Below are positions 1 through 64,000 of a stretch of DNA of 64,000 nucleotides, piece by piece; the stretch's first letter is position 1; every line of letters begins with the position of its first letter. Made by a program: the position numbers and the translations under genes. The DNA is taken from contig NZ_JALJEJ010000003.1 in the NCBI RefSeq assembly GCF_022953055.1, positions 124,001 through 188,000 of the forward strand, read 5' to 3'. The notes beneath the pieces are model-generated. The model was given only the letters and a program-made list of their open reading frames with translations. It had not been told where the DNA came from and did not search any database. This stretch comes from Mucilaginibacter straminoryzae (lineage in GTDB: Bacteria > Bacteroidota > Bacteroidia > Sphingobacteriales > Sphingobacteriaceae).

Positions 1-482
1 TTTAACAGCATCTGGTAGACCGCAAATGCAGACGCATTCTTAAAATCGATATAAATATAAATGCGGCTTTTACAGAGTTTAAGAATCTCTTCAAAGGTTG
101 GAATGTGGTAGGTTTTCTTATCCAGGCTATCGCGGCTTTTTACCTCTAACTGTTTTATTTCGGCCAGTGTCAGGTCTTTAATCTGTCCTTTGCCGTTTGT
201 CACCCGGTCTACTGCCCCGTCGTGCATGCTTACCAACGCACTGTCGCGTGTGGTCCTTAAATCAATCTCTACATAATCAACCCCGTTCTTGATTGCCTCG
301 GCATAAGCTTCCAGCGTATTTTCCGGGAACTTCACGTGATCGCCACGATGGGCGATTACCGTAAAACGGTGCCTCGGTTTAGGCAACGGATTTGATTGTG
401 CTTTGGATTGAAAATTGAAAGTACAAAGCGCTAATAAAGCGAAAGCAGATTGCTGCACGCTGCGGTTTAAATGCGAAAACAT
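1..482 (-). CDS. Glycerophosphodiester phosphodiesterase, partial (C-terminus beyond window)
   Basis: The reading frame starts at ATG 480-482 on the minus strand and stays open to the window edge, giving about 160 residues. A short signal-like start is followed by an AHRGD motif, PENT a few residues later, EID, and an HD pair. This is the characteristic active-site order of the GDPD family, which hydrolyses glycerophosphodiesters to glycerol-3-phosphate and an alcohol. The signal-like start suggests periplasmic or lipoprotein location. The rest of the TIM barrel lies outside the window. The family call is secure; the substrate is not determined by what is visible. Confidence 0.9.
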   Translation of the reverse strand, partial: MFSHLNRSVQQSAFALLALCTFNFQSKAQSNPLPKPRHRFTVIAHRGDHVKFPENTLEAYAEAIKNGVDYVEIDLRTTRDSALVSMHDGAVDRVTNGKGQIKDLTLAEIKQLEVKSRDSLDKKTYHIPTFEEILKLCKSRIYIYIDFKNASAFAVYQMLL

Positions 483-631
483 AGTAACAGATATAGAATT
501 TGAAGAAGCCGAAAATAATCAAGTGATATTACCGGGATGTTCAGGAAAGTTTAATGGATGATTAATTGCGTTCAATAATTTACGGCAACATCCATGGCTG
601 AACCTTCTTCAAAATCTATTGCTGATACAGA

Positions 632-970
632 TCAGGCCTTTTTTACAAATTCTGATTTTAAAGCCATCGCACCGAAGCCGTCGATTTTACAATCGATGTT
701 ATGGTCGCTGTCAACCAGGCGGATGTTTTTAACCTTTGTGCCTGCTTTTATACTTTGTGAAGATCCTTTAACGGGAAGATTTTTTATTGTGATAACCGTA
801 TCGCCATCCTGCAGTACATTACCATTGCTATCTTTTACTACAAAACCGGTTTCGGCGTCAGCAGCTTCTTCTGCGTTCCATTCGAAGCCGCATTCCGGGC
901 ACACCAGCAGATTATCCATTTCGTAGGTATAAGTGGATTTACACTGCGGGCAGGGACTTAATTCTAACAT
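632..970 (-). CDS. PhnA/YjdM-like zinc-ribbon protein
   Basis: This 112-residue protein has an N-terminal zinc ribbon (C7, C10, C24, C27) followed by the compact C-terminal domain typical of the PhnA/YjdM family (DSNGN, LQDGD, KGSS and [16 protein letters not shown] segments). Length and both domains match the full-length family. It is named after the E. coli phosphonate operon, but family members are usually not phosphonate enzymes and no phn genes are nearby, so its role is unknown. It stands alone, with its own TAnnTTTG element 13 bp upstream of the ATG. Confidence 0.88.
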
Positions 971-983
971 GTTTATTTTTTTG

Positions 984-991
984 CAAATATA
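984..991 (-). promoter_or_regulatory. Putative -7 promoter element of the phnA-like gene
   Basis: On the minus strand this reads TATATTTG, an exact match to the Bacteroidota -7 consensus TAnnTTTG, ending 13 bp before the ATG at 970. I see no clear -33 TTTG at the expected distance. Confidence 0.5.
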
Positions 992-1114
992 CCATATTAG
1001 CGTAATATATATCGCTTATTGTACTTATCAGAGGCGTTGAAGTCCCAAATCACATTCTTATTATAAGACTAATGACATAAAAAATTATTTCAAGCCAATT
1101 GGATTTGCGTTTGT

Positions 1115-1122
1115 TAGGTTTG
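1115..1122 (+). promoter_or_regulatory. Putative -7 promoter element immediately upstream of the FAD oxidoreductase
   Basis: TAGGTTTG matches TAnnTTTG exactly and ends six bases before the inferred TTG start codon at 1129. A start site at the usual distance would coincide with the start codon, implying a leaderless or nearly leaderless mRNA. Confidence 0.4.
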
Positions 1123-1128
1123 TAAGGT

Positions 1129-2562
1129 TTGACAAATAAAGCAACATATGATTACGATGCCGTTGTGGTAGGCTCTGGCCCGAATGGACTTGCTGCGGCT
1201 ATTGTGCTACAGCGCGAGGGATTGTCTGTATTATTGCTCGAAGGAAAGGAAACCATCGGCGGCGGCCTGCGGACGGCAGAGCTTACCCTACCGGGCTTCA
1301 AGCATGATATGTGTTCGGCCATTCATCCGCTTGCTGTTGGTTCACCCTTTTTTCAAACACTTCCTTTAGAGCAGTTTGGGCTGAAATACATTTATCCCGA
1401 AGTTAATGCTGCGCATCCTTTCGATGGCGGAACAGCGGCGATACTTACCAATTCCTTACAGGAAACCGCGGCATTACTGGGCGTCGATAAGGATCGTTAC
1501 CTAAAGCTTTTAGGTCCGGTAGTTGCCTCATGGCCGGGATTGGCGGCTGATGTTCTGGGCCCATTACGCTTCCCTAAACATCCGTTAGATTTAGCCAGTT
1601 TTGGCTTAAAAGGTTTACAATCTGCTACTCGACTTGGCAATACTTTTAGCACGCCCGAAGCCAGGGGGCTTTTTGCGGGGATGGCCGCACACGCTATCCA
1701 GCCGCTTTCTAACTTGGCTACCGCCGCTGTTGCGCTGGTATTAATGGCGAATGGTCACTTAAAGGGATGGCCGCTGCCAGAGGGTGGCTCGCAGCAAATT
1801 GCTGATTCATTAGCTGCCTATTTTGTTTCGCTTGGCGGAAAAATTGAGACCGGCACCTACATCACCGGTATAAAGCAGTTGCCATCTTCAAGGGCTCTGC
1901 TTTTTGATGTAACGCCCAAGCAACTGTTACAGATTGCAGGCGAAAGGTTTTCAAGCATTTACACCAGGCAGTTGCAACGTTACCGCTTTGGTATGGGTGT
2001 TTTTAAGATCGACTGGGCTTTAGATGGACTTATTCCCTTTACTGCCGAGGGGTGCCGGAAGGCTGGTACCGTACACCTGGGCGGAACGTTAGAGGAAATT
2101 GCGGCAAGTGAACTGCAAACCTCCAAGGGCGCTCATCCCGACCGTCCTTTTGTGCTACTTGCACAACCTTCGGTTTTTGATCATACGCGCGCACCCGAAG
2201 GGAAGCATACGGCATGGGCTTACTGCCATGTGCCTAACGGATCTACCCGGGACATGACCGCAGCAATAGAAGATCAGGTAGAGCGTTTCGCACCGGGTTT
2301 TAAAGAGCGCATATTGGCAAAACATAGCTTTAATACCATGCAGATGGAAGCTTACAATCCTAATTATATCGGCGGCGATATCAATGGCGGTGTGATCGAT
2401 ATTACCCAATTATTTACCCGGCCAGCCTTACGTTTATCGCCATATCGCACTTCTGCAAAAGGGTTGTACATCTGCTCTTCCTCAACCCCTCCCGGCGGTG
2501 GTGTACACGGCATGTGCGGTTATCATGCTGCTAAGCAGGCGCTGAAAGACGTATTCCGGTAA
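1129..2562 (+). CDS. Phytoene desaturase-like FAD-dependent oxidoreductase
   Basis: This 477-residue protein opens with a dinucleotide-binding motif (VVGSGPNGLAAA, about residues 13-24) followed by the acidic end of the second strand (LLLEGKE). The C-terminus carries the GGGVHGMCGYHAA segment typical of the CrtI/COG1233 group of flavin amine oxidase-fold enzymes. Length fits the family. An in-frame TAA at 1123-1125 leaves TTG 1129 as the only start before the FAD motif. No phytoene synthase or cyclase gene is near, so carotenoid desaturation is not supported by context and a saturase or other lipid redox role is equally possible. It runs convergently into the receptor gene, leaving only two bases between them. 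Confidence 0.85.
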   Translation: MTNKATYDYDAVVVGSGPNGLAAAIVLQREGLSVLLLEGKETIGGGLRTAELTLPGFKHDMCSAIHPLAVGSPFFQTLPLEQFGLKYIYPEVNAAHPFDGGTAAILTNSLQETAALLGVDKDRYLKLLGPVVASWPGLAADVLGPLRFPKHPLDLASFGLKGLQSATRLGNTFSTPEARGLFAGMAAHAIQPLSNLATAAVALVLMANGHLKGWPLPEGGSQQIADSLAAYFVSLGGKIETGTYITGIKQLPSSRALLFDVTPKQLLQIAGERFSSIYTRQLQRYRFGMGVFKIDWALDGLIPFTAEGCRKAGTVHLGGTLEEIAASELQTSKGAHPDRPFVLLAQPSVFDHTRAPEGKHTAWAYCHVPNGSTRDMTAAIEDQVERFAPGFKERILAKHSFNTMQMEAYNPNYIGGDINGGVIDITQLFTRPALRLSPYRTSAKGLYICSSSTPPGGGVHGMCGYHAAKQALKDVFR

Positions 2563-2564
2563 GA

Positions 2565-5453
2565 TTAGCCACCGGCTGCCGGAGGCGGACCGCCAAAACC
2601 GCCAGGTCCACGCATACCACCCGGGCCATCACCCGGCGAGCCGAAAGGTCGTTTACCTGCAAATTTTTGCAGCCGTAGTGTGAAGCTAAGCAGGAAGTAA
2701 CGTCCTAACCTGTTTGATTCGCTTTGGGTAATGTAACTGCCGGTTTGCGTGGTGGTGAAACCGGTATTCTGGTTAAACAAGTCGAATGCAGACAAGCGCA
2801 ACGTTCCAACATTTTGTTTCAGGAAACGCCGCTCAACGTAAGCATTTAAAATATTAGGATTGGTAGCTCCCTGGTAACCCTGATAAATAACCTTCGAAAA
2901 ATCGTAACTCAGTGTCCAATCTTTAAAGAAGTAATTTTTACCAGAAACCCCCAGCGTAATCGTCCTGAAATTATTATTTATATTATTTGTTGACAGTGAG
3001 TTATCAGTCTTTGTTAAACTGTAACTCGCATTGGCTTCCGCATCAATTACATCGGTAATGTCAGCGCGAAAACGTGCACCCTGGGTTAGTATCAGATTTT
3101 TAGCGATATTTTTCTCACTACGCATTGCATAATCAACGGCACTTACGTTACTGATATAAGAGATGTTGTTGTTATAGGTCACATTACCATTCAGGAACAA
3201 AGTATATTTACGTTTCTCCCATGGCTTTGCCCACATGTATGAACCCGTTGCAGAATAAAAGCCGGCGGCGTTCAAATACTGCGTTAGAATAGTTCCCGCG
3301 AGTTTGGAATTTGGGGTATAAACCGAAGGATAGGTAATGCTGTTAGCGACAATCTTATTATTGGTTTGGGTAAAGGAAAGGTTACTGAAGAACACATTCC
3401 CCGTCTCGAAACTGAATTTATTATAGCGCAGCGAAAGCACATTGTTAAACTCGGGTTTTAGATATGGATTGCCCTGAATGGGATAAGATGCACTTGAGAA
3501 ATCTATAACTGGTTGCAACTCGCTGTAAGTAGGCTGGTTGTTCGATCCATTGTAGTTTAAAACGAATGACTGGTTACGGGAGAAGTTATAGACCATCCGC
3601 GCAAACGGAGCAAAATTATAAGTGGTATTGCGGGTATCCAGGCCAGTAGTGACCGAATGACCAATTAAAGTGGCGGGCTGCGCAGATACCCCAAACGAAT
3701 AATTGTATTTCTTCTCGATAAAGCGATAATTCAACCCGAAACGATTGGTGACAAATGTGTAATAAAAATCGTTGCTTAATAAGTTATACCGGTTTCGGTT
3801 TCCGTTCGCGGTAAGGGTATCAGTCTCTTTGTCAGAAGTTGTTTTTGAATATTTATATGCATAAGTAGCTTCCAGGTAACTGCGCTTGCTTAATGGCTCG
3901 ATATAAGATAAGGTGGTTCCAACGCTGTCCAACTTTACGTCTGTACTAATCAATTGATTGGCCGGTGCAGTAGCAATGCCCGCTAAGTAATTATAAACCG
4001 GGTTTTGTGTTTGGGTAAGCCAGGTAGAACCGCCACTGGCACTAATACTGAAATTTCTGCCGTGCGAATTAAACCGGTGGTTATACAATACGGTACCGCC
4101 GTAATTAGGCGAGGTGGAATTTAAGGTAGAATTAAGATTATAATTAGTAAGTACAGATCCGTTCCTGGTTAAGTTGCTCGATTGGGTTTGATCTGTATTT
4201 ACACCCGCGTAGGTTAAATTCGGTGTGATTTTTAAATAATTAATCGTGTCTATCTTATACTCCAGATTAAAGTTAAATCGGTGGTTGGTTTTACCATCTG
4301 TCTGGTTATTGCTTACATTATTAACGCTTGGCGATGTTAAGGAGTTATTGGTTTGTATGCTGGAGCTGATGGTATTGGTTGTATTGTCAGCGAAACTGTA
4401 ATTGCCGTATACTGTCACTTTCTTACCCCATTGATCGCGATAGTTTAACCCTATTGAGCGGGCGGTAGTAATGCCGTTAGTGTTTGAGCTGCTTCCTGCT
4501 CCGGGAGGCGGTCCACCCGGCCCTCCGCCCCTCGGGCCGCCAGATCCAAAACTAAACAGACTGGTGTTGGTATTGTTAAAATTAGCCAATGCTGCAATTT
4601 GCCTGTCGCCATTAAAGCTGAACAAGTTTGCAGAAGCAACATACCTGTTATCCTCTCCTTTTTTCAAAACGCCTTGCTGCGCATCCCCGCCCTCGCCGGC
4701 AGTCGCCTGTCCAAAATAGCCATAGTTTTTATCCGGGCGTATATTGATGTTCAGCACTTTCTCAGGATCCCCGCTCTTGATCCCAGTCAGGTTGGCCTGA
4801 TCGCCATAATCATCTATCACCTGGATGTTTTGAACCAATTCTGCAGGCAGGTTCTGGGTAGCTGTTTTTACATCACCCCCAAAAAAGTCCTTCCCGTTCA
4901 CACGCACCTTGGTGATGGTTTTTCCCTGGGAAGTAACGTTGCCGCTTTTATCGACATCCACACCTGGGAGTTTCTTTAGCATATCTTCCACCGGTGCACC
5001 CTGGCGCACTTTGTAAGCGTTGGCATTAAATTCAACCGTATCTTCTTTTAATTTAACGGGATTTACATCTACGATGTTTACTGTATTCAGCAACGTGCTG
5101 GAGGTTTTTAGCATAACCGTACCTACAGAAAAAGAGGGGCCGGTTTGCGATACAACAAAGCTATTGCTGTAAGATTGATAGCCCAATGCTATTATTCGCA
5201 ATTTAAACTGCCTGCTTTTAACAATGCTGAAACTAAAGCTTCCGTTGGTATTGGTAACGGTAGAGGTGCTATCTATACCTGTAAAGAGTTTTACTACTGC
5301 CCCGGGTACTGCTGCGTTGGTGGTATCTTTTACAATCCCGGAAACAGAGGTTAGCGTTTGTGCAACACTGCATTGGCTTATTGCGGTAAATATCAGCGTT
5401 AGAATTACAAACACGCTAACCACGTGTAAAATCTGCTGGTTTTTCTTTTCCAT
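2565..5453 (-). CDS. Outer-membrane beta-barrel receptor, TonB-dependent receptor-like
   Basis: The 962-residue protein has an N-terminal signal region, then a carboxypeptidase-regulatory-like beta-sandwich (SVSGIVKDTTNAAVPGAVV, about residues 37-115), a plug domain (KKLPGVDVDKSGNVT, then GKDFFGGD) and a long Asn/Tyr/Ser-rich region of alternating strands typical of a 22-strand barrel. A Gly/Pro-rich insert lies near residues 305-325 and the protein ends in a second Gly/Pro-rich tail. This is the OMP_b-brl family common in Sphingobacteriaceae. Substrate is unknown: no SusD-like partner is adjacent. The next gene on the same strand upstream, a LytS-type kinase, is 114 bp away and could belong to the same regulatory unit. 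Confidence 0.9.
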   Translation of the reverse strand: MEKKNQQILHVVSVFVILTLIFTAISQCSVAQTLTSVSGIVKDTTNAAVPGAVVKLFTGIDSTSTVTNTNGSFSFSIVKSRQFKLRIIALGYQSYSNSFVVSQTGPSFSVGTVMLKTSSTLLNTVNIVDVNPVKLKEDTVEFNANAYKVRQGAPVEDMLKKLPGVDVDKSGNVTSQGKTITKVRVNGKDFFGGDVKTATQNLPAELVQNIQVIDDYGDQANLTGIKSGDPEKVLNINIRPDKNYGYFGQATAGEGGDAQQGVLKKGEDNRYVASANLFSFNGDRQIAALANFNNTNTSLFSFGSGGPRGGGPGGPPPGAGSSSNTNGITTARSIGLNYRDQWGKKVTVYGNYSFADNTTNTISSSIQTNNSLTSPSVNNVSNNQTDGKTNHRFNFNLEYKIDTINYLKITPNLTYAGVNTDQTQSSNLTRNGSVLTNYNLNSTLNSTSPNYGGTVLYNHRFNSHGRNFSISASGGSTWLTQTQNPVYNYLAGIATAPANQLISTDVKLDSVGTTLSYIEPLSKRSYLEATYAYKYSKTTSDKETDTLTANGNRNRYNLLSNDFYYTFVTNRFGLNYRFIEKKYNYSFGVSAQPATLIGHSVTTGLDTRNTTYNFAPFARMVYNFSRNQSFVLNYNGSNNQPTYSELQPVIDFSSASYPIQGNPYLKPEFNNVLSLRYNKFSFETGNVFFSNLSFTQTNNKIVANSITYPSVYTPNSKLAGTILTQYLNAAGFYSATGSYMWAKPWEKRKYTLFLNGNVTYNNNISYISNVSAVDYAMRSEKNIAKNLILTQGARFRADITDVIDAEANASYSLTKTDNSLSTNNINNNFRTITLGVSGKNYFFKDWTLSYDFSKVIYQGYQGATNPNILNAYVERRFLKQNVGTLRLSAFDLFNQNTGFTTTQTGSYITQSESNRLGRYFLLSFTLRLQKFAGKRPFGSPGDGPGGMRGPGGFGGPPPAAGG

Positions 5454-5567
5454 ACCACAAGGGTATAGATTACATTACGGCACTGAAAATAAAGTATACC
5501 AAGCAGTTAAATGTAGAGACAAGAAAGGTTTTTAATGCGACAGCTAAAATGAGTAGAAGGGTATCAA

Positions 5568-6644
5568 TCAGGAAAGCGTAAGGCCAAGGTTAACGGTAAA
5601 ATGGTTATCCTGGTTGGTGATCAACAGCTCGTACCGGGACGGGTAAAGAATATCCAGTCGCCGTTTTACATTTGCCAACCCGATGCCCGAAGCGCGGTCT
5701 TTTGATTCATCGGCTTTGTTGACCGTATTTACCACGTTGAACTGAAGTTTCTTTTTCTCGTTATCCGCTGCAAGCGATATCAGGATAACCGGGTTCTCTA
5801 TCAGTCCGGTGCCATGTTTAAAAGCGTTTTCGACAAAGGGTATCAGCAACATCGGCTCTATCATAAACGATTGGATATCGCCCGTAATATTGATACGGAC
5901 GGTTACATTACTTCCGAAACGCAATTTTTGTAGACTGATATAGCTTTTCAGGTAATCTACTTCTTTCGGTAGCGGAACTTTATTATCGTCACTTTCATAG
6001 AGCATATACCGCATCAGGTGTGATAAGCTGATGATGGCCGGTTCCAGGTCGTCAGATTTCTTCCGCGCGAGGGAGGTCAGATTATTCAGTACGTTAAAGA
6101 TAAAGTGCGGGCTGATTTGCGACCGCAGAAAATTGAGTTCTGTTTGTAAATGGACATTCTCGCGCTCTTTCAGCAGCTCCTGCCTGGCGATGTTGTCTAT
6201 AATAATGCGGTAACAGAAACTACAAAGTATTGCCAACAAAGGAGCGAATGCCGGATAGATATCAAACGGGCGAACCCTCGGCGGCCCGTAACCATGTGGT
6301 TCATCCGGACGCTTTTGATTATGTGGGGGACGGAACTCGTTACGATGGGCATAAGGAGAAGTAAAGAAGTACCAAAATAATACATAGGATGAAAGCAGGA
6401 TCACTAAGGTAAAAAGGTACCAGTAAATTCCCTTTGAGCGGATTAGCGGATATACGAAATAGGTATGCGCATAAAAGATAACCAATAGGAAGAAGTTGTT
6501 TAATACGATGTTCTTCAGAAAACGGTAGTGCATATCGGCGGGCATCCCACCCCTGTTGCTCAGAAAAGGGAGTACCAGCAGCAAAAACCAGATCAATACC
6601 GGAACGGCATTATACAGCCACCGCTTTTCTATCAGTTTTTTCAT
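5568..6644 (-). CDS. LytS-type sensor histidine kinase (His_kinase PF06580)
   Basis: The 358-residue protein has about four membrane segments in its first 150 residues, interrupted by a Pro/His/Arg-rich loop near residues 102-127. A short coiled-coil linker leads to the LytS-family phosphoacceptor motif (RSQISPHFIFNVLNN, His180). The ATPase domain keeps the N-box (FVENAFKHG) and the G-box (GIGLANVKRRL). It is therefore intact and should phosphorylate a LytTR-type regulator. No regulator is adjacent on the same strand; the closest is at 9131 on the opposite strand. The first 82 codons and about 156 bp of upstream DNA are duplicated at 8286-8685. Confidence 0.92.
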   Translation of the reverse strand: MKKLIEKRWLYNAVPVLIWFLLLVLPFLSNRGGMPADMHYRFLKNIVLNNFFLLVIFYAHTYFVYPLIRSKGIYWYLFTLVILLSSYVLFWYFFTSPYAHRNEFRPPHNQKRPDEPHGYGPPRVRPFDIYPAFAPLLAILCSFCYRIIIDNIARQELLKERENVHLQTELNFLRSQISPHFIFNVLNNLTSLARKKSDDLEPAIISLSHLMRYMLYESDDNKVPLPKEVDYLKSYISLQKLRFGSNVTVRINITGDIQSFMIEPMLLIPFVENAFKHGTGLIENPVILISLAADNEKKKLQFNVVNTVNKADESKDRASGIGLANVKRRLDILYPSRYELLITNQDNHFTVNLGLTLS

Positions 6645-6800
6645 CAGGGCAAATAAAGTTACAAAATATCAGTGGGCAATTAACAATGAGATAAAGCGGG
6701 CGATTGTGGCGACGACACGGTGTTTTACAAGAACGTATATGCTTCTTTGTCTACACATAATCGCCGGACGTCGATTAATTACCAGGCCTTTATAAGGTTT
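6399..6800. repeat. Direct repeat copy A: 5' region of the kinase gene plus upstream DNA
   Basis: This segment covers the first 82 codons of the LytS-type kinase and its upstream region. It recurs in the same orientation at 8286-8685. By eye, the 71 bp around the kinase start codon are identical and about 14 differences occur over the last 200 bp. The two copies flank the S41 peptidase gene, so homologous recombination between them would remove that gene. Confidence 0.93.
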
Positions 6801-6848
6801 CTCTAAAAATATATGAGATAAATACTCGAGCAGGGATTTAATTAATAT

Positions 6849-8234
6849 CTATTTTTTACCGTCAATATATTTCAAAGCACGTTGTAATGCCTGGTCGGGC
6901 GACGAATATATATCAGGAATTACGCCTCTCCAGTCGTTTTCATTCGCTCCTATATTGTAATAAAGCTTACTCGAAACCGTTAACGCCAACCCGCTGTGTG
7001 GTAGATGAGCAGTTACTATATCTCCATAGCTTTTAATTAGCCCACCAGTCTCCTCGCCAATTACAATCCCTCTTTTATAGTATTTAAAACATTGCGCAAA
7101 GTCTGATGCTGAAGAATAAGTTTCAATATTTACTAAGACTATAACCCGTCCATTAAACCGTAACGGATTGTCTCCAATATTTATCTTGTCCACATATTCC
7201 GTGTCCAATGATCCATTGGGCTTGGCAAGTAAGGCTTTATCGGCACTATCAAGCGGTTTCCCCAAACGGTGTTCAAGTAAACGCTGCTTTAACAAGGCAC
7301 TGTTTTTTTCAAGCACTTTGGCATATTGTGTAAAGGGTTTATTTAAAATGTATTGAAAAAATGCGTCACCAACGTCTGAGTCGCCCCCGCTATTATCTAT
7401 TAAATTAATTATAAGATTTTGGACATGTCTTTCTTTTATTACCGTAAACGCTGAGTCGGTAAAGGCCTTAAACCCATCCCACTCAAAGCTTTTAAAATCA
7501 ATAACTGCTGTTTGATTGTTATTCAAGAGCCGAAGTGAATAAACAGGATCAGAATGTACATTGCCATCGGCTTGATTTTTAGCCAATTCATCAAGGATGT
7601 TTTTACGTATACCTTTTAAAGTAATGTCTTTAACAATGCCGTTGTGTTTGTACTTAACGTGATAGAGACCATTTGCTTTATAAAGCGCTTCAAGATAAAA
7701 ATAAAAGCGCGTTGCACCGAACTCCGCTCGGAATAGACGGCTTTCGCCTGTATTTAAGTCTATAATATCGTTTACTATTTTTTGAGCAGAAATATTATTT
7801 ATACTGATGATCTCAGCACCGGTAGGCAATGCCGTCTTAATTCCTTTGTAGGGTCCTAAACAATTAATAAAGGGCCTTTTCGTCGATAACTTAACATTGT
7901 ATGGAAGAATGATTGGATTAAGGCTATCATAAAATTGCATGATATGAATATCGGTATGGCCATCATCCAATTTTCCAAGCAACGGCGCTATTCGTAAGTA
8001 AAAATCCATCTTATCTAAATTTCTATTGAGATGGCTTTTGACACGGAAAACGTCTTTAAAAAAGGAAGCTTTTGGATACCTATAAAAAGGATTAGGATGG
8101 GCTTCAATTAAGTATTTTATCAAGCTATCTACATCCTGCCTCATTTCAGATGGCGAATATCTCCTTGGAGTTTGTCCCCAAATGATATTAACGAAAAAAA
8201 AATTAAGCGTTAGTATAGCAATTAGTACTTTCAT
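6849..8234 (-). CDS. S41 family (C-terminal processing protease-like) peptidase, secreted
   Basis: The frame opens at 8309, but the ATG at 8232-8234 begins a good signal peptide (MKVLIAILTL, ending near WGQT), so I take 8234 as the start, giving about 461 residues. An N-terminal helical region (SPSEMRQDVDSLI...) and a segment resembling a degenerate PDZ precede the peptidase core. The core shows LIINLIDNSGGDSDVGD and the nucleophile region ETYSSASDFA, followed by GEETGG, as in S41 serine peptidases and related tail-specific proteases. It is flanked by two copies of a kinase-gene 5' segment. No gene of its operon is visible. The peptidase fold is clear; the substrate is unknown. Confidence 0.88.
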   Translation of the reverse strand: MKVLIAILTLNFFFVNIIWGQTPRRYSPSEMRQDVDSLIKYLIEAHPNPFYRYPKASFFKDVFRVKSHLNRNLDKMDFYLRIAPLLGKLDDGHTDIHIMQFYDSLNPIILPYNVKLSTKRPFINCLGPYKGIKTALPTGAEIISINNISAQKIVNDIIDLNTGESRLFRAEFGATRFYFYLEALYKANGLYHVKYKHNGIVKDITLKGIRKNILDELAKNQADGNVHSDPVYSLRLLNNNQTAVIDFKSFEWDGFKAFTDSAFTVIKERHVQNLIINLIDNSGGDSDVGDAFFQYILNKPFTQYAKVLEKNSALLKQRLLEHRLGKPLDSADKALLAKPNGSLDTEYVDKINIGDNPLRFNGRVIVLVNIETYSSASDFAQCFKYYKRGIVIGEETGGLIKSYGDIVTAHLPHSGLALTVSSKLYYNIGANENDWRGVIPDIYSSPDQALQRALKYIDGKK

Positions 8235-8285
8235 GCTTATTAAGCTGATTTTAAAAATGATAGCTGCCAAATATAGTCTTCGGAT

Positions 8286-8528
8286 GATCACCAAGATAAA
8301 AGGTACCAATAAATTCCCTTTGAGCAGATTAGCGGATATACAAAATAGGCATGCGCATAAAGATGACCAATAGGAAGAATTTGTTTAATACGATGTTCTT
8401 CAAAAACCGCTAATACATATCTGCGGGCATCCCGTCCTGTTACTCAGAAAAGGGAGTACAAGCAGCAAAAATCAGATCGATACCGGAACGGCATTATACA
8501 GCCACCGCTTTTCTATCAGTTTTTTCAT
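8286..8528 (-). pseudogene. Truncated, disrupted 5' fragment of a LytS-type kinase gene
   Basis: Reading from the ATG at 8526-8528, the first 16 codons match the intact kinase at 6644. Codon 19, Trp in the intact gene, is TGA here (8472-8474). Further indels follow and homology ends after about 80 codons, 52 bp before the S41 start. It cannot encode a kinase. Its promoter side faces the S41 gene, so transcripts starting in the duplicated upstream region would read into that gene. Confidence 0.9.
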
Positions 8529-8685
8529 CAGGGCAAATAAAGTTACAAAATATCAAAGGGCAATTAACAATGAGATAAAGCGGTCGATTCTGGCGACGAC
8601 ACGGTGTTTTAACAAGCACATATATCTGTCTTTGTCGACACATAATTGCCAGATGTCGATTAATTACCAGGCCTTTATAAGGTTT
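8286..8685. repeat. Direct repeat copy B of the kinase 5' region
   Basis: Second copy of 6399-6800 in the same orientation. Both ends are sharp: homology begins near a shared GATCAC and stops after AAGGTTT. The stretch 8235-8712 has no intact gene; it contains this repeat, the truncated kinase start within it, and 27 bp leading to the next gene. The part upstream of the kinase ATG is better preserved than the former coding part. Confidence 0.93.
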
Positions 8686-8712
8686 AAGTTAACATCGTAG
8701 TTTATACTGTTG

Positions 8713-9150
8713 ATGACTTCACAAATTAAACGTTGGCCCCTCACTTTAGATGAAGAAGCTGAGTACATTTGTGCGTGTATAACACAATATCAAAAGTATT
8801 ACCAGGGCATTAGTATAAAGCTCAATGCTAATATTGCGTCAAGCTGTAAAAGTATTGAACATGATTTACTATGGCCGCTGCTCGAAGATGCCTTCACCTG
8901 CGGTATCTATGGTGTTAAGGACCCATCTGTTATTTTTGATATAGAAACGCAGGAAAGCAAGCTGATATTCAGTTTACGGTATAAGTATGACAAGCATAGG
9001 CGCGACGAACGTACGGCTGTTACTTTTCTTAAATTTAAAGAAAAGCTTGAAACTAGTTACCCTGGCCGGTTTGTATTGTGCCGTAAATACCAGCAAGATG
9101 TTTATCACCTCCTCTTAATTCTGAACTGTTATGCGAACTATTATTATTGA
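8713..9150 (+). CDS. Degenerate LytS-kinase ATPase-domain remnant, regulator-linked
   Basis: This 145-residue protein (ATG 8713; a TTG sits just before it) has no membrane segment and no phosphoacceptor motif. Along its whole length it aligns by eye with the C-terminal half of the LytS kinase at 5568-6644: LTLDEEAEYICACI against VPLPKEVDYLKSYI, IEHDLLWPLLEDAFTCG against IEPMLLIPFVENAFKHG, and KEKLETSYPGRF against KRRLDILYPSRY. The N-box Asn is Asp, the following KHG is lost, and the GIGLANV loop is replaced by AVTFLKF, so ATP binding is unlikely. It overlaps the LytTR regulator by 20 bp, implying translational coupling. It may be a pseudokinase partner of the regulator or a decaying gene; the uninterrupted frame favours the former. 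Confidence 0.75.
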   Translation: MTSQIKRWPLTLDEEAEYICACITQYQKYYQGISIKLNANIASSCKSIEHDLLWPLLEDAFTCGIYGVKDPSVIFDIETQESKLIFSLRYKYDKHRRDERTAVTFLKFKEKLETSYPGRFVLCRKYQQDVYHLLLILNCYANYYY

Positions 9151-9853
9151 CGACGAACCCTTAGCGCTGGAGTTACTGGCTGATAACATCCGTAATGTAG
9201 ACGGCTTAGAACTGGTAGGTGAATTTACCAATGCATCTACCGCTGCCCAATTTCTAACCGCTGAAAAAGTTGACCTGATCTTCTGCGACATACAAATGCC
9301 GGGAATAAACGGCATTCAATTGGTTAAAAGTTTAACCAGGAAACCTTTGGTGGTATTTGTAACCGCCTACCAGGAGTTTGCTATTGATGGTTTTGAACTT
9401 GATGTGATCGACTACCTTTTGAAACCCGTCGCTACAGAGCGTTTTTTGAAAGCCTGCAATAAAGCGCTGCAATTACATCATCTCCAAAAACAGTCGGCGC
9501 CCCCTATCGCAACACCTGATGGTGATCGCAAACACTTGTTCGTTTATGCAGACTACAATCTGATCAAGATCCGTCATCAGGATATTATTTACATCGAAGG
9601 CGTTAAGGATTATGTGAAACTGCATGTGCAAAACCTGCCTAAACCGGTGCTTACCAGAATCACCTTTAAGGCGCTGGAAGAACAATTGCCCGCACATGAA
9701 TTCTTCAGGGTGCATAAATCATATCTGGTCAATGTAGAGCATGTGCAATCTGTCCGCCGGGGCATGATCAAACTGACAGCAGATACTGTCCCTTATAGCG
9801 ATAACTATAGGGAGAACGTCGATAGAATGACGGGGAAAAGCGACGCTATTTAA
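9131..9853 (+). CDS. LytTR-family response regulator
   Basis: The 240-residue protein has a receiver domain with the acidic pair D7-D8, phosphoacceptor D53 (FCDIQMPG), the conserved Thr in VTAY and Lys in YLLKP. A LytTR DNA-binding domain follows at about residues 135-235 (IIYIEGVKDYVKLH, then FFRVHKSYLVNVEHV). All key receiver residues are present. Its start lies within the upstream degenerate kinase gene. The TonB receptor gene begins 100 bp downstream on the same strand, making it a plausible target. The intact kinase at 5568-6644 is the nearest candidate partner. Confidence 0.94.
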   Translation: MRTIIIDDEPLALELLADNIRNVDGLELVGEFTNASTAAQFLTAEKVDLIFCDIQMPGINGIQLVKSLTRKPLVVFVTAYQEFAIDGFELDVIDYLLKPVATERFLKACNKALQLHHLQKQSAPPIATPDGDRKHLFVYADYNLIKIRHQDIIYIEGVKDYVKLHVQNLPKPVLTRITFKALEEQLPAHEFFRVHKSYLVNVEHVQSVRRGMIKLTADTVPYSDNYRENVDRMTGKSDAI

Positions 9854-9953
9854 CAATTTTAACATTTTCGTCGACATTGTTCGGCCGATCATCTCATTTA
9901 TTTTTCATCTACGTTGGGCTAATGCACCTTTGAAGCAAAGCCCCTAAGCATTG

Positions 9954-12746
9954 ATGAAAAAATCTTTAATACCCCTATTACTTTTCACCATTGTTCTACA
10001 CTGTACTGCGCAGGCGCAGCACACCAAAAGGCTGCTAAAAAAATCCATCATCAACCATTTCTTTACCTGTACCTTGGATAAGATGTTCGATACCATTTCG
10101 GTAGCGTATCAGATCCCCATCTTCTTCGAGCGTGAGCAGATACAGAAAATGGATGTGGCCAACCACTTTTTCGAAGAATCGCTGGAAGATGTTTTCAAGT
10201 ACGTTTGTAAAGAGAATAACCTGCAGTACTGGATAGAAAACGACGGTACAATCTACATCCTTCAAAAACCTGACGACCTGCCCCGCCTTCGCCAGCAGAA
10301 CCAACTGAAAAAAACGGGCGGCCTGGTAAAACCAAAGCATTTAGAGCTTGCTGTGAATCCGCCCACGCGGCATCATTTTGCTATTCATGGTAAGGTTTCA
10401 GATCAAAACACGGGTGAGGCCCTGCCCGGAGCCACGGTTAAAATCAGGTTTACAGACTTAAGCACCATGACCAATACAGATGGTAGCTTCTCTATCCTGA
10501 ATGTACCTTCTGATACGGTGTCGGTGGAAGTTTCCTTCATCGGTTATCAGAAAGACATATTCCGGCTCAACAGTAAGAATATAGATAGCGCGTTGGTGTT
10601 TGCGCTGTTCCCTACGATGAACGCGCTGAACGAGGTGGAGATTACCGATAAAAAGACAGGCGTATTGAATACCGACAGCAAAAAAGTGAGCGTTTTACAA
10701 TTAAACCCAACTGCGCTGGACAAGCTGCCGAATATTGGTGAACGCGATGTAATGCGTGCATTTCAGCTGATGCCGGGCGTAAGCGCCACTAACGAATCTT
10801 CTTCCGGCGCTTATGTACGTGGTGGCACGCCAGACCAGAACCTGGTCACCTTTGATGGCTTTACCGTTTACCAGGTAGACCACCTTTACGGATTTTTCAG
10901 CGCCTTCAACAGTAATGCTGTCCGCGACGTAGACATGTACAAAGGCGGCTTTTCTTCCAAGTACGGCGGTCGTTTATCCAGTGTTACCGAGATTAGGGGT
11001 AAAGACGGCAACAAGATCGAAACCAATATCGGCGGCGACCTTAGCTTGTTAAGCACCAATATCTATGCAGAATCGCCCATCGGGAGCAAGTCATCTGCTT
11101 TAATTGCCTTCCGGAGGTCATATCAGGGGCCTTTTTACGACAAGATTTTCGGACAATTCAATAGCAGTGCTACTACGGCTATCCCAAGTGGCAGAGGCGG
11201 CTTCGGCGGACGTGGAGGGCCGGGCGGCGGCTTCGGAAATCAAACTACACCATCTTCTTACTTTTATGACATCAACGCAAAATACGTTTACGCCCTTTCG
11301 CCCAAAAACACACTGTCCGTAAGTTACTATAACGGGCACGATAACGTGGACAATAGCCGCGAGATGAATATCCCCGCATTTGGAACTGCCAGCAGCAGCG
11401 ATATAAAAATCAACGATAAAACCATATCCGGTAATACAGGTGCGGCTCTGAAATTGACAAGTACTGTTGCCAAAAACCTGACAAACAATACCATCCTAAG
11501 TTATTCTGGATTTTTCAGCGACCGCGACCGTACCAATACGGGCAACGTAACAGACAGTGGCACTACCACCACCATCAATAGCGGTACGCTGGAAAAAAAT
11601 CGCCTCCGCGACCTTAGCATTAAATCTGACTGGGAATGGCAGGCAACCTCTAAAGTGAAATTTCTTTATGGCGCCTTTGGTTCAAACCTTAACATCAAGT
11701 ATAACTATACGCAGAACGATACCAGTCAGTTAATCAACAAGAACAACACTGGTACCATTGGCGGCGTGTATACCGAAGCGGAAATAGAACCGAATGATAA
11801 ATTACATATTCAGCCGGGTTTGCGCAGTACCTACTTCTCGCCCGACGGTAAAATGTATTTTGAACCCCGCTTAAATTTAACCTACCATTTTACCGATGAA
11901 TTTAACCTGAAAGGTGCAACCGGACGATTTTATCAGTTCACCAAACAGGTAGTGCGCGAAGATGTCGCTGGCGGCGACCGCAATTTCTGGGTGCTGGCAA
12001 ATAACAGCACTATCCCGGTGGCTTCTGCAAATCACTTTATTGCCGGCTTTAATTACGAAACGCGCGAGTTCCTGTTCGATGTGGAAGCCTATTACAAGAA
12101 GTTGGATAAGATTACTGAATATTCCATCCGGCAGGAAGGCTTTGCAGGCGGCGGAATGCCATTTCGCAACAATGGAGGAACGGCCACATTAACTGAAGAT
12201 TTTTACAATGGACGCGGTTTTGCTAAAGGCATTGAATTTATGCTTCAAAAGAAAATGGGCAAATATACCGGTTGGATCAGTTACACGCTTGCCCAGGCCA
12301 AGAATCAATATGATGTATACGGCGATCAGTACTTTTCTGCACCGCAGGATATTACCCACGAAGTGAAATCCATCAACATGTACCACTTACAACGGTGGAG
12401 TTTCTCAGCCCTGTTTATCGCCAGTACCGGGCACCCCTACACCGCTCCGCTGGGTACTTACAGTGTTACCACGCTCGACGGTAACAAGGTCACCTATCTT
12501 ACCATCAGCGCAAAGAACGGCGAAAGATTGCCGGCCTACCACCGCCTGGATTTATCTGCCACTTATGACCTATTAAAGATAGACGGTCATAAAGTAGGTA
12601 GTATCGGCTTGTCGCTGTTCAATGTGTATAATCACGTTAACTCGTGGTATAACGAGTACTATATCCGCAACAACCAGGTAACTACTACCAACGTTAAATA
12701 CCTTGGCTTTACCCCTAACATTACCCTTAGTTTGAAATGGAAATAA
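9954..12746 (+). CDS. TonB-dependent receptor with N-terminal STN domain
   Basis: The 930-residue protein (ATG 9954, preceded by an in-frame TTG) has a signal peptide, then an STN/secretin-like domain at about residues 28-105 (FDTISVAYQIPIFFE, then VFKYVCKENNLQYWI). A carboxypeptidase-regulatory-like domain follows (GKVSDQNTGEALPGATV, about 145-225), then a plug (VMRAFQLMPGVSATNE, YVRGGTPDQNLVTFDG) and a barrel ending in an aromatic-rich strand (LGFTPNITLSLKWK). A Gly-rich insert (SGRGGFGGRGGPGGG) interrupts the early barrel. STN domains often signal to FecR-type anti-sigma factors, but none is nearby; the LytTR regulator directly upstream is the visible regulatory candidate. The overlapping next gene is its likely lipoprotein partner. 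Confidence 0.93.
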   Translation: MKKSLIPLLLFTIVLHCTAQAQHTKRLLKKSIINHFFTCTLDKMFDTISVAYQIPIFFEREQIQKMDVANHFFEESLEDVFKYVCKENNLQYWIENDGTIYILQKPDDLPRLRQQNQLKKTGGLVKPKHLELAVNPPTRHHFAIHGKVSDQNTGEALPGATVKIRFTDLSTMTNTDGSFSILNVPSDTVSVEVSFIGYQKDIFRLNSKNIDSALVFALFPTMNALNEVEITDKKTGVLNTDSKKVSVLQLNPTALDKLPNIGERDVMRAFQLMPGVSATNESSSGAYVRGGTPDQNLVTFDGFTVYQVDHLYGFFSAFNSNAVRDVDMYKGGFSSKYGGRLSSVTEIRGKDGNKIETNIGGDLSLLSTNIYAESPIGSKSSALIAFRRSYQGPFYDKIFGQFNSSATTAIPSGRGGFGGRGGPGGGFGNQTTPSSYFYDINAKYVYALSPKNTLSVSYYNGHDNVDNSREMNIPAFGTASSSDIKINDKTISGNTGAALKLTSTVAKNLTNNTILSYSGFFSDRDRTNTGNVTDSGTTTTINSGTLEKNRLRDLSIKSDWEWQATSKVKFLYGAFGSNLNIKYNYTQNDTSQLINKNNTGTIGGVYTEAEIEPNDKLHIQPGLRSTYFSPDGKMYFEPRLNLTYHFTDEFNLKGATGRFYQFTKQVVREDVAGGDRNFWVLANNSTIPVASANHFIAGFNYETREFLFDVEAYYKKLDKITEYSIRQEGFAGGGMPFRNNGGTATLTEDFYNGRGFAKGIEFMLQKKMGKYTGWISYTLAQAKNQYDVYGDQYFSAPQDITHEVKSINMYHLQRWSFSALFIASTGHPYTAPLGTYSVTTLDGNKVTYLTISAKNGERLPAYHRLDLSATYDLLKIDGHKVGSIGLSLFNVYNHVNSWYNEYYIRNNQVTTTNVKYLGFTPNITLSLKWK

Positions 12747-13540
12747 GCAGAAACAGATTAATGTGCTTTTTAACAGCAATGATAGCGCTGATCGCTTCCT
12801 GCAAAAAAGAGAATACGGTTGATAACGCCACCAAGCCGGTCGTGATCGGCTATCTGATTCCCGGGCAAAGCATCAGTTTAAGAGTATATTCACAAAAAGG
12901 GCTTTCAGACACCGCTACGTATGGAACGCCTATTACCGGATTGACCCCATCTGTTTCTGACGGAAGCAAAACCGTGCAGCTTACCGATTCGGGAAACGGC
13001 ATTTATACTTATAACGATCTTTCTTTCGTCAGCAGCGGCAAAACCTATCAGTTAAAATTCACCTATAATTCACTGCCTGTAACGGCAACTACATCGGTAC
13101 CTTCTAAGCCGGTTGGTTTCACGGCAAGTAAAACTTTAATTAATCTACCAACGGGGTCAACTATCAGTCCGCAAGCCACAGATTCTATTGCTGTTACATT
13201 TAAATGGAAAAATCCCGACTCGCTGTATCATGTAATTGTTTTTAAGAATGATGATAGCAGTCCGTTTAATATTCATCCGCAATTTAATGCAGCTGTTAAT
13301 TTTACCATCAACGCCAAAAAAGCAGAATATTACAATGTGTACTATCGTACGTTTAACTACATCGGCATTTACAGGGCTATCTTATGGAGTGTCAGCGAAG
13401 ACTATATTAATATGCTGAAAACCAATGCCAATACCTCTTCTCAACGATTAACCGACGCCCCCACCAATATTATAAATGGTTACGGCATTTTTTCGGGCAT
13501 GCAGTCAGATACCATCAAGCTGCAACTCACGCAGTATTAG
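12737..13540 (+). CDS. DUF4249-like lipoprotein partner of the TonB receptor
   Basis: The 267-residue protein has a short hydrophobic N-terminus ending in a lipobox (LIASC, Cys22), so it should be a lipoprotein. The remainder is a beta-rich domain resembling the DUF4249 family: KPVVIGYLIPGQSISLRVYSQ near the start and a YNDLSFVSSGKTYQLKF block later. DUF4249 genes usually follow TonB-dependent receptor genes in Bacteroidota, and here it overlaps the receptor by 10 bp. ATG 12761 is an alternative start that would avoid the overlap and keep the lipobox. Function is unknown; an outer-membrane accessory to the receptor is inferred from context. Confidence 0.75.
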   Translation: MEISRNRLMCFLTAMIALIASCKKENTVDNATKPVVIGYLIPGQSISLRVYSQKGLSDTATYGTPITGLTPSVSDGSKTVQLTDSGNGIYTYNDLSFVSSGKTYQLKFTYNSLPVTATTSVPSKPVGFTASKTLINLPTGSTISPQATDSIAVTFKWKNPDSLYHVIVFKNDDSSPFNIHPQFNAAVNFTINAKKAEYYNVYYRTFNYIGIYRAILWSVSEDYINMLKTNANTSSQRLTDAPTNIINGYGIFSGMQSDTIKLQLTQY

Positions 13541-13655
13541 GATAGCTTGATCCCGTAACCTCTCGGACGTTCTTACACTGTAAAATAAGTGTTGTGGGTG
13601 ATGATGGCTTTCATTTATGGTTATCTTAGCCATCGCTTAATTTTATACCCAACAA

Positions 13656-15323
13656 ATGAAGGTTCTATTTCTGTCCGGCGCTTTACTGCTGTCGGCTTTT
13701 TTAACTTTTGCCCAACCCGCGGCAACCATTACTTATAATGTTAAATATCATGGTAAAGAACTTCCAGACAGCCGGATCAACCTGGTAATTAAAGGCGATA
13801 AGGCCCACATAGAAAAAGTTGCAGAGCCTAATGCAAAAGAACAGCTGTACCTGGATTACGCAAAGAAACAAACCATGCAGGTGCTTACCTTGCCGGAAAA
13901 TAAGCACGTGACCCAGCTAAAAGATTTTAAAGATTACGAACAACCCCAACTACTGCCGGATACCGCTACCATTTTAGGTTATCCCTGTAAAAAGGCTAAA
14001 GTGATTATCCGTTCGAACACTATCGAAGTATGGTATACCAATGCACCGCCGTTTAAAGGTACCCCAAGCATCGGCGTAACACCTGGGTTAGGGTTAGTAT
14101 TAAAAACCGTAAGAAACGGTGAAATGGAAGTAACGGCTTCAGAAATAAAAAAGGGCGATGGAAAAAGTACAACCCTGCACTGGCCTACCGCAGCCGAAAT
14201 GGGGCCGGTTGTTGATGCCGCTACCTACAACCAACAGGTAATAGAAAGCCGGTTTAAAACGGTAACTGTTTTTAATAAAGAGCAGCTTTCTTTCGGTTAT
14301 GATAAACCCAACCCCGCCGGCGAGCAAGCTAATGTTACCTATCATTACGCTGGCGGCACCGTGATCCTCAAAAAGATCAAGTTGCCCGATTACGTCGCAG
14401 GAACGCAACTGTTTGCCGAACTTTCACAATACTCCAACGGCGATGCTTACGACCGTACCGGTTCTGTATTCATGATCCCTTTAGATAAAAAGCAATCTTT
14501 TTTAGATGGCTTGCAAAAGGGTGTTAAAGCTTTGCCCGTTTATAAAAATAAATACCAGGGTGTGGTAGAAACTACTGATTACCTGCCCCCACTGGAACTG
14601 TTGCGGTTCTTCACGCCTTTCGGTATCAACAAGTATAACAAGGCATCAAACATAAAGGGGTACAACTGGGCAGATTCGGCAGTGTTCAGGCAGGATATTA
14701 CCGAATTACAGCCCCGTTTGCAGGGCGAAGTATGGATCGGGGTGTTTATTGGGAATTATGATAAAGGTGGCCATATTGTTAGTTTACGGTTGAAATACTA
14801 TCCCGGCGATGGCGAAGGGAACCAAAAACCGGGGCAGTTTGTGCAGCCAATATTTAATACGACGAACCTAATGGAAATGGCCGGGCAAGAGTACGGAACC
14901 ATGTTCGACCATGATTCGCTAACCGTGACCGTGAACATCCCGAAAGGTGTTAAGAACCTGCAGATGAGGTATATTACTACTGGGCACGGCGGATGGGGTG
15001 GCGGCGACGAATTTAACCAGAAACTGAATGAAATATTTGTAGACGACAAACGCGTTTACCATTTTATTCCCTGGCGCACAGACTGCGGCACTTATCGCCT
15101 GCTAAACCCTTCCTCGGGAAATTTTGGCAATGGACAGTCATCATCAGATCTTAGTCGCTCCAACTGGTGCCCGGGCAGTCTCACTCCTCCCGTATATATT
15201 CCGTTGCCAGACTTGCAACCAGGCGTTCACACCTTTAAAGTGGCCATACCACTCGGACAACGGGAAGGTACGGCGTTCAGCTCATGGAATGTTTCGGGAT
15301 GTTTGATCGGAATGATGGATTGA
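13656..15323 (+). CDS. Peptide-N-glycosidase F homologue with N-terminal GLPGLI-like extension
   Basis: The 555-residue protein has a signal peptide (MKVLFLSGALLLSAFL) and then about 170 residues resembling GLPGLI/DUF4412 beta-rich domains (ITYNVKYHGK, GYPCKKAKV, EVWYT, PGLGLVLKTV). From about residue 200 it resembles PNGase F, which cleaves N-glycans from asparagine. By hand alignment the catalytic Asp (Asp60 of mature Flavobacterium PNGase F) matches D266 in DAYDRTG, and Glu206 matches E452 in GGGDEFN. The segments WRTDCGTYRLLN, SSSDLSRSNWCPG and a C-terminal FSSWNVSG also fit. The enzyme would act in the periplasm or outside on glycoproteins. It is monocistronic; no glycosidase cluster surrounds it. 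Confidence 0.88.
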   Translation: MKVLFLSGALLLSAFLTFAQPAATITYNVKYHGKELPDSRINLVIKGDKAHIEKVAEPNAKEQLYLDYAKKQTMQVLTLPENKHVTQLKDFKDYEQPQLLPDTATILGYPCKKAKVIIRSNTIEVWYTNAPPFKGTPSIGVTPGLGLVLKTVRNGEMEVTASEIKKGDGKSTTLHWPTAAEMGPVVDAATYNQQVIESRFKTVTVFNKEQLSFGYDKPNPAGEQANVTYHYAGGTVILKKIKLPDYVAGTQLFAELSQYSNGDAYDRTGSVFMIPLDKKQSFLDGLQKGVKALPVYKNKYQGVVETTDYLPPLELLRFFTPFGINKYNKASNIKGYNWADSAVFRQDITELQPRLQGEVWIGVFIGNYDKGGHIVSLRLKYYPGDGEGNQKPGQFVQPIFNTTNLMEMAGQEYGTMFDHDSLTVTVNIPKGVKNLQMRYITTGHGGWGGGDEFNQKLNEIFVDDKRVYHFIPWRTDCGTYRLLNPSSGNFGNGQSSSDLSRSNWCPGSLTPPVYIPLPDLQPGVHTFKVAIPLGQREGTAFSSWNVSGCLIGMMD

Positions 15324-15400
15324 TTAGATTTAAACAACTAAATCCATATAAGATCATCTAAAAAAGGGCTAGCTTAGCCTGATATCTAAACCTTAAGATT

Positions 15401-16294
15401 TTGGAGTTAAAGGAACTAAAAAAATGTAACAATTGCGGCGCTCAACTTGAGCCTGAGCAGGACGGCATCATTCAATGTAAGTATTGCGGTACCGTTTACT
15501 CTTCAGATCATCCAGAAGATCACGACGAAGTAGAAGTTGCTACTTTACCTGCAGATACTACCAATAATGCCAAAAAGTCGGAAATTGGATCTGGCGCGGT
15601 TTTTCTTATACTTATATTTTTAACACTCCTGATTTTTATTATCGTCGCCTTTGTAAAGAGCCGGGTTTCGTTGGAGAACGACTACCCTGAATCTGTAAAG
15701 TTAGATACGGCAGTTTCCTCACCGAAGTCGATTGAAGAAGACAAAAAACAAGAAGGTGATAAGGTAGAAGATCCTTCGCTGGCAACTTTAAAAATATTGG
15801 CAGCAATTCCGTTAGATTCAAAAACTTTTAAAAAACTGTATAGCAGAGCAAGGAAAAAAAGAGATGAGTTTTCGGACAACCTGGCGATTTATGATCCAAC
15901 TTCGCCACAATACACAAATGTAAACGCCTTTTATATTTACATTAATAAAGATAGCTCCGATTGTAATCTGCGGTTTTGCAAACAATATGTGAGTGATAGT
16001 TGGTTAAACATTAATGAAATGATTATCAATACCGATGGTAAGAATTCCACTTACAGTGTAAGCTTTAATAAAGGCAATAGCTCGAATAGCTTCTGGGAGT
16101 GGTCTTACGATAATGTTGATGATTACAACCTACCCATGTTAGTAGAAATTGCCAACGCAAGAAAAGTTAAAGTGAAGTATAGTGGGGATAAGTATTATGA
16201 TGTGGTAACAATTAATCGCGTGCAAAAAATGGCATTATTTAGGGAACTACAGTTATACAAAGGCTTGCTTCAACAGCAGTTAAAAAAACAATAG
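15401..16294 (+). CDS. Zinc-ribbon single-pass membrane protein, unknown function
   Basis: The 297-residue protein starts at TTG 15401 because the zinc-ribbon cysteines (C9, C12, C26, C29, spacing CxxC-x13-CxxC) lie immediately downstream and no ATG precedes them in frame. An acidic stretch, one membrane segment (about residues 66-88, AVFLILIFLTLLIFIIVAF) and a C-terminal domain of about 190 residues follow. The C-terminal domain contains NAFYIYINKDSSDCNLRFCKQY and does not match any family I recognise. The topology suggests a cytosolic metal ribbon with a periplasmic domain. Its function is not known. Confidence 0.7.
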   Translation: MELKELKKCNNCGAQLEPEQDGIIQCKYCGTVYSSDHPEDHDEVEVATLPADTTNNAKKSEIGSGAVFLILIFLTLLIFIIVAFVKSRVSLENDYPESVKLDTAVSSPKSIEEDKKQEGDKVEDPSLATLKILAAIPLDSKTFKKLYSRARKKRDEFSDNLAIYDPTSPQYTNVNAFYIYINKDSSDCNLRFCKQYVSDSWLNINEMIINTDGKNSTYSVSFNKGNSSNSFWEWSYDNVDDYNLPMLVEIANARKVKVKYSGDKYYDVVTINRVQKMALFRELQLYKGLLQQQLKKQ

Positions 16295-16333
16295 CGTTAG
16301 ATCGTCTTTTCGCAAATTGGTGATCTGAATTAA

Positions 16334-16367
16334 ACGACAAAAGCCTCAACGAAGAGGCTTTTGTCGT
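16334..16367. terminator. Hairpin between convergent genes
   Basis: A perfect 14-bp inverted repeat (ACGACAAAAGCCTC and its complement) encloses a six-base loop. It sits between the zinc-ribbon gene and the cytochrome c gene, which converge. An A-run follows on the plus strand, so it should serve mainly as a bidirectional or attenuating terminator. Confidence 0.75.
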
Positions 16368-16385
16368 AAAAAAAAACTTGCTAAA

Positions 16386-16805
16386 TTATTTCTTCAGAGA
16401 CAGCACGTAGGCTACCATTTTATTTATATCAGCAGATGCAAGCGCCGGGTGTGGCGTCATCGGTACAGTTCCCCATACCCCGCTGCCGCCCTTAGCTACC
16501 TTCTCGCTTAGTGCAGCAACAGTTGCCTGGTCTTGCGGATACTTTTGTGCGATAGAACTATAAGAAGGTCCTACCAGTTTCGCATCCACGTTGTGGCAGG
16601 CCAGGCAGTCTGACTTCGAGATCAGCGTTTTACCTTCTTCTATTTCCTGCGGGGTGGCAAATGGTTTTGGTGCAACTTTAGCTACGGTTGTGGTTTTCTT
16701 CGCAACCGTTTTTGTTGCCGTTTTTTTAGTTTGTGCAAAGCTTTGCGAGGTACAAATACCTAATAAAATGCAGGTTGCACCTGCTATCATTACGTTCAAT
16801 CTCAT
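16386..16805 (-). CDS. Class I c-type cytochrome
   Basis: This 139-residue protein has a signal peptide (ending near SFAQT), a Lys/Thr/Ala-rich linker and one cytochrome c domain with haem-binding CLACH (C67, C70, H71). M116 in VPMTPHP is the likely axial ligand. It resembles the small c551/c552 type. It is the last gene of a minus-strand operon after a soluble-type dehydrogenase with its own cytochrome domain and an SMP-30-like protein, separated from the latter by one base. It is probably a periplasmic electron acceptor from that dehydrogenase. Confidence 0.9.
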   Translation of the reverse strand: MRLNVMIAGATCILLGICTSQSFAQTKKTATKTVAKKTTTVAKVAPKPFATPQEIEEGKTLISKSDCLACHNVDAKLVGPSYSSIAQKYPQDQATVAALSEKVAKGGSGVWGTVPMTPHPALASADINKMVAYVLSLKK

Positions 16806-16806
16806 A

Positions 16807-17730
16807 TTACTTTTTCTGCTTTTTGGTCATTACCCATTCGCGGCCTGGCGCATCAACCCTGAATGTTTCCAGGTTGCCTTCATCTTGTAAAGTCACATAC
16901 ATCGTCTTACCGTCCGGGCCTCCAAAAGCCACGTTAGTTGGCTTCTGCCCTTTTAATTTAATCTCTTGAATTACCTTTCCTTGCGGCGAAACCTTGGCTA
17001 CTGTGCCCTTGGCATAGCGCGCCTGGTAGATGTTGCCTTTAACATCACAACGCAGGCCGTCCATTCCAAAATCCGGAAATTCAATCACCAATCTTTTATT
17101 GCTGATCTCGCCTTTCGAAGATAAGTCATAAGCCCATATTTTACGTAATTCGTTTACATAAAGGGTTTTATTATCCGGGCTGACATCTATTCCGTTCACA
17201 GTCGCCATGCTATCCAGTTGGGTAACTTTGCCATCGGTATCTATGCGCCAGATCTTCCCTGTTCCGGCCTTCCAGTTCGGGTCGCTGGCGTATAGCCGGT
17301 CGTACTTGTCTATGGCAATATCATTCGGCTGCGCCATTTTACCTTCATGGGCATAGATCCGCTGCTCTTTTGTAGCCATATTCACTTTAATGATATTATG
17401 GCCGGTGTAATCAGCAATCAGCATATTACCGTGGCTGTCAAACCGGGTCCCATTGCCTACGCTTCCCTTCGGCAATTCAATAAAAACGCTCGCTTTACCA
17501 TCAGGAGTAACCTTCCCGATAGTACCATCGTGATCATAATTCACGGCATACACATTACCGTCTTTATCTACCGCAGGCCCTTCGGCACCAATAGTAAAGC
17601 TGTGTGGCGGGGTAAAAACAGTGGAGGTAAACAAGGCCTGCGCCCTGGCATTGATTGCGCTTAAGAATAGCGCCGCTATAAAAAGTTTCTGCACAGTATG
17701 GATGTTAGTTCTATTCATCAATTTTATCAA
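16807..17730 (-). CDS. SMP-30/gluconolactonase-like beta-propeller protein, secreted
   Basis: The 307-residue protein begins with a signal peptide (either M1 or M5 could be the start) ending near ARAQA. The rest is a propeller of repeated strand motifs: GPAVDKDGNVYAVNYD, FDSHGNMLIADYTGHNI, NDIAIDKYDRLYASDPN, NGIDVSPDNKTLYVNE, and GLRCDVKGNIYQARYA. These are the signatures of the SMP-30/gluconolactonase/LRE family, whose members hydrolyse sugar lactones using a bound divalent metal. It lies two bases after the dehydrogenase and one base before the cytochrome, so the three are surely co-transcribed. A lactonase acting on the dehydrogenase product is the natural inference, not shown by sequence alone. 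Confidence 0.87.
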   Translation of the reverse strand: MIKLMNRTNIHTVQKLFIAALFLSAINARAQALFTSTVFTPPHSFTIGAEGPAVDKDGNVYAVNYDHDGTIGKVTPDGKASVFIELPKGSVGNGTRFDSHGNMLIADYTGHNIIKVNMATKEQRIYAHEGKMAQPNDIAIDKYDRLYASDPNWKAGTGKIWRIDTDGKVTQLDSMATVNGIDVSPDNKTLYVNELRKIWAYDLSSKGEISNKRLVIEFPDFGMDGLRCDVKGNIYQARYAKGTVAKVSPQGKVIQEIKLKGQKPTNVAFGGPDGKTMYVTLQDEGNLETFRVDAPGREWVMTKKQKK

Positions 17731-17732
17731 TA

Positions 17733-19553
17733 TTAGTTTGCTGCCGATGGTGGTGGCGGTACCTTCCTGATCCTTGCCACATCCGCCGGGGTAATAATTT
17801 CAGGCAGGTTGCCAAAGTTAGATTTTACGTAAGTGGCAACTTCGGCTACCTGCTCGTCTGATAAGAAACTGCCGTGTGCCGGCATAATTTCATTATAGGG
17901 TAAGCCTTTAACTGTAACCTGGCCTTTCAAGCCATTCAATATCACGTAAACCAGCCTGAATTTATCATAAACCCATTCTGATTGCGCCAACGGCGGGAAA
18001 CGGTTCCCGTCACCTTTGCCATCACGCTGATGGCAAGATACGCAGTATGTACTGTATATAGCCGAGTTTTTGGGCAGGTCTTTAAATAGATTGTCTGCTA
18101 CTTCGTCGGGGTTTTTGATGTTGGAAGCCGTTTCTTTTCTTTTTTGCATGGCAGCAAGCTGCGACACATTGAACGCCTTTTTATCACCAGGATACATAAT
18201 GCGCCATATTTTACCCTTTTCCGTATCGCTTACATATAACGAACCATCCGGACCCTCAGCAAGACCCATAGGGCGATAAACTGCGTTACTTACACTTACG
18301 ATAGGGTCAACACCGGCAAAGCCATCTGCAAAAACCTCCCATTCGCCGGAAGGCACTCCATTTTTAAACGGAACAAAGGCCACAATATAACCTGCCTGCG
18401 GATACGGCGCGCGATTAGTAGCGCCATGAAAAGCAATAAATGCCCCATTGCGATATCTTTCAGGGAATTGCTTGCCATGATAGAATAGCAAGTCGTTTGG
18501 TGCAAAGTGTGCAGGAAACCCGATCAATGGTTTTTGCAATTTCGGGCCATCGCCTTCTTTGATTTTATCGCCGCCGAACTCTGGGTTCAGTAATTTTTTA
18601 CCCTTGATCTGGTCATAGTAATAGTAAGGCCAGCCACCATTTAAGCCCTGGTTTACCTTAAAGAACTCTTCTGCCGGAAGCACGGCACTTTCCCACTGGC
18701 TGTAAATATCTGGCCAAAGCAACCTAAAATCATCTCTTCCGTGGTTTATAGTATAAAGCGACTTGCTTTTCGGATCCCAGTCCATCGCCACAATACTACG
18801 TAAACCTGTTGCGTAACGCACGCCGTCACCTTGTTTCTGGTTTAATTTATCCGCATCAAACATCCAGATACCGCCATGATCTTTCAGGAGCGGGTTACCA
18901 TTGTCTGCAGATAAAGGATCGCCTACCCCTTTTGATCCGGGAACCCGGTTCTTCTCCTGGCCCGCGTTTGAGCCCGCTCCCCAGCCAACAAAGATGTGCC
19001 CTTTGTTGTCAAAAGCCAATGGTTTGGTCTGATGTTCGTGATAAGGCGGAACGTCAGCAACAATGGTGTCTAATTTATTATCGGGGATCAGTTCTCCCGG
19101 GTTAAGCTTCGTCCGGTAAACCATCAGTTCCGAGCTGAAATAAAGATAGCCTTTGTGTACGCGCATGGCGGTTCCGTATGAGCCACCATCATACTTACCA
19201 AAAGGCTGGATAATATCCATTTTGCCATCGCCATTGGTGTCCCGCAAAGCTATATTTCCATAGCCGCCATTAAGGTTATGAAATCGGGCCTTCACATAGA
19301 TATCGCCGTTATCGTTCACGGCAATATGCCTTGCTCTTCCCTTTAGACTGTCAACCACCACAACTGCGCGAAAACCGTCCGGAAGGTATAATCCCCCGTT
19401 GTCTGCATCGGGTTTCGGTAGGTTGGGTTTACCGCCATACCAGGCAGATGCAGTAAAAATAAAAAGAACGCCTCCGCCAAAAATCTTAAGATAGCGGCTT
19501 TTAACAAACCGGAGGCGATGCCTTCCCTTTTGTTTAAGTTTTTCCAGGTTCAT
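17733..19553 (-). CDS. PQQ-type sugar dehydrogenase-like propeller with C-terminal cytochrome c domain
   Basis: The 606-residue protein has an N-terminal membrane anchor (about residues 22-40), a beta-propeller of the sorbosone/glucose dehydrogenase type (GFRAVVVVDSLKGRARHIAV, GRDDFRLLWPDIYS, VYRPMGLAEGPDGSLYVSDTEKGKIWRI) and a C-terminal cytochrome c domain starting near residue 503 (CVSCH: C504, C507, H508). The propeller family commonly uses PQQ. The cytochrome would accept the electrons, and the small cytochrome at 16386 could relay them. The substrate is not determined. No PQQ synthesis genes are in the window, so the cofactor would have to be scavenged or made elsewhere. Confidence 0.88.
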   Translation of the reverse strand: MNLEKLKQKGRHRLRFVKSRYLKIFGGGVLFIFTASAWYGGKPNLPKPDADNGGLYLPDGFRAVVVVDSLKGRARHIAVNDNGDIYVKARFHNLNGGYGNIALRDTNGDGKMDIIQPFGKYDGGSYGTAMRVHKGYLYFSSELMVYRTKLNPGELIPDNKLDTIVADVPPYHEHQTKPLAFDNKGHIFVGWGAGSNAGQEKNRVPGSKGVGDPLSADNGNPLLKDHGGIWMFDADKLNQKQGDGVRYATGLRSIVAMDWDPKSKSLYTINHGRDDFRLLWPDIYSQWESAVLPAEEFFKVNQGLNGGWPYYYYDQIKGKKLLNPEFGGDKIKEGDGPKLQKPLIGFPAHFAPNDLLFYHGKQFPERYRNGAFIAFHGATNRAPYPQAGYIVAFVPFKNGVPSGEWEVFADGFAGVDPIVSVSNAVYRPMGLAEGPDGSLYVSDTEKGKIWRIMYPGDKKAFNVSQLAAMQKRKETASNIKNPDEVADNLFKDLPKNSAIYSTYCVSCHQRDGKGDGNRFPPLAQSEWVYDKFRLVYVILNGLKGQVTVKGLPYNEIMPAHGSFLSDEQVAEVATYVKSNFGNLPEIITPADVARIRKVPPPPSAAN

Positions 19554-19752
19554 TAATATAAATGTTTGATTAATTGGTTTGCTGATGCTAAGAGTTCCCT
19601 AAATTAAAATATTTGAGAAACCAGAACGCTACAAAGACACAGCAAAACAACTAAAAGACCAATGCCAACATAAAAGTTACATATTTTTTTATAATGTAAA
19701 ACTGAAGGTGGCAAGTCGAAGCATTATTTACATCCAAATTGTGCTGTTTGGT

Positions 19753-19760
19753 TATATTTG
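19753..19760 (+). promoter_or_regulatory. Putative -7 promoter element of the GH25 gene
   Basis: TATATTTG is an exact TAnnTTTG match and ends four bases before an in-frame GTG at 19765. It lies inside the frame that would be used if translation began at GTG 19708, which argues for the downstream start. Confidence 0.42.
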
Positions 19761-19764
19761 CAGG

Positions 19765-20736
19765 GTGAATACGGTAAAGCGGTCGTCAGATAATCAGAAG
19801 CCCAGGAAAAGAACTGTTGCTGTTCCGCCGGAATTAGCGCCGTTGGAAACCAAAACCCCAAAAGTTAAATCAGCACCAAAACCAAGGGCGAAGTCGACCA
19901 CAACTACCAAAAGAAAACCTGCAAAAAAGAAAAATCAGCACAACCCGTTTTCTCTTTGGCTGAAGGTCGCTGGCGTTTTTTTACTGTTAATACTCCTCTC
20001 CCCGCTTTATTATCAATACATCAGCAGAGGATTTAGCAATGCGTGGCGCTGGCTTACAGAATCTGGTGATAACAAGTATTCGCGCAAGTACCATAGCTTC
20101 GATATCCGCATCCCTAACGGTTTTAAAATACATGGCATAGATGTATCCTACGCCCAGGGTAAGATAGACTGGCAGCAGGTAAGCGCCATGGAAGAAGACA
20201 GCGTTCGTGTTCGTTTTGCATTTATCAAGGCAACAGAAGGCGAATCGCACCTCGATCCTTTCTTTACCCGTAACTGGCGGGAAGCGCCAAAGGCAGGAAT
20301 TATTTGCGGTGCGTACCATTATTTCCGCGCTAATAAAAGTGGCCTTTGGCAGGCGCTGTTTTACCTAAACAAAGTACAGCCAGAGCGCGGCGACCTGCCC
20401 CCGGTGGTTGACATAGAAGAACTGAGCGGGGCAACGCCAACACAAATGCGGCACGAGCTTCAGCGTTTCCTGGAGCGTGTGAAGAAAGACACGCACACCC
20501 AGCCTATTATTTATTCGAGCCTGAATTTTTACCAAACATACCTGGCAGGGCATTTTGATAATTACCCGCTCTGGCTGGCGCATTATTATACAGACCGTTT
20601 AGGTGCCGCAGCGACTACTAACTGGCACTTCTGGCAACACTCGGACGAAGCGCACATTAAAGGCATCAGGCACCGGGTAGACTTTAACGTTTTTAAAGGC
20701 GATAGTCTATCTTTCGAGAAGCTGCGCATCCCTTAA
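19765..20736 (+). CDS. GH25 family lysozyme, membrane-anchored
   Basis: An in-frame GTG at 19708 exists, but the promoter-like TATATTTG at 19753 points to GTG 19765, giving 323 residues. A basic Lys/Pro-rich N-terminus precedes one membrane segment (LWLKVAGVFLLLILLSPLYY). The catalytic GH25 barrel follows: HGIDVSYAQGKIDWQ at its start, FIKATEG, YHYFR, and the catalytic pair in VVDIEEL. GH25 enzymes hydrolyse the MurNAc-GlcNAc bond of peptidoglycan. The orientation suggests the catalytic domain lies in the periplasm. It stands alone between two divergent units. Confidence 0.88.
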   Translation: MNTVKRSSDNQKPRKRTVAVPPELAPLETKTPKVKSAPKPRAKSTTTTKRKPAKKKNQHNPFSLWLKVAGVFLLLILLSPLYYQYISRGFSNAWRWLTESGDNKYSRKYHSFDIRIPNGFKIHGIDVSYAQGKIDWQQVSAMEEDSVRVRFAFIKATEGESHLDPFFTRNWREAPKAGIICGAYHYFRANKSGLWQALFYLNKVQPERGDLPPVVDIEELSGATPTQMRHELQRFLERVKKDTHTQPIIYSSLNFYQTYLAGHFDNYPLWLAHYYTDRLGAAATTNWHFWQHSDEAHIKGIRHRVDFNVFKGDSLSFEKLRIP

Positions 20737-20795
20737 GAATACATTTTGCAAACATTTCGGGCAAATGGTGTTTATTTGAGCATAGTTTCAAGCAT

Positions 20796-22163
20796 ATGGA
20801 AATTACTTCAATCAACCCGGCTAATAACCAACCCATTAAAACCTACCAGGCTGACAGCGCAGAGGTCGCGGAAGAAAAGATCAGGAAAACACATGAAGCG
20901 TGGTTAAACTGGAAACATACCTCTTTCGCGGAAAGAAGTACCCTTCTTAAGAAAATGGCTGCGGTGTTGCGGAAACGTGCTGACGAGCTGGCGCGGTTAA
21001 TGGCTTTGGAAATGGGGAAACCGTTGCAACAGGGCGCATCTGAAGTAGAAAAATGTGCCGCCGTTTGCGAGTACTACGCAAATCATGCCGAGGCGCACCT
21101 GCAAGATCAGGTGATTGAAACTGATGCATCTCGAAGCTTTGTCACTTTTCAGCCGATTGGCGTTGTGCTGGCCATTATGCCATGGAACTTTCCTTTCTGG
21201 CAACTGTTCCGCTTTCTTGCGCCAGCGCTTGCTGCCGGTAATTGCGGTGTGTTGAAACATGCTTCGAACGTACCGGGATGTGCATTGGCTGCAGAAGAAA
21301 TTGTACGGGAAGCCGGGTTTCCTGCAGATGTATTTCAGACTTTATTAGTCGGCAGTGATCTGATCCCAAAAATCATCGAGAATAAACTAATAAAAGCCGT
21401 TACCCTGACAGGCAGCACGCAGGCTGGGCAAAAAGTAGCACAGCAAGCCGGTGCTGTTCTTAAAAAGACGGTTTTGGAATTGGGCGGAAGCGATGCCTAT
21501 GTGGTATTGGAAGATGCTGACCTGGAACTTGCTGCCGAAACTTGTGTAAATAGCAGGCTGATCAACAGCGGGCAAAGCTGTATTGCGGCAAAGCGGTTTA
21601 TTGTAATAGAGTCAGTTGCAGGGCAGTTCACGGAGTTTTTCAAAGCTAAAATGGCAGCGAAAAAAATGGGCGACCCACTTGAACAAGGCGTTGAAGTTGG
21701 TCCCCAAGCGCGTAAAGATCTGCGCGATGATCTTCATCAACAGGTGCTGAAAACAATTGAAAAAGGAGCGAAATGTATCTTAGGTGGTGAAATACCGGCA
21801 GGTGATCATGCCTTTTATCCGCCAACTATCCTGACAGATGTAAAACCAGGCATGCCGGCATTTGATGAAGAACTGTTTGGACCGGTAGCAGCCATTATTG
21901 TTGCCAAGGACGAAGCCGAAGCGATACAATTGGCAAACCAAAGCGTATTTGGGTTAGGATCGGCCGTGTTTACAAAAGATATAGCCAGAGGAGAAGCGAT
22001 TGCCGCCCAACAACTGGAAGCCGGTTCGGTATTTGTGAATGCGCTGGTAAAATCAGACCCAAGATTGCCTTTTGGCGGTATCAAAGAATCGGGTTACGGC
22101 CGGGAACTGGGCATGTTCGGCATACATGAATTTGTGAACATTAAAACCGTATTTATTAAATAA
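20796..22163 (+). CDS. NAD(P)-dependent succinate-semialdehyde dehydrogenase-like aldehyde dehydrogenase
   Basis: The 455-residue protein is a full aldehyde dehydrogenase: PWNFPFWQ in the cofactor region, LTGSTQAG, the catalytic Glu in VLELGGSDAYVV (near residue 227) and the nucleophile Cys in INSGQSCIAAKRF (near residue 260). The closest-looking group is the short succinate-semialdehyde dehydrogenase branch, but substrate specificity cannot be fixed by eye. It starts with ATG 60 bp after the GH25 gene and may share its transcript or have its own promoter. Confidence 0.9.
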   Translation: MEITSINPANNQPIKTYQADSAEVAEEKIRKTHEAWLNWKHTSFAERSTLLKKMAAVLRKRADELARLMALEMGKPLQQGASEVEKCAAVCEYYANHAEAHLQDQVIETDASRSFVTFQPIGVVLAIMPWNFPFWQLFRFLAPALAAGNCGVLKHASNVPGCALAAEEIVREAGFPADVFQTLLVGSDLIPKIIENKLIKAVTLTGSTQAGQKVAQQAGAVLKKTVLELGGSDAYVVLEDADLELAAETCVNSRLINSGQSCIAAKRFIVIESVAGQFTEFFKAKMAAKKMGDPLEQGVEVGPQARKDLRDDLHQQVLKTIEKGAKCILGGEIPAGDHAFYPPTILTDVKPGMPAFDEELFGPVAAIIVAKDEAEAIQLANQSVFGLGSAVFTKDIARGEAIAAQQLEAGSVFVNALVKSDPRLPFGGIKESGYGRELGMFGIHEFVNIKTVFIK

Positions 22164-22199
22164 TAAACAGCGTTATTACGCAGACTAATAGGATTTGTA

Positions 22200-22538
22200 T
22201 TAATTAAGCGGTCTGCGCGGGCGTTTTGGCCGAGTGGGATCAAATGATGGACGCTCTGTAGGCCTGCGCTGCATTGGCCGCCTAACCGGTGCCTGCTGTT
22301 CTTCTACAATGTTTAGCTGAAGTTCCCTGCCGCGCATTTCGGTTCCGTTAAGTGCGTCTTTTGCAGCCAAAGCTTGTTCTTCTCCCGCTACTTCAACAAA
22401 AGCATAACCTTTACACTTTCCGGTTTTTCTATCGCGCACAATTTTAATCGTCTGAATATCGCAATACGGTCCCAGCAGCTGTGCAATTTGCATTTCATCT
22501 GCATCTAAAGGAAAACCGCCGACAAAGAGTTTGGTCAT
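22200..22538 (-). CDS. RRM-type RNA-binding protein
   Basis: A 112-residue protein made of one RNA-recognition motif and a basic Arg/Pro-rich tail. RNP2 is LFVGGF (residues 4-9) and RNP1 is KGYAFVEV (43-50). Such single-RRM proteins are common in Bacteroidota and cyanobacteria, where they bind RNA and are often linked to cold or stress responses; that role is known for relatives only. It has its own TATATTTG element 19 bp upstream. Confidence 0.93.
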   Translation of the reverse strand: MTKLFVGGFPLDADEMQIAQLLGPYCDIQTIKIVRDRKTGKCKGYAFVEVAGEEQALAAKDALNGTEMRGRELQLNIVEEQQAPVRRPMQRRPTERPSFDPTRPKRPRRPLN

Positions 22539-22557
22539 CTACTTACAGGGTATGCGG

Positions 22558-22565
22558 CAAATATA
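22558..22565 (-). promoter_or_regulatory. Putative -7 promoter element of the RRM gene
   Basis: On the minus strand this reads TATATTTG, an exact consensus match, 19 bp upstream of the RRM start codon at 22538. Confidence 0.5.
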
Positions 22566-22603
22566 GAAAATTTATTAAGGTTACTCAGAATTTGACGACG
22601 ATC

Positions 22604-23620
22604 CTAATGCTGCTCGCGATGCTTATCCTTCTGAAAACTATAGTACAGGTAGAACAACGCCGGAATGATGAAAACACTACCGATAATTAAAGCCCAGCCC
22701 AACGTATTCATACTGGCTGCAGGTGCCTGATGCCTGAAAAGTGAAAGGTTATTGCCTGTTTTAAGCACAATGAAATTCGGGAAATGCACGTAAGTAACCG
22801 CCAGCAGGATCATCGTAGCCTGAAAGCCTGCCAATATCCGCGGAAAGATCGTCTTGCCTCTGGCGACTAATACCCAAAGTAATATCAGCGAAAGCGTAGC
22901 CAGGATGACGGCAATAAGGCCAATCGTGTTACCAAACACCCATTTAACCAGTGGAATATGCTCCGCTTCGGCCGCAATAAAAACTACCGCGCCACAGCCT
23001 ACAGTTACAATGTTCCATACCCTTGCTTTATAAATAAACTCCTTTGCATCAACTGGATTCGCAGCCTCACCTATCAAATAAATAGAAGCAAGGAAACTGC
23101 AAAGAGAAACCGTGAATAAACCAATGGCAACAGAAAACCAATTGAGCCAGCTGTATACATAAGCGTGAAGAAAATCGGTAGCGGAAGGGTCTATCCTGCC
23201 CGAAATTGCGCTTCCCGCGATAATGCCGAGAAACAGCGGTGTAACGAAACTTGAGTATAGGAAAATCCGGTCGTAGATTTTCTGCATGTTGTCTACAACG
23301 GCGTCGTAATTCCGGAAGACGAACGCTGTACCCCTTGCGGTAATCCCCAACAGCATCACCACCAACGGAATGTGCAGGTAAATAGACATGGTACTATAAA
23401 TAGCCGGAAACCCTACGAATAAAATCACCACGGCGATTACCAACCACATGTGGTTAGCTTCCCATATGGGGCCAATGGCTTGGTAAGCTGCTTTGCGTGT
23501 ACGCCCGCGGTGTGGCTGCGGCGTAAATAATTCAATAATTCCAGCACCGAAGTCGGCCCCGCCAAGTACCAGGTACAACAATATCGACAGCCACAAAAAT
23601 ATGATGATAACGTAATGCAT
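22604..23620 (-). CDS. cydB: Cytochrome bd quinol oxidase subunit II
   Basis: This 338-residue membrane protein has the CydB start (LGGADFGAGIIELF), the GPIWEANHMWLV signature and about eight or nine membrane segments. It follows cydA with four bases between, forming the standard operon. Subunit II supports assembly and stability of the haem-bearing subunit. The complex reduces oxygen to water with high affinity at the inner membrane. Confidence 0.96.
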   Translation of the reverse strand: MHYVIIIFLWLSILLYLVLGGADFGAGIIELFTPQPHRGRTRKAAYQAIGPIWEANHMWLVIAVVILFVGFPAIYSTMSIYLHIPLVVMLLGITARGTAFVFRNYDAVVDNMQKIYDRIFLYSSFVTPLFLGIIAGSAISGRIDPSATDFLHAYVYSWLNWFSVAIGLFTVSLCSFLASIYLIGEAANPVDAKEFIYKARVWNIVTVGCGAVVFIAAEAEHIPLVKWVFGNTIGLIAVILATLSLILLWVLVARGKTIFPRILAGFQATMILLAVTYVHFPNFIVLKTGNNLSLFRHQAPAASMNTLGWALIIGSVFIIPALFYLYYSFQKDKHREQH

Positions 23621-23624
23621 AGCG

Positions 23625-24962
23625 TTAGTGGTGGTTTAGTTGTAAGTCTGCTTCCGGTTTATCATAAACTACAGGTACCATTCGTATTTGCCTATACAAT
23701 AAAAAGATAACTACAATACTCAGCGAAATATAAATTGCAGTAAAGATGTAGAAAGAATAGGCAATGCCCGGCATCGGGGTAACTGCATCGGCCGTGCGCA
23801 TAATACCCTGGATGATCCAGGGTTGCCGGCCTACTTCGGTTACTGTCCATCCGGCTTCTACCGCAATAAATCCTGTAGGTATGGCAGCAACAAAAAGCTT
23901 CAGGAGCCAATTTTTTACCTGCCAGTTTTTCTTAAACCAAAGCGCGGTAAAATAAAGCAGGGCTACCGCCATCATAAACATGCCAAGCCCTACCATAATT
24001 TGAAAGGCGTAATGCGTAATAGCCACCGGTGGCTGATCTTGTTGCGGAATGGTATCCAGGCCGCGCACCTCACCCTTAAAATTATCATGCACCAAAAAGC
24101 TCAGCATACCGGGCAGTTCTATGGCATAGTCTACTTTTTTTTCCTTTTCGTTAGGTACACCGCCGATTAATAAAGGTGCGGGCGTAGTAGTATGGAAATA
24201 AGCTTCCATAGCGGCAAGCTTAGCGGGTTGCCTTTTCGCAACGCTCTTGGCTGCAATATCCCCGGCAAAGGGCTGCAGTATGGCAGCTATGCAAGCAAAA
24301 ACTGCTGCAATTTTAAAAGCCGTTTTATGAAAGGCGACATTCCGTTTACGAATAATCATTAACGCGTGGACGCCTGCTACGGCGAAACCTGTAGCCGCAA
24401 AAGCAGCCAGTGTCATGTGCAGGGCTTCGGCAAACCAGGCGTTGTTAAACATGGCCTTTATCGGGTCGATGTTCAAATACTGCCCGTTCACGTAATCAAA
24501 TCCTGCCGGGCTGTTCATCCAGGAGTTGCCAGCTACTACCAATATCCCGGAAGCTAAACCGCTGACGCCTACCACTACCCCGGTAAACCAATGAAAAGCC
24601 GGGTTCAGCTTTCCCCATCCGTATAAAAAGAAACCAAGTGCAATCGCCTCGATGAAAAAAGCCGTACCTTCCAGCGAGAACGGCATGCCGAATATAGGCC
24701 CTGCATGTTGCATAAACTTCGGCCAGAGCAGACCCAGTTCGAAGGAAAGTATCGTACCCGATACCGCCCCCGTTGCAAAAAAGATCGCCACGCCCTTGCT
24801 CCACGCTTTTGCTACATTCTGATAATGCGGATTTTTAGTTTTCAGCCATTTATAGTGTGCTACCGCCATAAAAAACGGCATCACCATGCCAATACACGCG
24901 TAAATGATATGAAAGCCAAGCGAAAGCGCCATCTGCGATCGGGCAGCGAGGAAATCGTCCAT
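23625..24962 (-). CDS. cydA: Cytochrome bd quinol oxidase subunit I
   Basis: The 445-residue protein carries the CydA N-terminus with the haem-ligand His18 (SLGFHIIYA), the GRQPWI motif and about nine membrane segments. It is shorter than E. coli CydA, consistent with the short Q-loop form common in Bacteroidota and Firmicutes. It oxidises menaquinol and reduces oxygen, supporting growth at low oxygen. It heads a two-gene operon with cydB. I see no cydX or cydCD nearby. Confidence 0.96.
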   Translation of the reverse strand: MDDFLAARSQMALSLGFHIIYACIGMVMPFFMAVAHYKWLKTKNPHYQNVAKAWSKGVAIFFATGAVSGTILSFELGLLWPKFMQHAGPIFGMPFSLEGTAFFIEAIALGFFLYGWGKLNPAFHWFTGVVVGVSGLASGILVVAGNSWMNSPAGFDYVNGQYLNIDPIKAMFNNAWFAEALHMTLAAFAATGFAVAGVHALMIIRKRNVAFHKTAFKIAAVFACIAAILQPFAGDIAAKSVAKRQPAKLAAMEAYFHTTTPAPLLIGGVPNEKEKKVDYAIELPGMLSFLVHDNFKGEVRGLDTIPQQDQPPVAITHYAFQIMVGLGMFMMAVALLYFTALWFKKNWQVKNWLLKLFVAAIPTGFIAVEAGWTVTEVGRQPWIIQGIMRTADAVTPMPGIAYSFYIFTAIYISLSIVVIFLLYRQIRMVPVVYDKPEADLQLNHH

Positions 24963-25146
24963 AGTCGTAACCAGTTTGTTACTAAAATAGTATGCAACAG
25001 CTAATCGCCTAATTCTTTTTGCAAATTATATTGAATATGAATTATTATTTCTGTTGCAGGATACTAAATTCTGGCATAGCCGTTTTAAAATTCTGTATTG
25101 CGTTTATGCAAAAGCAATACACTTTATCAACCAAACTGTAAATTAC

Positions 25147-25154
25147 TACCTTTG
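25147..25154 (+). promoter_or_regulatory. Putative -7 element of the epimerase operon
   Basis: TACCTTTG matches TAnnTTTG and lies 27 bp before the ATG at 25182. A TTTA at 25123-25126 sits 20 bp upstream, near the expected -33 position, making this one of the better promoters in the window. Confidence 0.55.
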
Positions 25155-25181
25155 CCAAATGCGGTGTACCGCATTTTTCTT

Positions 25182-26234
25182 ATGAAGATATTAGTTACCG
25201 GTACCGCCGGATTTATCGGATTTTTTGTAGCGATGCGGCTGGCTGAAGCCGGACATGATGTGGTAGGCGTAGATAACCTGAATGATTACTACGACGTTGC
25301 CCTGAAGCATGGCAGGCTGAGAGCTTCTGGCATCAATATCCATTTATTAACCAGCACCGCCCCTATCCAAAGCACCGTTTATCCTAACTACAGCTTTATC
25401 AAGCTAGATATCGCGGATAAAAACAAGGTAAAAGAACTGTTCGAGATTTATCGTTTTGATGCCGTTTGTCACCTGGCTGCCCAGGCGGGAGTACGATACT
25501 CCATTACTAATCCGTTCGATTACGCGTTGAGTAACCTTTCCGGATTTTTAAGTATCCTGGAAGGCTGCCGGCAGATAAAAGTGAAACACCTGGTGTATGC
25601 CAGCAGTTCCAGCGTGTACGGCTTAAATGCCAATACCCCATTCTCTGTACATGCAGGTGCCGATCATCCGGTTAGTCTTTACGCCGCCAGCAAAAAGAGC
25701 AACGAAATGATGGCCCATAGCTATAGTCATCTTTATAATATCCCGGTAACGGGTTTACGTTTCTTCACGGTGTATGGCCCATGGGGCCGCCCGGATATGG
25801 CGTACTTTAAGTTTGCCGATGCTATTATTAAAGGCGAACCGATCAACGTTTACAACAACGGCGAAATGCAGCGCGACTTTACATACGTAGATGACATCGT
25901 AGAAGGTGTGATCCGGGTAATAGACCAGCCTGCACAGGCAAATCCTGCTTGGGATAATAAACATCCGGATCCGGCTACGTCGAGCGCGCCGTACCGTTTA
26001 TATAACATTGGAAACTCTTCGCCGGTTAAACTAATGGATTTTATAGAGGCGCTTGAAAATGCTATCGGCAAAAAGGCGGTAAAAAACATGCTGCCTATGC
26101 AATTGGGCGATGTTGTTTCGACAGATGCAGATATGAAAGACCTGGAGCAGGATTTCCATTATCACCCCAAAACGGATATCCAAACCGGGATTAACAGCTT
26201 TATCGATTGGTTCCGCAAGTTTTACAACGTCTGA
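25182..26234 (+). CDS. NAD-dependent nucleotide-sugar epimerase, UDP-glucuronate 4-epimerase-like
   Basis: The frame opens further upstream, but ATG 25182 starts directly at the first strand of the Rossmann fold (MKILVTGTAGFIGFF), giving 350 residues of normal length. The catalytic Tyr-Lys pair is in SLYAASKKSNE, and the sequence YGPWGRPDMAYFKF is typical of UDP-glucuronate 4-epimerases (capsular type). It probably interconverts UDP-glucuronate and UDP-galacturonate for envelope glycans. Two glycosyltransferases follow on the same strand. Confidence 0.9.
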   Translation: MKILVTGTAGFIGFFVAMRLAEAGHDVVGVDNLNDYYDVALKHGRLRASGINIHLLTSTAPIQSTVYPNYSFIKLDIADKNKVKELFEIYRFDAVCHLAAQAGVRYSITNPFDYALSNLSGFLSILEGCRQIKVKHLVYASSSSVYGLNANTPFSVHAGADHPVSLYAASKKSNEMMAHSYSHLYNIPVTGLRFFTVYGPWGRPDMAYFKFADAIIKGEPINVYNNGEMQRDFTYVDDIVEGVIRVIDQPAQANPAWDNKHPDPATSSAPYRLYNIGNSSPVKLMDFIEALENAIGKKAVKNMLPMQLGDVVSTDADMKDLEQDFHYHPKTDIQTGINSFIDWFRKFYNV

Positions 26235-26276
26235 AGCCCTGCTATTAAAGGTTAGCAAAACGGCGCCGATTTTTTA

Positions 26277-26284
26277 TATTTTTG
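26277..26284 (+). promoter_or_regulatory. Putative -7 element before the first GT2 gene
   Basis: TATTTTTG fits TAnnTTTG and ends 10 bp before the ATG at 26295, implying a very short leader. Confidence 0.4.
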
Positions 26285-26294
26285 TCCTTATTCA

Positions 26295-27245
26295 ATGGAT
26301 ATATCTGTAGTAGTACCCGCTTTTGACGAAGCTGAATCCCTGCCCGAACTTACCGCGTGGATTGCGCGGGTAATGGAAGCCCATAACTTTACTTACGAGG
26401 TAATTATTATTGATGATGGTAGCCGCGATACCACATGGGAAACCATTTGTCAGTTGCATCAACAGCACCCATCTGTGCATGGTATTAAGTTCCGCCGTAA
26501 CTACGGTAAGTCAGCAGCTTTAAATACGGGTTTTGAGGCTGCTAAAGGTGATGTAATCATTACGATGGATGCTGACCTACAGGATAGCCCGGATGAAATT
26601 CCGGAACTGTACCGGATGATCATGGAAGAAAAGTACGACCTGGTTTCGGGTTGGAAGGCTAAACGCTATGATCCGGTAAGCAAAACTATCCCAACCAAGC
26701 TTTTTAATGCCGCTACGCGCAAAATGTCGGGTATTGATAACCTGCACGATTTTAATTGCGGACTGAAGTCATACCGCCGCGCCGTGGTGAAAAACATAGA
26801 GGTTTACGGCGAAATGCACCGATATATACCGGTGCTGGCAAAGTGGGCCGGCTTCAGGAATATTGGCGAGAAAGTAGTAGAACACCGTGCCCGCAAATAC
26901 GGGAAGACGAAGTTTGGCATGAGCAGGTTTATTAATGGCTTTCTTGATCTGCTTTCGATATTCTTCGTCGGTAAGTTTGGTAAACGCCCTATGCACTTTT
27001 TTGGTACCATGGGTGTGTTGAGCTTTTTTATCGGTATGGTGATGGCCATCTGGATCATTGCAGAAAAACTTGAGCACATTGCCAATAACGAACCCTACCG
27101 TAATGCAACAGACAATCCCCTATTCTATTTTGCATTGGTAGCAATCATATTGGGTTCGCAACTGTTCCTAACCGGCTTTGTTGCCGAATTAGTATCCAGA
27201 AGCGCCAGTGACCGTAACAAGTACCAGATTGAGGAAACGGTGTAA
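26295..27245 (+). CDS. GT2 glycosyltransferase, polyprenyl-phosphate sugar transferase type
   Basis: The 316-residue protein has a GT-A domain (VVVPAFDEAESLPEL, IIIDDGSRDTT, and the metal-binding DADLQD) and two C-terminal membrane segments. This is the DPM1/GtrB/ArnC architecture, which moves a sugar from a nucleotide to a polyprenyl phosphate at the inner membrane. The DFNCGLKSYRR segment supports that subgroup. The sugar is unknown. A paralogue-like gene occurs at 53124. Confidence 0.9.
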   Translation: MDISVVVPAFDEAESLPELTAWIARVMEAHNFTYEVIIIDDGSRDTTWETICQLHQQHPSVHGIKFRRNYGKSAALNTGFEAAKGDVIITMDADLQDSPDEIPELYRMIMEEKYDLVSGWKAKRYDPVSKTIPTKLFNAATRKMSGIDNLHDFNCGLKSYRRAVVKNIEVYGEMHRYIPVLAKWAGFRNIGEKVVEHRARKYGKTKFGMSRFINGFLDLLSIFFVGKFGKRPMHFFGTMGVLSFFIGMVMAIWIIAEKLEHIANNEPYRNATDNPLFYFALVAIILGSQLFLTGFVAELVSRSASDRNKYQIEETV

Positions 27246-27343
27246 ATTTCGGATGTCGAAATTTTAATATCGAATTTTAACAATCAAAATAAAAACAGCT
27301 TAAAAAAGCCAGTAAATCCGAAATCGAACATTCGAAATCCGAA
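27246..27343. repeat. AT-rich intergenic segment with CGAAAT-type short repeats
   Basis: The spacer contains a left element reading ATTTCGGATGTCGA and, near its right end, several overlapping copies of its complement-like form (ATCCGAAAT, CGAACATTCG). The result is an imperfect inverted and tandem array. Similar CGAAAT-rich spacers look like dispersed intergenic repeats; I cannot test copy number here. Confidence 0.5.
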
Positions 27344-28321
27344 ATGACAGAACTGTTTTTCTCCATCATCATTCCTTTATATAATCGTCCGCAGGAAATC
27401 AAAGAACTGTTGGAGTCGCTTTTGAAGCAGACTTACAGAAACTTTGAGGTGCTGTTAATTGAGGATGGTTCTGTTAACGATGCGGGCGAGATAGTTAAAA
27501 GCTTTGAAGATAAACTTAACCTGCGCTACTTTGTCAAGCAGAACGAAGGTCAGGGTTTTACGCGCAATTTTGGCTTTGAACGCGCCAAAGGCGATTACTT
27601 TGTGATCTTTGATTCAGATTGTATCATCCCCGAGAGATATCTCGAGATTGTTAATGATAGTCTTCAGCAAAATTGGCTGGATGCTTACGGCGGCCCTGAT
27701 GACGCACATGCATCATTTACCGATGTACAGAAGGCCATCAGCTATTCCATGACCTCTCCCTTTACCACGGGCGGCATCCGGGGAAATAAAAAAGGGATCG
27801 GTCAGTTTCACCCGCGCAGTTTCAACATGGGCGTTTCGCGTAAGGTTTGGGAAACCGCCGGAGGATTTATCATCACCCGTTTAGGGGAAGATATTGAATA
27901 CAGTATTCGTATACACAACCTGGGCTTCAAGATCGGGCTAATCCCCGAGGCTAAGGTTTACCATAAGCGGCGTACCAACTTTAAGCAGTTTTACAAACAG
28001 ATCCATTTTTTTGGCCGTTCGAGGATCAACATTTACAAGTTCTTTCCATCAGAATTAAAGGCCGTGCATTTCTTTCCTGCGGTGTTTACGCTCGGCATGT
28101 TCATTGCCCTTATCGCAAACATTTTTCAATGGATGATTGCTCCTTTATGTAATGCGGTTATTATTATTTTCATATTGTTAATATTTTTTCATTCGCTGTC
28201 TAAAAACAAATCATTAAAAGTTGCATTTTTGAGCGTAATAGCTGCCTTTATTCAACTTATAGCCTATGGGTTGGGTTTTATGCAGGATTATTGGAAGCGC
28301 GTCATCTTAAAACGGTCTTAA
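27344..28321 (+). CDS. GT2 family glycosyltransferase with C-terminal membrane segments
   Basis: The 325-residue protein has a GT-A fold (SIIIPLYNRPQEIKELLESLL, LLIEDGS, and the DSDCIIP metal site near residue 88) followed by about two or three hydrophobic helices at the C-terminus. The NMGVSRKVWETAGGF and RLGEDIEYSIR segments are typical of GT2 enzymes that elongate polysaccharides. It has no recognised acceptor. It is followed by a membrane protein gene six bases away. Confidence 0.9.
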   Translation: MTELFFSIIIPLYNRPQEIKELLESLLKQTYRNFEVLLIEDGSVNDAGEIVKSFEDKLNLRYFVKQNEGQGFTRNFGFERAKGDYFVIFDSDCIIPERYLEIVNDSLQQNWLDAYGGPDDAHASFTDVQKAISYSMTSPFTTGGIRGNKKGIGQFHPRSFNMGVSRKVWETAGGFIITRLGEDIEYSIRIHNLGFKIGLIPEAKVYHKRRTNFKQFYKQIHFFGRSRINIYKFFPSELKAVHFFPAVFTLGMFIALIANIFQWMIAPLCNAVIIIFILLIFFHSLSKNKSLKVAFLSVIAAFIQLIAYGLGFMQDYWKRVILKRS

Positions 28322-28327
28322 GTAAAA

Positions 28328-29101
28328 ATGTATCATCCTTTTACCATTGCAGAAACACTTAAATCGGCCTGGAGTGTCATCAAAAAGAATTACATCACAC
28401 TGCTGGTTTATTCGGTAATATCGCTGGTACTTTATAAAGTAATTGAAGTAGTAACAAGCTTCATCCTGGTTTTTGACAACTATTACAGCCAGTTAATAGA
28501 AACCTTTGTGATGATGCTGGTACAGTCTTACCTTGCCTTAAGCTTTTACAGGCTTATTCTCACCTTGATGGACCGCGAGTATTACGAATTCTCTATAAAG
28601 GATATCATCCCCTCGCTGCGGATGGCTTTGTCGTTTATCACTATTGCTATTTTCTATGGCTTGCTGATTGTGCTTCTGGTGGTGATCAAAGATCTGCTTG
28701 CGGTAAGTCCAATTGCAGAGTTTATTGTAGATAAGCTGGAAATTATCGGTATTGCTTACCTGCTGCTCAGGTCTATATTTTGTTTATGCTTTATTGTCGA
28801 TGAAGATTCGGGGCCAATTGATTCACTTAAGCAAAGCTTTTTTATTACAAACCACAACCTGTCAAGAATTTTCGGACTGGTGTTGATCGTTGTCGGTTTT
28901 ATTGCAATATTGTTGTTAATTATCAACCTAATTATAACCTTGTTTTTTGATATCGAACAGAAACCCTACGTGGTTCGTATCGCCGGCATTTGCTGGATAG
29001 CTATTGCATTTCCTGTGGTACAGGTGATGATTATGGCTACTTACCGCAAACTGGTATACAGCCATCTGGACGTTGATGACGATGTCAGCGAAACACTTTA
29101 A
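28328..29101 (+). CDS. Multi-pass membrane protein, unknown function
   Basis: The 257-residue protein has about six hydrophobic segments and no catalytic motif that I recognise. The pattern (LKSAWSVIKKNYITLLVYSVISLVL near the start, FFITNHNLSRIFGLVLIVVGF later) resembles small membrane proteins related to the glycerophosphodiesterase membrane domain. It lies between a glycosyltransferase and the GH3 gene with gaps of six and three bases, so it is probably co-transcribed with both. Confidence 0.8.
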   Translation: MYHPFTIAETLKSAWSVIKKNYITLLVYSVISLVLYKVIEVVTSFILVFDNYYSQLIETFVMMLVQSYLALSFYRLILTLMDREYYEFSIKDIIPSLRMALSFITIAIFYGLLIVLLVVIKDLLAVSPIAEFIVDKLEIIGIAYLLLRSIFCLCFIVDEDSGPIDSLKQSFFITNHNLSRIFGLVLIVVGFIAILLLIINLIITLFFDIEQKPYVVRIAGICWIAIAFPVVQVMIMATYRKLVYSHLDVDDDVSETL

Positions 29102-29104
29102 ACT

Positions 29105-30607
29105 ATGGGTTTTAAATCGCTCGCCGGCAAGTTTTATGCGGGCATTGTACAAAAGCAGATAGAATATCAGCGCAAAAATGCGGTAAGTCTGCAACAGAAG
29201 ATCTTTCTCTACATTGTTGGTGAAGCTGCTACAACCAAGTTTGGCACCGATCATGGCTTCAGTGACATTCAAACTTACGAAGACTTTAAGAAGCGGGTCC
29301 CGATACGCGACTATGAAGAGCTACGGCCTTATATAGACCGGGTGATCAGCGGCGAAGAGAATGTGCTGTGGCCAGGTACGCCTGCTTATCTTGCCAAAAC
29401 TTCGGGCACTACTTCTGGTGTTAAATATATCCCTATTTCTAAACAAAGTATGCCAGAGCATATCACTGCCGCGCGTAACGCTTTGCTGAACTATGCTTAT
29501 GAAACCGGCAATACCAGCGCTCTGGATGGCAAGATGATCTTTCTGCAAGGCAGCCCCGAGCTGTATGAACTAAATGGCATTCCTACCGGAAGACTGTCTG
29601 GCATTGTGGCCCACCATGTGCCCGGCTACCTGCAAAGTAACCGCATGCCCAGCTACACCACCAATTGTATAGATGATTGGGAAGAAAAGGTAGAAGCTAT
29701 TGTAGGCGAAACTATTAAAGAGGATATGCGCCTCATCTCTGGTATACCACCTTGGTGCCAGATGTATTTTGATAGGTTGTCGGCACGCGCAGGCGGAAAA
29801 AAGATCAAAGACATCTTCCCGAACTTTAAGCTGTTTGTATATGGCGGTGTAAATTATGAACCTTACCGTGCACGAATTGAAGAAAGTATCGGTTTTAAGA
29901 TAGATACGATAGAGACTTACCCTGCATCGGAAGGGTTCATTGCCTACCAGGATTCGCAGAAAGACAACAGTCTTTTGCTAATGGTGGACGCGGGTATCTT
30001 TTATGAATTTGTCCCGGCAGAGGAAATTTTCAACGAAAACCCTACGCGTTTGCAGTTGAAAGAGGTTGAACTGAACCGCAATTACGCACTGATCCTGAAC
30101 ACCAACGCTGGTTTATGGGGTTATAACATTGGCGATACAGTAAAATTCGTTTCAAAGAACCCTTACAAGATTGTAGTAACCGGCCGGATAAAACAGTTTA
30201 TTTCTGCCTTTGGCGAACACGTAATTGTTGAGGAAGTAGAACAAGCCTTAATGGAAGTGGCCCGCAAAGAAGGTATTGATATTGTGGAGTTTACCGTTGC
30301 TCCGCAAATCACTCCGGCAGACGGTGGACTACCCTACCACGAATGGCTGATAGAATTTGGGCATGCCCCTTACGATCTGAAAGGCTTTGCTTTAAAGGTA
30401 GATCAGGCGCTGCAGGAAAAAAATATTTATTACAAAGACCTGATTAAGGGTAACATTTTGCAGCCTTTGATCGTCAAATCATTAAAGAAAAATTCGTTTG
30501 TTGACTACATGCGTATTATGGGTAAGTTAGGCGGCCAGAACAAGGTTCCGCGGATAGCAAACGACAGAAAAATTGCCGATCAGCTAACAAGATATATAAC
30601 AAATTGA
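29105..30607 (+). CDS. GH3 family acyl-adenylate/thioester-forming protein
   Basis: The 500-residue protein matches the GH3 family, named after the plant auxin-inducible genes. The segments KTSGTTSGVKYIPIS (adenylate-forming P-loop), ETYPASEGFIAYQDS and YNIGDTVKFVSKNPYKIVVTGRIKQFISAFGEH are diagnostic. Plant members conjugate amino acids to hormones by ATP-dependent adenylation; bacterial members are of unknown substrate. It sits downstream of glycosyltransferase genes and upstream of dxr, three bases after the membrane protein. The ANL-type fold is clear; acyl substrate and acceptor are not known. Confidence 0.92.
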   Translation: MGFKSLAGKFYAGIVQKQIEYQRKNAVSLQQKIFLYIVGEAATTKFGTDHGFSDIQTYEDFKKRVPIRDYEELRPYIDRVISGEENVLWPGTPAYLAKTSGTTSGVKYIPISKQSMPEHITAARNALLNYAYETGNTSALDGKMIFLQGSPELYELNGIPTGRLSGIVAHHVPGYLQSNRMPSYTTNCIDDWEEKVEAIVGETIKEDMRLISGIPPWCQMYFDRLSARAGGKKIKDIFPNFKLFVYGGVNYEPYRARIEESIGFKIDTIETYPASEGFIAYQDSQKDNSLLLMVDAGIFYEFVPAEEIFNENPTRLQLKEVELNRNYALILNTNAGLWGYNIGDTVKFVSKNPYKIVVTGRIKQFISAFGEHVIVEEVEQALMEVARKEGIDIVEFTVAPQITPADGGLPYHEWLIEFGHAPYDLKGFALKVDQALQEKNIYYKDLIKGNILQPLIVKSLKKNSFVDYMRIMGKLGGQNKVPRIANDRKIADQLTRYITN

Positions 30608-30680
30608 TAACTTTAAATTCTGAAGTGGTTTTTAAGAGATGGAATTGTCATTTTCTTAAAGCTTCACAGAATGGCATCTC

Positions 30681-31874
30681 ATGTCTTCAATAACTAACAA
30701 AGTTAAAAATATAGCAATCTTAGGCTCGACGGGTAGTATCGGTACCCAGTCGCTCGAAGTAATTGCCGCCAACCCCGAACTTTTTCAAGCCGTTGTACTT
30801 ACCGCGCAGAATAATGCCGAATTACTGATCGAGCAATGCCGTCAGTTTTCACCGGATTATGCTGTCATCTGTAATGAAAGCAAGTACGAACAGGTGAAGC
30901 AGGCCCTATCAGGTACGTTAACCAAAGTATTAAGCGGATACGAAAGCATAAAGGAGATTGTTTCCCTGCCCGAGATTGACATCGTTGTAACGGCTATGGT
31001 AGGCTTCTCCGGCCTGGAACCGACGATCAACGCCATTAAAGCAGGCAAAGATATTGCACTGGCTAATAAAGAAACGCTGGTGGTTGCAGGTGAACTGGTT
31101 ACTGCACTGGCCGAAAAGCATGGCGTAAAGCTGCTTCCGGTAGATTCTGAACACTCGGCTATTTTCCAATGCCTGGCAGGTGAAGAAAATAACCCGATCG
31201 AGAAAATCATTATTACCGCTTCCGGCGGGCCTTTCCGTGGTAAAGACCGTACCCTGCTGGCCGATGTAACGCGCGAACAGGCACTGAAACATCCGAATTG
31301 GGTAATGGGCGCTAAAATAACTATCGACTCTGCTTCGTTAATGAACAAAGGGTTGGAAGTGATTGAAGCAAAGTGGTTGTTTAACCTGGATATTGACCAG
31401 ATTGAAGTGGTGGTGCACCCACAGTCGATCATTCACTCGATGGTTCAGTTCCGCGACGGTTCTATCAAGGCGCAAATGGGCTTACCCGATATGAAGCTGC
31501 CCATACAATATGCGCTGGCCTATCCCAATCGTGTAGATAATAACTTCAAACGTTTTGATTTCACGGCCTACCCTAACCTCACCTTCGAAAAGCCCGACAC
31601 CGATACTTTCCGCAACCTTGATCTTGCCTTTACGGCATTAAAAGCAGGCGGTAACGCACCTTGTATCATTAATGCGGCAAATGAAATTGCCGTAGCCGGG
31701 TTTTTGAACAACGAGGTTGGCTTTCTGGCCATGAGCGATGTGATTGAATCCTGTTTACAGCAATTACCGTATATTGAACAACCGTCTCTTGATGACTATT
31801 TGAATACAGATAAAGAAACACGCATATTAGCACAACACTTGGTGCAAAAACAGCCCAGAGTGATAACCTTTTGA
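30681..31874 (+). CDS. dxr: 1-deoxy-D-xylulose-5-phosphate reductoisomerase
   Basis: The 397-residue protein has the NADPH-binding GSTGSIGTQSLEV, the NKETLVVAGE motif, and the metal- and substrate-binding VDSEHSAIFQ and SASLMNKGLEVIEAKWLF segments. It converts 1-deoxyxylulose-5-phosphate to MEP, the committed step of isoprenoid synthesis, in the cytosol. The length is normal. rseP follows after 17 bases, a pairing seen in many bacteria. Confidence 0.97.
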   Translation: MSSITNKVKNIAILGSTGSIGTQSLEVIAANPELFQAVVLTAQNNAELLIEQCRQFSPDYAVICNESKYEQVKQALSGTLTKVLSGYESIKEIVSLPEIDIVVTAMVGFSGLEPTINAIKAGKDIALANKETLVVAGELVTALAEKHGVKLLPVDSEHSAIFQCLAGEENNPIEKIIITASGGPFRGKDRTLLADVTREQALKHPNWVMGAKITIDSASLMNKGLEVIEAKWLFNLDIDQIEVVVHPQSIIHSMVQFRDGSIKAQMGLPDMKLPIQYALAYPNRVDNNFKRFDFTAYPNLTFEKPDTDTFRNLDLAFTALKAGGNAPCIINAANEIAVAGFLNNEVGFLAMSDVIESCLQQLPYIEQPSLDDYLNTDKETRILAQHLVQKQPRVITF

Positions 31875-31891
31875 TTTTTGATAAATAACGA

Positions 31892-33238
31892 ATGAGTATA
31901 GTGATTATGGTTGGCCAGTTGATTCTTGGCCTCTCAATTTTAGTAATTCTGCACGAGCTTGGACACTTCTTGGCGGCTCGTGCCTTCGGAATTAAAGTAG
32001 AGAAGTTTTATCTGTTCTTCGACGCCTGGAATATTAAGTTATTCAAATACAATTATAAAGGGGTAGAATACGGTATCGGCTGGCTTCCGTTAGGTGGCTA
32101 TGTGAAAATTGCCGGTATGATTGACGAATCAATGGATACCGAACAAATGGCCGGTCCGCCCCAACCATGGGAGTTCCGCTCCAAACCGGCCTGGCAACGT
32201 CTAATCGTGATGCTTGGTGGTGTAACGGTAAACATTATCCTGGGTATTATTATCTTCTGGATGCTGACCGTAAAATATGGCGAAAGCTATATCCCTAACG
32301 ATAGTATTAAATATGGCATTGTACCCGGTAAAATTGGTAAAGAAATTGGCCTGAAAGCTGGTGATAAGATCACCGAGGTTAATGGAAAGACTGTAGAGCG
32401 TTTCGAAGAACTGGTAAGTTCAAAAGTACTGTTGGGTAATACCCAGCTAACCGTGCTGCGCGATGGCAAGGAATTGAAACTGATGGTGCCTGCCAATATC
32501 CTGAATGAGGTGTCTGATTATGGCGTTGGCGAGTTCATCACGCTGCGGAGCAAGTTCCGGATTGATTCTGTTGTGGCGCAAAGCAACGCGGCTAAAGCTG
32601 GGCTGCTTAAGGGGGATAGTATCAAGGCTGTTAACGGTGTGCCTGTTACCTTCTCAGATGAACTGAAGGCAGAGATGCAGAAGTATAAGAACAAAGAGGT
32701 GACGCTTACCGTGAAACGCCAGAATAAAGAGATGCCTGTTACCGCTGCAGTAAACAAAGAGGGCTCACTTGGCTTTGTAGACGGCCGCTGGGGCATTAAA
32801 CTTTCTGCAGACGAGCCTAATATCAAAACCGTGAATTTCGGCTTCCTGCAATCGCTGCCTGTTGGGGCATCTAAAGCCTGGGGAACGTTCACAGATAACG
32901 CCAAAGGTTTAGGCAAGGTGTTTAAAGGCGAGGTAAAAGCAAATAAAGCATTTACAGGGCCGGTAGGTATTGCCACCATGTTTGGTTCACATATCGACTG
33001 GGCTCGTTTCTGGAGCCTGGTAGGCTTGCTTTCTATGGCGCTGGCATTAATGAACCTGTTACCAATCCCGGCGCTGGATGGTGGCCATGCTTTATTCCTG
33101 ATCATCGAGATGATTAAGGGTAAGCCGCTCAGCGATAAATTCCTGGAACGCGCGCAGATCGTTGGTTTCGTGATCCTGGTTACGTTGATGGTATTTGTAT
33201 TCGGTAACGATATCTTAAAACACGTGGTGAAGAAATAA
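31892..33238 (+). CDS. rseP: Site-2 intramembrane zinc metalloprotease
   Basis: The 448-residue protein has the M50 zinc motif HELGH (H21, E22, H25), two PDZ domains in the centre (GLKAGDKITEVNGKTVE, GLLKGDSIKAVNGVPV) and the second active-site segment NLLPIPALDGGH near the C-terminus. RseP-type proteases cleave anti-sigma factors and other membrane substrates within the inner membrane. It is the last gene of the plus-strand unit and is followed by a strong hairpin. Confidence 0.96.
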   Translation: MSIVIMVGQLILGLSILVILHELGHFLAARAFGIKVEKFYLFFDAWNIKLFKYNYKGVEYGIGWLPLGGYVKIAGMIDESMDTEQMAGPPQPWEFRSKPAWQRLIVMLGGVTVNIILGIIIFWMLTVKYGESYIPNDSIKYGIVPGKIGKEIGLKAGDKITEVNGKTVERFEELVSSKVLLGNTQLTVLRDGKELKLMVPANILNEVSDYGVGEFITLRSKFRIDSVVAQSNAAKAGLLKGDSIKAVNGVPVTFSDELKAEMQKYKNKEVTLTVKRQNKEMPVTAAVNKEGSLGFVDGRWGIKLSADEPNIKTVNFGFLQSLPVGASKAWGTFTDNAKGLGKVFKGEVKANKAFTGPVGIATMFGSHIDWARFWSLVGLLSMALALMNLLPIPALDGGHALFLIIEMIKGKPLSDKFLERAQIVGFVILVTLMVFVFGNDILKHVVKK

Positions 33239-33261
33239 CACCGCTTGTTATATCCATACAG

Positions 33262-33288
33262 AGGCTGCCCATAAGGCGGCCTTTTTTG
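33262..33288 (+). terminator. Rho-independent terminator after rseP
   Basis: An 8-bp stem (AGGCTGCC with GGCGGCCT, one G-T pair) with a five-base loop runs into six T residues, 24 bp after the rseP stop codon. Confidence 0.85.
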
Positions 33289-33330
33289 TGCAAATAGCTT
33301 TTTTTAAGCTACAAATACTTATTCTACCAA

Positions 33331-33386
33331 TAAATGACTAATGCCCAATGCCAATGGATTAATTACCAAATGACTAATGCCCAATG
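33331..33386. repeat. Two direct copies of an ATGACTAATGCCCAATG element in a gene-free stretch
   Basis: The 19-bp element AAATGACTAATGCCCAATG occurs at about 33332-33350 and 33368-33386 with a partly repeated CCAATG between them. Further along, CATTTACC is repeated with CACATT spacers near 33440-33475. The gene-free stretch 33239-33629 otherwise holds only the rseP terminator and a promoter element. The reverse-strand reading frame here has a repetitive, low-complexity product and is probably not a gene. Confidence 0.7.
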
Positions 33387-33608
33387 ACGTGAAATTGGTG
33401 GCTGGCAAAAACCAGTTCGCCATGTCTGCCGGGACTGCCGCATTTACCACATTCGCCACATTTACCGGGTCTGCCATAGGTTTTCTAACTTTTAAGTCAG
33501 GATTACTGCCATGATCATGACACTGCTTGAAATTGTCAATGTTATGTAAGGGTTTAGCGCTATCGTTTGTTAAAACTGCCGCAGAAAAAGAGACCATGCA
33601 GTTTTTTC

Positions 33609-33616
33609 TATCTTTG
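33609..33616 (+). promoter_or_regulatory. Putative -7 element of the DUF3050 gene
   Basis: TATCTTTG is an exact TAnnTTTG match ending 13 bp before the ATG at 33630. It lies inside the frame's upstream extension, supporting 33630 over 33567 as the start. Confidence 0.5.
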
Positions 33617-33629
33617 GCGCGACAATTTA

Positions 33630-34427
33630 ATGATGGAAGTAAACAAAAAGATAAGCGATTTACTTGCAGCGACTGCAGGCACGCGTGAGCAACTCATCAA
33701 CCACCCGCTATACCAAAAGCTAAATACCTTAGAACACCTGCAGGTGTTTATGGAACTGCACTGCTTTGCCGTGTTGGACTTCATGTCTCTTTTAAAAGCG
33801 CTTCAGCAGCAATTAACCTGTACCGTTGTGCCATGGCTGCCGACTGGAAACGCCAATACCCGTTACCTGATCAATGAGATTGTAACCGGCGAAGAAAGCG
33901 ATGTTGACGAAGCCGGAAACCGGGCAAGTCACTTTGAATTATATCTTCGGGCCATGCAGCAGGCCGGGGCCGATACCCAGGCTATCGATCAGTTTATTGG
34001 TTTACTAAGCGCAGGAAGATCTGTAGAAGAAGCATTGAATGGTGTTGAAGCGCCCGATGCGGCGAAGGCGTTTGTACGCCATACCTTCCGGGTAATTGCT
34101 ACAGGTAAACCGCACGTGATTGCTGCGGTGTTTACCTTTGGCCGCGAGGACCTGATCCCATCCATCTTTATTGAACTGGTGCGCGAGATTGCAGCGGCGT
34201 TTCCAAACCGCGTAGATATTCTGCGATACTACCTGGAAAGGCACATCGAGGTTGATGGCGACCATCATACTCATTTAGCCTACCAGATGACTGCGGAACT
34301 TTGCGGCGATGATGAGGCTAAATGGCAGGAAGCTACCGAGGCTGCAAACGCAGCATTACAGGCACGCCTGGCTTTATGGAATGGCGTGATCGCTTGCCTG
34401 GATAACAGCCTTACTGCTATCCAGTAA
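33630..34427 (+). CDS. DUF3050 family protein
   Basis: Translation from ATG 33630 (or the next codon, also ATG) gives about 265 residues. The segments [63 protein letters not shown] and HRH-type pairs ([16 protein letters not shown]) match DUF3050. The conserved His and Glu residues and the helical pattern recall haem-oxygenase-like folds, which often bind di-iron; that is an inference. No partner genes are adjacent. Confidence 0.85.
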
Positions 34428-34460
34428 GAGACTAAAAATATATGGAGTTACAGTTTTGAA

Positions 34461-34646
34461 TTACTCAAACTGTAGCTCCCACTGGTTTTCCCCGCCGTCA
34501 ACAACGCGGAATATTCTTTTTTCTACGCTTTTGCTGCCATCGGCAGATTCGATACGCACAACCTCATGGTCGTGGAATTCTTCGCTCATAGGTACTACCA
34601 ATGTACTTAAATGTTCAGGATTTCCGGGAACTGTGATCGTTTTCAT
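34461..34646 (-). CDS. Small conserved-looking protein of unknown function
   Basis: The frame opens at 34676, but ATG 34644-34646 gives a compact 61-residue product (MKTITVPGNPEHL...). It is rich in charged residues and ends in ENQWELQFE. It has no cysteine ribbon, signal or membrane segment. It lies 33 bp from the convergent DUF3050 stop and 66 bp downstream of ackA on the same strand as ackA. I do not recognise a family. Confidence 0.55.
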   Translation of the reverse strand: MKTITVPGNPEHLSTLVVPMSEEFHDHEVVRIESADGSKSVEKRIFRVVDGGENQWELQFE

Positions 34647-34712
34647 AATGCTTCTTTCTAATATCTCATTATACAATTTGTTAAGATGATATGTTTTTCA
34701 ACTGATAGTAAC

Positions 34713-35915
34713 TTATCTATCCGCTGACATTTCATAACACTGGTTGGCAATCTCCAACTCTTCATTGGTTGGAATGATCAGCACCTTAACCGCGCTATCA
34801 CCGCTACTGATTTCTCTTATGCCTTTCGCAGCCAGTCCATTCTTCTCTTCGTCGAAATCAACGCCCAAATATTGCAGATCGCTGCAAACCAACTTACGTA
34901 CAAGGGCATCGTTCTCCCCCACACCTGCGGTAAATACAATAGCATCTACCCCATTTAAAGCAGCAGCATAGGCGCCAATGTATTTCTTAATGCGATAGGC
35001 ATACATATCATAGGCTAACTTAGCTTCTGCATCTCCTTCCTGTATCCGGGCCCTTACGTCGCGCATATCGCTAAAGCCTGTTAAACCCAGCATTCCGCTG
35101 CGCTTATTTAACAGGTTACTTACCTGTTCTATATCATAACCCAATTGGTTCACAAGGTAAAAAACGATAGTTGGGTCTATACTGCCAGAGCGTGTACCCA
35201 TAATCAACCCTTCTAACGGGCCAAACCCCATGCTGGTATCAATGGCTTTGCCGTTCTTTATAGCACTGATACTGCAACCATTACCCAGGTGTACGGTAAT
35301 AATCCGGCTGTAGCTTTTGTTAAGATATGCTGCCGCCTGCGCCGAAACATATTTATGGCTGGTGCCATGAAAGCCATAAACGCGGATGTTGTAATCCTTG
35401 TAATAGGCTGTCGGGATGGCATAGCGGTAAGCTTCAGCAGGTAAAGTTTGGAAAAAGGCAGTGTCAAATACACCGATCTGCGTTGCCCTGTCAAAGATTT
35501 TCCCGGCCACTTCTATCCCTAAAAATGCGGATGGGTTATGCAGTGGCGCTAATTGGAAGGTTTGCTTTAGTTTTTCTTTCACTTCGGACGTAATTACCGT
35601 CGTGGTGGTGAAAAACTCCCCGCCATGAACAATACGGTGACCAACGATATCAATTTCAGCCGGGTTACTGATCACACCGACCTTTGCATCCATTAATAAA
35701 GTATTCACTTCTTTTAACGCCGCCTCATGGTCGGCTATTTCCATCGACAAGCTTACGGCATGTTCTTCGCCATTTATTTGCGCTTTATAATTAATGGTTG
35801 AGGTTTCTAATCCAATCCTATCTACCATACCCGTACAAACAGGCGTAGTTGAAGGCATCCTGAAGAATTGATATTTGATAGAGCTACTGCCCGAGTTAAC
35901 TACAAGAATATTCAT
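34713..35915 (-). CDS. ackA: Acetate kinase
   Basis: The 400-residue protein has the ASKHA start (VNSGSSSIKYQFF), the GHRIVHGG active-site segment, VFDTAFFQTLP and GFHGTSHKYVS signatures, and a full-length C-terminal domain. It interconverts acetyl phosphate plus ADP with acetate plus ATP. It follows pta by 17 bases, the common overflow-metabolism operon. Confidence 0.97.
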   Translation of the reverse strand: MNILVVNSGSSSIKYQFFRMPSTTPVCTGMVDRIGLETSTINYKAQINGEEHAVSLSMEIADHEAALKEVNTLLMDAKVGVISNPAEIDIVGHRIVHGGEFFTTTTVITSEVKEKLKQTFQLAPLHNPSAFLGIEVAGKIFDRATQIGVFDTAFFQTLPAEAYRYAIPTAYYKDYNIRVYGFHGTSHKYVSAQAAAYLNKSYSRIITVHLGNGCSISAIKNGKAIDTSMGFGPLEGLIMGTRSGSIDPTIVFYLVNQLGYDIEQVSNLLNKRSGMLGLTGFSDMRDVRARIQEGDAEAKLAYDMYAYRIKKYIGAYAAALNGVDAIVFTAGVGENDALVRKLVCSDLQYLGVDFDEEKNGLAAKGIREISSGDSAVKVLIIPTNEELEIANQCYEMSADR

Positions 35916-35931
35916 TTACTAAATAGGTATA

Positions 35932-38025
35932 TTATTTGTCCTGGCACTGTATGGCCGTAATAATTACGGTATTAAAAACATCGTCGACGGTACAGCCGCG
36001 GCTTAAATCGTTCACGGGTTTATTTAAGCCCTGCAACATCGGCCCGATTGCCAGTGCACCTGTTTCGCGTTGTACAGCTTTGTAGGTGTTGTTACCAGTA
36101 TTCAGATCGGGGAAGATCAAAACGCTTGCCTTTCCGGCCACTTCAGAACCCGGCATTTTGCTTTGTCCTACCACCGGATCCACCGCAGCATCATATTGTA
36201 TCGGCCCTTCTATTTTCAGGTCAGGGCGTTTTGCTTTGACAATTTCCGTAGCTCGGCGTACCTTTTCCACGTCCTCCCCTTCGCCCGAAGTGCCTGACGA
36301 ATACGAAAGCATGGCCACCCGTGGTTCTATCCCGAAACGCTGACCGCTTTCTGCCGATGAAATTGCAATTTCCGCCAGCTGCTCGGCAGTCGGGTTAGGG
36401 TTAACCGCACAATCACCAAACACAGAAACACGGTCTGGCAGGCACATGAAGAACACCGAGGAGACCACCGAAATACCCGGCTTGGTTTTAACAAATTGTA
36501 ACGCCGGGCGAATGGTATGCTGCGTAGTATGCACCGCACCGGATACCATGCCATCTGCCACGCCCTTGTAAACCATCATGGTGCCGAAGTACGAAACGTC
36601 GGTCATCATATCCCGGGCCATCTCCATGTTGACGTTTTTATTCTTACGCAGTTCGTAAAGGGTATTCACAAAATCGTCGTAATAATCGCTGTTGTGCGGA
36701 TCGATGATGGCAATTTTACTCAGGTCGAGGTTGATATCCAGCCGGGTAATGATGTTTTGAATTTCTTCCGGGTTACCCAGCAGCGTTAAACGCACAATGT
36801 CCTGGGCAAGCAACCGGGCAGCAGCCTTCAATATCCTTTCATCCGTTCCTTCGGGCAGCACAATGTGTTTTTTGTCGCTCTTGGCCCAACTGGTGATCTG
36901 GTACTGGAACATGCGCGGCGTAATGCCCGAAGGTGTAAACGTAACCAATCGCTTATCCAGCTCTGATACATTTACATACTTGTTGAACGTATCGATAGCC
37001 AGTTGAATTTTTTTGGTATCGCCGCTGGAAATTTTCGAACGAATGGCACCTACAATATTACTGGTCTCGAACGTGCCGGTTTTTACGGCTATGATGGGAA
37101 CGACGGTTTGCAAGCCTTCTATCAACCTAACAATCGGCTTTTCGGGCTGGTACCCTGCGGTTAACACAATACCGGACACCTTTGGGTAACTGGTAGATAA
37201 ATTTGCCTGTAACGCACTGATCATGATATCGCCACGGTCGCCCGGAGTAACGATCAGCACATTTTCTTTCAGATAATTTAAAAAATTAGGTACCTGCATG
37301 GCACCGGTAACGAAGTTATCTACCTGGTTAGCCAGGTGCTCTTTTCCAAATAACAGCTTACCGCCCAGCCTTTCCAGCACTTCTTTCATGGTTGGGTTCT
37401 GCAGGCTTTTATTTTCAGGAATCACCGAGACCAGTATTTCAGAAGATACCTGGTTGGTCAGCAGTTCCTGTACGTCCTGCGCGCTTTCGGGGCTGATCTT
37501 ATTGGCCACAATCGCCATTACCTGTATTTCGCGCAGCTCGAAGTTACGGATAGTGGTTAATGCGCCATTAACTACCTGCGCGGTGGTTTTATTTTCACCC
37601 GAGATCACTACAATTACCGGTGCGCGCAGGTTCTTGGCTATCTGGGCGTTAATCTCAAACTCAAATGCGGTACCCTCACCGCGGTAATCCGTACCTTCAA
37701 CTACCGTAAAATCATATTTTTCCTCCAGGTACTTAAACTTTCGGATAATGGTATCGATCATTTCACCCTGGCTTTCGGTATCTACCTGTCGCATGGCCTC
37801 GGCCCAGGTTAAGGCGTTGGTATCTTCGTAAGCAATAGGCAGATCGAAATTCGAAAGAATAGTATCGATATGGCTGTCTTTCTTTTGCTCACCGGTATCA
37901 GAGGTGATGGGCTTAAAGAATCCTATTTTCTGGGCTTTGCCTAATAGCATATTCACAAGCCCAAGTGAAACCAGCGATTTACCGCTGTAAGGCTCTGTAC
38001 TGGCTACAAAAACGGTTTTGATCAT
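35932..38025 (-). CDS. pta: Phosphate acetyltransferase, long form
   Basis: The 697-residue protein has the long three-part architecture. An N-terminal BioD-like P-loop domain (FVASTEPYSGKSLVSLGL) comes first, a central DRTGG domain (about residues 215-330) next, and the catalytic PTA_PTB domain from about 375 to the end (KHIVLPEGTDERILKAA, YSSGTSGEGEDVEKV, GPIQYDAAVDP). It converts acetyl-CoA and phosphate to acetyl phosphate. It heads the pta-ackA operon. Confidence 0.96.
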   Translation of the reverse strand: MIKTVFVASTEPYSGKSLVSLGLVNMLLGKAQKIGFFKPITSDTGEQKKDSHIDTILSNFDLPIAYEDTNALTWAEAMRQVDTESQGEMIDTIIRKFKYLEEKYDFTVVEGTDYRGEGTAFEFEINAQIAKNLRAPVIVVISGENKTTAQVVNGALTTIRNFELREIQVMAIVANKISPESAQDVQELLTNQVSSEILVSVIPENKSLQNPTMKEVLERLGGKLLFGKEHLANQVDNFVTGAMQVPNFLNYLKENVLIVTPGDRGDIMISALQANLSTSYPKVSGIVLTAGYQPEKPIVRLIEGLQTVVPIIAVKTGTFETSNIVGAIRSKISSGDTKKIQLAIDTFNKYVNVSELDKRLVTFTPSGITPRMFQYQITSWAKSDKKHIVLPEGTDERILKAAARLLAQDIVRLTLLGNPEEIQNIITRLDINLDLSKIAIIDPHNSDYYDDFVNTLYELRKNKNVNMEMARDMMTDVSYFGTMMVYKGVADGMVSGAVHTTQHTIRPALQFVKTKPGISVVSSVFFMCLPDRVSVFGDCAVNPNPTAEQLAEIAISSAESGQRFGIEPRVAMLSYSSGTSGEGEDVEKVRRATEIVKAKRPDLKIEGPIQYDAAVDPVVGQSKMPGSEVAGKASVLIFPDLNTGNNTYKAVQRETGALAIGPMLQGLNKPVNDLSRGCTVDDVFNTVIITAIQCQDK

Positions 38026-38169
38026 AAATTAAATTTGGAGAGCAAAAGCAATAACAAGCTGCTGCTGTGAAAGACAAATTAAAGCGTAAAAGTTTTTAAT
38101 TGCAGAAGTTTAAATGAAAATATTTAACAAGGGTTTTTCCAATGGTTTAGCTTAGTCACATCTACAAAC

Positions 38170-38194
38170 AAAAACGCCGGGAACAAGCCCGGCG
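38170..38194 (-). terminator. Rho-independent terminator after dps
   Basis: On the minus strand a 7-bp GC stem (CGCCGGG / CCCGGCG) with a six-base loop is followed by TTTTTGTTTG, 22 bp after the dps stop codon. Confidence 0.85.
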
Positions 38195-38215
38195 CGTAAT
38201 GTAGAAGCAGGATAA

Positions 38216-38695
38216 TTAGTCTTCGTTTACGAAAGAACGTAACATCCAGGTATTCTTTTCTTTGAATTGCATAAAGCGGTTCACCATGTCGTTAGTACCG
38301 TCGTCACTGGCATCAGCAGTGATCGTCAATAGTTCGCGCTCCATTTCAATAAGGGCGGCCATGTCTTCAATAAGTGCTTTTACCATATCCACGTCAACCA
38401 TACCAATGGTATTTACTTCCTTAATGCTCGATTTGGCGATGTAATCTGCAAAAGTGCTGATCGGTGGCTTTCCAAGGGTTAAGATACGCTCGGCAAGTTC
38501 GTCGATGGTGGTAAGCGCTGCGGTATATAATTCTTCGAATTTAGCGTGCAGGGTAAAAAAGCTTTTCCCTTTTACGTTCCAGTGGCAACCTCTTAATTTT
38601 TGATAGTGGATGTGGTAGTTGGCCAGCAGGTCGTTCAGGTGGTCTGCTACGTTGCGTGCCTCTTTTTCTTCGAGGCTGATTTCTTTTGCGTCCAT
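38216..38695 (-). CDS. dps: Dps family DNA-binding ferritin-like protein
   Basis: This 159-residue protein has the Dps ferroxidase signature: the Dps-type HWNVKGKSFFTLHAKFEELY block and the DELAERILTLGKPP segment. Length matches Dps. Such proteins form 12-mers that oxidise and store iron and protect DNA from peroxide and starvation damage in the cytosol. It is monocistronic with a strong terminator and a TAGTTTTG element 52 bp upstream. Confidence 0.96.
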   Translation of the reverse strand: MDAKEISLEEKEARNVADHLNDLLANYHIHYQKLRGCHWNVKGKSFFTLHAKFEELYTAALTTIDELAERILTLGKPPISTFADYIAKSSIKEVNTIGMVDVDMVKALIEDMAALIEMERELLTITADASDDGTNDMVNRFMQFKEKNTWMLRSFVNED

Positions 38696-38747
38696 AAATG
38701 TGATTGTAGTTAATTGAACAACAGAGGTTGAATTTCTTTGTTTAGCG

Positions 38748-38755
38748 CAAAACTA
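38748..38755 (-). promoter_or_regulatory. Putative -7 element of dps
   Basis: On the minus strand this reads TAGTTTTG, an exact TAnnTTTG match, about 52 bp upstream of the dps start. The untranslated leader would be around 45 nt. Confidence 0.45.
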
Positions 38756-38795
38756 AGTTCTGTGCCTGTAATAATTCTCATATTTGCGTTAATTT

Positions 38796-39548
38796 ATGAG
38801 TATTGCAGAAACGATAGCGGTAAACTTTTCCTCGCCAATCTGGCGAATGCAGATTGATGAATCTGAAGATCTTCTTTTTGTTGAAGTGAGAAATACGGCA
38901 GAGAAACAGGTGAGTTTTTCGGGCCTGGACCTGAAGACCGGTGCCATTACTTTTAAAGATCTGGTGATGCCCGAACGTTGGCTAACCGGAATGGAGGCCG
39001 CTACCGGCGGCGTTTTGCTTTTGCATGGCTTTCAATCCGAAAAATTGCCCCTGCACAAAGGGTTGACTGCTTTAGATGGACGAACAGGAGAAATTTTGTG
39101 GGCAGATTATAACCTTAATTACGATAGCCATACAACAAAATCATTTATAGTTTATGACGCCCGTTTTCAACCTAAAAAGACTTTTCAAATTCATCCTTTA
39201 ACCGGGGAGCGGCTTGCTGATAGTGAATCAGATGACCAGATCAATAGCGAGATTAAGCTACCGGAAATTGTAGACGCAAACCTGATTTCGCTTCCCCTAC
39301 CCGTGGCACCCCACGGAAATGCTATACATTATCTAAGGCACAATGAATTTGAAATTGTATCTTTGCACGCGCTAAATAACGGTCGTTTTAACCAGTATTT
39401 ATACGTGTTTAACGGCGAAAAGCAGGTGGTTTACCAGGATATTGTGAATGAGGAAATACAAAAACTGCAACCCGAAGCGTTCATTAGCTATAAAAATCAA
39501 TTGATCTGGCTTAAAAACCAACATAGTTTAAAAGTCGTGAACTTATAA
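38796..39548 (+). CDS. DUF4905-like protein of unknown function
   Basis: The 250-residue protein has no signal peptide or membrane segment. Its repeated beta-strand pattern (SSPIWRMQIDESEDLLFVEVRN, LDLKTGAITFKDL, LTALDGRTGEILWADY) recalls a propeller-like fold and resembles DUF4905 proteins known from Sphingobacteria. The DGRTGEILW segment is like PQQ-propeller blades but no cofactor motif is evident. It lies 21 bp before the LysM gene and may be co-transcribed with it and udk. Confidence 0.7.
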   Translation: MSIAETIAVNFSSPIWRMQIDESEDLLFVEVRNTAEKQVSFSGLDLKTGAITFKDLVMPERWLTGMEAATGGVLLLHGFQSEKLPLHKGLTALDGRTGEILWADYNLNYDSHTTKSFIVYDARFQPKKTFQIHPLTGERLADSESDDQINSEIKLPEIVDANLISLPLPVAPHGNAIHYLRHNEFEIVSLHALNNGRFNQYLYVFNGEKQVVYQDIVNEEIQKLQPEAFISYKNQLIWLKNQHSLKVVNL

Positions 39549-39569
39549 TTTGAAGTTAAAGCTCTTAAA

Positions 39570-40520
39570 ATGAATTTTAAAGCATTACTGCTCCTTTGTT
39601 CTTTTTTTACCTTTTCGGCCGCAGCGCTTGCCAGGCCATTAGTAGATTCTACCGGAGTAGAGAATCAGAACGGTAAAAAAGTAATTCTTCATAAGGTAGA
39701 CCCTAAAGATACCTATTATTCTATTGCGCGCCGTTACGGTGTAAAGCCGCAGGCGGTAATTCAGTTCAACGCGAACACCCCTTTACAGCCGGGTAACTTG
39801 GTAAAAGTACCTACAGAGCAGCCTTTTGTACAAGCCGCTGCTAACAATCAACCCGCAGCACAAACTCAGGCGCCTGTTTCAGATGCGAGCGGTACCATTA
39901 TCCAGTATAAAGTTCAGCAGCACGAATATCTGTATGGTTTAGCCAAAAGATTCGGAACTACTGTTGAGGATATCAAGAAACTGAACAATCTGCAGTCTAA
40001 CGCTTTAACTCCGGGACAAACTTTGCAAATCCGCCAGGGCGTGGGCACAGCACCCGTATCTGCCCCGGCTACCACACCAACCCAGCCGCAACCGTCTGAA
40101 CCGCAGCAGGTGGTGCCTCAGAACCAGATCCCGCCAAGAAACGCAACTAACCCAAATGATACCGCTAAACGCGATACTACGCACATGGGTATTGCAGATA
40201 GTTTAGCCATGCACAAAGCCGGTACCAAGTACGGGTTGTACGAAAAGAACGAACACGGCGTAGCTACCTGGATGGATGATGCTTCGCTGGATGCCAACAA
40301 AAAACTGATCTTACACCGCACCGCTCCTATCGGTACGGTAATGAAAATAACCAACCCGATGACTAACCGTACTACTTTTGCCAAAGTAGTAGGCAGATTT
40401 ACTGATAATGAATCAACTAAAGATGTTATTATTGTAATGACCAAAAACGTTGCCGAATCTTTAGGCGCATTGGACAAACGTTTCCGGGTAAATATCAGTT
40501 ACGGCGTAGCTAATGAATAA
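39570..40520 (+). CDS. LysM peptidoglycan-binding protein with RlpA-like C-terminal domain
   Basis: The 316-residue protein has a signal peptide (ending near AAALARP), two LysM repeats (HKVDPKDTYYSIARRYGVKP, YKVQQHEYLYGLAKRFGTTVEDI), a Pro/Gln/Thr-rich linker and a double-psi beta-barrel domain (LILHRTAPIGTVMKITNPMTNRTTFAKVVGRF). It is probably a periplasmic or outer-membrane-associated cell-wall protein. The DPBB may be a lytic transglycosylase-like RlpA domain, but activity cannot be read from sequence. Its 3' end overlaps udk by 8 bp. Confidence 0.9.
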   Translation: MNFKALLLLCSFFTFSAAALARPLVDSTGVENQNGKKVILHKVDPKDTYYSIARRYGVKPQAVIQFNANTPLQPGNLVKVPTEQPFVQAAANNQPAAQTQAPVSDASGTIIQYKVQQHEYLYGLAKRFGTTVEDIKKLNNLQSNALTPGQTLQIRQGVGTAPVSAPATTPTQPQPSEPQQVVPQNQIPPRNATNPNDTAKRDTTHMGIADSLAMHKAGTKYGLYEKNEHGVATWMDDASLDANKKLILHRTAPIGTVMKITNPMTNRTTFAKVVGRFTDNESTKDVIIVMTKNVAESLGALDKRFRVNISYGVANE

Positions 40521-41151
40521 ACCTTATATTATTGGAGTTGCAGGTGGCAGCGGCTCCGGAAAGACTTTTTTTTTGAAATGTTTTCTCGAACATTTTAAAC
40601 CAGAGGAAGTATGCCTGGTATCACAGGATGATTATTATATCCCAGTAGCACATGAAATGACACCGGAAGAAAATAAGCTATACAATTTCGATCTTCCGCA
40701 TACGATAGATAACGAACATTTTTTCGATGATATTGAAAAGCTGGTTCGTTACGAAACTGTATACAAGCAAGAGTATACGTTTAACAACCCCAATGCCGTC
40801 CCTAAGACGCTTGAAGTGAAGCCTGCGCCTATCCTGATTGTGGAAGGTTTATTCATTCTGCACTTTAAGGAAATTGCACATCTGCTTGATCTGAAAATAT
40901 TTATTGATACCGAAGAAGACATCGCATTGCAACGCCGTTTAAAACGCGACCTGCTGGAACGCGGCTATTCGCACGATGATGTGATGTACAAATGGGTGAA
41001 CCATGTTGTGCCTGCCTATAAAGAATTCCTGCTGCCATATAAGGATGAATGCGATAAGGTGATCACCAATAACACGCATGTAGCGGAAGATATTATTAGT
41101 ATCACTGAAGAGATTTCTAAAGACCTGCGTGAACGAGTATTGCCAGCGTAG
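40513..41151 (+). CDS. udk: Uridine kinase
   Basis: The 212-residue protein has the Walker A motif GGSGSGKT (residues 11-18), the substrate segment SQDDYYIP, the NFDLPHTID block and the IVEGLFILHF motif, as expected for uridine/cytidine kinases. The cytosolic enzyme phosphorylates uridine using nucleoside triphosphates. It overlaps the preceding LysM gene by 8 bp, so they are probably translated from the same mRNA although functionally unrelated. Confidence 0.94.
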   Translation: MNKPYIIGVAGGSGSGKTFFLKCFLEHFKPEEVCLVSQDDYYIPVAHEMTPEENKLYNFDLPHTIDNEHFFDDIEKLVRYETVYKQEYTFNNPNAVPKTLEVKPAPILIVEGLFILHFKEIAHLLDLKIFIDTEEDIALQRRLKRDLLERGYSHDDVMYKWVNHVVPAYKEFLLPYKDECDKVITNNTHVAEDIISITEEISKDLRERVLPA

Positions 41152-41170
41152 TTAAAAGCTTGACCATAAT

Positions 41171-41668
41171 ATGGAAGCATTTAGCATCCGGTTATTTACC
41201 CCTGATGAACTTCATCGGTACAAAGCTATCCGCTTGGAGGCGTTGCGTTTGGAACCGGGTGTTTTTGGAAGTAAGTATCAGACAGAATCTGAATTACCTG
41301 ACGAAGTATGGTATTCGCGCACCTTTAACGATTTTGTTGCTTTTTGGGGACTTTTTAATCCGGATGGTGAGCTGATTGGCACTACCGGCATTGTGGTTAA
41401 CCGGGAGCAACCGGACGAAGCAACCTTTGTTGGTTCATACATCAAAAAAGAATATCGCGGTATTGGGTTAACCCGGTTACTCTACCGCGCACGCCTGGAA
41501 TGGGCAAGGCAACGCGCGTTAAAGAAGTTACTGATCGGCCACCGGGCGGGTAATGTAGCGTCAAAAAAAGCCATGATCGCCCACGGCTTCACCTATACGC
41601 ATGCCGAAGCTAAGCACTGGCCAGACGGTCAATCTGAAGATATGCTGCACTACCAACTGCTAATCTAA
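41171..41668 (+). CDS. GNAT family N-acetyltransferase
   Basis: The 165-residue protein has a GNAT fold: FSIRLFTPDELHRYKAIRLEALRLEPGVFGS at the start, then LIGTTGIVV and the acetyl-CoA-binding VGSYIKKEYRGIGLTRLLYRARLEWA, where the R-G-x-G-x-x segment is typical. The acetyl-accepting substrate is unknown. It starts 19 bp after udk and ends two bases before the convergent CoA-transferase subunit B. Confidence 0.88.
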   Translation: MEAFSIRLFTPDELHRYKAIRLEALRLEPGVFGSKYQTESELPDEVWYSRTFNDFVAFWGLFNPDGELIGTTGIVVNREQPDEATFVGSYIKKEYRGIGLTRLLYRARLEWARQRALKKLLIGHRAGNVASKKAMIAHGFTYTHAEAKHWPDGQSEDMLHYQLLI

Positions 41669-41670
41669 GA

Positions 41671-42327
41671 CTACAGCATCATTTCAGTGATATCGCCTTC
41701 CACAATCAGCTTTCCCGCTGTAGCTTGTTGGATATCTTCAACCGTAATTCCGGGCGCTCTTTCCAATAGCTTAAAACCACCTTCGGTCAACACATCGAAA
41801 ACGCCCAGTTCGGTCACGATTTTCTTTACGCATTTAACACCTGTTAAAGGCAGGGTACATTTCGGCAACAGTTTAGATTCGCCGGCTTTGTTCACATGCT
41901 GCATGGCTACGATGATATTTTCGGCAGAGGCCACTAAGTCCATTGCGCCACCCATCCCTTTTACCATTTTCCCGGGGATCTTCCAGTTAGCAATGTCGCC
42001 GTTTTCAGAAACTTCCATTGCCCCTAAAATGGTCAGGTTTACTTTCTTAGCACGGATCATCCCGAAGCTCATGGCTGAATCAAAAATGGCTGATCCCGGC
42101 AGCATGGTGATTGTCTGCTTACCCGCGTTGATGGTATCAGGGTCTTCCCCCCCTTCGTAAGGAAACGGCCCCATTCCAAGTAACCCATTTTCCGACTGTA
42201 ATACCACGTCCATTTCTTCCGGGATATAATTAGCAACCAGGGTTGGGATACCAATACCCAGGTTAACGTAAAATCCGTCTTTTATTTCTCGCGCTATTCT
42301 TTTAGCGATATCTTCTTTATTAAGCAT
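41671..42327 (-). CDS. 3-oxoacid CoA-transferase subunit B
   Basis: The 218-residue protein has the catalytic Glu in QSENGLLGMGP and the NLGIGIPTLVANYIP block, as in SCOT/AtoA-type beta subunits. Together with subunit A it transfers CoA between succinyl-CoA or acetyl-CoA and 3-oxoacids such as acetoacetate. It lies downstream of subunit A, separated by a 128-bp spacer with a GC-rich hairpin. No ketone-body lyase gene is nearby. Confidence 0.93.
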   Translation of the reverse strand: MLNKEDIAKRIAREIKDGFYVNLGIGIPTLVANYIPEEMDVVLQSENGLLGMGPFPYEGGEDPDTINAGKQTITMLPGSAIFDSAMSFGMIRAKKVNLTILGAMEVSENGDIANWKIPGKMVKGMGGAMDLVASAENIIVAMQHVNKAGESKLLPKCTLPLTGVKCVKKIVTELGVFDVLTEGGFKLLERAPGITVEDIQQATAGKLIVEGDITEMML

Positions 42328-42347
42328 GTAGTCCTATTTTTGATTTG

Positions 42348-42386
42348 AAAGCCCCTCCCAACCCTCCCCGGAAGGGAGGGCTTTTT
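42348..42386. repeat. Hairpin-forming GC-rich intergenic repeat between CoA-transferase genes
   Basis: AAAGCCC(C)TCCC pairs with GGGAGGGCTTT across CCCTCCCCGG; one base is bulged. It lies between two co-oriented genes, where a strong terminator is not expected. Similar CCCTCCC/GGGAGGG elements are common in Sphingobacteria intergenic DNA in my recollection. Confidence 0.6.
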
Positions 42387-42455
42387 AGAGCTATTTCTTA
42401 TTCAGCTATGTATCAAATTTGCATTTGCACATCCGCATATCTGCACATCAATTAA

Positions 42456-43151
42456 TCATCTCTCACTCACCGTTCGTTTTTCAATTCTTTTCTCGTAGTT
42501 CTTACCCTGAAAAATCCGGTGAACATAAATACCTGGTGTATGTACATGGTCAGGATCTAACTCACCCGGTTCTACCAGCTCCTCTACTTCAGCAATAGTG
42601 ATCTTGCCGGCCATTGCCATCACAGGGTTAAAGTTACGGGCGGTGGAACGGTAAACAAGGTTACCCATAGTATCACCTTTCCAAGCCTTAACAATAGCAA
42701 AATCGGCATCAAACGCCATTTCCATCAGGTAATCCTTCCCATTAAAATTCCTGATCTCTTTTCCTTCCGCCACTTCGGTACCTATACCGGCTGGCGTGAA
42801 TATCGCAGGCATACCGTAACCGGCAGCCATACAACGGGTAGCCAGTGTGCCTTGAGGTATCAGTTCCACTTCCAGTTCGCCGCTCAGTAATTGCCGTTCA
42901 AACTCGGCGTTCTCGCCCACGTATGACGAGATCATCTTTTTTACCTGCCGGTTCTTCAGCATCAGCCCGATGCCAAAATCGTCCACCCCGGCATTATTAG
43001 AAATGCAGGTTAAATCTTTAATGCCACTGTTTACCAGGGCTGCAATACAATTTTCTGGAAGTCCGCACAGGCCAAAGCCACCCAGCATCAGGGTCATACC
43101 ATCGCTGATGCCTTTGATGGCAGTATCTGCATCTTTAACAACTTTATTCAT
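42456..43151 (-). CDS. 3-oxoacid CoA-transferase subunit A
   Basis: The frame opens at 43202, but ATG 43149-43151 starts at the fold's first helix (MNKVVKDADTAIKGI), giving 231 residues. The conserved MLGGFGLCGLPENCIAAL block, NNAGVDDFGIG, and KEIRNFNGKDYLMEMAFDADFAIVKAW match SCOT/AtoD alpha subunits. It pairs with the downstream subunit B to form the active enzyme. Confidence 0.93.
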   Translation of the reverse strand: MNKVVKDADTAIKGISDGMTLMLGGFGLCGLPENCIAALVNSGIKDLTCISNNAGVDDFGIGLMLKNRQVKKMISSYVGENAEFERQLLSGELEVELIPQGTLATRCMAAGYGMPAIFTPAGIGTEVAEGKEIRNFNGKDYLMEMAFDADFAIVKAWKGDTMGNLVYRSTARNFNPVMAMAGKITIAEVEELVEPGELDPDHVHTPGIYVHRIFQGKNYEKRIEKRTVSER

Positions 43152-43275
43152 CCGGCTTATAATTGGTGTGGCTAAGTTAACAGGATAAACAGCTTTGCAC
43201 AACCCCTGCCATTGTTAAACCCGCTAAAACAAAAAAGTAGTTGCCGGGCTTATAACTATATCAATTATTTCAATT

Positions 43276-43914
43276 ATGATAAACGAGAGCGATGCAAAAG
43301 ATCAGCATAATTACCCGCATCATACCGTGCAGGGTGACGATGCGCCTGCGGGGGGATATAAAGTTGAAGACGATGGTAACCTTACCGAGAAGGATTTAAA
43401 ACGTACCTATATATTTGGTGATAGCGAACCGGTTGATGCAGATCAGCCGGGCATGGAAAGCCATGGGTACGGCGGACAGAACTTCGGAGAAAGCAGTGTG
43501 ACCACTTCTGGCGATGATCCGGCTAACCCGTCAAGGAATGCAGGTTACGATAACGATTACTTTAAACGTACCGAGCCTGCTGAAGAACACCCTGAGTTGA
43601 ATAATTTTAAGGTGAAAGACCAGCAGGGAGCGCCCGACCCCGATCAGGGTGGATCATCTACTAATACCGAAAAGTACCAAGAGGGCACTGCTGATTACGA
43701 CGGCGGAACCATCACCGGCGGGCAAGGTGAGAAAACCAGCACGGATAACGGCGCCACGAGTGAAGAAGCCGATGCTGCAAATAACGACCAGCATAAAATC
43801 GGTGAACAAAACCAAACCGAGCCAGGCAAAGCCCGCTACGATAAGGATTACGACCGAGGGCCGGATTACGGCAGTAACAGCCCGGACGATAACAAAGGCC
43901 ATATCGAGACCTGA
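43276..43914 (+). CDS. Acidic low-complexity protein, predicted disordered
   Basis: The 212-residue product is almost devoid of hydrophobic clusters and rich in Asp, Gly, Glu, Asn, Gln, Thr and Pro. It has no cysteine, signal peptide or membrane segment. Segments such as GYDNDYFKRTEPAEEHPELNN near the middle and ARYDKDYDRGPDYGSN near the end share a YD-x-DY theme. I do not recognise a family; similar hydrophilic proteins in Bacteroidota are often stress-related, but nothing here proves that. A hairpin lies just downstream. Confidence 0.75.
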   Translation: MINESDAKDQHNYPHHTVQGDDAPAGGYKVEDDGNLTEKDLKRTYIFGDSEPVDADQPGMESHGYGGQNFGESSVTTSGDDPANPSRNAGYDNDYFKRTEPAEEHPELNNFKVKDQQGAPDPDQGGSSTNTEKYQEGTADYDGGTITGGQGEKTSTDNGATSEEADAANNDQHKIGEQNQTEPGKARYDKDYDRGPDYGSNSPDDNKGHIET

Positions 43915-43924
43915 TAAAATAAGC

Positions 43925-43951
43925 AAGCCCTTCTTTATAACGGAAGGGCTT
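43925..43951. terminator. Bidirectional hairpin terminator between convergent genes
   Basis: A 9-bp stem AAGCCCTTC / GAAGGGCTT with a nine-base loop is followed on the plus strand by CTTTATTT. It lies between the disordered protein gene and the convergent esterase gene. Confidence 0.8.
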
Positions 43952-43957
43952 CTTTAT

Positions 43958-45034
43958 TTACCACCTGATATTTTTATCGATGTATTTGATCAGGTCATCA
44001 GCCATTGCTTGCTGTTCCGTTTTACTTGGATGCCCGGCCGTACCCTTATAAGGGAAAAAGTGCGTCTTTATCTTCACGTCATGTAGCCCTTCTGCGGCTT
44101 TGGTGATATAACCCGGCCATTGCGAACCTTCGCGCGTTGCATCCATACTACCGAGTGCGCAGATAATATTAGCTTGCGGGTACTTTTTCCGGATGGTTTT
44201 AATGAAATTCTGATAGGCCGCGATGATCTGTTTTTCATCCGGTGCTTTAGCGCCAAAACGGTGTGCAAATTCAGGATGCTGGGGCTGCTTTACCAGCCAC
44301 GAATCATTCTGAAATAAATTGATCACTACCACGTCCGGTGTGTATTTATTAAAATTCCAGGTACTCTTTTCATCTGCGGGATCCAGCTTATCATACATTT
44401 CCGGCATAATTAACGGGAACCAACTCACCATCACTCCTATGCCGCTTCGCGCAATACAGGAGTACTCGGCGTTGAAATGCTTAGCAGTAAGGTAAGCGTA
44501 GCTTAAATAGTTGTCCTCGTAAGGTGGTGTACCTCTGTCCTTTCCGGTGGTATCCAAAACGGCATAGCCGCAGGTGATCGAATTACCATAGAATTCAATT
44601 TTACGGGTGTTGGTTAACGGTGTCGCTTCAATCTTACTATCGCCCTCCAGCTCAAAACCATACAGTAAGGTCCTTCCAAAAATCCATTCCGTACGTTTAA
44701 ATAACTCCAGGGTATGCGGTCCGGATGCAAGTCCGGATACCAGGTCATAGCTATGCTGCAAGGAATCCAGCTCTACATCCTTTAACACTGTACCGTCTAA
44801 AATTACTTTTAGATAGTTCTTTCCAAACTCATCTTTCAACGAAGCTTTTATCCCCGTTCCGTTAAAGTTTATTTTTGCGGAGTTTCCAGACCAGCTTAAT
44901 ATCGCTGCCCCATTTTTAAATGCTATCCGTCCGCTGTATTTGATGTGGCTATCCGTGCTTTTAATAATTGTTTGTGCCGTTGCTGCAAGGCTTACAACAC
45001 CAAGAATTAAGGCAATGAGGAATCTGTTTCTCAT
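43958..45034 (-). CDS. SGNH/GDSL esterase, CE2-like, secreted
   Basis: The 358-residue protein has a signal peptide (MRNRFLIALILGVVSLAATAQT), an N-terminal jelly-roll-like domain (residues about 25-130) and an SGNH hydrolase domain starting at EFYGNSITCGY (block I Ser). Block III is likely in VINLFQNDSW, and a C-terminal GHPSKTEQ supplies block V His. This two-domain order matches carbohydrate esterase family 2 (acetyl-xylan/glucomannan esterases). It probably removes acetyl groups from polysaccharides outside the cytosol. No glycoside hydrolase is adjacent. Confidence 0.88.
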   Translation of the reverse strand: MRNRFLIALILGVVSLAATAQTIIKSTDSHIKYSGRIAFKNGAAILSWSGNSAKINFNGTGIKASLKDEFGKNYLKVILDGTVLKDVELDSLQHSYDLVSGLASGPHTLELFKRTEWIFGRTLLYGFELEGDSKIEATPLTNTRKIEFYGNSITCGYAVLDTTGKDRGTPPYEDNYLSYAYLTAKHFNAEYSCIARSGIGVMVSWFPLIMPEMYDKLDPADEKSTWNFNKYTPDVVVINLFQNDSWLVKQPQHPEFAHRFGAKAPDEKQIIAAYQNFIKTIRKKYPQANIICALGSMDATREGSQWPGYITKAAEGLHDVKIKTHFFPYKGTAGHPSKTEQQAMADDLIKYIDKNIRW

Positions 45035-45155
45035 GATGAATGATATCTAAGCCAAGATAAGGCATTAACGTACCGCTGGCAAATTCCCGATCAGAAAAAT
45101 AGAGTAAATGAGTACGCTACTGCCTCAACATGCGGGATCAACAAACACAAACCGC

Positions 45156-45163
45156 TACATTTG
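45156..45163 (+). promoter_or_regulatory. Putative -7 element of the glutamine-synthetase-like operon
   Basis: TACATTTG is an exact TAnnTTTG match, 56 bp before the ATG at 45220, leaving a leader of about 50 nt. Confidence 0.5.
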
Positions 45164-45219
45164 TGCAAGCCGGGGCTAATAATTATCTTGCCGCCTAAGC
45201 CTGATAACTCTCTTTTACC

Positions 45220-46575
45220 ATGACTAAAAAACAGATTTTAGACTATCTGGATGAACACCATATACAACATATTAAGTTCGCTTTCGCCGATATTGACGGC
45301 GTGTTGCGGGGCAAGGTGATCCATAGAAGAAAGCTTGAGAGCGGCCTGGAAGATGGTTATGGTTTTTGTGATGTGGTTTTTGGTTGGGATAGCAGTGATG
45401 CGCCTTACGATCATGTTGATGTTACGGGCTGGCATACCGGTTACCCGGATAAACCCTGCCGGATAGATCTTTCTACGTTTCGCACTATTCCATGGCAGGA
45501 TAATATTCCGTTTTTCCTGGCAGATTTTAGCGGGGCTGGAAATGAAACCGTGCCTTGCCCACGAACTTTGTTAAAACGTATTGTTAACGAATGCCACGAA
45601 TTAGGTTTTCATCCCGAATTTGCACAAGAGTTCGAATGGTTTAATTTCAGGGAAACACCGCAATCACTGGCCGATAAGCAGTACATTAATCCGCAGCCGC
45701 TAACGCCGGGGATGTTCGGTTATTCTATACTTCGCCCCTCGCAACAAAGCGATTTTTATTACGATCTGATCAAAAGCCTGACTGAATTTGATATTCCAGT
45801 AGAAGGCCTGCATACCGAAACCGGTCCGGGAGTTTATGAGGCGGCAATATTTCATGACGAAGCGCTCAGAGCGGCTGATAAAGCCGTATTATTTAAAACC
45901 GCGGTTAAAGAAATAGCCGGTAAGCACGGCATTATGGCTTCTTTTATGGCCAAGTGGACAGAAACCTTACCCGGTTGTAGTGGCCACGTTCACCAAAGCT
46001 TATGGGATGCCGGTAAAAAGCAAAACCTTTTCTTTGATAGTCAGGACGAATTGCACATGAGTGAGTTGATAAAGCATTACATCGCCGGGCAGCTTTATTG
46101 CCTGCCGCACCTGGTACCAATGTATGCCCCTACTATAAACAGTTACAAACGCCTGGTTGAAGGGGCCTGGGCGCCCACTACCATTACCTGGGGTATTGAT
46201 AACCGCACCACTGCTTTACGCATCATCAATCATAGCGAAAAACATAGCCGTGTCGAGACCCGTATCCCCGGTGCCGATACAAACCCTTACCTGGCCATCG
46301 CGGCCGCTTTGGCTTCGGGGCTGTACGGGATTAAAAATAAATTAGCTTTAGACATACCTCCCGTTAGCGGAAATGGCTATGCCGATAAAAGTAACGGAAG
46401 TATTCCGTCTAATCTGCGCGATGCGGCTCTAGCTATGCAGGATTCGGCCATTGCCCGCGAACTTTTTGGCGAAACTTTCGTATCACATTTTACAAAAACC
46501 CGTTTGTGGGAGTGGCAGCAATACAGCAGCCATGTTACCAATTGGGAAATTAAACGTTACTTTGAAATCATTTAA
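45220..46575 (+). CDS. Glutamine synthetase-like gamma-glutamyl ligase
   Basis: The 451-residue protein has the GS-type beta-grasp and catalytic domains: AFADIDGVLRGKV, FAQEFEWFNF, TETGPGVYEAA, LPGCSGHVHQSLWD, EGAWAPTTITWGIDNRTTALRI and ETRIPGADTNPYLAIAAAL. Metal and ATP segments are therefore kept. The region where bacterial GSI has FDGSSI reads VVFGWDSSDAPYD, which is closer to PuuA/GlnA3-type ligases than to a true ammonia-using enzyme. It heads a three-gene operon with a kinase-fold protein and a HAD-IIA protein. A non-ammonia amine acceptor is inferred; the substrate is unknown. Confidence 0.87.
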   Translation: MTKKQILDYLDEHHIQHIKFAFADIDGVLRGKVIHRRKLESGLEDGYGFCDVVFGWDSSDAPYDHVDVTGWHTGYPDKPCRIDLSTFRTIPWQDNIPFFLADFSGAGNETVPCPRTLLKRIVNECHELGFHPEFAQEFEWFNFRETPQSLADKQYINPQPLTPGMFGYSILRPSQQSDFYYDLIKSLTEFDIPVEGLHTETGPGVYEAAIFHDEALRAADKAVLFKTAVKEIAGKHGIMASFMAKWTETLPGCSGHVHQSLWDAGKKQNLFFDSQDELHMSELIKHYIAGQLYCLPHLVPMYAPTINSYKRLVEGAWAPTTITWGIDNRTTALRIINHSEKHSRVETRIPGADTNPYLAIAAALASGLYGIKNKLALDIPPVSGNGYADKSNGSIPSNLRDAALAMQDSAIARELFGETFVSHFTKTRLWEWQQYSSHVTNWEIKRYFEII

Positions 46576-46597
46576 CCTTATTGGTTAAATAACAATT

Positions 46598-47662
46598 ATG
46601 GATTACGAATTAAGTACACTGATCATCCGTAAAGCCTGGGAAGGATATGATGCCTCTAAGGTGATCAGGAAAATAGAAGACATCAGCGCCAATGTATCAA
46701 CCAACCTGGTGTTCAGGATCACTTTTGAAGATGACGATATTATTATTGCCAAGCTATCCTACTTTGGCAAATACGAATATTTTAAGGAAGACCACCGGCT
46801 GATCCACAGCTTATCTAATAACCTGCTTTACCCGTTCGAGAATTTTCTGGCAAAATCGCTGCTAAAAAATAACCGGGTTTATATTTATCGCTACCGGCAC
46901 GGAAGAACAGATGCATGGGTGGTATTTTACAACCCTACCCGCATTATGGAACGTTTGCCGCGCCGTTTAGAGGAGCGCCATATTGTGAAGTTTGCCCAGC
47001 AGACGGCTAAATTTCATAAGGCCTGCTCCCGTGCCAGTAAGGTGCTGCCAAAATCGTCTAAAACGATGCGGACGGATATTAACGCCCTATTGGAACAACT
47101 TGCAAAAAACGAAAGCCAGTTTGGTACACGCAGCCAGGCAGATATTATCAAATACCACTGTGAGCAGTTCTTAAAGAATCGCGCAAAATATAATGCAGGT
47201 AGCTTTGAGGCTATACCTGTCTTTGTAGACTGGAACATTGGTAACTTCTCCGTCACTCCGGACCTGGAACTTTATTCGCGTTGGGATTACGATTGGTTCA
47301 GAAGAAATACCCGTATGATGGATTTCTACTTCTTCAGCCGCGTAGTATCTGATGTAGGCGACCGTACGGTATTCAGCTATTATATTACTACCATGATGGA
47401 AGAGCGGTTTATCCTGTTCCTAAAAGAATATCATAAGGTTTACCCGCTTACCATCAATGAATTGCATTACCTGAAAGAAGCCTACCGTTTTTTTATCCTT
47501 AATTACGTGATCAAAGATGGCAAGCACTTCTTTCATGAGCAGTATGCGAAAAAATTGCAGCGCGAGGCTTACGATATTTACCTGCCGTCCGTTGACCGTG
47601 ATTTTAAGGCGGAAGTATTGATTGACGCCCTTGAATTAAGACCAGCCCCTATAACTGTTTAA
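46598..47662 (+). CDS. Aminoglycoside phosphotransferase-fold kinase-like protein
   Basis: The 354-residue protein has an APH-like fold. The likely catalytic loop is PVFVDWNIGNFSV (about residues 206-218), where the Asp-x4-Asn spacing is kept but the preceding His is replaced by Val. The metal-binding counterpart is SRWDYDWF. The N-terminal lobe shows FEDDDIIIAKLSYFGK, with a plausible ATP-binding Lys. It starts 22 bp after the GS-like gene and ends four bases before the HAD gene. Small-molecule kinase is the best guess; the substrate is not identifiable. Confidence 0.82.
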   Translation: MDYELSTLIIRKAWEGYDASKVIRKIEDISANVSTNLVFRITFEDDDIIIAKLSYFGKYEYFKEDHRLIHSLSNNLLYPFENFLAKSLLKNNRVYIYRYRHGRTDAWVVFYNPTRIMERLPRRLEERHIVKFAQQTAKFHKACSRASKVLPKSSKTMRTDINALLEQLAKNESQFGTRSQADIIKYHCEQFLKNRAKYNAGSFEAIPVFVDWNIGNFSVTPDLELYSRWDYDWFRRNTRMMDFYFFSRVVSDVGDRTVFSYYITTMMEERFILFLKEYHKVYPLTINELHYLKEAYRFFILNYVIKDGKHFFHEQYAKKLQREAYDIYLPSVDRDFKAEVLIDALELRPAPITV

Positions 47663-47666
47663 ACTA

Positions 47667-48518
47667 ATGATACAAACCGTCGACTTTAAAGCTGTTATCG
47701 ATAAATACCAAACCATTTTTTTTGATTCATACGGTGTAATTAAGAACCATAATGGTAAAGTTCCGGGTGTGGACGCTACTTTTGAATACCTGGAGCAAAC
47801 CGGCAAGCAGTTTTATGTGCTCACGAACGACGCCTCGCGAAGCCCTATTCAGTTGGCCCAGTCTTTTCAAAAGATAGGCTTATCGCAAATTACTGCCGAT
47901 AAGATCATTTCCTCGGGCATGCTTGCAAAGGATTACCTGGATCTGAAAGTGAATGATGGTACCGTTGCCTACCTGGGTACGCCGGATTCGGCACATTACA
48001 TTGATAGCTCTGGCCTGCATACCATGCCGGTAAGTATGATCACCGAAGAAAATATCGACCAGGTAAATGCGCTGGTATTTTTAGATGATGAAGGCTTCGA
48101 CTGGTTTGAAGATTTGAACAAAGCCGTTAATCTGATCCGCCGCAGGAACATCCCGGCCATTGTAGCGAATACAGACCACGCCTACCCGGTAAATAAACAG
48201 GATGTGGCTATTGCCATCGGCGGCTTGGCGCACATGATAGAACACATCACCGGGAAGAAATTTATCCGCTTTGGTAAACCTGATTCGCAGATGTTCAACT
48301 TTGCTTATGATATCCTGAGAGCAAAAGGCGACATCAATAAGAAAGACATCCTGATGGTGGGTGATACCCTAAATACAGACATTATTGGCGGTAATAAGTT
48401 CGGGTTAGATACTGTATTGGTGCTTACCGGCAATACCTTGCCCAAAGATGCAGAGACCCGTATTACGGCTACCGGCATTGTACCAACTTATATCTGTACA
48501 TCTGCCGTTATAGATTAA
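47667..48518 (+). CDS. HAD-IIA family hydrolase
   Basis: The 283-residue protein has the HAD-IIA layout: motif I FFDSYGVIKNHNG (nucleophile Asp20), motif II in YVLTNDASRSP, a C2-type cap in the middle and motif IV in ILMVGDTLNTDIIGGNKFGLDTVLVLTG. At the second position of motif I the usual general-acid Asp is Tyr22 (DSYGV). Some HAD-IIA subgroups have an aromatic residue there, so the protein may still be active with altered chemistry. It is the third gene of the ligase/kinase operon. Confidence 0.87.
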   Translation: MIQTVDFKAVIDKYQTIFFDSYGVIKNHNGKVPGVDATFEYLEQTGKQFYVLTNDASRSPIQLAQSFQKIGLSQITADKIISSGMLAKDYLDLKVNDGTVAYLGTPDSAHYIDSSGLHTMPVSMITEENIDQVNALVFLDDEGFDWFEDLNKAVNLIRRRNIPAIVANTDHAYPVNKQDVAIAIGGLAHMIEHITGKKFIRFGKPDSQMFNFAYDILRAKGDINKKDILMVGDTLNTDIIGGNKFGLDTVLVLTGNTLPKDAETRITATGIVPTYICTSAVID

Positions 48519-48520
48519 AA

Positions 48521-48550
48521 CAGCGCCCCTGTAAAATACAGGGAGCGCCG
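48521..48550. terminator. Hairpin between convergent HAD and amtB genes
   Basis: GCGCCCCTGTA pairs with TACAGGGAGCGC across a three-base AAA loop, with one mismatch. It lies between two converging genes without a clear T-tract, so bidirectional termination is inferred. Confidence 0.7.
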
Positions 48551-48587
48551 AACTAACTATTTAAAAAAACACTAAAAATAGATGCAC

Positions 48588-49895
48588 TTATAGTTCTTCG
48601 CCGTGCTGGGAAACATCCAGACCAACGGCTTCTTCTTCTACCGATACACGCAGCGGGCTGATCAGGTCGGTAACTTTTAACAATAGCAGCGAACCGAAGA
48701 AGGCAAAGGCAGATACAGCCACCAGCGCTACCACATGTACCAGGAAGAGGTGGGTTTGCCCATAGTACAACCCGTTGCCGATGGTGTTGGCACTGTTTAC
48801 ATTCTGGCTGGCAAAAATACCTGTCAGCAGCATCCCCATCATGCCGCCTACACCATGGCACGGGAAAACATCCAGCGTATCATCAATGGATGTTTTTGTC
48901 CGCCATAATACCATTAGGTTACTTACAACTGCCGCAACTATACCAATAATCAGCGAGTGCGGAATAGTTACAAAACCCGCTGCAGGGGTGATCGCCACCA
49001 AACCTACTACCGCGCCGATACATGCGCCCATTACCCCAGGTTTTTTACCAAGCATCATGTCAAAAAATATCCAGGACATTGCTGCCGCTGCAGATGCAGT
49101 TGTCGTAGTAGCAAGCGCAGTTGCGGCCAGCGTCCCGGAACCTAATGCAGAACCTGCGTTAAAGCCAAACCACCCGAACCAGAGTAAGCCGGTACCTAAT
49201 AATACATAGCTGATCCGCGCCGGGGCATGTGCCTTATCGGTACGCTGCTTTAAGTACAACGCAGCGGCCAATGCAGCCCAACCAGCAGACATGTGTACAA
49301 CTGTACCACCTGCAAAGTCCAATACGCCGTATTTAAACATTAAACCATCCGGGTGCCAGGCCGAGTGTGCCAGCGGAGCGTAAATAACCACGATAAATAA
49401 ACAAAGGAAAATAAGGTACGAGTTAAAACGGATCCGTTCTGCAAAAGCCCCGGTGATAAGCGCCGGCGTAATCACGGCAAACTTCAACTGGAACATGGCA
49501 AACAAAACCAGCGGTATAGTCGGTGCCAGTTTCCACGTAGCGTTGCCCAACATACCTTTCATCATAAAAAAGGTAGACGGGTTGCCGATGATGCCATTAA
49601 TAGAATCGCCGAAGGCAAGGCTAAAGCCGAAAATAACCCATATAATGGTGATGACGCCCATACAAACAAAGCTTTGCAGCATGGTAGATAGCACGTTCTT
49701 TTTACTAACCATGCCGCCGTAGAAAAATGCCAGACCGGGCGTCATGATCAATACAAGGGCTGTAGCCATAATTAGCCAGGCGGTATCTCCCGCGTCTATT
49801 TTGCTGTCTTTTACGGTAACCGTTTCTGCCGAAGGGAATACAAGTGCCAGAACGACAATAAAGACCAGCACAATGAATGGTAAAATTTTTTTCAT
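48588..49895 (-). CDS. amtB: Ammonium transporter
   Basis: The 435-residue protein has an N-terminal signal-like segment and then 11 membrane segments of the Amt/Rh type. Signatures are IMTPGLAFFYGGMVSKKNVLSTM, DFAGGTVVHMSAGWAALA, and FPCHGVGGMMG near the C-terminus, where the pore His pair is expected. It moves ammonium across the inner membrane. No glnK/glnB is adjacent, unlike the common amtB-glnK arrangement. It converges with the glutamine-synthetase-like operon. Confidence 0.96.
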   Translation of the reverse strand: MKKILPFIVLVFIVVLALVFPSAETVTVKDSKIDAGDTAWLIMATALVLIMTPGLAFFYGGMVSKKNVLSTMLQSFVCMGVITIIWVIFGFSLAFGDSINGIIGNPSTFFMMKGMLGNATWKLAPTIPLVLFAMFQLKFAVITPALITGAFAERIRFNSYLIFLCLFIVVIYAPLAHSAWHPDGLMFKYGVLDFAGGTVVHMSAGWAALAAALYLKQRTDKAHAPARISYVLLGTGLLWFGWFGFNAGSALGSGTLAATALATTTTASAAAAMSWIFFDMMLGKKPGVMGACIGAVVGLVAITPAAGFVTIPHSLIIGIVAAVVSNLMVLWRTKTSIDDTLDVFPCHGVGGMMGMLLTGIFASQNVNSANTIGNGLYYGQTHLFLVHVVALVAVSAFAFFGSLLLLKVTDLISPLRVSVEEEAVGLDVSQHGEEL

Positions 49896-50037
49896 GATAA
49901 TAGCTTCCTGAACCTCATGAAGAGGCCATGGTTAATGGTGATTGATTTAAAGTTGGATAATAGCGTAGTAGCCGGACGTCTCATATGGCCGGTGCTATCA
50001 CGCGAATAAGGAAAAAGAAGTTACGATGGATTAGAAA

Positions 50038-50400
50038 TCACCAAAAAGCGTGGAAAGGAAAAAGAAATAACTTGCCCGAATTTAAATAACCGGTGTTATT
50101 AAAATTATAGATCAATACCAACGGCTTGTAGCCGATAAGAACATTAGGGTTATTTGTGGCGAATAATTTAAAAAGCCCGCCCCCGCGGTGCGAAGAAAAC
50201 CTGTAAACCGGTATTCCACCATAAATATTGATGTTATAAACCGGGTGATTTTTTATTGGAGTGCCAAATCCCTGCGCTTTAAGAATCGCGCAGACTGAAT
50301 GATTGGAAAAATTTCTACTAAAAACAAAATCCCCACCTTTTAAACCTAAAGGAGCAAATAAAAAGCATATAAAAAATATTTTTACGGCTCTTATTTTCAT
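50038..50400 (-). CDS. Putative secreted small protein of unknown function
   Basis: ATG 50398-50400 gives 120 residues, with a TTG just before it. The N-terminus is a plausible signal peptide (MKIRAVKIFFICFLFAPLG). The rest is aromatic and Gly/Asn-rich and ends in LFPFHAFW. I recognise no family. The sequence is distinctly A/T-rich relative to its neighbours. It could be a small secreted protein or a chance frame in the otherwise empty 49896-50556 region, which holds nothing else I can name. Confidence 0.4.
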   Translation of the reverse strand: MKIRAVKIFFICFLFAPLGLKGGDFVFSRNFSNHSVCAILKAQGFGTPIKNHPVYNINIYGGIPVYRFSSHRGGGLFKLFATNNPNVLIGYKPLVLIYNFNNTGYLNSGKLFLFPFHAFW

Positions 50401-50556
50401 CAAGTGAGATAAAAGAGGTTATTATTCTCACTAAAATAATAAATACTTGATATAAATAGTATAAATTATCTAATAAATAATGGAATTTATTGAAAATACT
50501 TACAAAAAACATACAAGTGAAGAGCTATCTCAGTAAATCGGCAGCTTAATCTTAAT

Positions 50557-51789
50557 TTATTGAAGCTTTTTTGCAAGATTTCCAATAGACAGGCCTTGAA
50601 CAAGGATAGAAAATACCACAACAACGTAAGTAATTAGGGTAAATTCGTCGCGGTGCATATCTTTAGTAAGGGAAAGCGCTAATGCAACAGATATTCCGCC
50701 CCTAAGTCCGCCCCAGGTCAATATCGTTACTACGTTTTTTTCGAAAAGCATCCACTTCCGTAAAAGTAGTAAAGGAAAGAAAACCGAGATCCAGCGAATT
50801 GCCAACACGAGTGGAATAGTAAGCAGGCCGATCACGAATATGATACTGTCTGTCTTTATCGTCAATATTTCCAGGCCGATCAGCAGAAACAATACCGCGT
50901 TCAATATTTCATCTACCAATTCCCAGAACTTGCCCAGGTAATCACGCGTCACGTCAGACATGGCCTCGTGCTTCACCTTGTTACCTGTAATAATACCCGC
51001 AACCACCATCGCTAATGGCCCGGATACATGTAGCTTGTCAGCCAACAAGTAGCCACCCAACACTAATGCAATGGTAATCAATACCTCTACCTTATAATCG
51101 TCAATTGAGCGAATAGCCAAATAACCAATATAACCCAGCAATGCGCCGAAAACCAATCCGCCTATTGCCTCTCGCGAAAAAAGTAATAACGTTTCGCCCC
51201 ATGAAAAATGTCCGGTAGTAGAGCGGGCAACTTCAGAAATGGTGATAAAAAGCACTACACCTACTCCATCATTAAAAAGTGATTCGCCGGAAATTTTTAG
51301 CTCTAAGGATTCTGGAATTTTAGCGTCTTTCAATATTCCCAACACCGCTACGGGATCGGTAGGTGAAATTAACGCACCGAACAATAAGCAATATACCAGC
51401 GGAATAGACGCGCCGAAAAACGAAAACAAATACCACATACCGCCGCCAACTAACAACGTAGACACAACGGTGCCTAAAAGTGCCAGCAAGGCCACAGGCC
51501 CTAATTGGGCTTTCAGTTTAGACGCATCTACATGGATAGAACCCGCAAAGAGCAGAAAGCTGAGCATGAAGTTCATCAGCAGATCGTTAAAATCCACTGA
51601 AGAAACAAGTTCTATTGCTTTCTCTGATAAGATCGATCTAGAATTTCCGGTCAGGGCGATTAAAAGAGAAGAGATCAGCGAAAGCGCCATGATGCCTATG
51701 GTGGGTGGCAACTTAATAAAGCGATGGTTCACGTAGGCAAACACTGCCGCAAGCACAATTATAATAGTGAGAATCTCTCTGAAATCCAT
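50557..51789 (-). CDS. Na+/H+ antiporter, CPA1 (NhaP-like) family
   Basis: The 410-residue protein has about 12 or 13 membrane segments and the CPA1 signatures: ALISPTDPVAVLGILKDAKIPE, then ISGESLFNDGVGVVLF, where the paired Asn-Asp in FNDG is the ion-binding site. Length is typical of an NhaP-like core without a long cytosolic tail. It exchanges sodium (or potassium) for protons at the inner membrane. It stands alone and is transcribed away from the GT87 operon. Confidence 0.93.
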   Translation of the reverse strand: MDFREILTIIIVLAAVFAYVNHRFIKLPPTIGIMALSLISSLLIALTGNSRSILSEKAIELVSSVDFNDLLMNFMLSFLLFAGSIHVDASKLKAQLGPVALLALLGTVVSTLLVGGGMWYLFSFFGASIPLVYCLLFGALISPTDPVAVLGILKDAKIPESLELKISGESLFNDGVGVVLFITISEVARSTTGHFSWGETLLLFSREAIGGLVFGALLGYIGYLAIRSIDDYKVEVLITIALVLGGYLLADKLHVSGPLAMVVAGIITGNKVKHEAMSDVTRDYLGKFWELVDEILNAVLFLLIGLEILTIKTDSIIFVIGLLTIPLVLAIRWISVFFPLLLLRKWMLFEKNVVTILTWGGLRGGISVALALSLTKDMHRDEFTLITYVVVVFSILVQGLSIGNLAKKLQ

Positions 51790-51922
51790 AAATTTTACCC
51801 CCTTGCCGCAAGATACAAAATACCAGTTAGCCGCCCGCCTTAAATCGCACCTATGGCCGGTACTTGCCCGATAAGGAAGGTGCTTATTTTACTGCACGGG
51901 AGTGTATTATCCGTGTAATAGC

Positions 51923-51930
51923 TATATTTG
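51923..51930 (+). promoter_or_regulatory. Putative -7 element of the GT87 operon
   Basis: TATATTTG is an exact TAnnTTTG match 27 bp before the ATG at 51958. No strong -33 TTTG is visible. Confidence 0.5.
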
Positions 51931-51957
51931 TAACAATTAGTTTACTCCCGCGGACTG

Positions 51958-53127
51958 ATGTCTAAATTAGAAAAGCTGCTTTTAAATAAATACGTTGTTC
52001 TTTCGCTGTGGTTTGGGTTAAGCCTGATCGCGGTTATTAAGCAAGCATCGCACAACCATATCAACAACTATTTTATATATAAGTATACTTTTGTTAACCT
52101 CATTCATCAGCATAACCTCTACTCGCTTCAGCCAGAATATTATTTTGACCTGAATCACTATGGTCCGCTTTTCGGTTTGGTTATCGCCCCTTTTACGCTG
52201 CTGCCAGATTTTTGGGGATGTGTACTTTGGGTTGTATTCAATTGCTTTGCGCTCTATTGGGCCATCTGGCAATTACCCATGACGGTTAATCAGCGGCTGG
52301 CGATATTACTAATCAGCGCACACGAACTGATGACCGCTGCATTCGGCGTTCAGTTTAACCCGAGCGTAGCCGCCATTATCATCCTTAGCCTGGTTTTTGT
52401 ACATCGCAAGCAGGATATGTGGGCAACGCTGCTAATCGTAGCAGGTACGTTGATCAAACTTTACGGTATTGTCGGTCTTGCCTTTTTCTTCTTCTCGAAG
52501 AATAAAATAAAGTTCATCTGGACCTTCTTGATGTGGAGCGCCGTTTTGTTTGTATTGCCAATGGCGTTCTCGTCGCCGCATTTCGTTATACAATCATACC
52601 ATGATTGGTTGGTGTGCCTCAGCCAGAAGAATGCAGATAATACCACATCGCACATGCAGGATATATCGGTAATGGGGATGATCCGGCGGATTTTCCATTA
52701 CCCTCAGTTATCTAATCTTGCGGTTTTAATTCCGGGGGTACTATTATTTGCAAGCGCTTATATACGTATCAGCCAGTTCAAATATCTTCCTTACCGCTTA
52801 ACGTTGTTAGCTTCGGTATTGATCTTCGCGGTGATCTTCAGCACCGGCTCGGAATCGCCAACCTATATTATTGCCTTTGCAGGCGTAGCAATATGGTTTA
52901 TGAATCTCGATCGCCCCGTTACCGGGTTCGTGATCTTTCTGCTGGTATTTGCCTTACTGGTTACCAGCCTTTCACCGTCTGATCTGTTCCCTAAATACAT
53001 CAATAAAACCTACATTAAGCCATACGCACTAAAAGCGTTTCCATGCTTCCTGATATGGCTTAAAATCACCTATGAACTATTAACCAAAAATTTTGGCGAT
53101 AAAGCTGTAAAGGCAGTTGCATCATGA
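51958..53127 (+). CDS. GT87/DUF2029-type polyprenol-dependent glycosyltransferase-like membrane protein
   Basis: The 389-residue membrane protein has about ten hydrophobic segments. The first periplasmic loop contains YSLQPEYYFDLNHYGPLFGLVIAPFTLLP, with a Tyr/Asp-rich face like the DUF2029/GT87 mannosyltransferases. It probably uses a polyprenyl-phosphate sugar donor. The GT2 gene that overlaps it by four bases is the type that makes such donors, which supports the assignment. The acceptor is unknown. Confidence 0.82.
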   Translation: MSKLEKLLLNKYVVLSLWFGLSLIAVIKQASHNHINNYFIYKYTFVNLIHQHNLYSLQPEYYFDLNHYGPLFGLVIAPFTLLPDFWGCVLWVVFNCFALYWAIWQLPMTVNQRLAILLISAHELMTAAFGVQFNPSVAAIIILSLVFVHRKQDMWATLLIVAGTLIKLYGIVGLAFFFFSKNKIKFIWTFLMWSAVLFVLPMAFSSPHFVIQSYHDWLVCLSQKNADNTTSHMQDISVMGMIRRIFHYPQLSNLAVLIPGVLLFASAYIRISQFKYLPYRLTLLASVLIFAVIFSTGSESPTYIIAFAGVAIWFMNLDRPVTGFVIFLLVFALLVTSLSPSDLFPKYINKTYIKPYALKAFPCFLIWLKITYELLTKNFGDKAVKAVAS

Positions 53128-54077
53128 TGAAGAAGAAAATTTCTGTAGTAGTTCCATCTTATAACGAAGAAGGCAATATCCAGGTGCTGGCCTCAAAACT
53201 GGTATCGGTTTTAAAAACACTGCCGTATGAATACGAAGTAATTTTCGTTGACGACGGCAGTTCTGACGGCACCTTAGACAAACTAAAAACATTAGGCGAT
53301 CTGGATCCTAACCTGTTTTACCTGGAACTATCCCGCAACTTCGGCCACCAAAACGCTTTGAAGGCCGGTTACGATTACGCCGATGGCGATTGTATCATCA
53401 GCATGGATGGCGATATGCAGCACCCGCCCGACCTGATACCCCAGTTTATTCAAAAGTGGGAAGAAGGCTATGATGTGGTTTATACCACCCGCGAATACCA
53501 GGATGAAGCGACGATATTTAAAACCAAATCGTCTGATCTGTTCTATAAAATGATCAACTCCCTTTCTGATACCAAGCTGGAAAAAGGAACGGCAGATTTC
53601 AGGCTGATCGATCGTAAAGTTGCCAATGTACTGGTATCGATGAATGAAAACGGCATTTTTATGCGCGGGCTGATCAAGTGGCTGGGTTTTAAACAATATG
53701 CGATACATTATACCGCTGAAGCCCGTTTCTCGGGAAAAAGTAAGTATACCTTGAAGAAGATGCTCCGTTTTGCGATACAAGGCATCACTGCTTTTAGCGT
53801 TCGTCCGTTATACCTGGCTACAGGAATGGGGTTCTTTTTCTCGGCGCTGGCTACGTTGTATATTCCATATATCCTCATCAGCTATTACTCGGGGCACGTC
53901 GTATCCGGCTGGACATCAATTTTGGCTACCGTGGTGTTCTTTGGCGGTGTACAGTTGACCGTATTAGGTATTATTGGTACATATCTGGGTAAATTGTTTA
54001 TGCAGGCCAAACAACGTCCTAATTATATTATCCGTTCTACCAACTTGCAGCGCATTAATGATCTTATTAAGCTTTGA
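53124..54077 (+). CDS. GT2 polyprenyl-phosphate glycosyltransferase (DPM1/GtrB type)
   Basis: The 317-residue protein has the same design as the one at 26295: VVVPSYNEEGNIQVLASKL, VIFVDDGSSDGTL, the DGDMQHPP metal site, and two C-terminal membrane segments (LYLATGMGFFFSALATLYI, WTSILATVVFFGGVQLTVLG). It transfers a sugar to polyprenyl phosphate at the inner membrane. It overlaps the upstream GT87-like gene by four bases and the downstream deacetylase by 20 bp, so the three form one operon. Confidence 0.93.
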   Translation: MMKKKISVVVPSYNEEGNIQVLASKLVSVLKTLPYEYEVIFVDDGSSDGTLDKLKTLGDLDPNLFYLELSRNFGHQNALKAGYDYADGDCIISMDGDMQHPPDLIPQFIQKWEEGYDVVYTTREYQDEATIFKTKSSDLFYKMINSLSDTKLEKGTADFRLIDRKVANVLVSMNENGIFMRGLIKWLGFKQYAIHYTAEARFSGKSKYTLKKMLRFAIQGITAFSVRPLYLATGMGFFFSALATLYIPYILISYYSGHVVSGWTSILATVVFFGGVQLTVLGIIGTYLGKLFMQAKQRPNYIIRSTNLQRINDLIKL

Positions 54078-54846
54078 TATAGAAGAGTTTGATATGCCGT
54101 TTGAATACGGCAAATCTTTACCGTTTGAAGAACAACTGGCAGTATCTACTGAAGGAACCAATAAAATACTGGACATTCTGCAGCAGGCCGGTGTAAAAGC
54201 TACCTTTTATTGTACCGCTAATTATGCTATGCACAAGCAAGACGTGATTCAGCGCATTTTAGCAGATGGTCACGAGGTGGCTTCACACGGGTTTTATCAT
54301 ACCGAATTCAAACCGGAGCATTTGCTGCAATCGCGGTTAAAGCTCGAAGAAATAACCGGCAAGCCTGTTAAAGGTTACCGTATGGCGCGGATGATGCCGG
54401 TAGACGAAACTGAAATAGCAAAGGCGGGTTATTGGTATAACTCTTCCATCAACCCTACATGGTTACCCGGAAGGTATAATAATTTTGATAAGCCGCGTAC
54501 CTGGTTTTGGAATAAGGGAGTGTTGCAATTACCATCGTCAGTTTCCCCGCGGATCCGGTTTCCGCTTTTCTGGTTGAGTTTTCATAACCTGCCGATGTCG
54601 TTGCTGAAGTATTTCAGCGCTGCCACCCATAAAAAGGATGGCTACCTGAACCTGTACTTCCACCCCTGGGAGTTTACCGACCTGGATAAACCCCAGTTGT
54701 ACAATTTTCCCGGCTATGTAACCAAAAACACGGGAGATGCTTTTGTGAAACGTTTGACCGAATTTATTAACTGGGCGAAAGCCAAAGGTTATGTATTCAG
54801 CAGGACAGATGATTTTGCTGAAGATATCATCGTTCATTCCAGGTAA
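54058..54846 (+). CDS. Polysaccharide deacetylase (NodB-like)
   Basis: ATG 54058, inside the upstream GT2 gene, starts directly at the first strand (MILLSFDIEEFD), giving 262 residues. Key NodB features are the FDIEEFD metal Asp, the HEVASHGFYH metal-His segment and the KGYRMARM motif 3, where the usual Arg-x-Pro reads Arg-Met-Ala. A C-terminal YLNLYFHPWEF provides the catalytic His. It probably deacetylates an amino sugar in the glycan made by the two glycosyltransferases. No signal peptide is visible, so it may act in the cytosol. Confidence 0.88.
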   Translation: MILLSFDIEEFDMPFEYGKSLPFEEQLAVSTEGTNKILDILQQAGVKATFYCTANYAMHKQDVIQRILADGHEVASHGFYHTEFKPEHLLQSRLKLEEITGKPVKGYRMARMMPVDETEIAKAGYWYNSSINPTWLPGRYNNFDKPRTWFWNKGVLQLPSSVSPRIRFPLFWLSFHNLPMSLLKYFSAATHKKDGYLNLYFHPWEFTDLDKPQLYNFPGYVTKNTGDAFVKRLTEFINWAKAKGYVFSRTDDFAEDIIVHSR

Positions 54847-54854
54847 AAACAAAA

Positions 54855-54877
54855 ATCCCCTCTGTTTTAGAGGGGAT
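54855..54877. terminator. Hairpin between deacetylase and E2 genes
   Basis: A 9-bp perfect stem ATCCCCTCT / AGAGGGGAT with a five-base loop lies between two converging genes. On the minus strand it is followed by TTTTTGTTTT, so it suits termination of the minus-strand unit at least. Confidence 0.8.
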
Positions 54878-54893
54878 CAGGAATTAATTCTTC

Positions 54894-56819
54894 TTAAACG
54901 GCCCTGTTGATATCCCAGGCTTCGAGGTAATCTGATACTTTCTTGATGAAGGCTCCGCCTAATGAGCCATCTACCACGCGATGGTCGTAAGATAGCGAAA
55001 GGAACATCATATGGCGAATGGTAATCACATCGCCGTTTTTAGTTTCCATTACAGCGGGCTTTTTCTTAATGGCACCGATAGCTAATATCGCCACCTGCGG
55101 CTGGTTGATAATCGGCGTACCCATCACGTTACCAAACGTACCTACGTTGGTGATGGTAAAGGTTCCATCTTTAATTTCTTCTGGCTTCAGCTTGTTCTTA
55201 CGGGCGCGATTAGCCAAATCGTTTACAGCCTTAGCCAAACCGGTTAAGCTCAATTCGTCAGCCTTACGGATCACCGGCACAATCAGGTTGCCGCTCGGTA
55301 ATGCTGTTGCCATACCGATATTAATATTTTTACGTTTGATGATATTAGTACCATCAACGGATACGTTGATCATCGGCAAATCTTTTATAGCTGATGCAAC
55401 CGCTTCTATAAAGATTGGTGTAAAGGTTAATTTTTCCTTCTCGCGTGACTCGAAATGATTTTTTACTTTCTCGCGCCACATCACCAGGTTGGTTACGTCC
55501 ACCTCAATAAATGAAGTGACGTGCGGCGATACCTTTTTACTGTTTACCATGTGTTCCGCAATTAAACGGCGCATACGGTCCATTTCTATAATCTCATCCT
55601 CGCCGCTTATAGAAACGCTGCTGCTTGAAGGCTTTGGCTGTTCTGGCTGCGGGATATATTCTGGTCGCTGATAAACAGGCTGACCGGGATAATAAACCGG
55701 AGGGGCCTGATACACCGGTGGTTGCTGATAAATTGGCTGTTGTACATATACCGGCGGCGCCTGGAAAACCTGCGGTTGCTGGTATATTGGTTGCTGCACG
55801 TACATTGGTTGTGGCTGCGGTTGTATAAAAGCTTGTTGCTGTTGTACAGGCTGCTGCACCGGTGGTATATAAGTATTTTGTTCTGGTTGTTGCATGGTTG
55901 GCTGTTGTACCTGCGGTTGCGCTTTTTGAGCTTCTGCTACAGGTTGTGGTGCTGCCGGTTGCGCTGGCGGCGCTACAGGTTTTTGTTGTTCAACAGGTTT
56001 AGGCGCAGGTGCCGCCGATTGCGGCCTCGGCCGCTCTGGTTGAGGTGGGGCAACTTGTGGTGCTGCTGCCGGCACAGGTTCCGGTTTGGGTGGTTCCGGA
56101 GTAGCCGTAACAACAGGGCCACTTTCCTCTACTGTTTGGTTTGGAACGATAGCAGCAGCAGTTTGTACCGGCTGTTCCGGAGTGGCAGCAGGCTGCGCAA
56201 ACCGATTCTTGATATAATTCAGCAGATCATCTTTTGTTAAACGGCCTTCTGCTCCCGTTCCGGGAATGGTATCCAGTTCAGCAATGCTGATCCCCTCCTG
56301 CGAGGCAATGCTTTTCACTAACGGGGAATAGAATCTTCCCGAAAATACATTGGTAGCTTTTGCTTCGGATGGGGCAGCCGACTGTTGTACGGCAGGTCTG
56401 TTCTCTAACTGATCTACCCCAGGTATATGGTTTGCCGCAGCAGTTTGTGTTTCAGGTTGAGGAGCCGGTGTAGCTTGTTGGGCTTCTGGCTGAGCTGCAG
56501 GTGCCGGCGCTTCTTCTACTACAGGGACTTCCACAACAGGTGGCGGAGCCGCTGGCGGAACTGCATTTGCCGCATCAGCCTCGGTTTGAATAAGTGCGAT
56601 AGGCGAACCCACCTGCACCACATCATCGGCGTTGTAGAGTTGGGTGATCAGTTTACCCGAAACAGGCGATGGTACCTCAGAGTCTACTTTATCGGTAGCT
56701 ATCTCTAAAACGGCTTCGTCGGCTTCGATAAAATCACCTGGATTTTTAAGCCATTTGATGATCGTTGCTTCGGCAACGCTCTCCCCCATTTTAGGCAATA
56801 ACAGCTGGTAATTGGACAT
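54894..56819 (-). CDS. 2-oxo acid dehydrogenase E2 (dihydrolipoamide acyltransferase) with repeat-rich linker
   Basis: The 641-residue protein has one lipoyl domain (residues 1-77, lipoylated Lys44 in TDKVDSE), a Pro/Ala/Gln linker, a peripheral-subunit-binding domain (about 160-210, FYSPLVKSIASQEGISIAELDTI), a second long Gln/Pro/Tyr-rich linker (about 215-400) and the catalytic domain (about 415-641). The catalytic domain has NIGMATALPSGNLIVPVI and the active-site YDHRVVDG. E2 proteins transfer acyl groups from the lipoyl arm to CoA in the cytosol. A BCKDH-like, acetoin-like or pyruvate specificity cannot be fixed by eye. The second linker contains a perfect tandem repeat, which is unusual. 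Confidence 0.94.
   Translation of the reverse strand: MSNYQLLLPKMGESVAEATIIKWLKNPGDFIEADEAVLEIATDKVDSEVPSPVSGKLITQLYNADDVVQVGSPIALIQTEADAANAVPPAAPPPVVEVPVVEEAPAPAAQPEAQQATPAPQPETQTAAANHIPGVDQLENRPAVQQSAAPSEAKATNVFSGRFYSPLVKSIASQEGISIAELDTIPGTGAEGRLTKDDLLNYIKNRFAQPAATPEQPVQTAAAIVPNQTVEESGPVVTATPEPPKPEPVPAAAPQVAPPQPERPRPQSAAPAPKPVEQQKPVAPPAQPAAPQPVAEAQKAQPQVQQPTMQQPEQNTYIPPVQQPVQQQQAFIQPQPQPMYVQQPIYQQPQVFQAPPVYVQQPIYQQPPVYQAPPVYYPGQPVYQRPEYIPQPEQPKPSSSSVSISGEDEIIEMDRMRRLIAEHMVNSKKVSPHVTSFIEVDVTNLVMWREKVKNHFESREKEKLTFTPIFIEAVASAIKDLPMINVSVDGTNIIKRKNINIGMATALPSGNLIVPVIRKADELSLTGLAKAVNDLANRARKNKLKPEEIKDGTFTITNVGTFGNVMGTPIINQPQVAILAIGAIKKKPAVMETKNGDVITIRHMMFLSLSYDHRVVDGSLGGAFIKKVSDYLEAWDINRAV
55695..55802. 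repeat. Two tandem 54-bp units in the E2 linker
   Basis: On the minus strand this encodes two adjacent 18-residue units, residues 340-357 and 358-375, each of the form YVQQPIYQQPxVxQAPPV with two differences. The repeat is preserved at protein level and partly at DNA level, so the linker has probably expanded by slippage or unequal exchange. Confidence 0.9.
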
Positions 56820-56846
56820 AGATGAATAAAATATACTTCAATCTGC

Positions 56847-56854
56847 CAAATTTA
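56847..56854 (-). promoter_or_regulatory. Putative -7 element before the E2 gene
   Basis: On the minus strand this reads TAAATTTG, an exact TAnnTTTG match. It overlaps the last codons of cinA and lies 27 bp before the E2 start, so E2 may have a promoter of its own. Confidence 0.4.
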
Positions 56855-58114
56855 CACTATTTCACCGCTTTTACTACTATCAGTTAATAAAGTATTCAAC
56901 AGTGTAAAGGCCGTAATTGCAGCTCTTTCTATGTTTTGCTGCCTCTTAGAACCAAATGTGAATTTCTTTACAATGCGATTGGTTTTAGATGCAGCAGCTA
57001 TCCAAACCGTGCCTACAGGTTTCTCCGCCGTGCCACCTCCTGGTCCGGCCACCCCTGTTACAGCAATTGCATAGTCTGATTTAAAATTCAACAAAGCACC
57101 TTCCACCATTTCAGTTGCGGTTTCTTCGCTTACTGCTCCAAATTGCCAAAGCGTTTCGTTCTTTACGCCAAGCATGCTCTCCTTTAACTCATAGGCGTAG
57201 GAAATTGCCCCGCCTAAAAATACCGCAGAAGAACCAGGGTGCTGCGTCATTAAGTGGGAAATATAACCACCGGTACAGCTTTCAGCCACGCTGAGCGTTT
57301 CGCCCCGTGCCTCCAGCTTATCCATTATTGCTTTTTCTATCGGGATGTCGCCAATGGTAACCACTACGTTTTTTACCCGTTCTACAATCAGATTGATGTA
57401 GTGGGCAATCTGTCCGGCCAGCTGACCTTCTTTATCTTCGTAACCACTCAGGCGTAAACGCACCTGTCCTAATTTTGGCAGGTAAGCCAGTTTAACTTCT
57501 GGTGGCAGGCTTTCTTCAATATCTGCAATGCGTTCGGCAAGAAACGACTCTCCTTCTCCCGCAGTCAGTATCGTCTGGTGAATTACCTTCGGTAAATGGA
57601 ACGCAGCAGATAATTTAGGTATCACGCTTTCCTGCATTAAGTACTGCATCTCATGCGGTACACCAGGCATAGACACGTAGATCTTTCCTTCGTGGTTGAA
57701 CCACATACCCGGCGCCGTACCATTATTATTAGGTAATACTTCGCAATTTTCGGGAACCTCGGCCTGTTTAATGTTGACATCCAGCAAGGGGCGGTTGTAG
57801 CGCGCGAATATTTTTTTGACGTTTTCTAATGCGCCTTCATCCAGTTTAAAACCAACGCCGAAGTATTCAGCTAAGGTTTTCTTGGTAATATCGTCTTTGG
57901 TTGGCCCTAAGCCGCCGGTAATTAAAATCACATCCGCACGGTTACGCGCTTCGGCAAAGGCTGTCAGGATATGTTGCCGGTCATCAGAAACGGAACTGAT
58001 CTGCTTCACGCGGATTCCTGTTTCATTCAAGCGCTGGGCCATCCAGGCCGAATTAGTATCGACAATCTGCCCGATTAATATTTCATCGCCGATCGTTATT
58101 ATTTCTGCGAGCAT
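56852..58114 (-). CDS. cinA: CinA family nicotinamide-nucleotide amidase / competence-damage protein
   Basis: The 420-residue protein has the full two-domain form. The N-terminal MoaB-like domain (GDEILIGQIVDTNSAWMAQRL, ILITGGLGPTKDDITK) is an ADP-ribose pyrophosphatase-type domain. The C-terminal CinA domain (SVAESCTGGYISHLMTQHPGSS, then AVTGVAGPGGGTAEKPVGTVWIA) deamidates nicotinamide mononucleotide. The protein acts in pyridine-nucleotide recycling in the cytosol. It follows lptD after four bases and precedes the E2 gene by 32 bp. Confidence 0.94.
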   Translation of the reverse strand: MLAEIITIGDEILIGQIVDTNSAWMAQRLNETGIRVKQISSVSDDRQHILTAFAEARNRADVILITGGLGPTKDDITKKTLAEYFGVGFKLDEGALENVKKIFARYNRPLLDVNIKQAEVPENCEVLPNNNGTAPGMWFNHEGKIYVSMPGVPHEMQYLMQESVIPKLSAAFHLPKVIHQTILTAGEGESFLAERIADIEESLPPEVKLAYLPKLGQVRLRLSGYEDKEGQLAGQIAHYINLIVERVKNVVVTIGDIPIEKAIMDKLEARGETLSVAESCTGGYISHLMTQHPGSSAVFLGGAISYAYELKESMLGVKNETLWQFGAVSEETATEMVEGALLNFKSDYAIAVTGVAGPGGGTAEKPVGTVWIAAASKTNRIVKKFTFGSKRQQNIERAAITAFTLLNTLLTDSSKSGEIV

Positions 58115-58118
58115 GTTT

Positions 58119-60851
58119 TTAATTAGGATTATAATAGGTGTTATTTGTAAAGTCGCTGCGCTTGCTCAGTTTCAAGTCTTGCAAGATGGTAGATTTTACG
58201 CGCAGCATTACGCTGTACATTTTCAGGTAACCGAAGGGAATCCATTGTACAGACAAGTCCCAGCAATGCAGATCGCGGTAAATCCCTAATTGCATGGTGG
58301 TCATCTTCTGTTTACGCACATCAATATCCGAGTAGTAAGTGATCTTCCACTTTGGCGTGACGCTTACATCGCCCCTGGCCTGCACCGTATTACCAATAGT
58401 TGTGCTCAGACCATTGTTTACCAGTGAATAATTGAATGTATAACTTAGATTAACATTCCAGGGAATATTAAAGTCCACAAATGCCGATTGGTCCTGGTTG
58501 ATCATTGACAAGCGCTCTGCCTCCTGTGGCGACATTCCCGAAGCTCTCGCCGTAGTTACTGTAGAATATGGATTGTAGCTTTTACCGGTCTTACTCTTCG
58601 AATTCAAGCTGATATCTGCCGAAGCATAAAAGTTGGTCAATTGCGGCAACTTGCCATCCTGCCAGCTGTAACGATCAATCAACCTGGCGGTACGCACAAC
58701 AGCGTTATTCGCGATAGAATCACGGAAGCGTACGGAATATGGGTTAAAGTTACCACCAAAGTTGATGTTCACTTTTTGGTTGAAAACAGCGGTATGTCCG
58801 TTGAATGCGATTTGGGACAAACGGAATGAGTCTGCCGCCAGGTTATAACTACCATTAAAGGTTAAGCTTTGCAGTATAGAAATTTTCTTATCGGCCTGGG
58901 AGCTATCGGTACTTTTTGCCCGAACTTTCGCTTCAACACTGTTATCTAATGAGAAGGTAATTGCGCCGGACCGCCTGCCGGTAGGCCCACCGACTGCCGT
59001 ATTATCAAAAATAGAGTATCTCTGGGCATAATATGGATATGGAACGGTAGACTCGGTTACAATGATTTTATTATACGTTCGGTCGAGCGTGGTAAAGTCC
59101 GGCGCGTAAGAGAAGCCTATACTCGGCGTCATGACGTGCCTTATGGCCTTTATCTTGCCCTTGAAATTAGTGGTACCGTAAAGTTTGGTAGTAAAGTTTG
59201 CACCGAAAGTGTAATCGCCCGCCCTTCTGAAACCCGGAACAACCTCTGTAACTGGTTGCGTTGGATTATTTACGTTGGTACGGTCGTAATACTTACGGGT
59301 AGTCTGGAAGTTCCAATATTCATTATAAGTTGCGCTACTGCTAAACTGCAGATATTTTAACAGCGTAAGGTTCATGCTTACCGGTATGGTTTGCTTGAAA
59401 CCACTGCGCAGATATCTTAACAGGGTATCTTTATTAAACAAAACCGATTCTTTGATATTGTTAAGCGTATTTGTACCCTGCGAGGTATAGCTTACTGTAA
59501 TTTTCTGATACCATTTTTGTTCACCTACACGGTCTTTCGAATCAAAAGGGCTTAAACTCGCCATATTAAAAGAGAAAGTAGGCAATTGCAGGTTCACTGT
59601 CCGGTTGGTAATATCCTGGCTATGCTGTAAGTTAACGCTTAAATTAAAGGGGCTGTTAGGCCATGTCCGCTGGTAAGAAACGCTGGATTGCAGCGTATTT
59701 TGTGTCAACTGCTGTAGGCTATAGCTCTGCTGCCCTGGCGAACTCTGGTAATAACTACTGGTACCTGCGTTAACGGAAGCAGAGAATACCGACCCGGGAT
59801 GTGCGTTCGGGTCCTGCGCGTGCGACCATGCGATGTTGAAATTCTTACGCGCCGGATCGCCGGGGTTACCGTAATTCATCGAGGTGAAACTCAAAGCAAC
59901 AGAGCCGGTATAGTTATAGCGCTTCTGGTAAACAGAACGTTCGCGCACCTCAAAAGATCCTTTTGAATAAATGGTACCTGTTGTAGTAAGATCGATATAA
60001 TCATTCAAGGCCAGGTAATAACCAAATTCGCGCAGGAAGAAACCCAGTTTTGCATCCTCGCCAAAAGTTGGAAGGATAACACCTGATGCCCGGCTTTCCG
60101 GCTTCGGGAAGAAACCGAACGGGATACCTATAGGTATCGGCACATTTAAGATTTCCAGGTAAGCAGGGCCGGCAATGATCTGATTTTTTTCGGCAATACC
60201 CTTGGTGATCACGATGCCGAAATGCGTGTCAGGATAAGGCAAGTCGCAGGTGCTATACAACACATTGCGGTATGCCACCTCGTTTTCATTCAGCTTTTTG
60301 GCCATCCCTCCCGAAAGATAATTGGCATCCTGCTGCGACGAGGGATTGAAAACCTTCCCCTTTTTTGTCTCGTAATTGTAATAAAGTGAATCTGCCATCG
60401 TGGGCTTATCCGACTTCTGCTTCAATATCGGTCGCCCAGTATAGCGGTGCGTTTTAGGGTCTATCCTGCCGCTGGCAAATACGGTTTTATTCTTCTCGTC
60501 AAGGCGTATATAGTCTGCATCAAGCTCAAAATCTTCATAAGTAACACGTGCGCGGCCATACAAATAGCTAATCTTGTGCTCTTGGTCGGTATAGCTGGAA
60601 TCCTGCGCAGTTGCCCGTACAATAGAGTTAAGGCCGCCTTTATTTTTAGAAGTATCTTTTGCAGCCTTGGTTGGTTTAGTGCTGCGGGCTTTTATTTTAC
60701 CACCAGAACGTGTAACTTTAGGCAAACTATCCCGCCGGATAGTTGTATCGGAGCCCAATAATTGTTGTGCGATAACGTTATTAGTGAAGGCCAATAACAT
60801 ATTCGCCCCGCTAATAAACAACAGTATAAGGATTAGTCTGGCGAATTTCAA
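58119..60851 (-). CDS. lptD: LPS-assembly protein LptD-like outer-membrane barrel
   Basis: The 910-residue protein has a signal peptide, an OstA-type beta-jellyroll (about residues 90-220; LYGRARVTYEDFELDADYIRLDE, GRIDPKTHRYTGRPIL) and a large barrel. In the barrel, the segment PIGIPFGFFPKPESRASGVILPTFGEDAKLGFFLREFGYY is the family hallmark. LptD inserts LPS into the outer leaflet of the outer membrane. The divergent amidase and MCE genes are also envelope genes. The assignment rests on these landmarks; Bacteroidota members are divergent from E. coli LptD. Confidence 0.9.
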   Translation of the reverse strand: MKFARLILILLFISGANMLLAFTNNVIAQQLLGSDTTIRRDSLPKVTRSGGKIKARSTKPTKAAKDTSKNKGGLNSIVRATAQDSSYTDQEHKISYLYGRARVTYEDFELDADYIRLDEKNKTVFASGRIDPKTHRYTGRPILKQKSDKPTMADSLYYNYETKKGKVFNPSSQQDANYLSGGMAKKLNENEVAYRNVLYSTCDLPYPDTHFGIVITKGIAEKNQIIAGPAYLEILNVPIPIGIPFGFFPKPESRASGVILPTFGEDAKLGFFLREFGYYLALNDYIDLTTTGTIYSKGSFEVRERSVYQKRYNYTGSVALSFTSMNYGNPGDPARKNFNIAWSHAQDPNAHPGSVFSASVNAGTSSYYQSSPGQQSYSLQQLTQNTLQSSVSYQRTWPNSPFNLSVNLQHSQDITNRTVNLQLPTFSFNMASLSPFDSKDRVGEQKWYQKITVSYTSQGTNTLNNIKESVLFNKDTLLRYLRSGFKQTIPVSMNLTLLKYLQFSSSATYNEYWNFQTTRKYYDRTNVNNPTQPVTEVVPGFRRAGDYTFGANFTTKLYGTTNFKGKIKAIRHVMTPSIGFSYAPDFTTLDRTYNKIIVTESTVPYPYYAQRYSIFDNTAVGGPTGRRSGAITFSLDNSVEAKVRAKSTDSSQADKKISILQSLTFNGSYNLAADSFRLSQIAFNGHTAVFNQKVNINFGGNFNPYSVRFRDSIANNAVVRTARLIDRYSWQDGKLPQLTNFYASADISLNSKSKTGKSYNPYSTVTTARASGMSPQEAERLSMINQDQSAFVDFNIPWNVNLSYTFNYSLVNNGLSTTIGNTVQARGDVSVTPKWKITYYSDIDVRKQKMTTMQLGIYRDLHCWDLSVQWIPFGYLKMYSVMLRVKSTILQDLKLSKRSDFTNNTYYNPN

Positions 60852-60867
60852 AGTTTGTAGTGAATAA

Positions 60868-60875
60868 TAAATTTG
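60868..60875 (+). promoter_or_regulatory. Putative -7 element of the amidase-mce unit
   Basis: TAAATTTG is an exact TAnnTTTG match 25 bp before the ATG at 60901. It sits in the 49-bp divergent space between lptD and the amidase gene. Confidence 0.5.
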
Positions 60876-60900
60876 CAGTTAATAACAGCTTTCAAAAATA

Positions 60901-61827
60901 ATGAAAAATAAAGCATTCAGAAGTTTCATTTACAGTACTCATGCATTCGTGTTTTACTTTTTACTGTTTTCTGCCGCAGAAACCCGGGCGGCGAATTTTA
61001 ATTATGTCGATACCACTCAGCGAGAGCCCGAAACCGTAAAGAAAGATACTTTGAATACTGCTTACAGCGGTTACAAGCTGCGTACGATTGTGGTTGATGC
61101 GGGTCATGGTGGTAAGCGTCCTGGTGCGTATGGTTCCTATTCAGTTGAAAAAAATGTAACGCTTGCACTGGCATTTAAATTGCAGAAGGCCATAGAAAAA
61201 GAACTACCTGATGTAAAAGTAGTAATGACACGCACTACAGACGACGATATTTTATGGCAGAAGAGATCTGATATTGCCAATGAAAATAAAGGCGACCTGT
61301 TTATTTCCCTGCATTGCAACTCACTGGCAGATAAAGTAGTTACTGTTCGTGGCAGACGTACGCGTGTGCCCGATCAGTCTGGCCGTGGCGTGTTATTGCT
61401 GGTGTATGGTTTTCAGCGTCATGGCGACGAAACAGGCGGTGACAAAGAACAGGCAGCAGCGATAAGGGAAAACTTATTTGAAGAAAATGATGTTAAGAGC
61501 AGTACCGGGGTTGATTTTAATGATCCGACCCAGGTGATTTTGTTGAACGCATTTAAAAATAAATACAGAAAGCAAAGCATTCATTTCGCTGATATTGTGA
61601 ATGATGAGTTTAAATTTACCGATGGCAGGCCCAGTGAGGGCGTTCGTGAGCAAAGCATCCTGATTCTTTGCCATAGCGCGATGCCGGCAGTTTTGGTCGA
61701 AACAGGTTATATCAATAACCCCAAAGACGAAGCTTATTTAAATTCTGAGGACGGACAAAATGAGATTGTTGCTACCTTAGTGCGGTCATTAAAAATCTAC
61801 AAAAAGGAAGTAGAACAACCGAATTAA
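60901..61827 (+). CDS. N-acetylmuramoyl-L-alanine amidase (Amidase_3)
   Basis: The 308-residue protein has a signal peptide and then an Amidase_3 domain. The zinc ligands are in IVVDAGHGGKRPG (His), VEKNVTLAL (Glu) and LFISLHCNSL (His), and the catalytic Glu is in PAVLVETGYINNPKDE. It is of the AmiC/CwlM size class with an extra segment of about 70 residues (residues about 145-215) between the second His and the last Glu. The enzyme removes stem peptides from peptidoglycan in the periplasm. An MCE gene follows 29 bp later. Confidence 0.95.
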   Translation: MKNKAFRSFIYSTHAFVFYFLLFSAAETRAANFNYVDTTQREPETVKKDTLNTAYSGYKLRTIVVDAGHGGKRPGAYGSYSVEKNVTLALAFKLQKAIEKELPDVKVVMTRTTDDDILWQKRSDIANENKGDLFISLHCNSLADKVVTVRGRRTRVPDQSGRGVLLLVYGFQRHGDETGGDKEQAAAIRENLFEENDVKSSTGVDFNDPTQVILLNAFKNKYRKQSIHFADIVNDEFKFTDGRPSEGVREQSILILCHSAMPAVLVETGYINNPKDEAYLNSEDGQNEIVATLVRSLKIYKKEVEQPN

Positions 61828-61856
61828 CATTTATCTGAGTACTTAATTATCACATT

Positions 61857-62801
61857 TTGAAAGTATCTAACGAAACCAAAGTAGGCATATTAACAGTTAT
61901 TGCAATTACCGTACTTATCTTAGGCTATAGTTATCTGAAAGGAGGTGATGTTTTTTCGTCTTCTAACCGTTTTTACGCACTGTATAATAGCGTAGAAGGT
62001 TTAACGGTATCTAAACCGGTTTTGGTTAACGGCTTCCCTATTGGTAAGGTATCAAAGATGCAGCTGCAACCAGACGGGCGGACTATTGTAGAGTTTAAAA
62101 TTGACAATCAATATAATGTGCCGGTAAATACCCTTGCCAAATTGGAGAGTACGGACCTGTTGGGTAGTAAAGCCATTGTATTTGAATTAGGCAGCAGTAA
62201 AGAATATGCAGAAGACCGCGATACACTGCGTGCCGATATTCAGGGCAGTTTAGCAGAAAGCCTGCAGCCGATACAGAAAAAGGCCGAGCAACTCATCGCT
62301 CGCCTGGATTCTACCCTGGCTTCTGTTAATAAGATCATCAATCCTGAATTTCAGCGTAATGTAGACCGCAGCTTCCTGAGCATCGCGAATTCATTACAGA
62401 CCCTTGAAGGTACAACTAAGAAAATAGACCGTTTAATTGCCTCACAAACCGGCCACATTAACGGTATCATGTCTAATGCCGAGGTAGCTTCTTCAAACCT
62501 TAAAAACACTACCGGACATTTAACTACCATCAGTACCAATTTTGAACGGGTAAGTAACGATCTGGCCAATGCACATATCCGCGAAACACTGGAAAGTGCG
62601 AATCAAACCATTGCTAATCTGCAAGCGACAGTGGATAAAATCAACAACGGCAAGGGAAGTTTATCACTGCTGATCAATGATGACCAGATGTATAAAAACC
62701 TGAATGCTGCTTCGGGTAACTTAAACAACCTGTTTATTGATATCAAAGCACATCCAAGCCGTTACGTAAGCTTCTCGGTATTCGGGCGTAAGGATAAATA
62801 A
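61857..62801 (+). CDS. MCE-domain (MlaD-like) lipid transport protein
   Basis: The 314-residue protein starts at TTG 61857 because no ATG precedes the membrane segment in frame. One N-terminal membrane anchor (about residues 8-26, VGILTVIAITVLILGYSYL) is followed by one MCE domain (FYALYNSVEGLTVSKPVLVNGFPIGKV...) and a long helical C-terminal region (about residues 140-290), rich in Asn and Thr. It resembles MlaD of the phospholipid trafficking system, with the helical part forming a longer periplasmic needle. The permease and ATPase genes (mlaE, mlaF) are not in the window. Confidence 0.92.
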   Translation: MKVSNETKVGILTVIAITVLILGYSYLKGGDVFSSSNRFYALYNSVEGLTVSKPVLVNGFPIGKVSKMQLQPDGRTIVEFKIDNQYNVPVNTLAKLESTDLLGSKAIVFELGSSKEYAEDRDTLRADIQGSLAESLQPIQKKAEQLIARLDSTLASVNKIINPEFQRNVDRSFLSIANSLQTLEGTTKKIDRLIASQTGHINGIMSNAEVASSNLKNTTGHLTTISTNFERVSNDLANAHIRETLESANQTIANLQATVDKINNGKGSLSLLINDDQMYKNLNAASGNLNNLFIDIKAHPSRYVSFSVFGRKDK

Positions 62802-62808
62802 CCAAGGC

Positions 62809-63729
62809 CTATTTATTGGCTACGGCAAACGTTTTACCTTCTATAGCAAGCTCGGTGTCTGGAAACACGCTCCGGGCTTCCTCTAATAATTCGTTAAGGG
62901 TTTTGTAACGGGCAGAGAAATGGCCGATCAGCAGTCTTTTAGCAGAAGTTTGCAAAGCAACATGCCCGGCTTGCCACGCTGTGGTATGAAAAGTAAGCAC
63001 GGCGCGGTCCAGCATGTTATGCAGAAACGTCGCTTCGTGGTACAGCAGATCTGCGTTACTGATCTCGCTAAAGTACTTATCATTATAAACGGTATCTGAA
63101 CAATAGGCGTAGATTAATGGCGGTTCAGAATCTACAGTTAGTTCGTTGTTAGGAATTACCGTGCCATCCGGCGTTACGTAGTTCTGCCCCTTTTTCAATA
63201 AAGCGTAGTAATTGATCGGGATGTTCAACGGTTCTACCTTTTCTTTGATGATTTTTCGTGCCGATTTTCTTTGTCTAAAGACAAAGCCTGTACAGGCAAT
63301 CCGGTGATCAAGCGGGACGCTTTTTACAATTACTTCCTGGTTCTCCAGAATAATCTCTGGCTCGTCCGGGTTAGTCGGCCTGAATTCTAACTGATAATTC
63401 AAAGTAGTATCTGAATACTTAAATTGAATATCAATGATCTCTTTCAGCGGGGCCGGTCCGTAGAGTCTAATTGGTTTCTTACGACCGTTCAGATGTAAAG
63501 ACGAAAGCAAGCCTATTAAGCCCAGGTAGTGGTCGCCGTGAAGGTGGCTGATGAAAATATGATCTATGCGGCTGGCTTTAACATCGAATTTGAGTAGCTG
63601 CTGTTGGGTGCCTTCGCCGCAGTCTATCAAATACAGGCGCTCATTGATGTTAAGCGCCTGCGCTGTAGGATTTCTATTATAAATTGGTGTGGCTGAACTG
63701 CTGCCAAGTATAGTTACCTCAAATTTCAT
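62809..63729 (-). CDS. rnz: Ribonuclease Z
   Basis: The 306-residue protein has the metallo-beta-lactamase motif SHLHGDHYLG (His62, His64, Asp66, His67) and the further metal ligands in PLDHRIACTGFVF and TFHTTAWQAGHVA. Length and the GSSSATPIYNRNPTAQAL start match the short bacterial form of tRNase Z, which removes 3' trailers from tRNA precursors in the cytosol. The start codon at 63727-63729 is preceded by the STAS gene 22 bp upstream on the same strand. Confidence 0.95.
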   Translation of the reverse strand: MKFEVTILGSSSATPIYNRNPTAQALNINERLYLIDCGEGTQQQLLKFDVKASRIDHIFISHLHGDHYLGLIGLLSSLHLNGRKKPIRLYGPAPLKEIIDIQFKYSDTTLNYQLEFRPTNPDEPEIILENQEVIVKSVPLDHRIACTGFVFRQRKSARKIIKEKVEPLNIPINYYALLKKGQNYVTPDGTVIPNNELTVDSEPPLIYAYCSDTVYNDKYFSEISNADLLYHEATFLHNMLDRAVLTFHTTAWQAGHVALQTSAKRLLIGHFSARYKTLNELLEEARSVFPDTELAIEGKTFAVANK

Positions 63730-63751
63730 GAAGGTTTAACATACAAAAAGC

Positions 63752-64000
63752 TTATTTTGCTTCTTTCTTAAGCTCTTTTTCTATCTCTTCCATAAAAATC
63801 AGGTCGATTGCTTCTTCACATGATGGTACAATGCTGAGTACACTGTCCAATTGAGAGATGGTAATCAGCCTAGAGACAGACTCGCTTAGCCCGCAAAGGA
63901 TAAAAACACCATCTGCATTTTTGCATAAACGGTGGCCAACCAACAGGCTGCTTAAGCCAGATGAATCTGCAAATTTAACCTGGCTAAGGTCTAAAATAAT
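63752..64000 (-). CDS. STAS-domain anti-sigma factor antagonist-like protein, partial
   Basis: The frame is open to the window edge, giving the last 82 residues of a protein; its N-terminus is outside. Reading inward it has IILDLSQVKFADSSGLSSLL, where DSSG is the phosphorylatable Ser motif of SpoIIAA-like anti-anti-sigma factors, then a STAS-type helix and strand and a charged tail (EEIEKELKKEAK). It is a cytosolic regulatory domain controlled by Ser phosphorylation in relatives. A cognate kinase or phosphatase is not visible here. Confidence 0.85.
   Translation of the reverse strand: MILDLSQVKFADSSGLSSLLVGHRLCKNADGVFILCGLSESVSRLITISQLDSVLSIVPSCEEAIDLIFMEEIEKELKKEAK

Follow-up and report, generated by a model that had tools for sequence, protein, structure and literature searches.

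A conserved stand-alone pseudo-ATPase encoded beside a LytTR regulator in Mucilaginibacter, with a probable non-enzymatic role in two-component signalling

We analysed a two-component locus of Mucilaginibacter straminoryzae in which a small gene, here called mini, precedes the gene for a LytTR response regulator. Positions are those of the window, by which we mean the whole 64,000-nucleotide stretch of DNA that was analysed. The locus carries the following features:

5568..6644, minus strand: LytS-type sensor histidine kinase of 358 amino acids, the divergent partner gene (PF06580; catalytic motifs intact)
6688..6779, plus strand: kinase-side copies of the two candidate operator sites, site 1 (6688/6709) and site 2 (6750/6771), placed by alignment
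6852..8234, minus strand: S41 peptidase gene between kinase and mini, found in this species only and outside the proposed mechanism
8298..8525, minus strand: relic of the kinase N-terminus, part of a duplicated segment; the fragment matches kinase codons 56-78 (L092)
8526..8712, strand unassigned: mini-side copy of the kinase/mini intergenic region, recognised from repeats D1/D2 and by alignment
8572..8600, plus strand: candidate LytTR-type operator site 1, GAGATAAA and GCGACGAC with a 21-bp period, common to most loci without mini
8635..8664, plus strand: candidate LytTR-type operator site 2, TCGACACAT and TCGATTAAT, a direct repeat with a 21-bp period
8713..9150, plus strand: mini, a stand-alone pseudo-ATPase of 145 amino acids resembling a histidine-kinase CA domain (ORF, five same-locus homologues, dN/dS, predicted fold)
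9131..9853, plus strand: LytTR response regulator of 240 amino acids (PF00072, PF04397; orthologues)
9951..12746, plus strand: TonB-dependent receptor with an N-terminal FecR_C-like/STN-type region, 3′ of the regulator, an order shared with other species
12737..13540, plus strand: DUF4249 protein, 3′ of the receptor

The mini frame runs unbroken from an ATG at 8713 to a stop codon at 9148-9150, with a TTG at 8710 as a possible alternative start, and it overlaps the LytTR gene, which starts at 9131, by exactly 20 bp. The intact 145-codon frame and the 20-bp overlap had both been described in a first-pass annotation of this DNA, and both are seen in the ORF coordinates. The TonB-dependent receptor is the likely target of the two-component system. 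Further downstream, 3′ of the DUF4249 gene, the window encodes a PNGase F-like protein with N-glycanase N and C domains (13656-15323).

The region between kinase and mini has been rearranged in this species. A direct duplication of 389 bp, in which 6412-6800 corresponds to 8298-8685 at about 87-95% identity, flanks a 1.5-kb insert carrying the S41 peptidase gene, and this insert is absent from all five other loci that carry mini. Through the duplication, the kinase and mini of the window each hold a copy of a promoter/intergenic region that they once shared.

Searches of Pfam and NCBIfam gave no family match for mini (no significant Pfam hit), a sequence-profile search of the PDB returned chance matches only, and a literature search on the mini locus found no papers. 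A pairwise BLASTP comparison of mini with the neighbouring kinase likewise gave no usable match; in a whole-genome search, residues 11-131 of mini matched the ATPase half of that kinase with E=2e-6 and 27% identity. In an alignment of 54 sequences, made up of six minis and 48 related kinases, mini aligns from end to end on kinase residues ~223-358, up to the last kinase residue. The end-to-end correspondence with the kinase ATPase half that had been claimed earlier is thus recovered, though BLASTP was blank.

We found that the residues with which kinases of this group bind ATP have been replaced in every mini. The N-box Asn, present in 48 of 48 kinases, is Asp in all six minis, and the equally invariant G1-box Asn (48/48) is Tyr in all six. 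The G2 GxG motif occurs in 48/48 kinases and 0/6 minis, and the Asn that follows it in all 48 kinases is Lys or Arg in minis. The phospho-His of the H-box is likewise universal among the 48 kinases, and the whole H-box region is absent from 6/6 minis. Mini therefore lacks what marks a LytS-type kinase, both the PF06580 H-box and the catalytic N, G1 and G2 boxes. Other fold residues are retained, among them the YP motif and the N-box Gly (6/6), and the N-box Glu remains Glu in the mini of the window species. New residues (His50, Asp59, Tyr90, Glu99 and Arg100) have become invariant in or close to what was the ATP pocket. The losses of the N-box Asn, the glycine-rich loop and the His region noted in the first-pass annotation are all seen in the alignment; its 'KHG' loss has to be narrowed to K and H, because the Gly is kept in all six minis. 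Judged from these residues, mini has probably lost both ATP binding and any phosphorylating activity.

The predicted structures agree with a domain that kept its shape. AlphaFold models built from four-row alignments place both the window mini (pLDDT 84.7, pTM 0.80) and a G169-type mini (pLDDT 89.0, pTM 0.84) in the kinase-type ATPase fold, and Foldseek's top PDB hits, at probability 1.00, are histidine-kinase CA domains, ThkA and AgrC among them. By the two models and Foldseek, mini has a predicted Bergerat-type CA fold, with no membrane segment; the window model also predicts a helix from residue 99 onward, at the position that the ATP lid takes in kinases. Sequence and model together point to a Bergerat-like domain that is probably dead for ATP, and with the conserved regulator junction they support the earlier proposal that a catalytically dead ATPase fold is translated together with the regulator.

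A survey of 150 Mucilaginibacter genomes shows stand-alone homologues of mini in five other species (G170, G070, G002, G169 and G155). They are 140-141 amino acids long, contain no stops and are 34-37% identical to the window protein; nucleotide identity is about 50% in most pairs. Mini is the most divergent protein of the locus. That five other species have the ORF in the same position argues that it is not there by chance, and the LytTR-adjacent homologues that the first-pass annotation had proposed to look for thus exist, with the same synteny. In the mini loci the kinase is divergent to mini, which is followed by LytTR, the TonB receptor and DUF4249 (the G169 contig stops inside the receptor gene), and a gene for an outer-membrane protein adjoins the kinase in most of them, with the exception of G170. 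The distance from mini stop to LytTR start is an overlap of 20 bp in the window, 4 bp in G002 and 1 bp in G170, G169 and G155, and a gap of 2 bp in G070. In G155 the receptor and DUF4249 genes are mostly deleted, leaving short pieces (L051:5173-5830), while the genes for the kinase, mini and LytTR have been retained.

Outside the genus, no stand-alone copy appeared at the thresholds used in samples of 401 genomes from the family, 401 from the order and 296 from the phylum, and the other listed matches sit in longer frames. Scanning genome contigs with the mini alignment returned one locus, apparently that of G169 itself. A 204-residue frame in G016 was considered as a second mini and rejected, as it has a DHp-like half (without the His) and no adjoining LytTR. 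This soluble LytS-like protein (L149:4002-4616), in which the H-box His is Gln, the G1 Asn is Tyr, G2 is lost and the N-box is intact, appears from its sequence to be a second, separate degenerate relative of the kinases.

The orthologous divergent kinase/LytTR pair was found in 27 species, a count that takes in G064 through a partial kinase match and G112 with a split kinase, and only six of the 27 have mini. The G112 kinase lies in two frames with a break near codon 234 (L109:2342-3458), a frameshift or an assembly error. Since 21 species have the same pair without mini, mini is not needed for its basic function, and since the kinase is complete in all six mini species, mini is an addition and not a replacement. 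The gap between kinase and LytTR measures 118-207 bp across 20 loci that lack mini.

We compared the intergenic regions of the window, L047-L051 and L128-L147 for candidate operators. They contain direct repeats whose 21-bp period is close to the spacing of known LytTR operators. Site 1, of the type GmGAyAAA, lies near the kinase start in mini loci and in most loci without mini. Site 2, of the type TCTAyACAT, scores above shuffled sequences in 6/6 mini loci and 0/20 others, with p-values that are not independent because the site motifs were derived from the same sequences that were scored.

Selection on mini was estimated with a maximum-likelihood codon model in G169 and G155, which are the only pair not saturated at synonymous sites and do not include the window species. 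For this pair the dN/dS of mini is 0.28 (dN 0.16, dS 0.57), and neutrality is rejected (LRT against a ratio of 1, 20.4); the kinase and regulator of the same pair have values of 0.055 and 0.022. Compared with these, the value for mini indicates purifying selection that is looser than on its neighbours. The first-pass annotation had named a dN/dS near 1 as the mark of a decaying kinase fragment, and the closest pair gives no such value. The marks of a pseudogene, a ratio near 1 and broken frames among relatives, are both missing, all six frames being intact. We conclude that mini is a real gene and not a decaying fragment. In a simple scan for clade-specific substitutions, kinase and regulator had seven each, no more than control clades.

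In a tree of the ATPase half, the minis form one group with support 100/100. The long branch of this group falls between the divergent and the operon-type kinases, and within it the window mini has the longest branch. Because the mini branch is long, the tree does not settle descent from an operonic or a divergent kinase. A single clade of mini loci is compatible with the kinase and regulator tree (the tree that holds them together scores 0.12 log units higher, p-AU 0.50) and with the regulator tree (p-AU 0.42), and gain and loss of mini were not separated by the kinase and regulator trees. In a sister operon-type locus (L152) a full-length kinase overlaps the LytTR gene by 4 bp, exactly at the end position of mini. 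The simplest reading would be that mini is the surviving 3′ half of an operon-type LytS kinase that once lay directly upstream of LytTR, left after the divergent kinase took over.

Kinase relatives that are dead for ATP are already known. Among LytS-type kinases (PF06580 plus HATPase, LytTR-paired, in Bacteroidota), the C-terminal half aligns with mini and the 3′ half of the operon type has the gene position of mini, whereas mini lacks their membrane sensor, H-box and ATP-site residues. In ChpT the Bergerat ATPase-like domain is atypical: neither ATP nor ADP is seen in it, and extra turns of the next helix replace the ATP lid and fill the pocket (PMC3433190). The mini model resembles it in starting a helix at residue 99, at the position of the lid, a likeness read from the model without a measured superposition. 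ChpT and Spo0B, dimeric phosphotransferases that resemble histidine kinases, differ from mini in keeping a helical hairpin with the phospho-His; mini starts after the DHp domain, at ~223 of the kinase, and without this region cannot be a phosphotransferase of the ChpT/Spo0B type. Degenerate kinases of the PhyP/PhyT type in alphaproteobacteria also have a degenerate ATPase domain, and they modulate regulator phosphorylation (PMC5898713). They are, like mini, kinase homologues, but they retain both the DHp His and a sensor part anchored in the membrane, whereas mini is CA-only with no predicted membrane segment. CvnF8, a GAF-domain accessory protein, binds and stimulates its kinase (PMC13343842); like mini in the reading favoured here, it is small, has its gene alongside those of a kinase system and modulates that system, and its fold is unrelated. 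What sets mini apart is that it is CA-only, where ChpT, Spo0B and PhyT keep the phospho-His domain.

On balance we favour the reading that mini is a conserved, ATP-dead stand-alone CA domain that modulates the adjacent two-component system by non-enzymatic means. Loss of the ATP-site residues, a place beside the regulator gene and evolution as a working protein together make mini probably a non-enzymatic partner of the signalling pair, and the loss of the ATP site in a fold that was kept, at a fixed place, points to protein contact within that pair. We count in favour of a modulator that kinase, mini and regulator persist in G155 though the receptor targets are mostly gone. On the intact divergent kinase, mini might occupy the DHp helices instead of a catalytic CA domain, which would lower autophosphorylation; alternatively it might contact the LytTR receiver in the way that CA domains of kinase:regulator complexes do. 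When DesK is in complex with DesR, its CA domain contributes to contact with the regulator and docks on the DHp as well (PMC5231405). Synthesis of mini would be coupled to that of the regulator and could so fix the proportions in which kinase, modulator and regulator are present. We consider a brake on the kinase slightly more likely than docking on the regulator; we infer both the choice of partner and any inhibition.

Other explanations have to be weighed against a modulator. That mini is the leftover 3′ half of a kinase, open by chance, might be suspected from its missing catalytic motifs, its presence in only six species, its standing as the most divergent protein of the locus and the long branch of the window copy. 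It is already contradicted for the mini family as a whole, and we regard it as very improbable, because six ORFs have stayed whole at near-equal lengths despite the ~50% nucleotide identity of most pairs, neutrality is rejected and new invariant residues have been fixed around the former pocket. In 6/6 loci mini ends no more than 20 bp from the start of LytTR, as it would if mini were a leader ORF in which delivery of ribosomes to that start matters and the peptide does not. Such a leader has no need of a folded domain of 140 codons, 21 species do without it, and constraint at the amino-acid level and a confident fold prediction speak for the protein, making this account, too, an improbable one.

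The new invariant residues have a second bearing, as columns of the pocket region fixed to His50, Asp59, Tyr90 and Glu99-Arg100 go beyond mere loss and could mean that the pocket was rebuilt for another small molecule, whose bound form acts on the two-component system. We hold such a ligand sensor to be unlikely, though the best of these alternatives, given that the pocket of ChpT is simply filled by its extended helix (PMC3433190) and that mini has its predicted helix from residue 99 at the lid site. A split kinase, with mini lending the ATP-binding CA function in trans to a kinase or to another His protein, would accord with the CA-only fold. With the N-box Asn, G1 Asn and G2 glycines missing from 6/6 minis and a divergent kinase that has an intact CA domain of its own, we give this extremely little credence.

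A more specific version of the modulator reading is that mini represents a new kind of accessory protein, a CA-only pseudo-kinase that arose a single time, when an operonic LytS-type kinase was truncated following takeover by the divergent kinase, and that was acquired with its own operator of 21-bp spacing and kept in a dedicated role as brake or adaptor for the kinase/LytTR pair. We put this fuller account forward tentatively, at somewhat short of an even chance. The 21 species that have the pair without mini offer a natural comparison of its role, with and without. If a modulator is what mini is, then this conserved CA-only remnant would mean that the ATPase fold alone can serve a signalling pair non-enzymatically.
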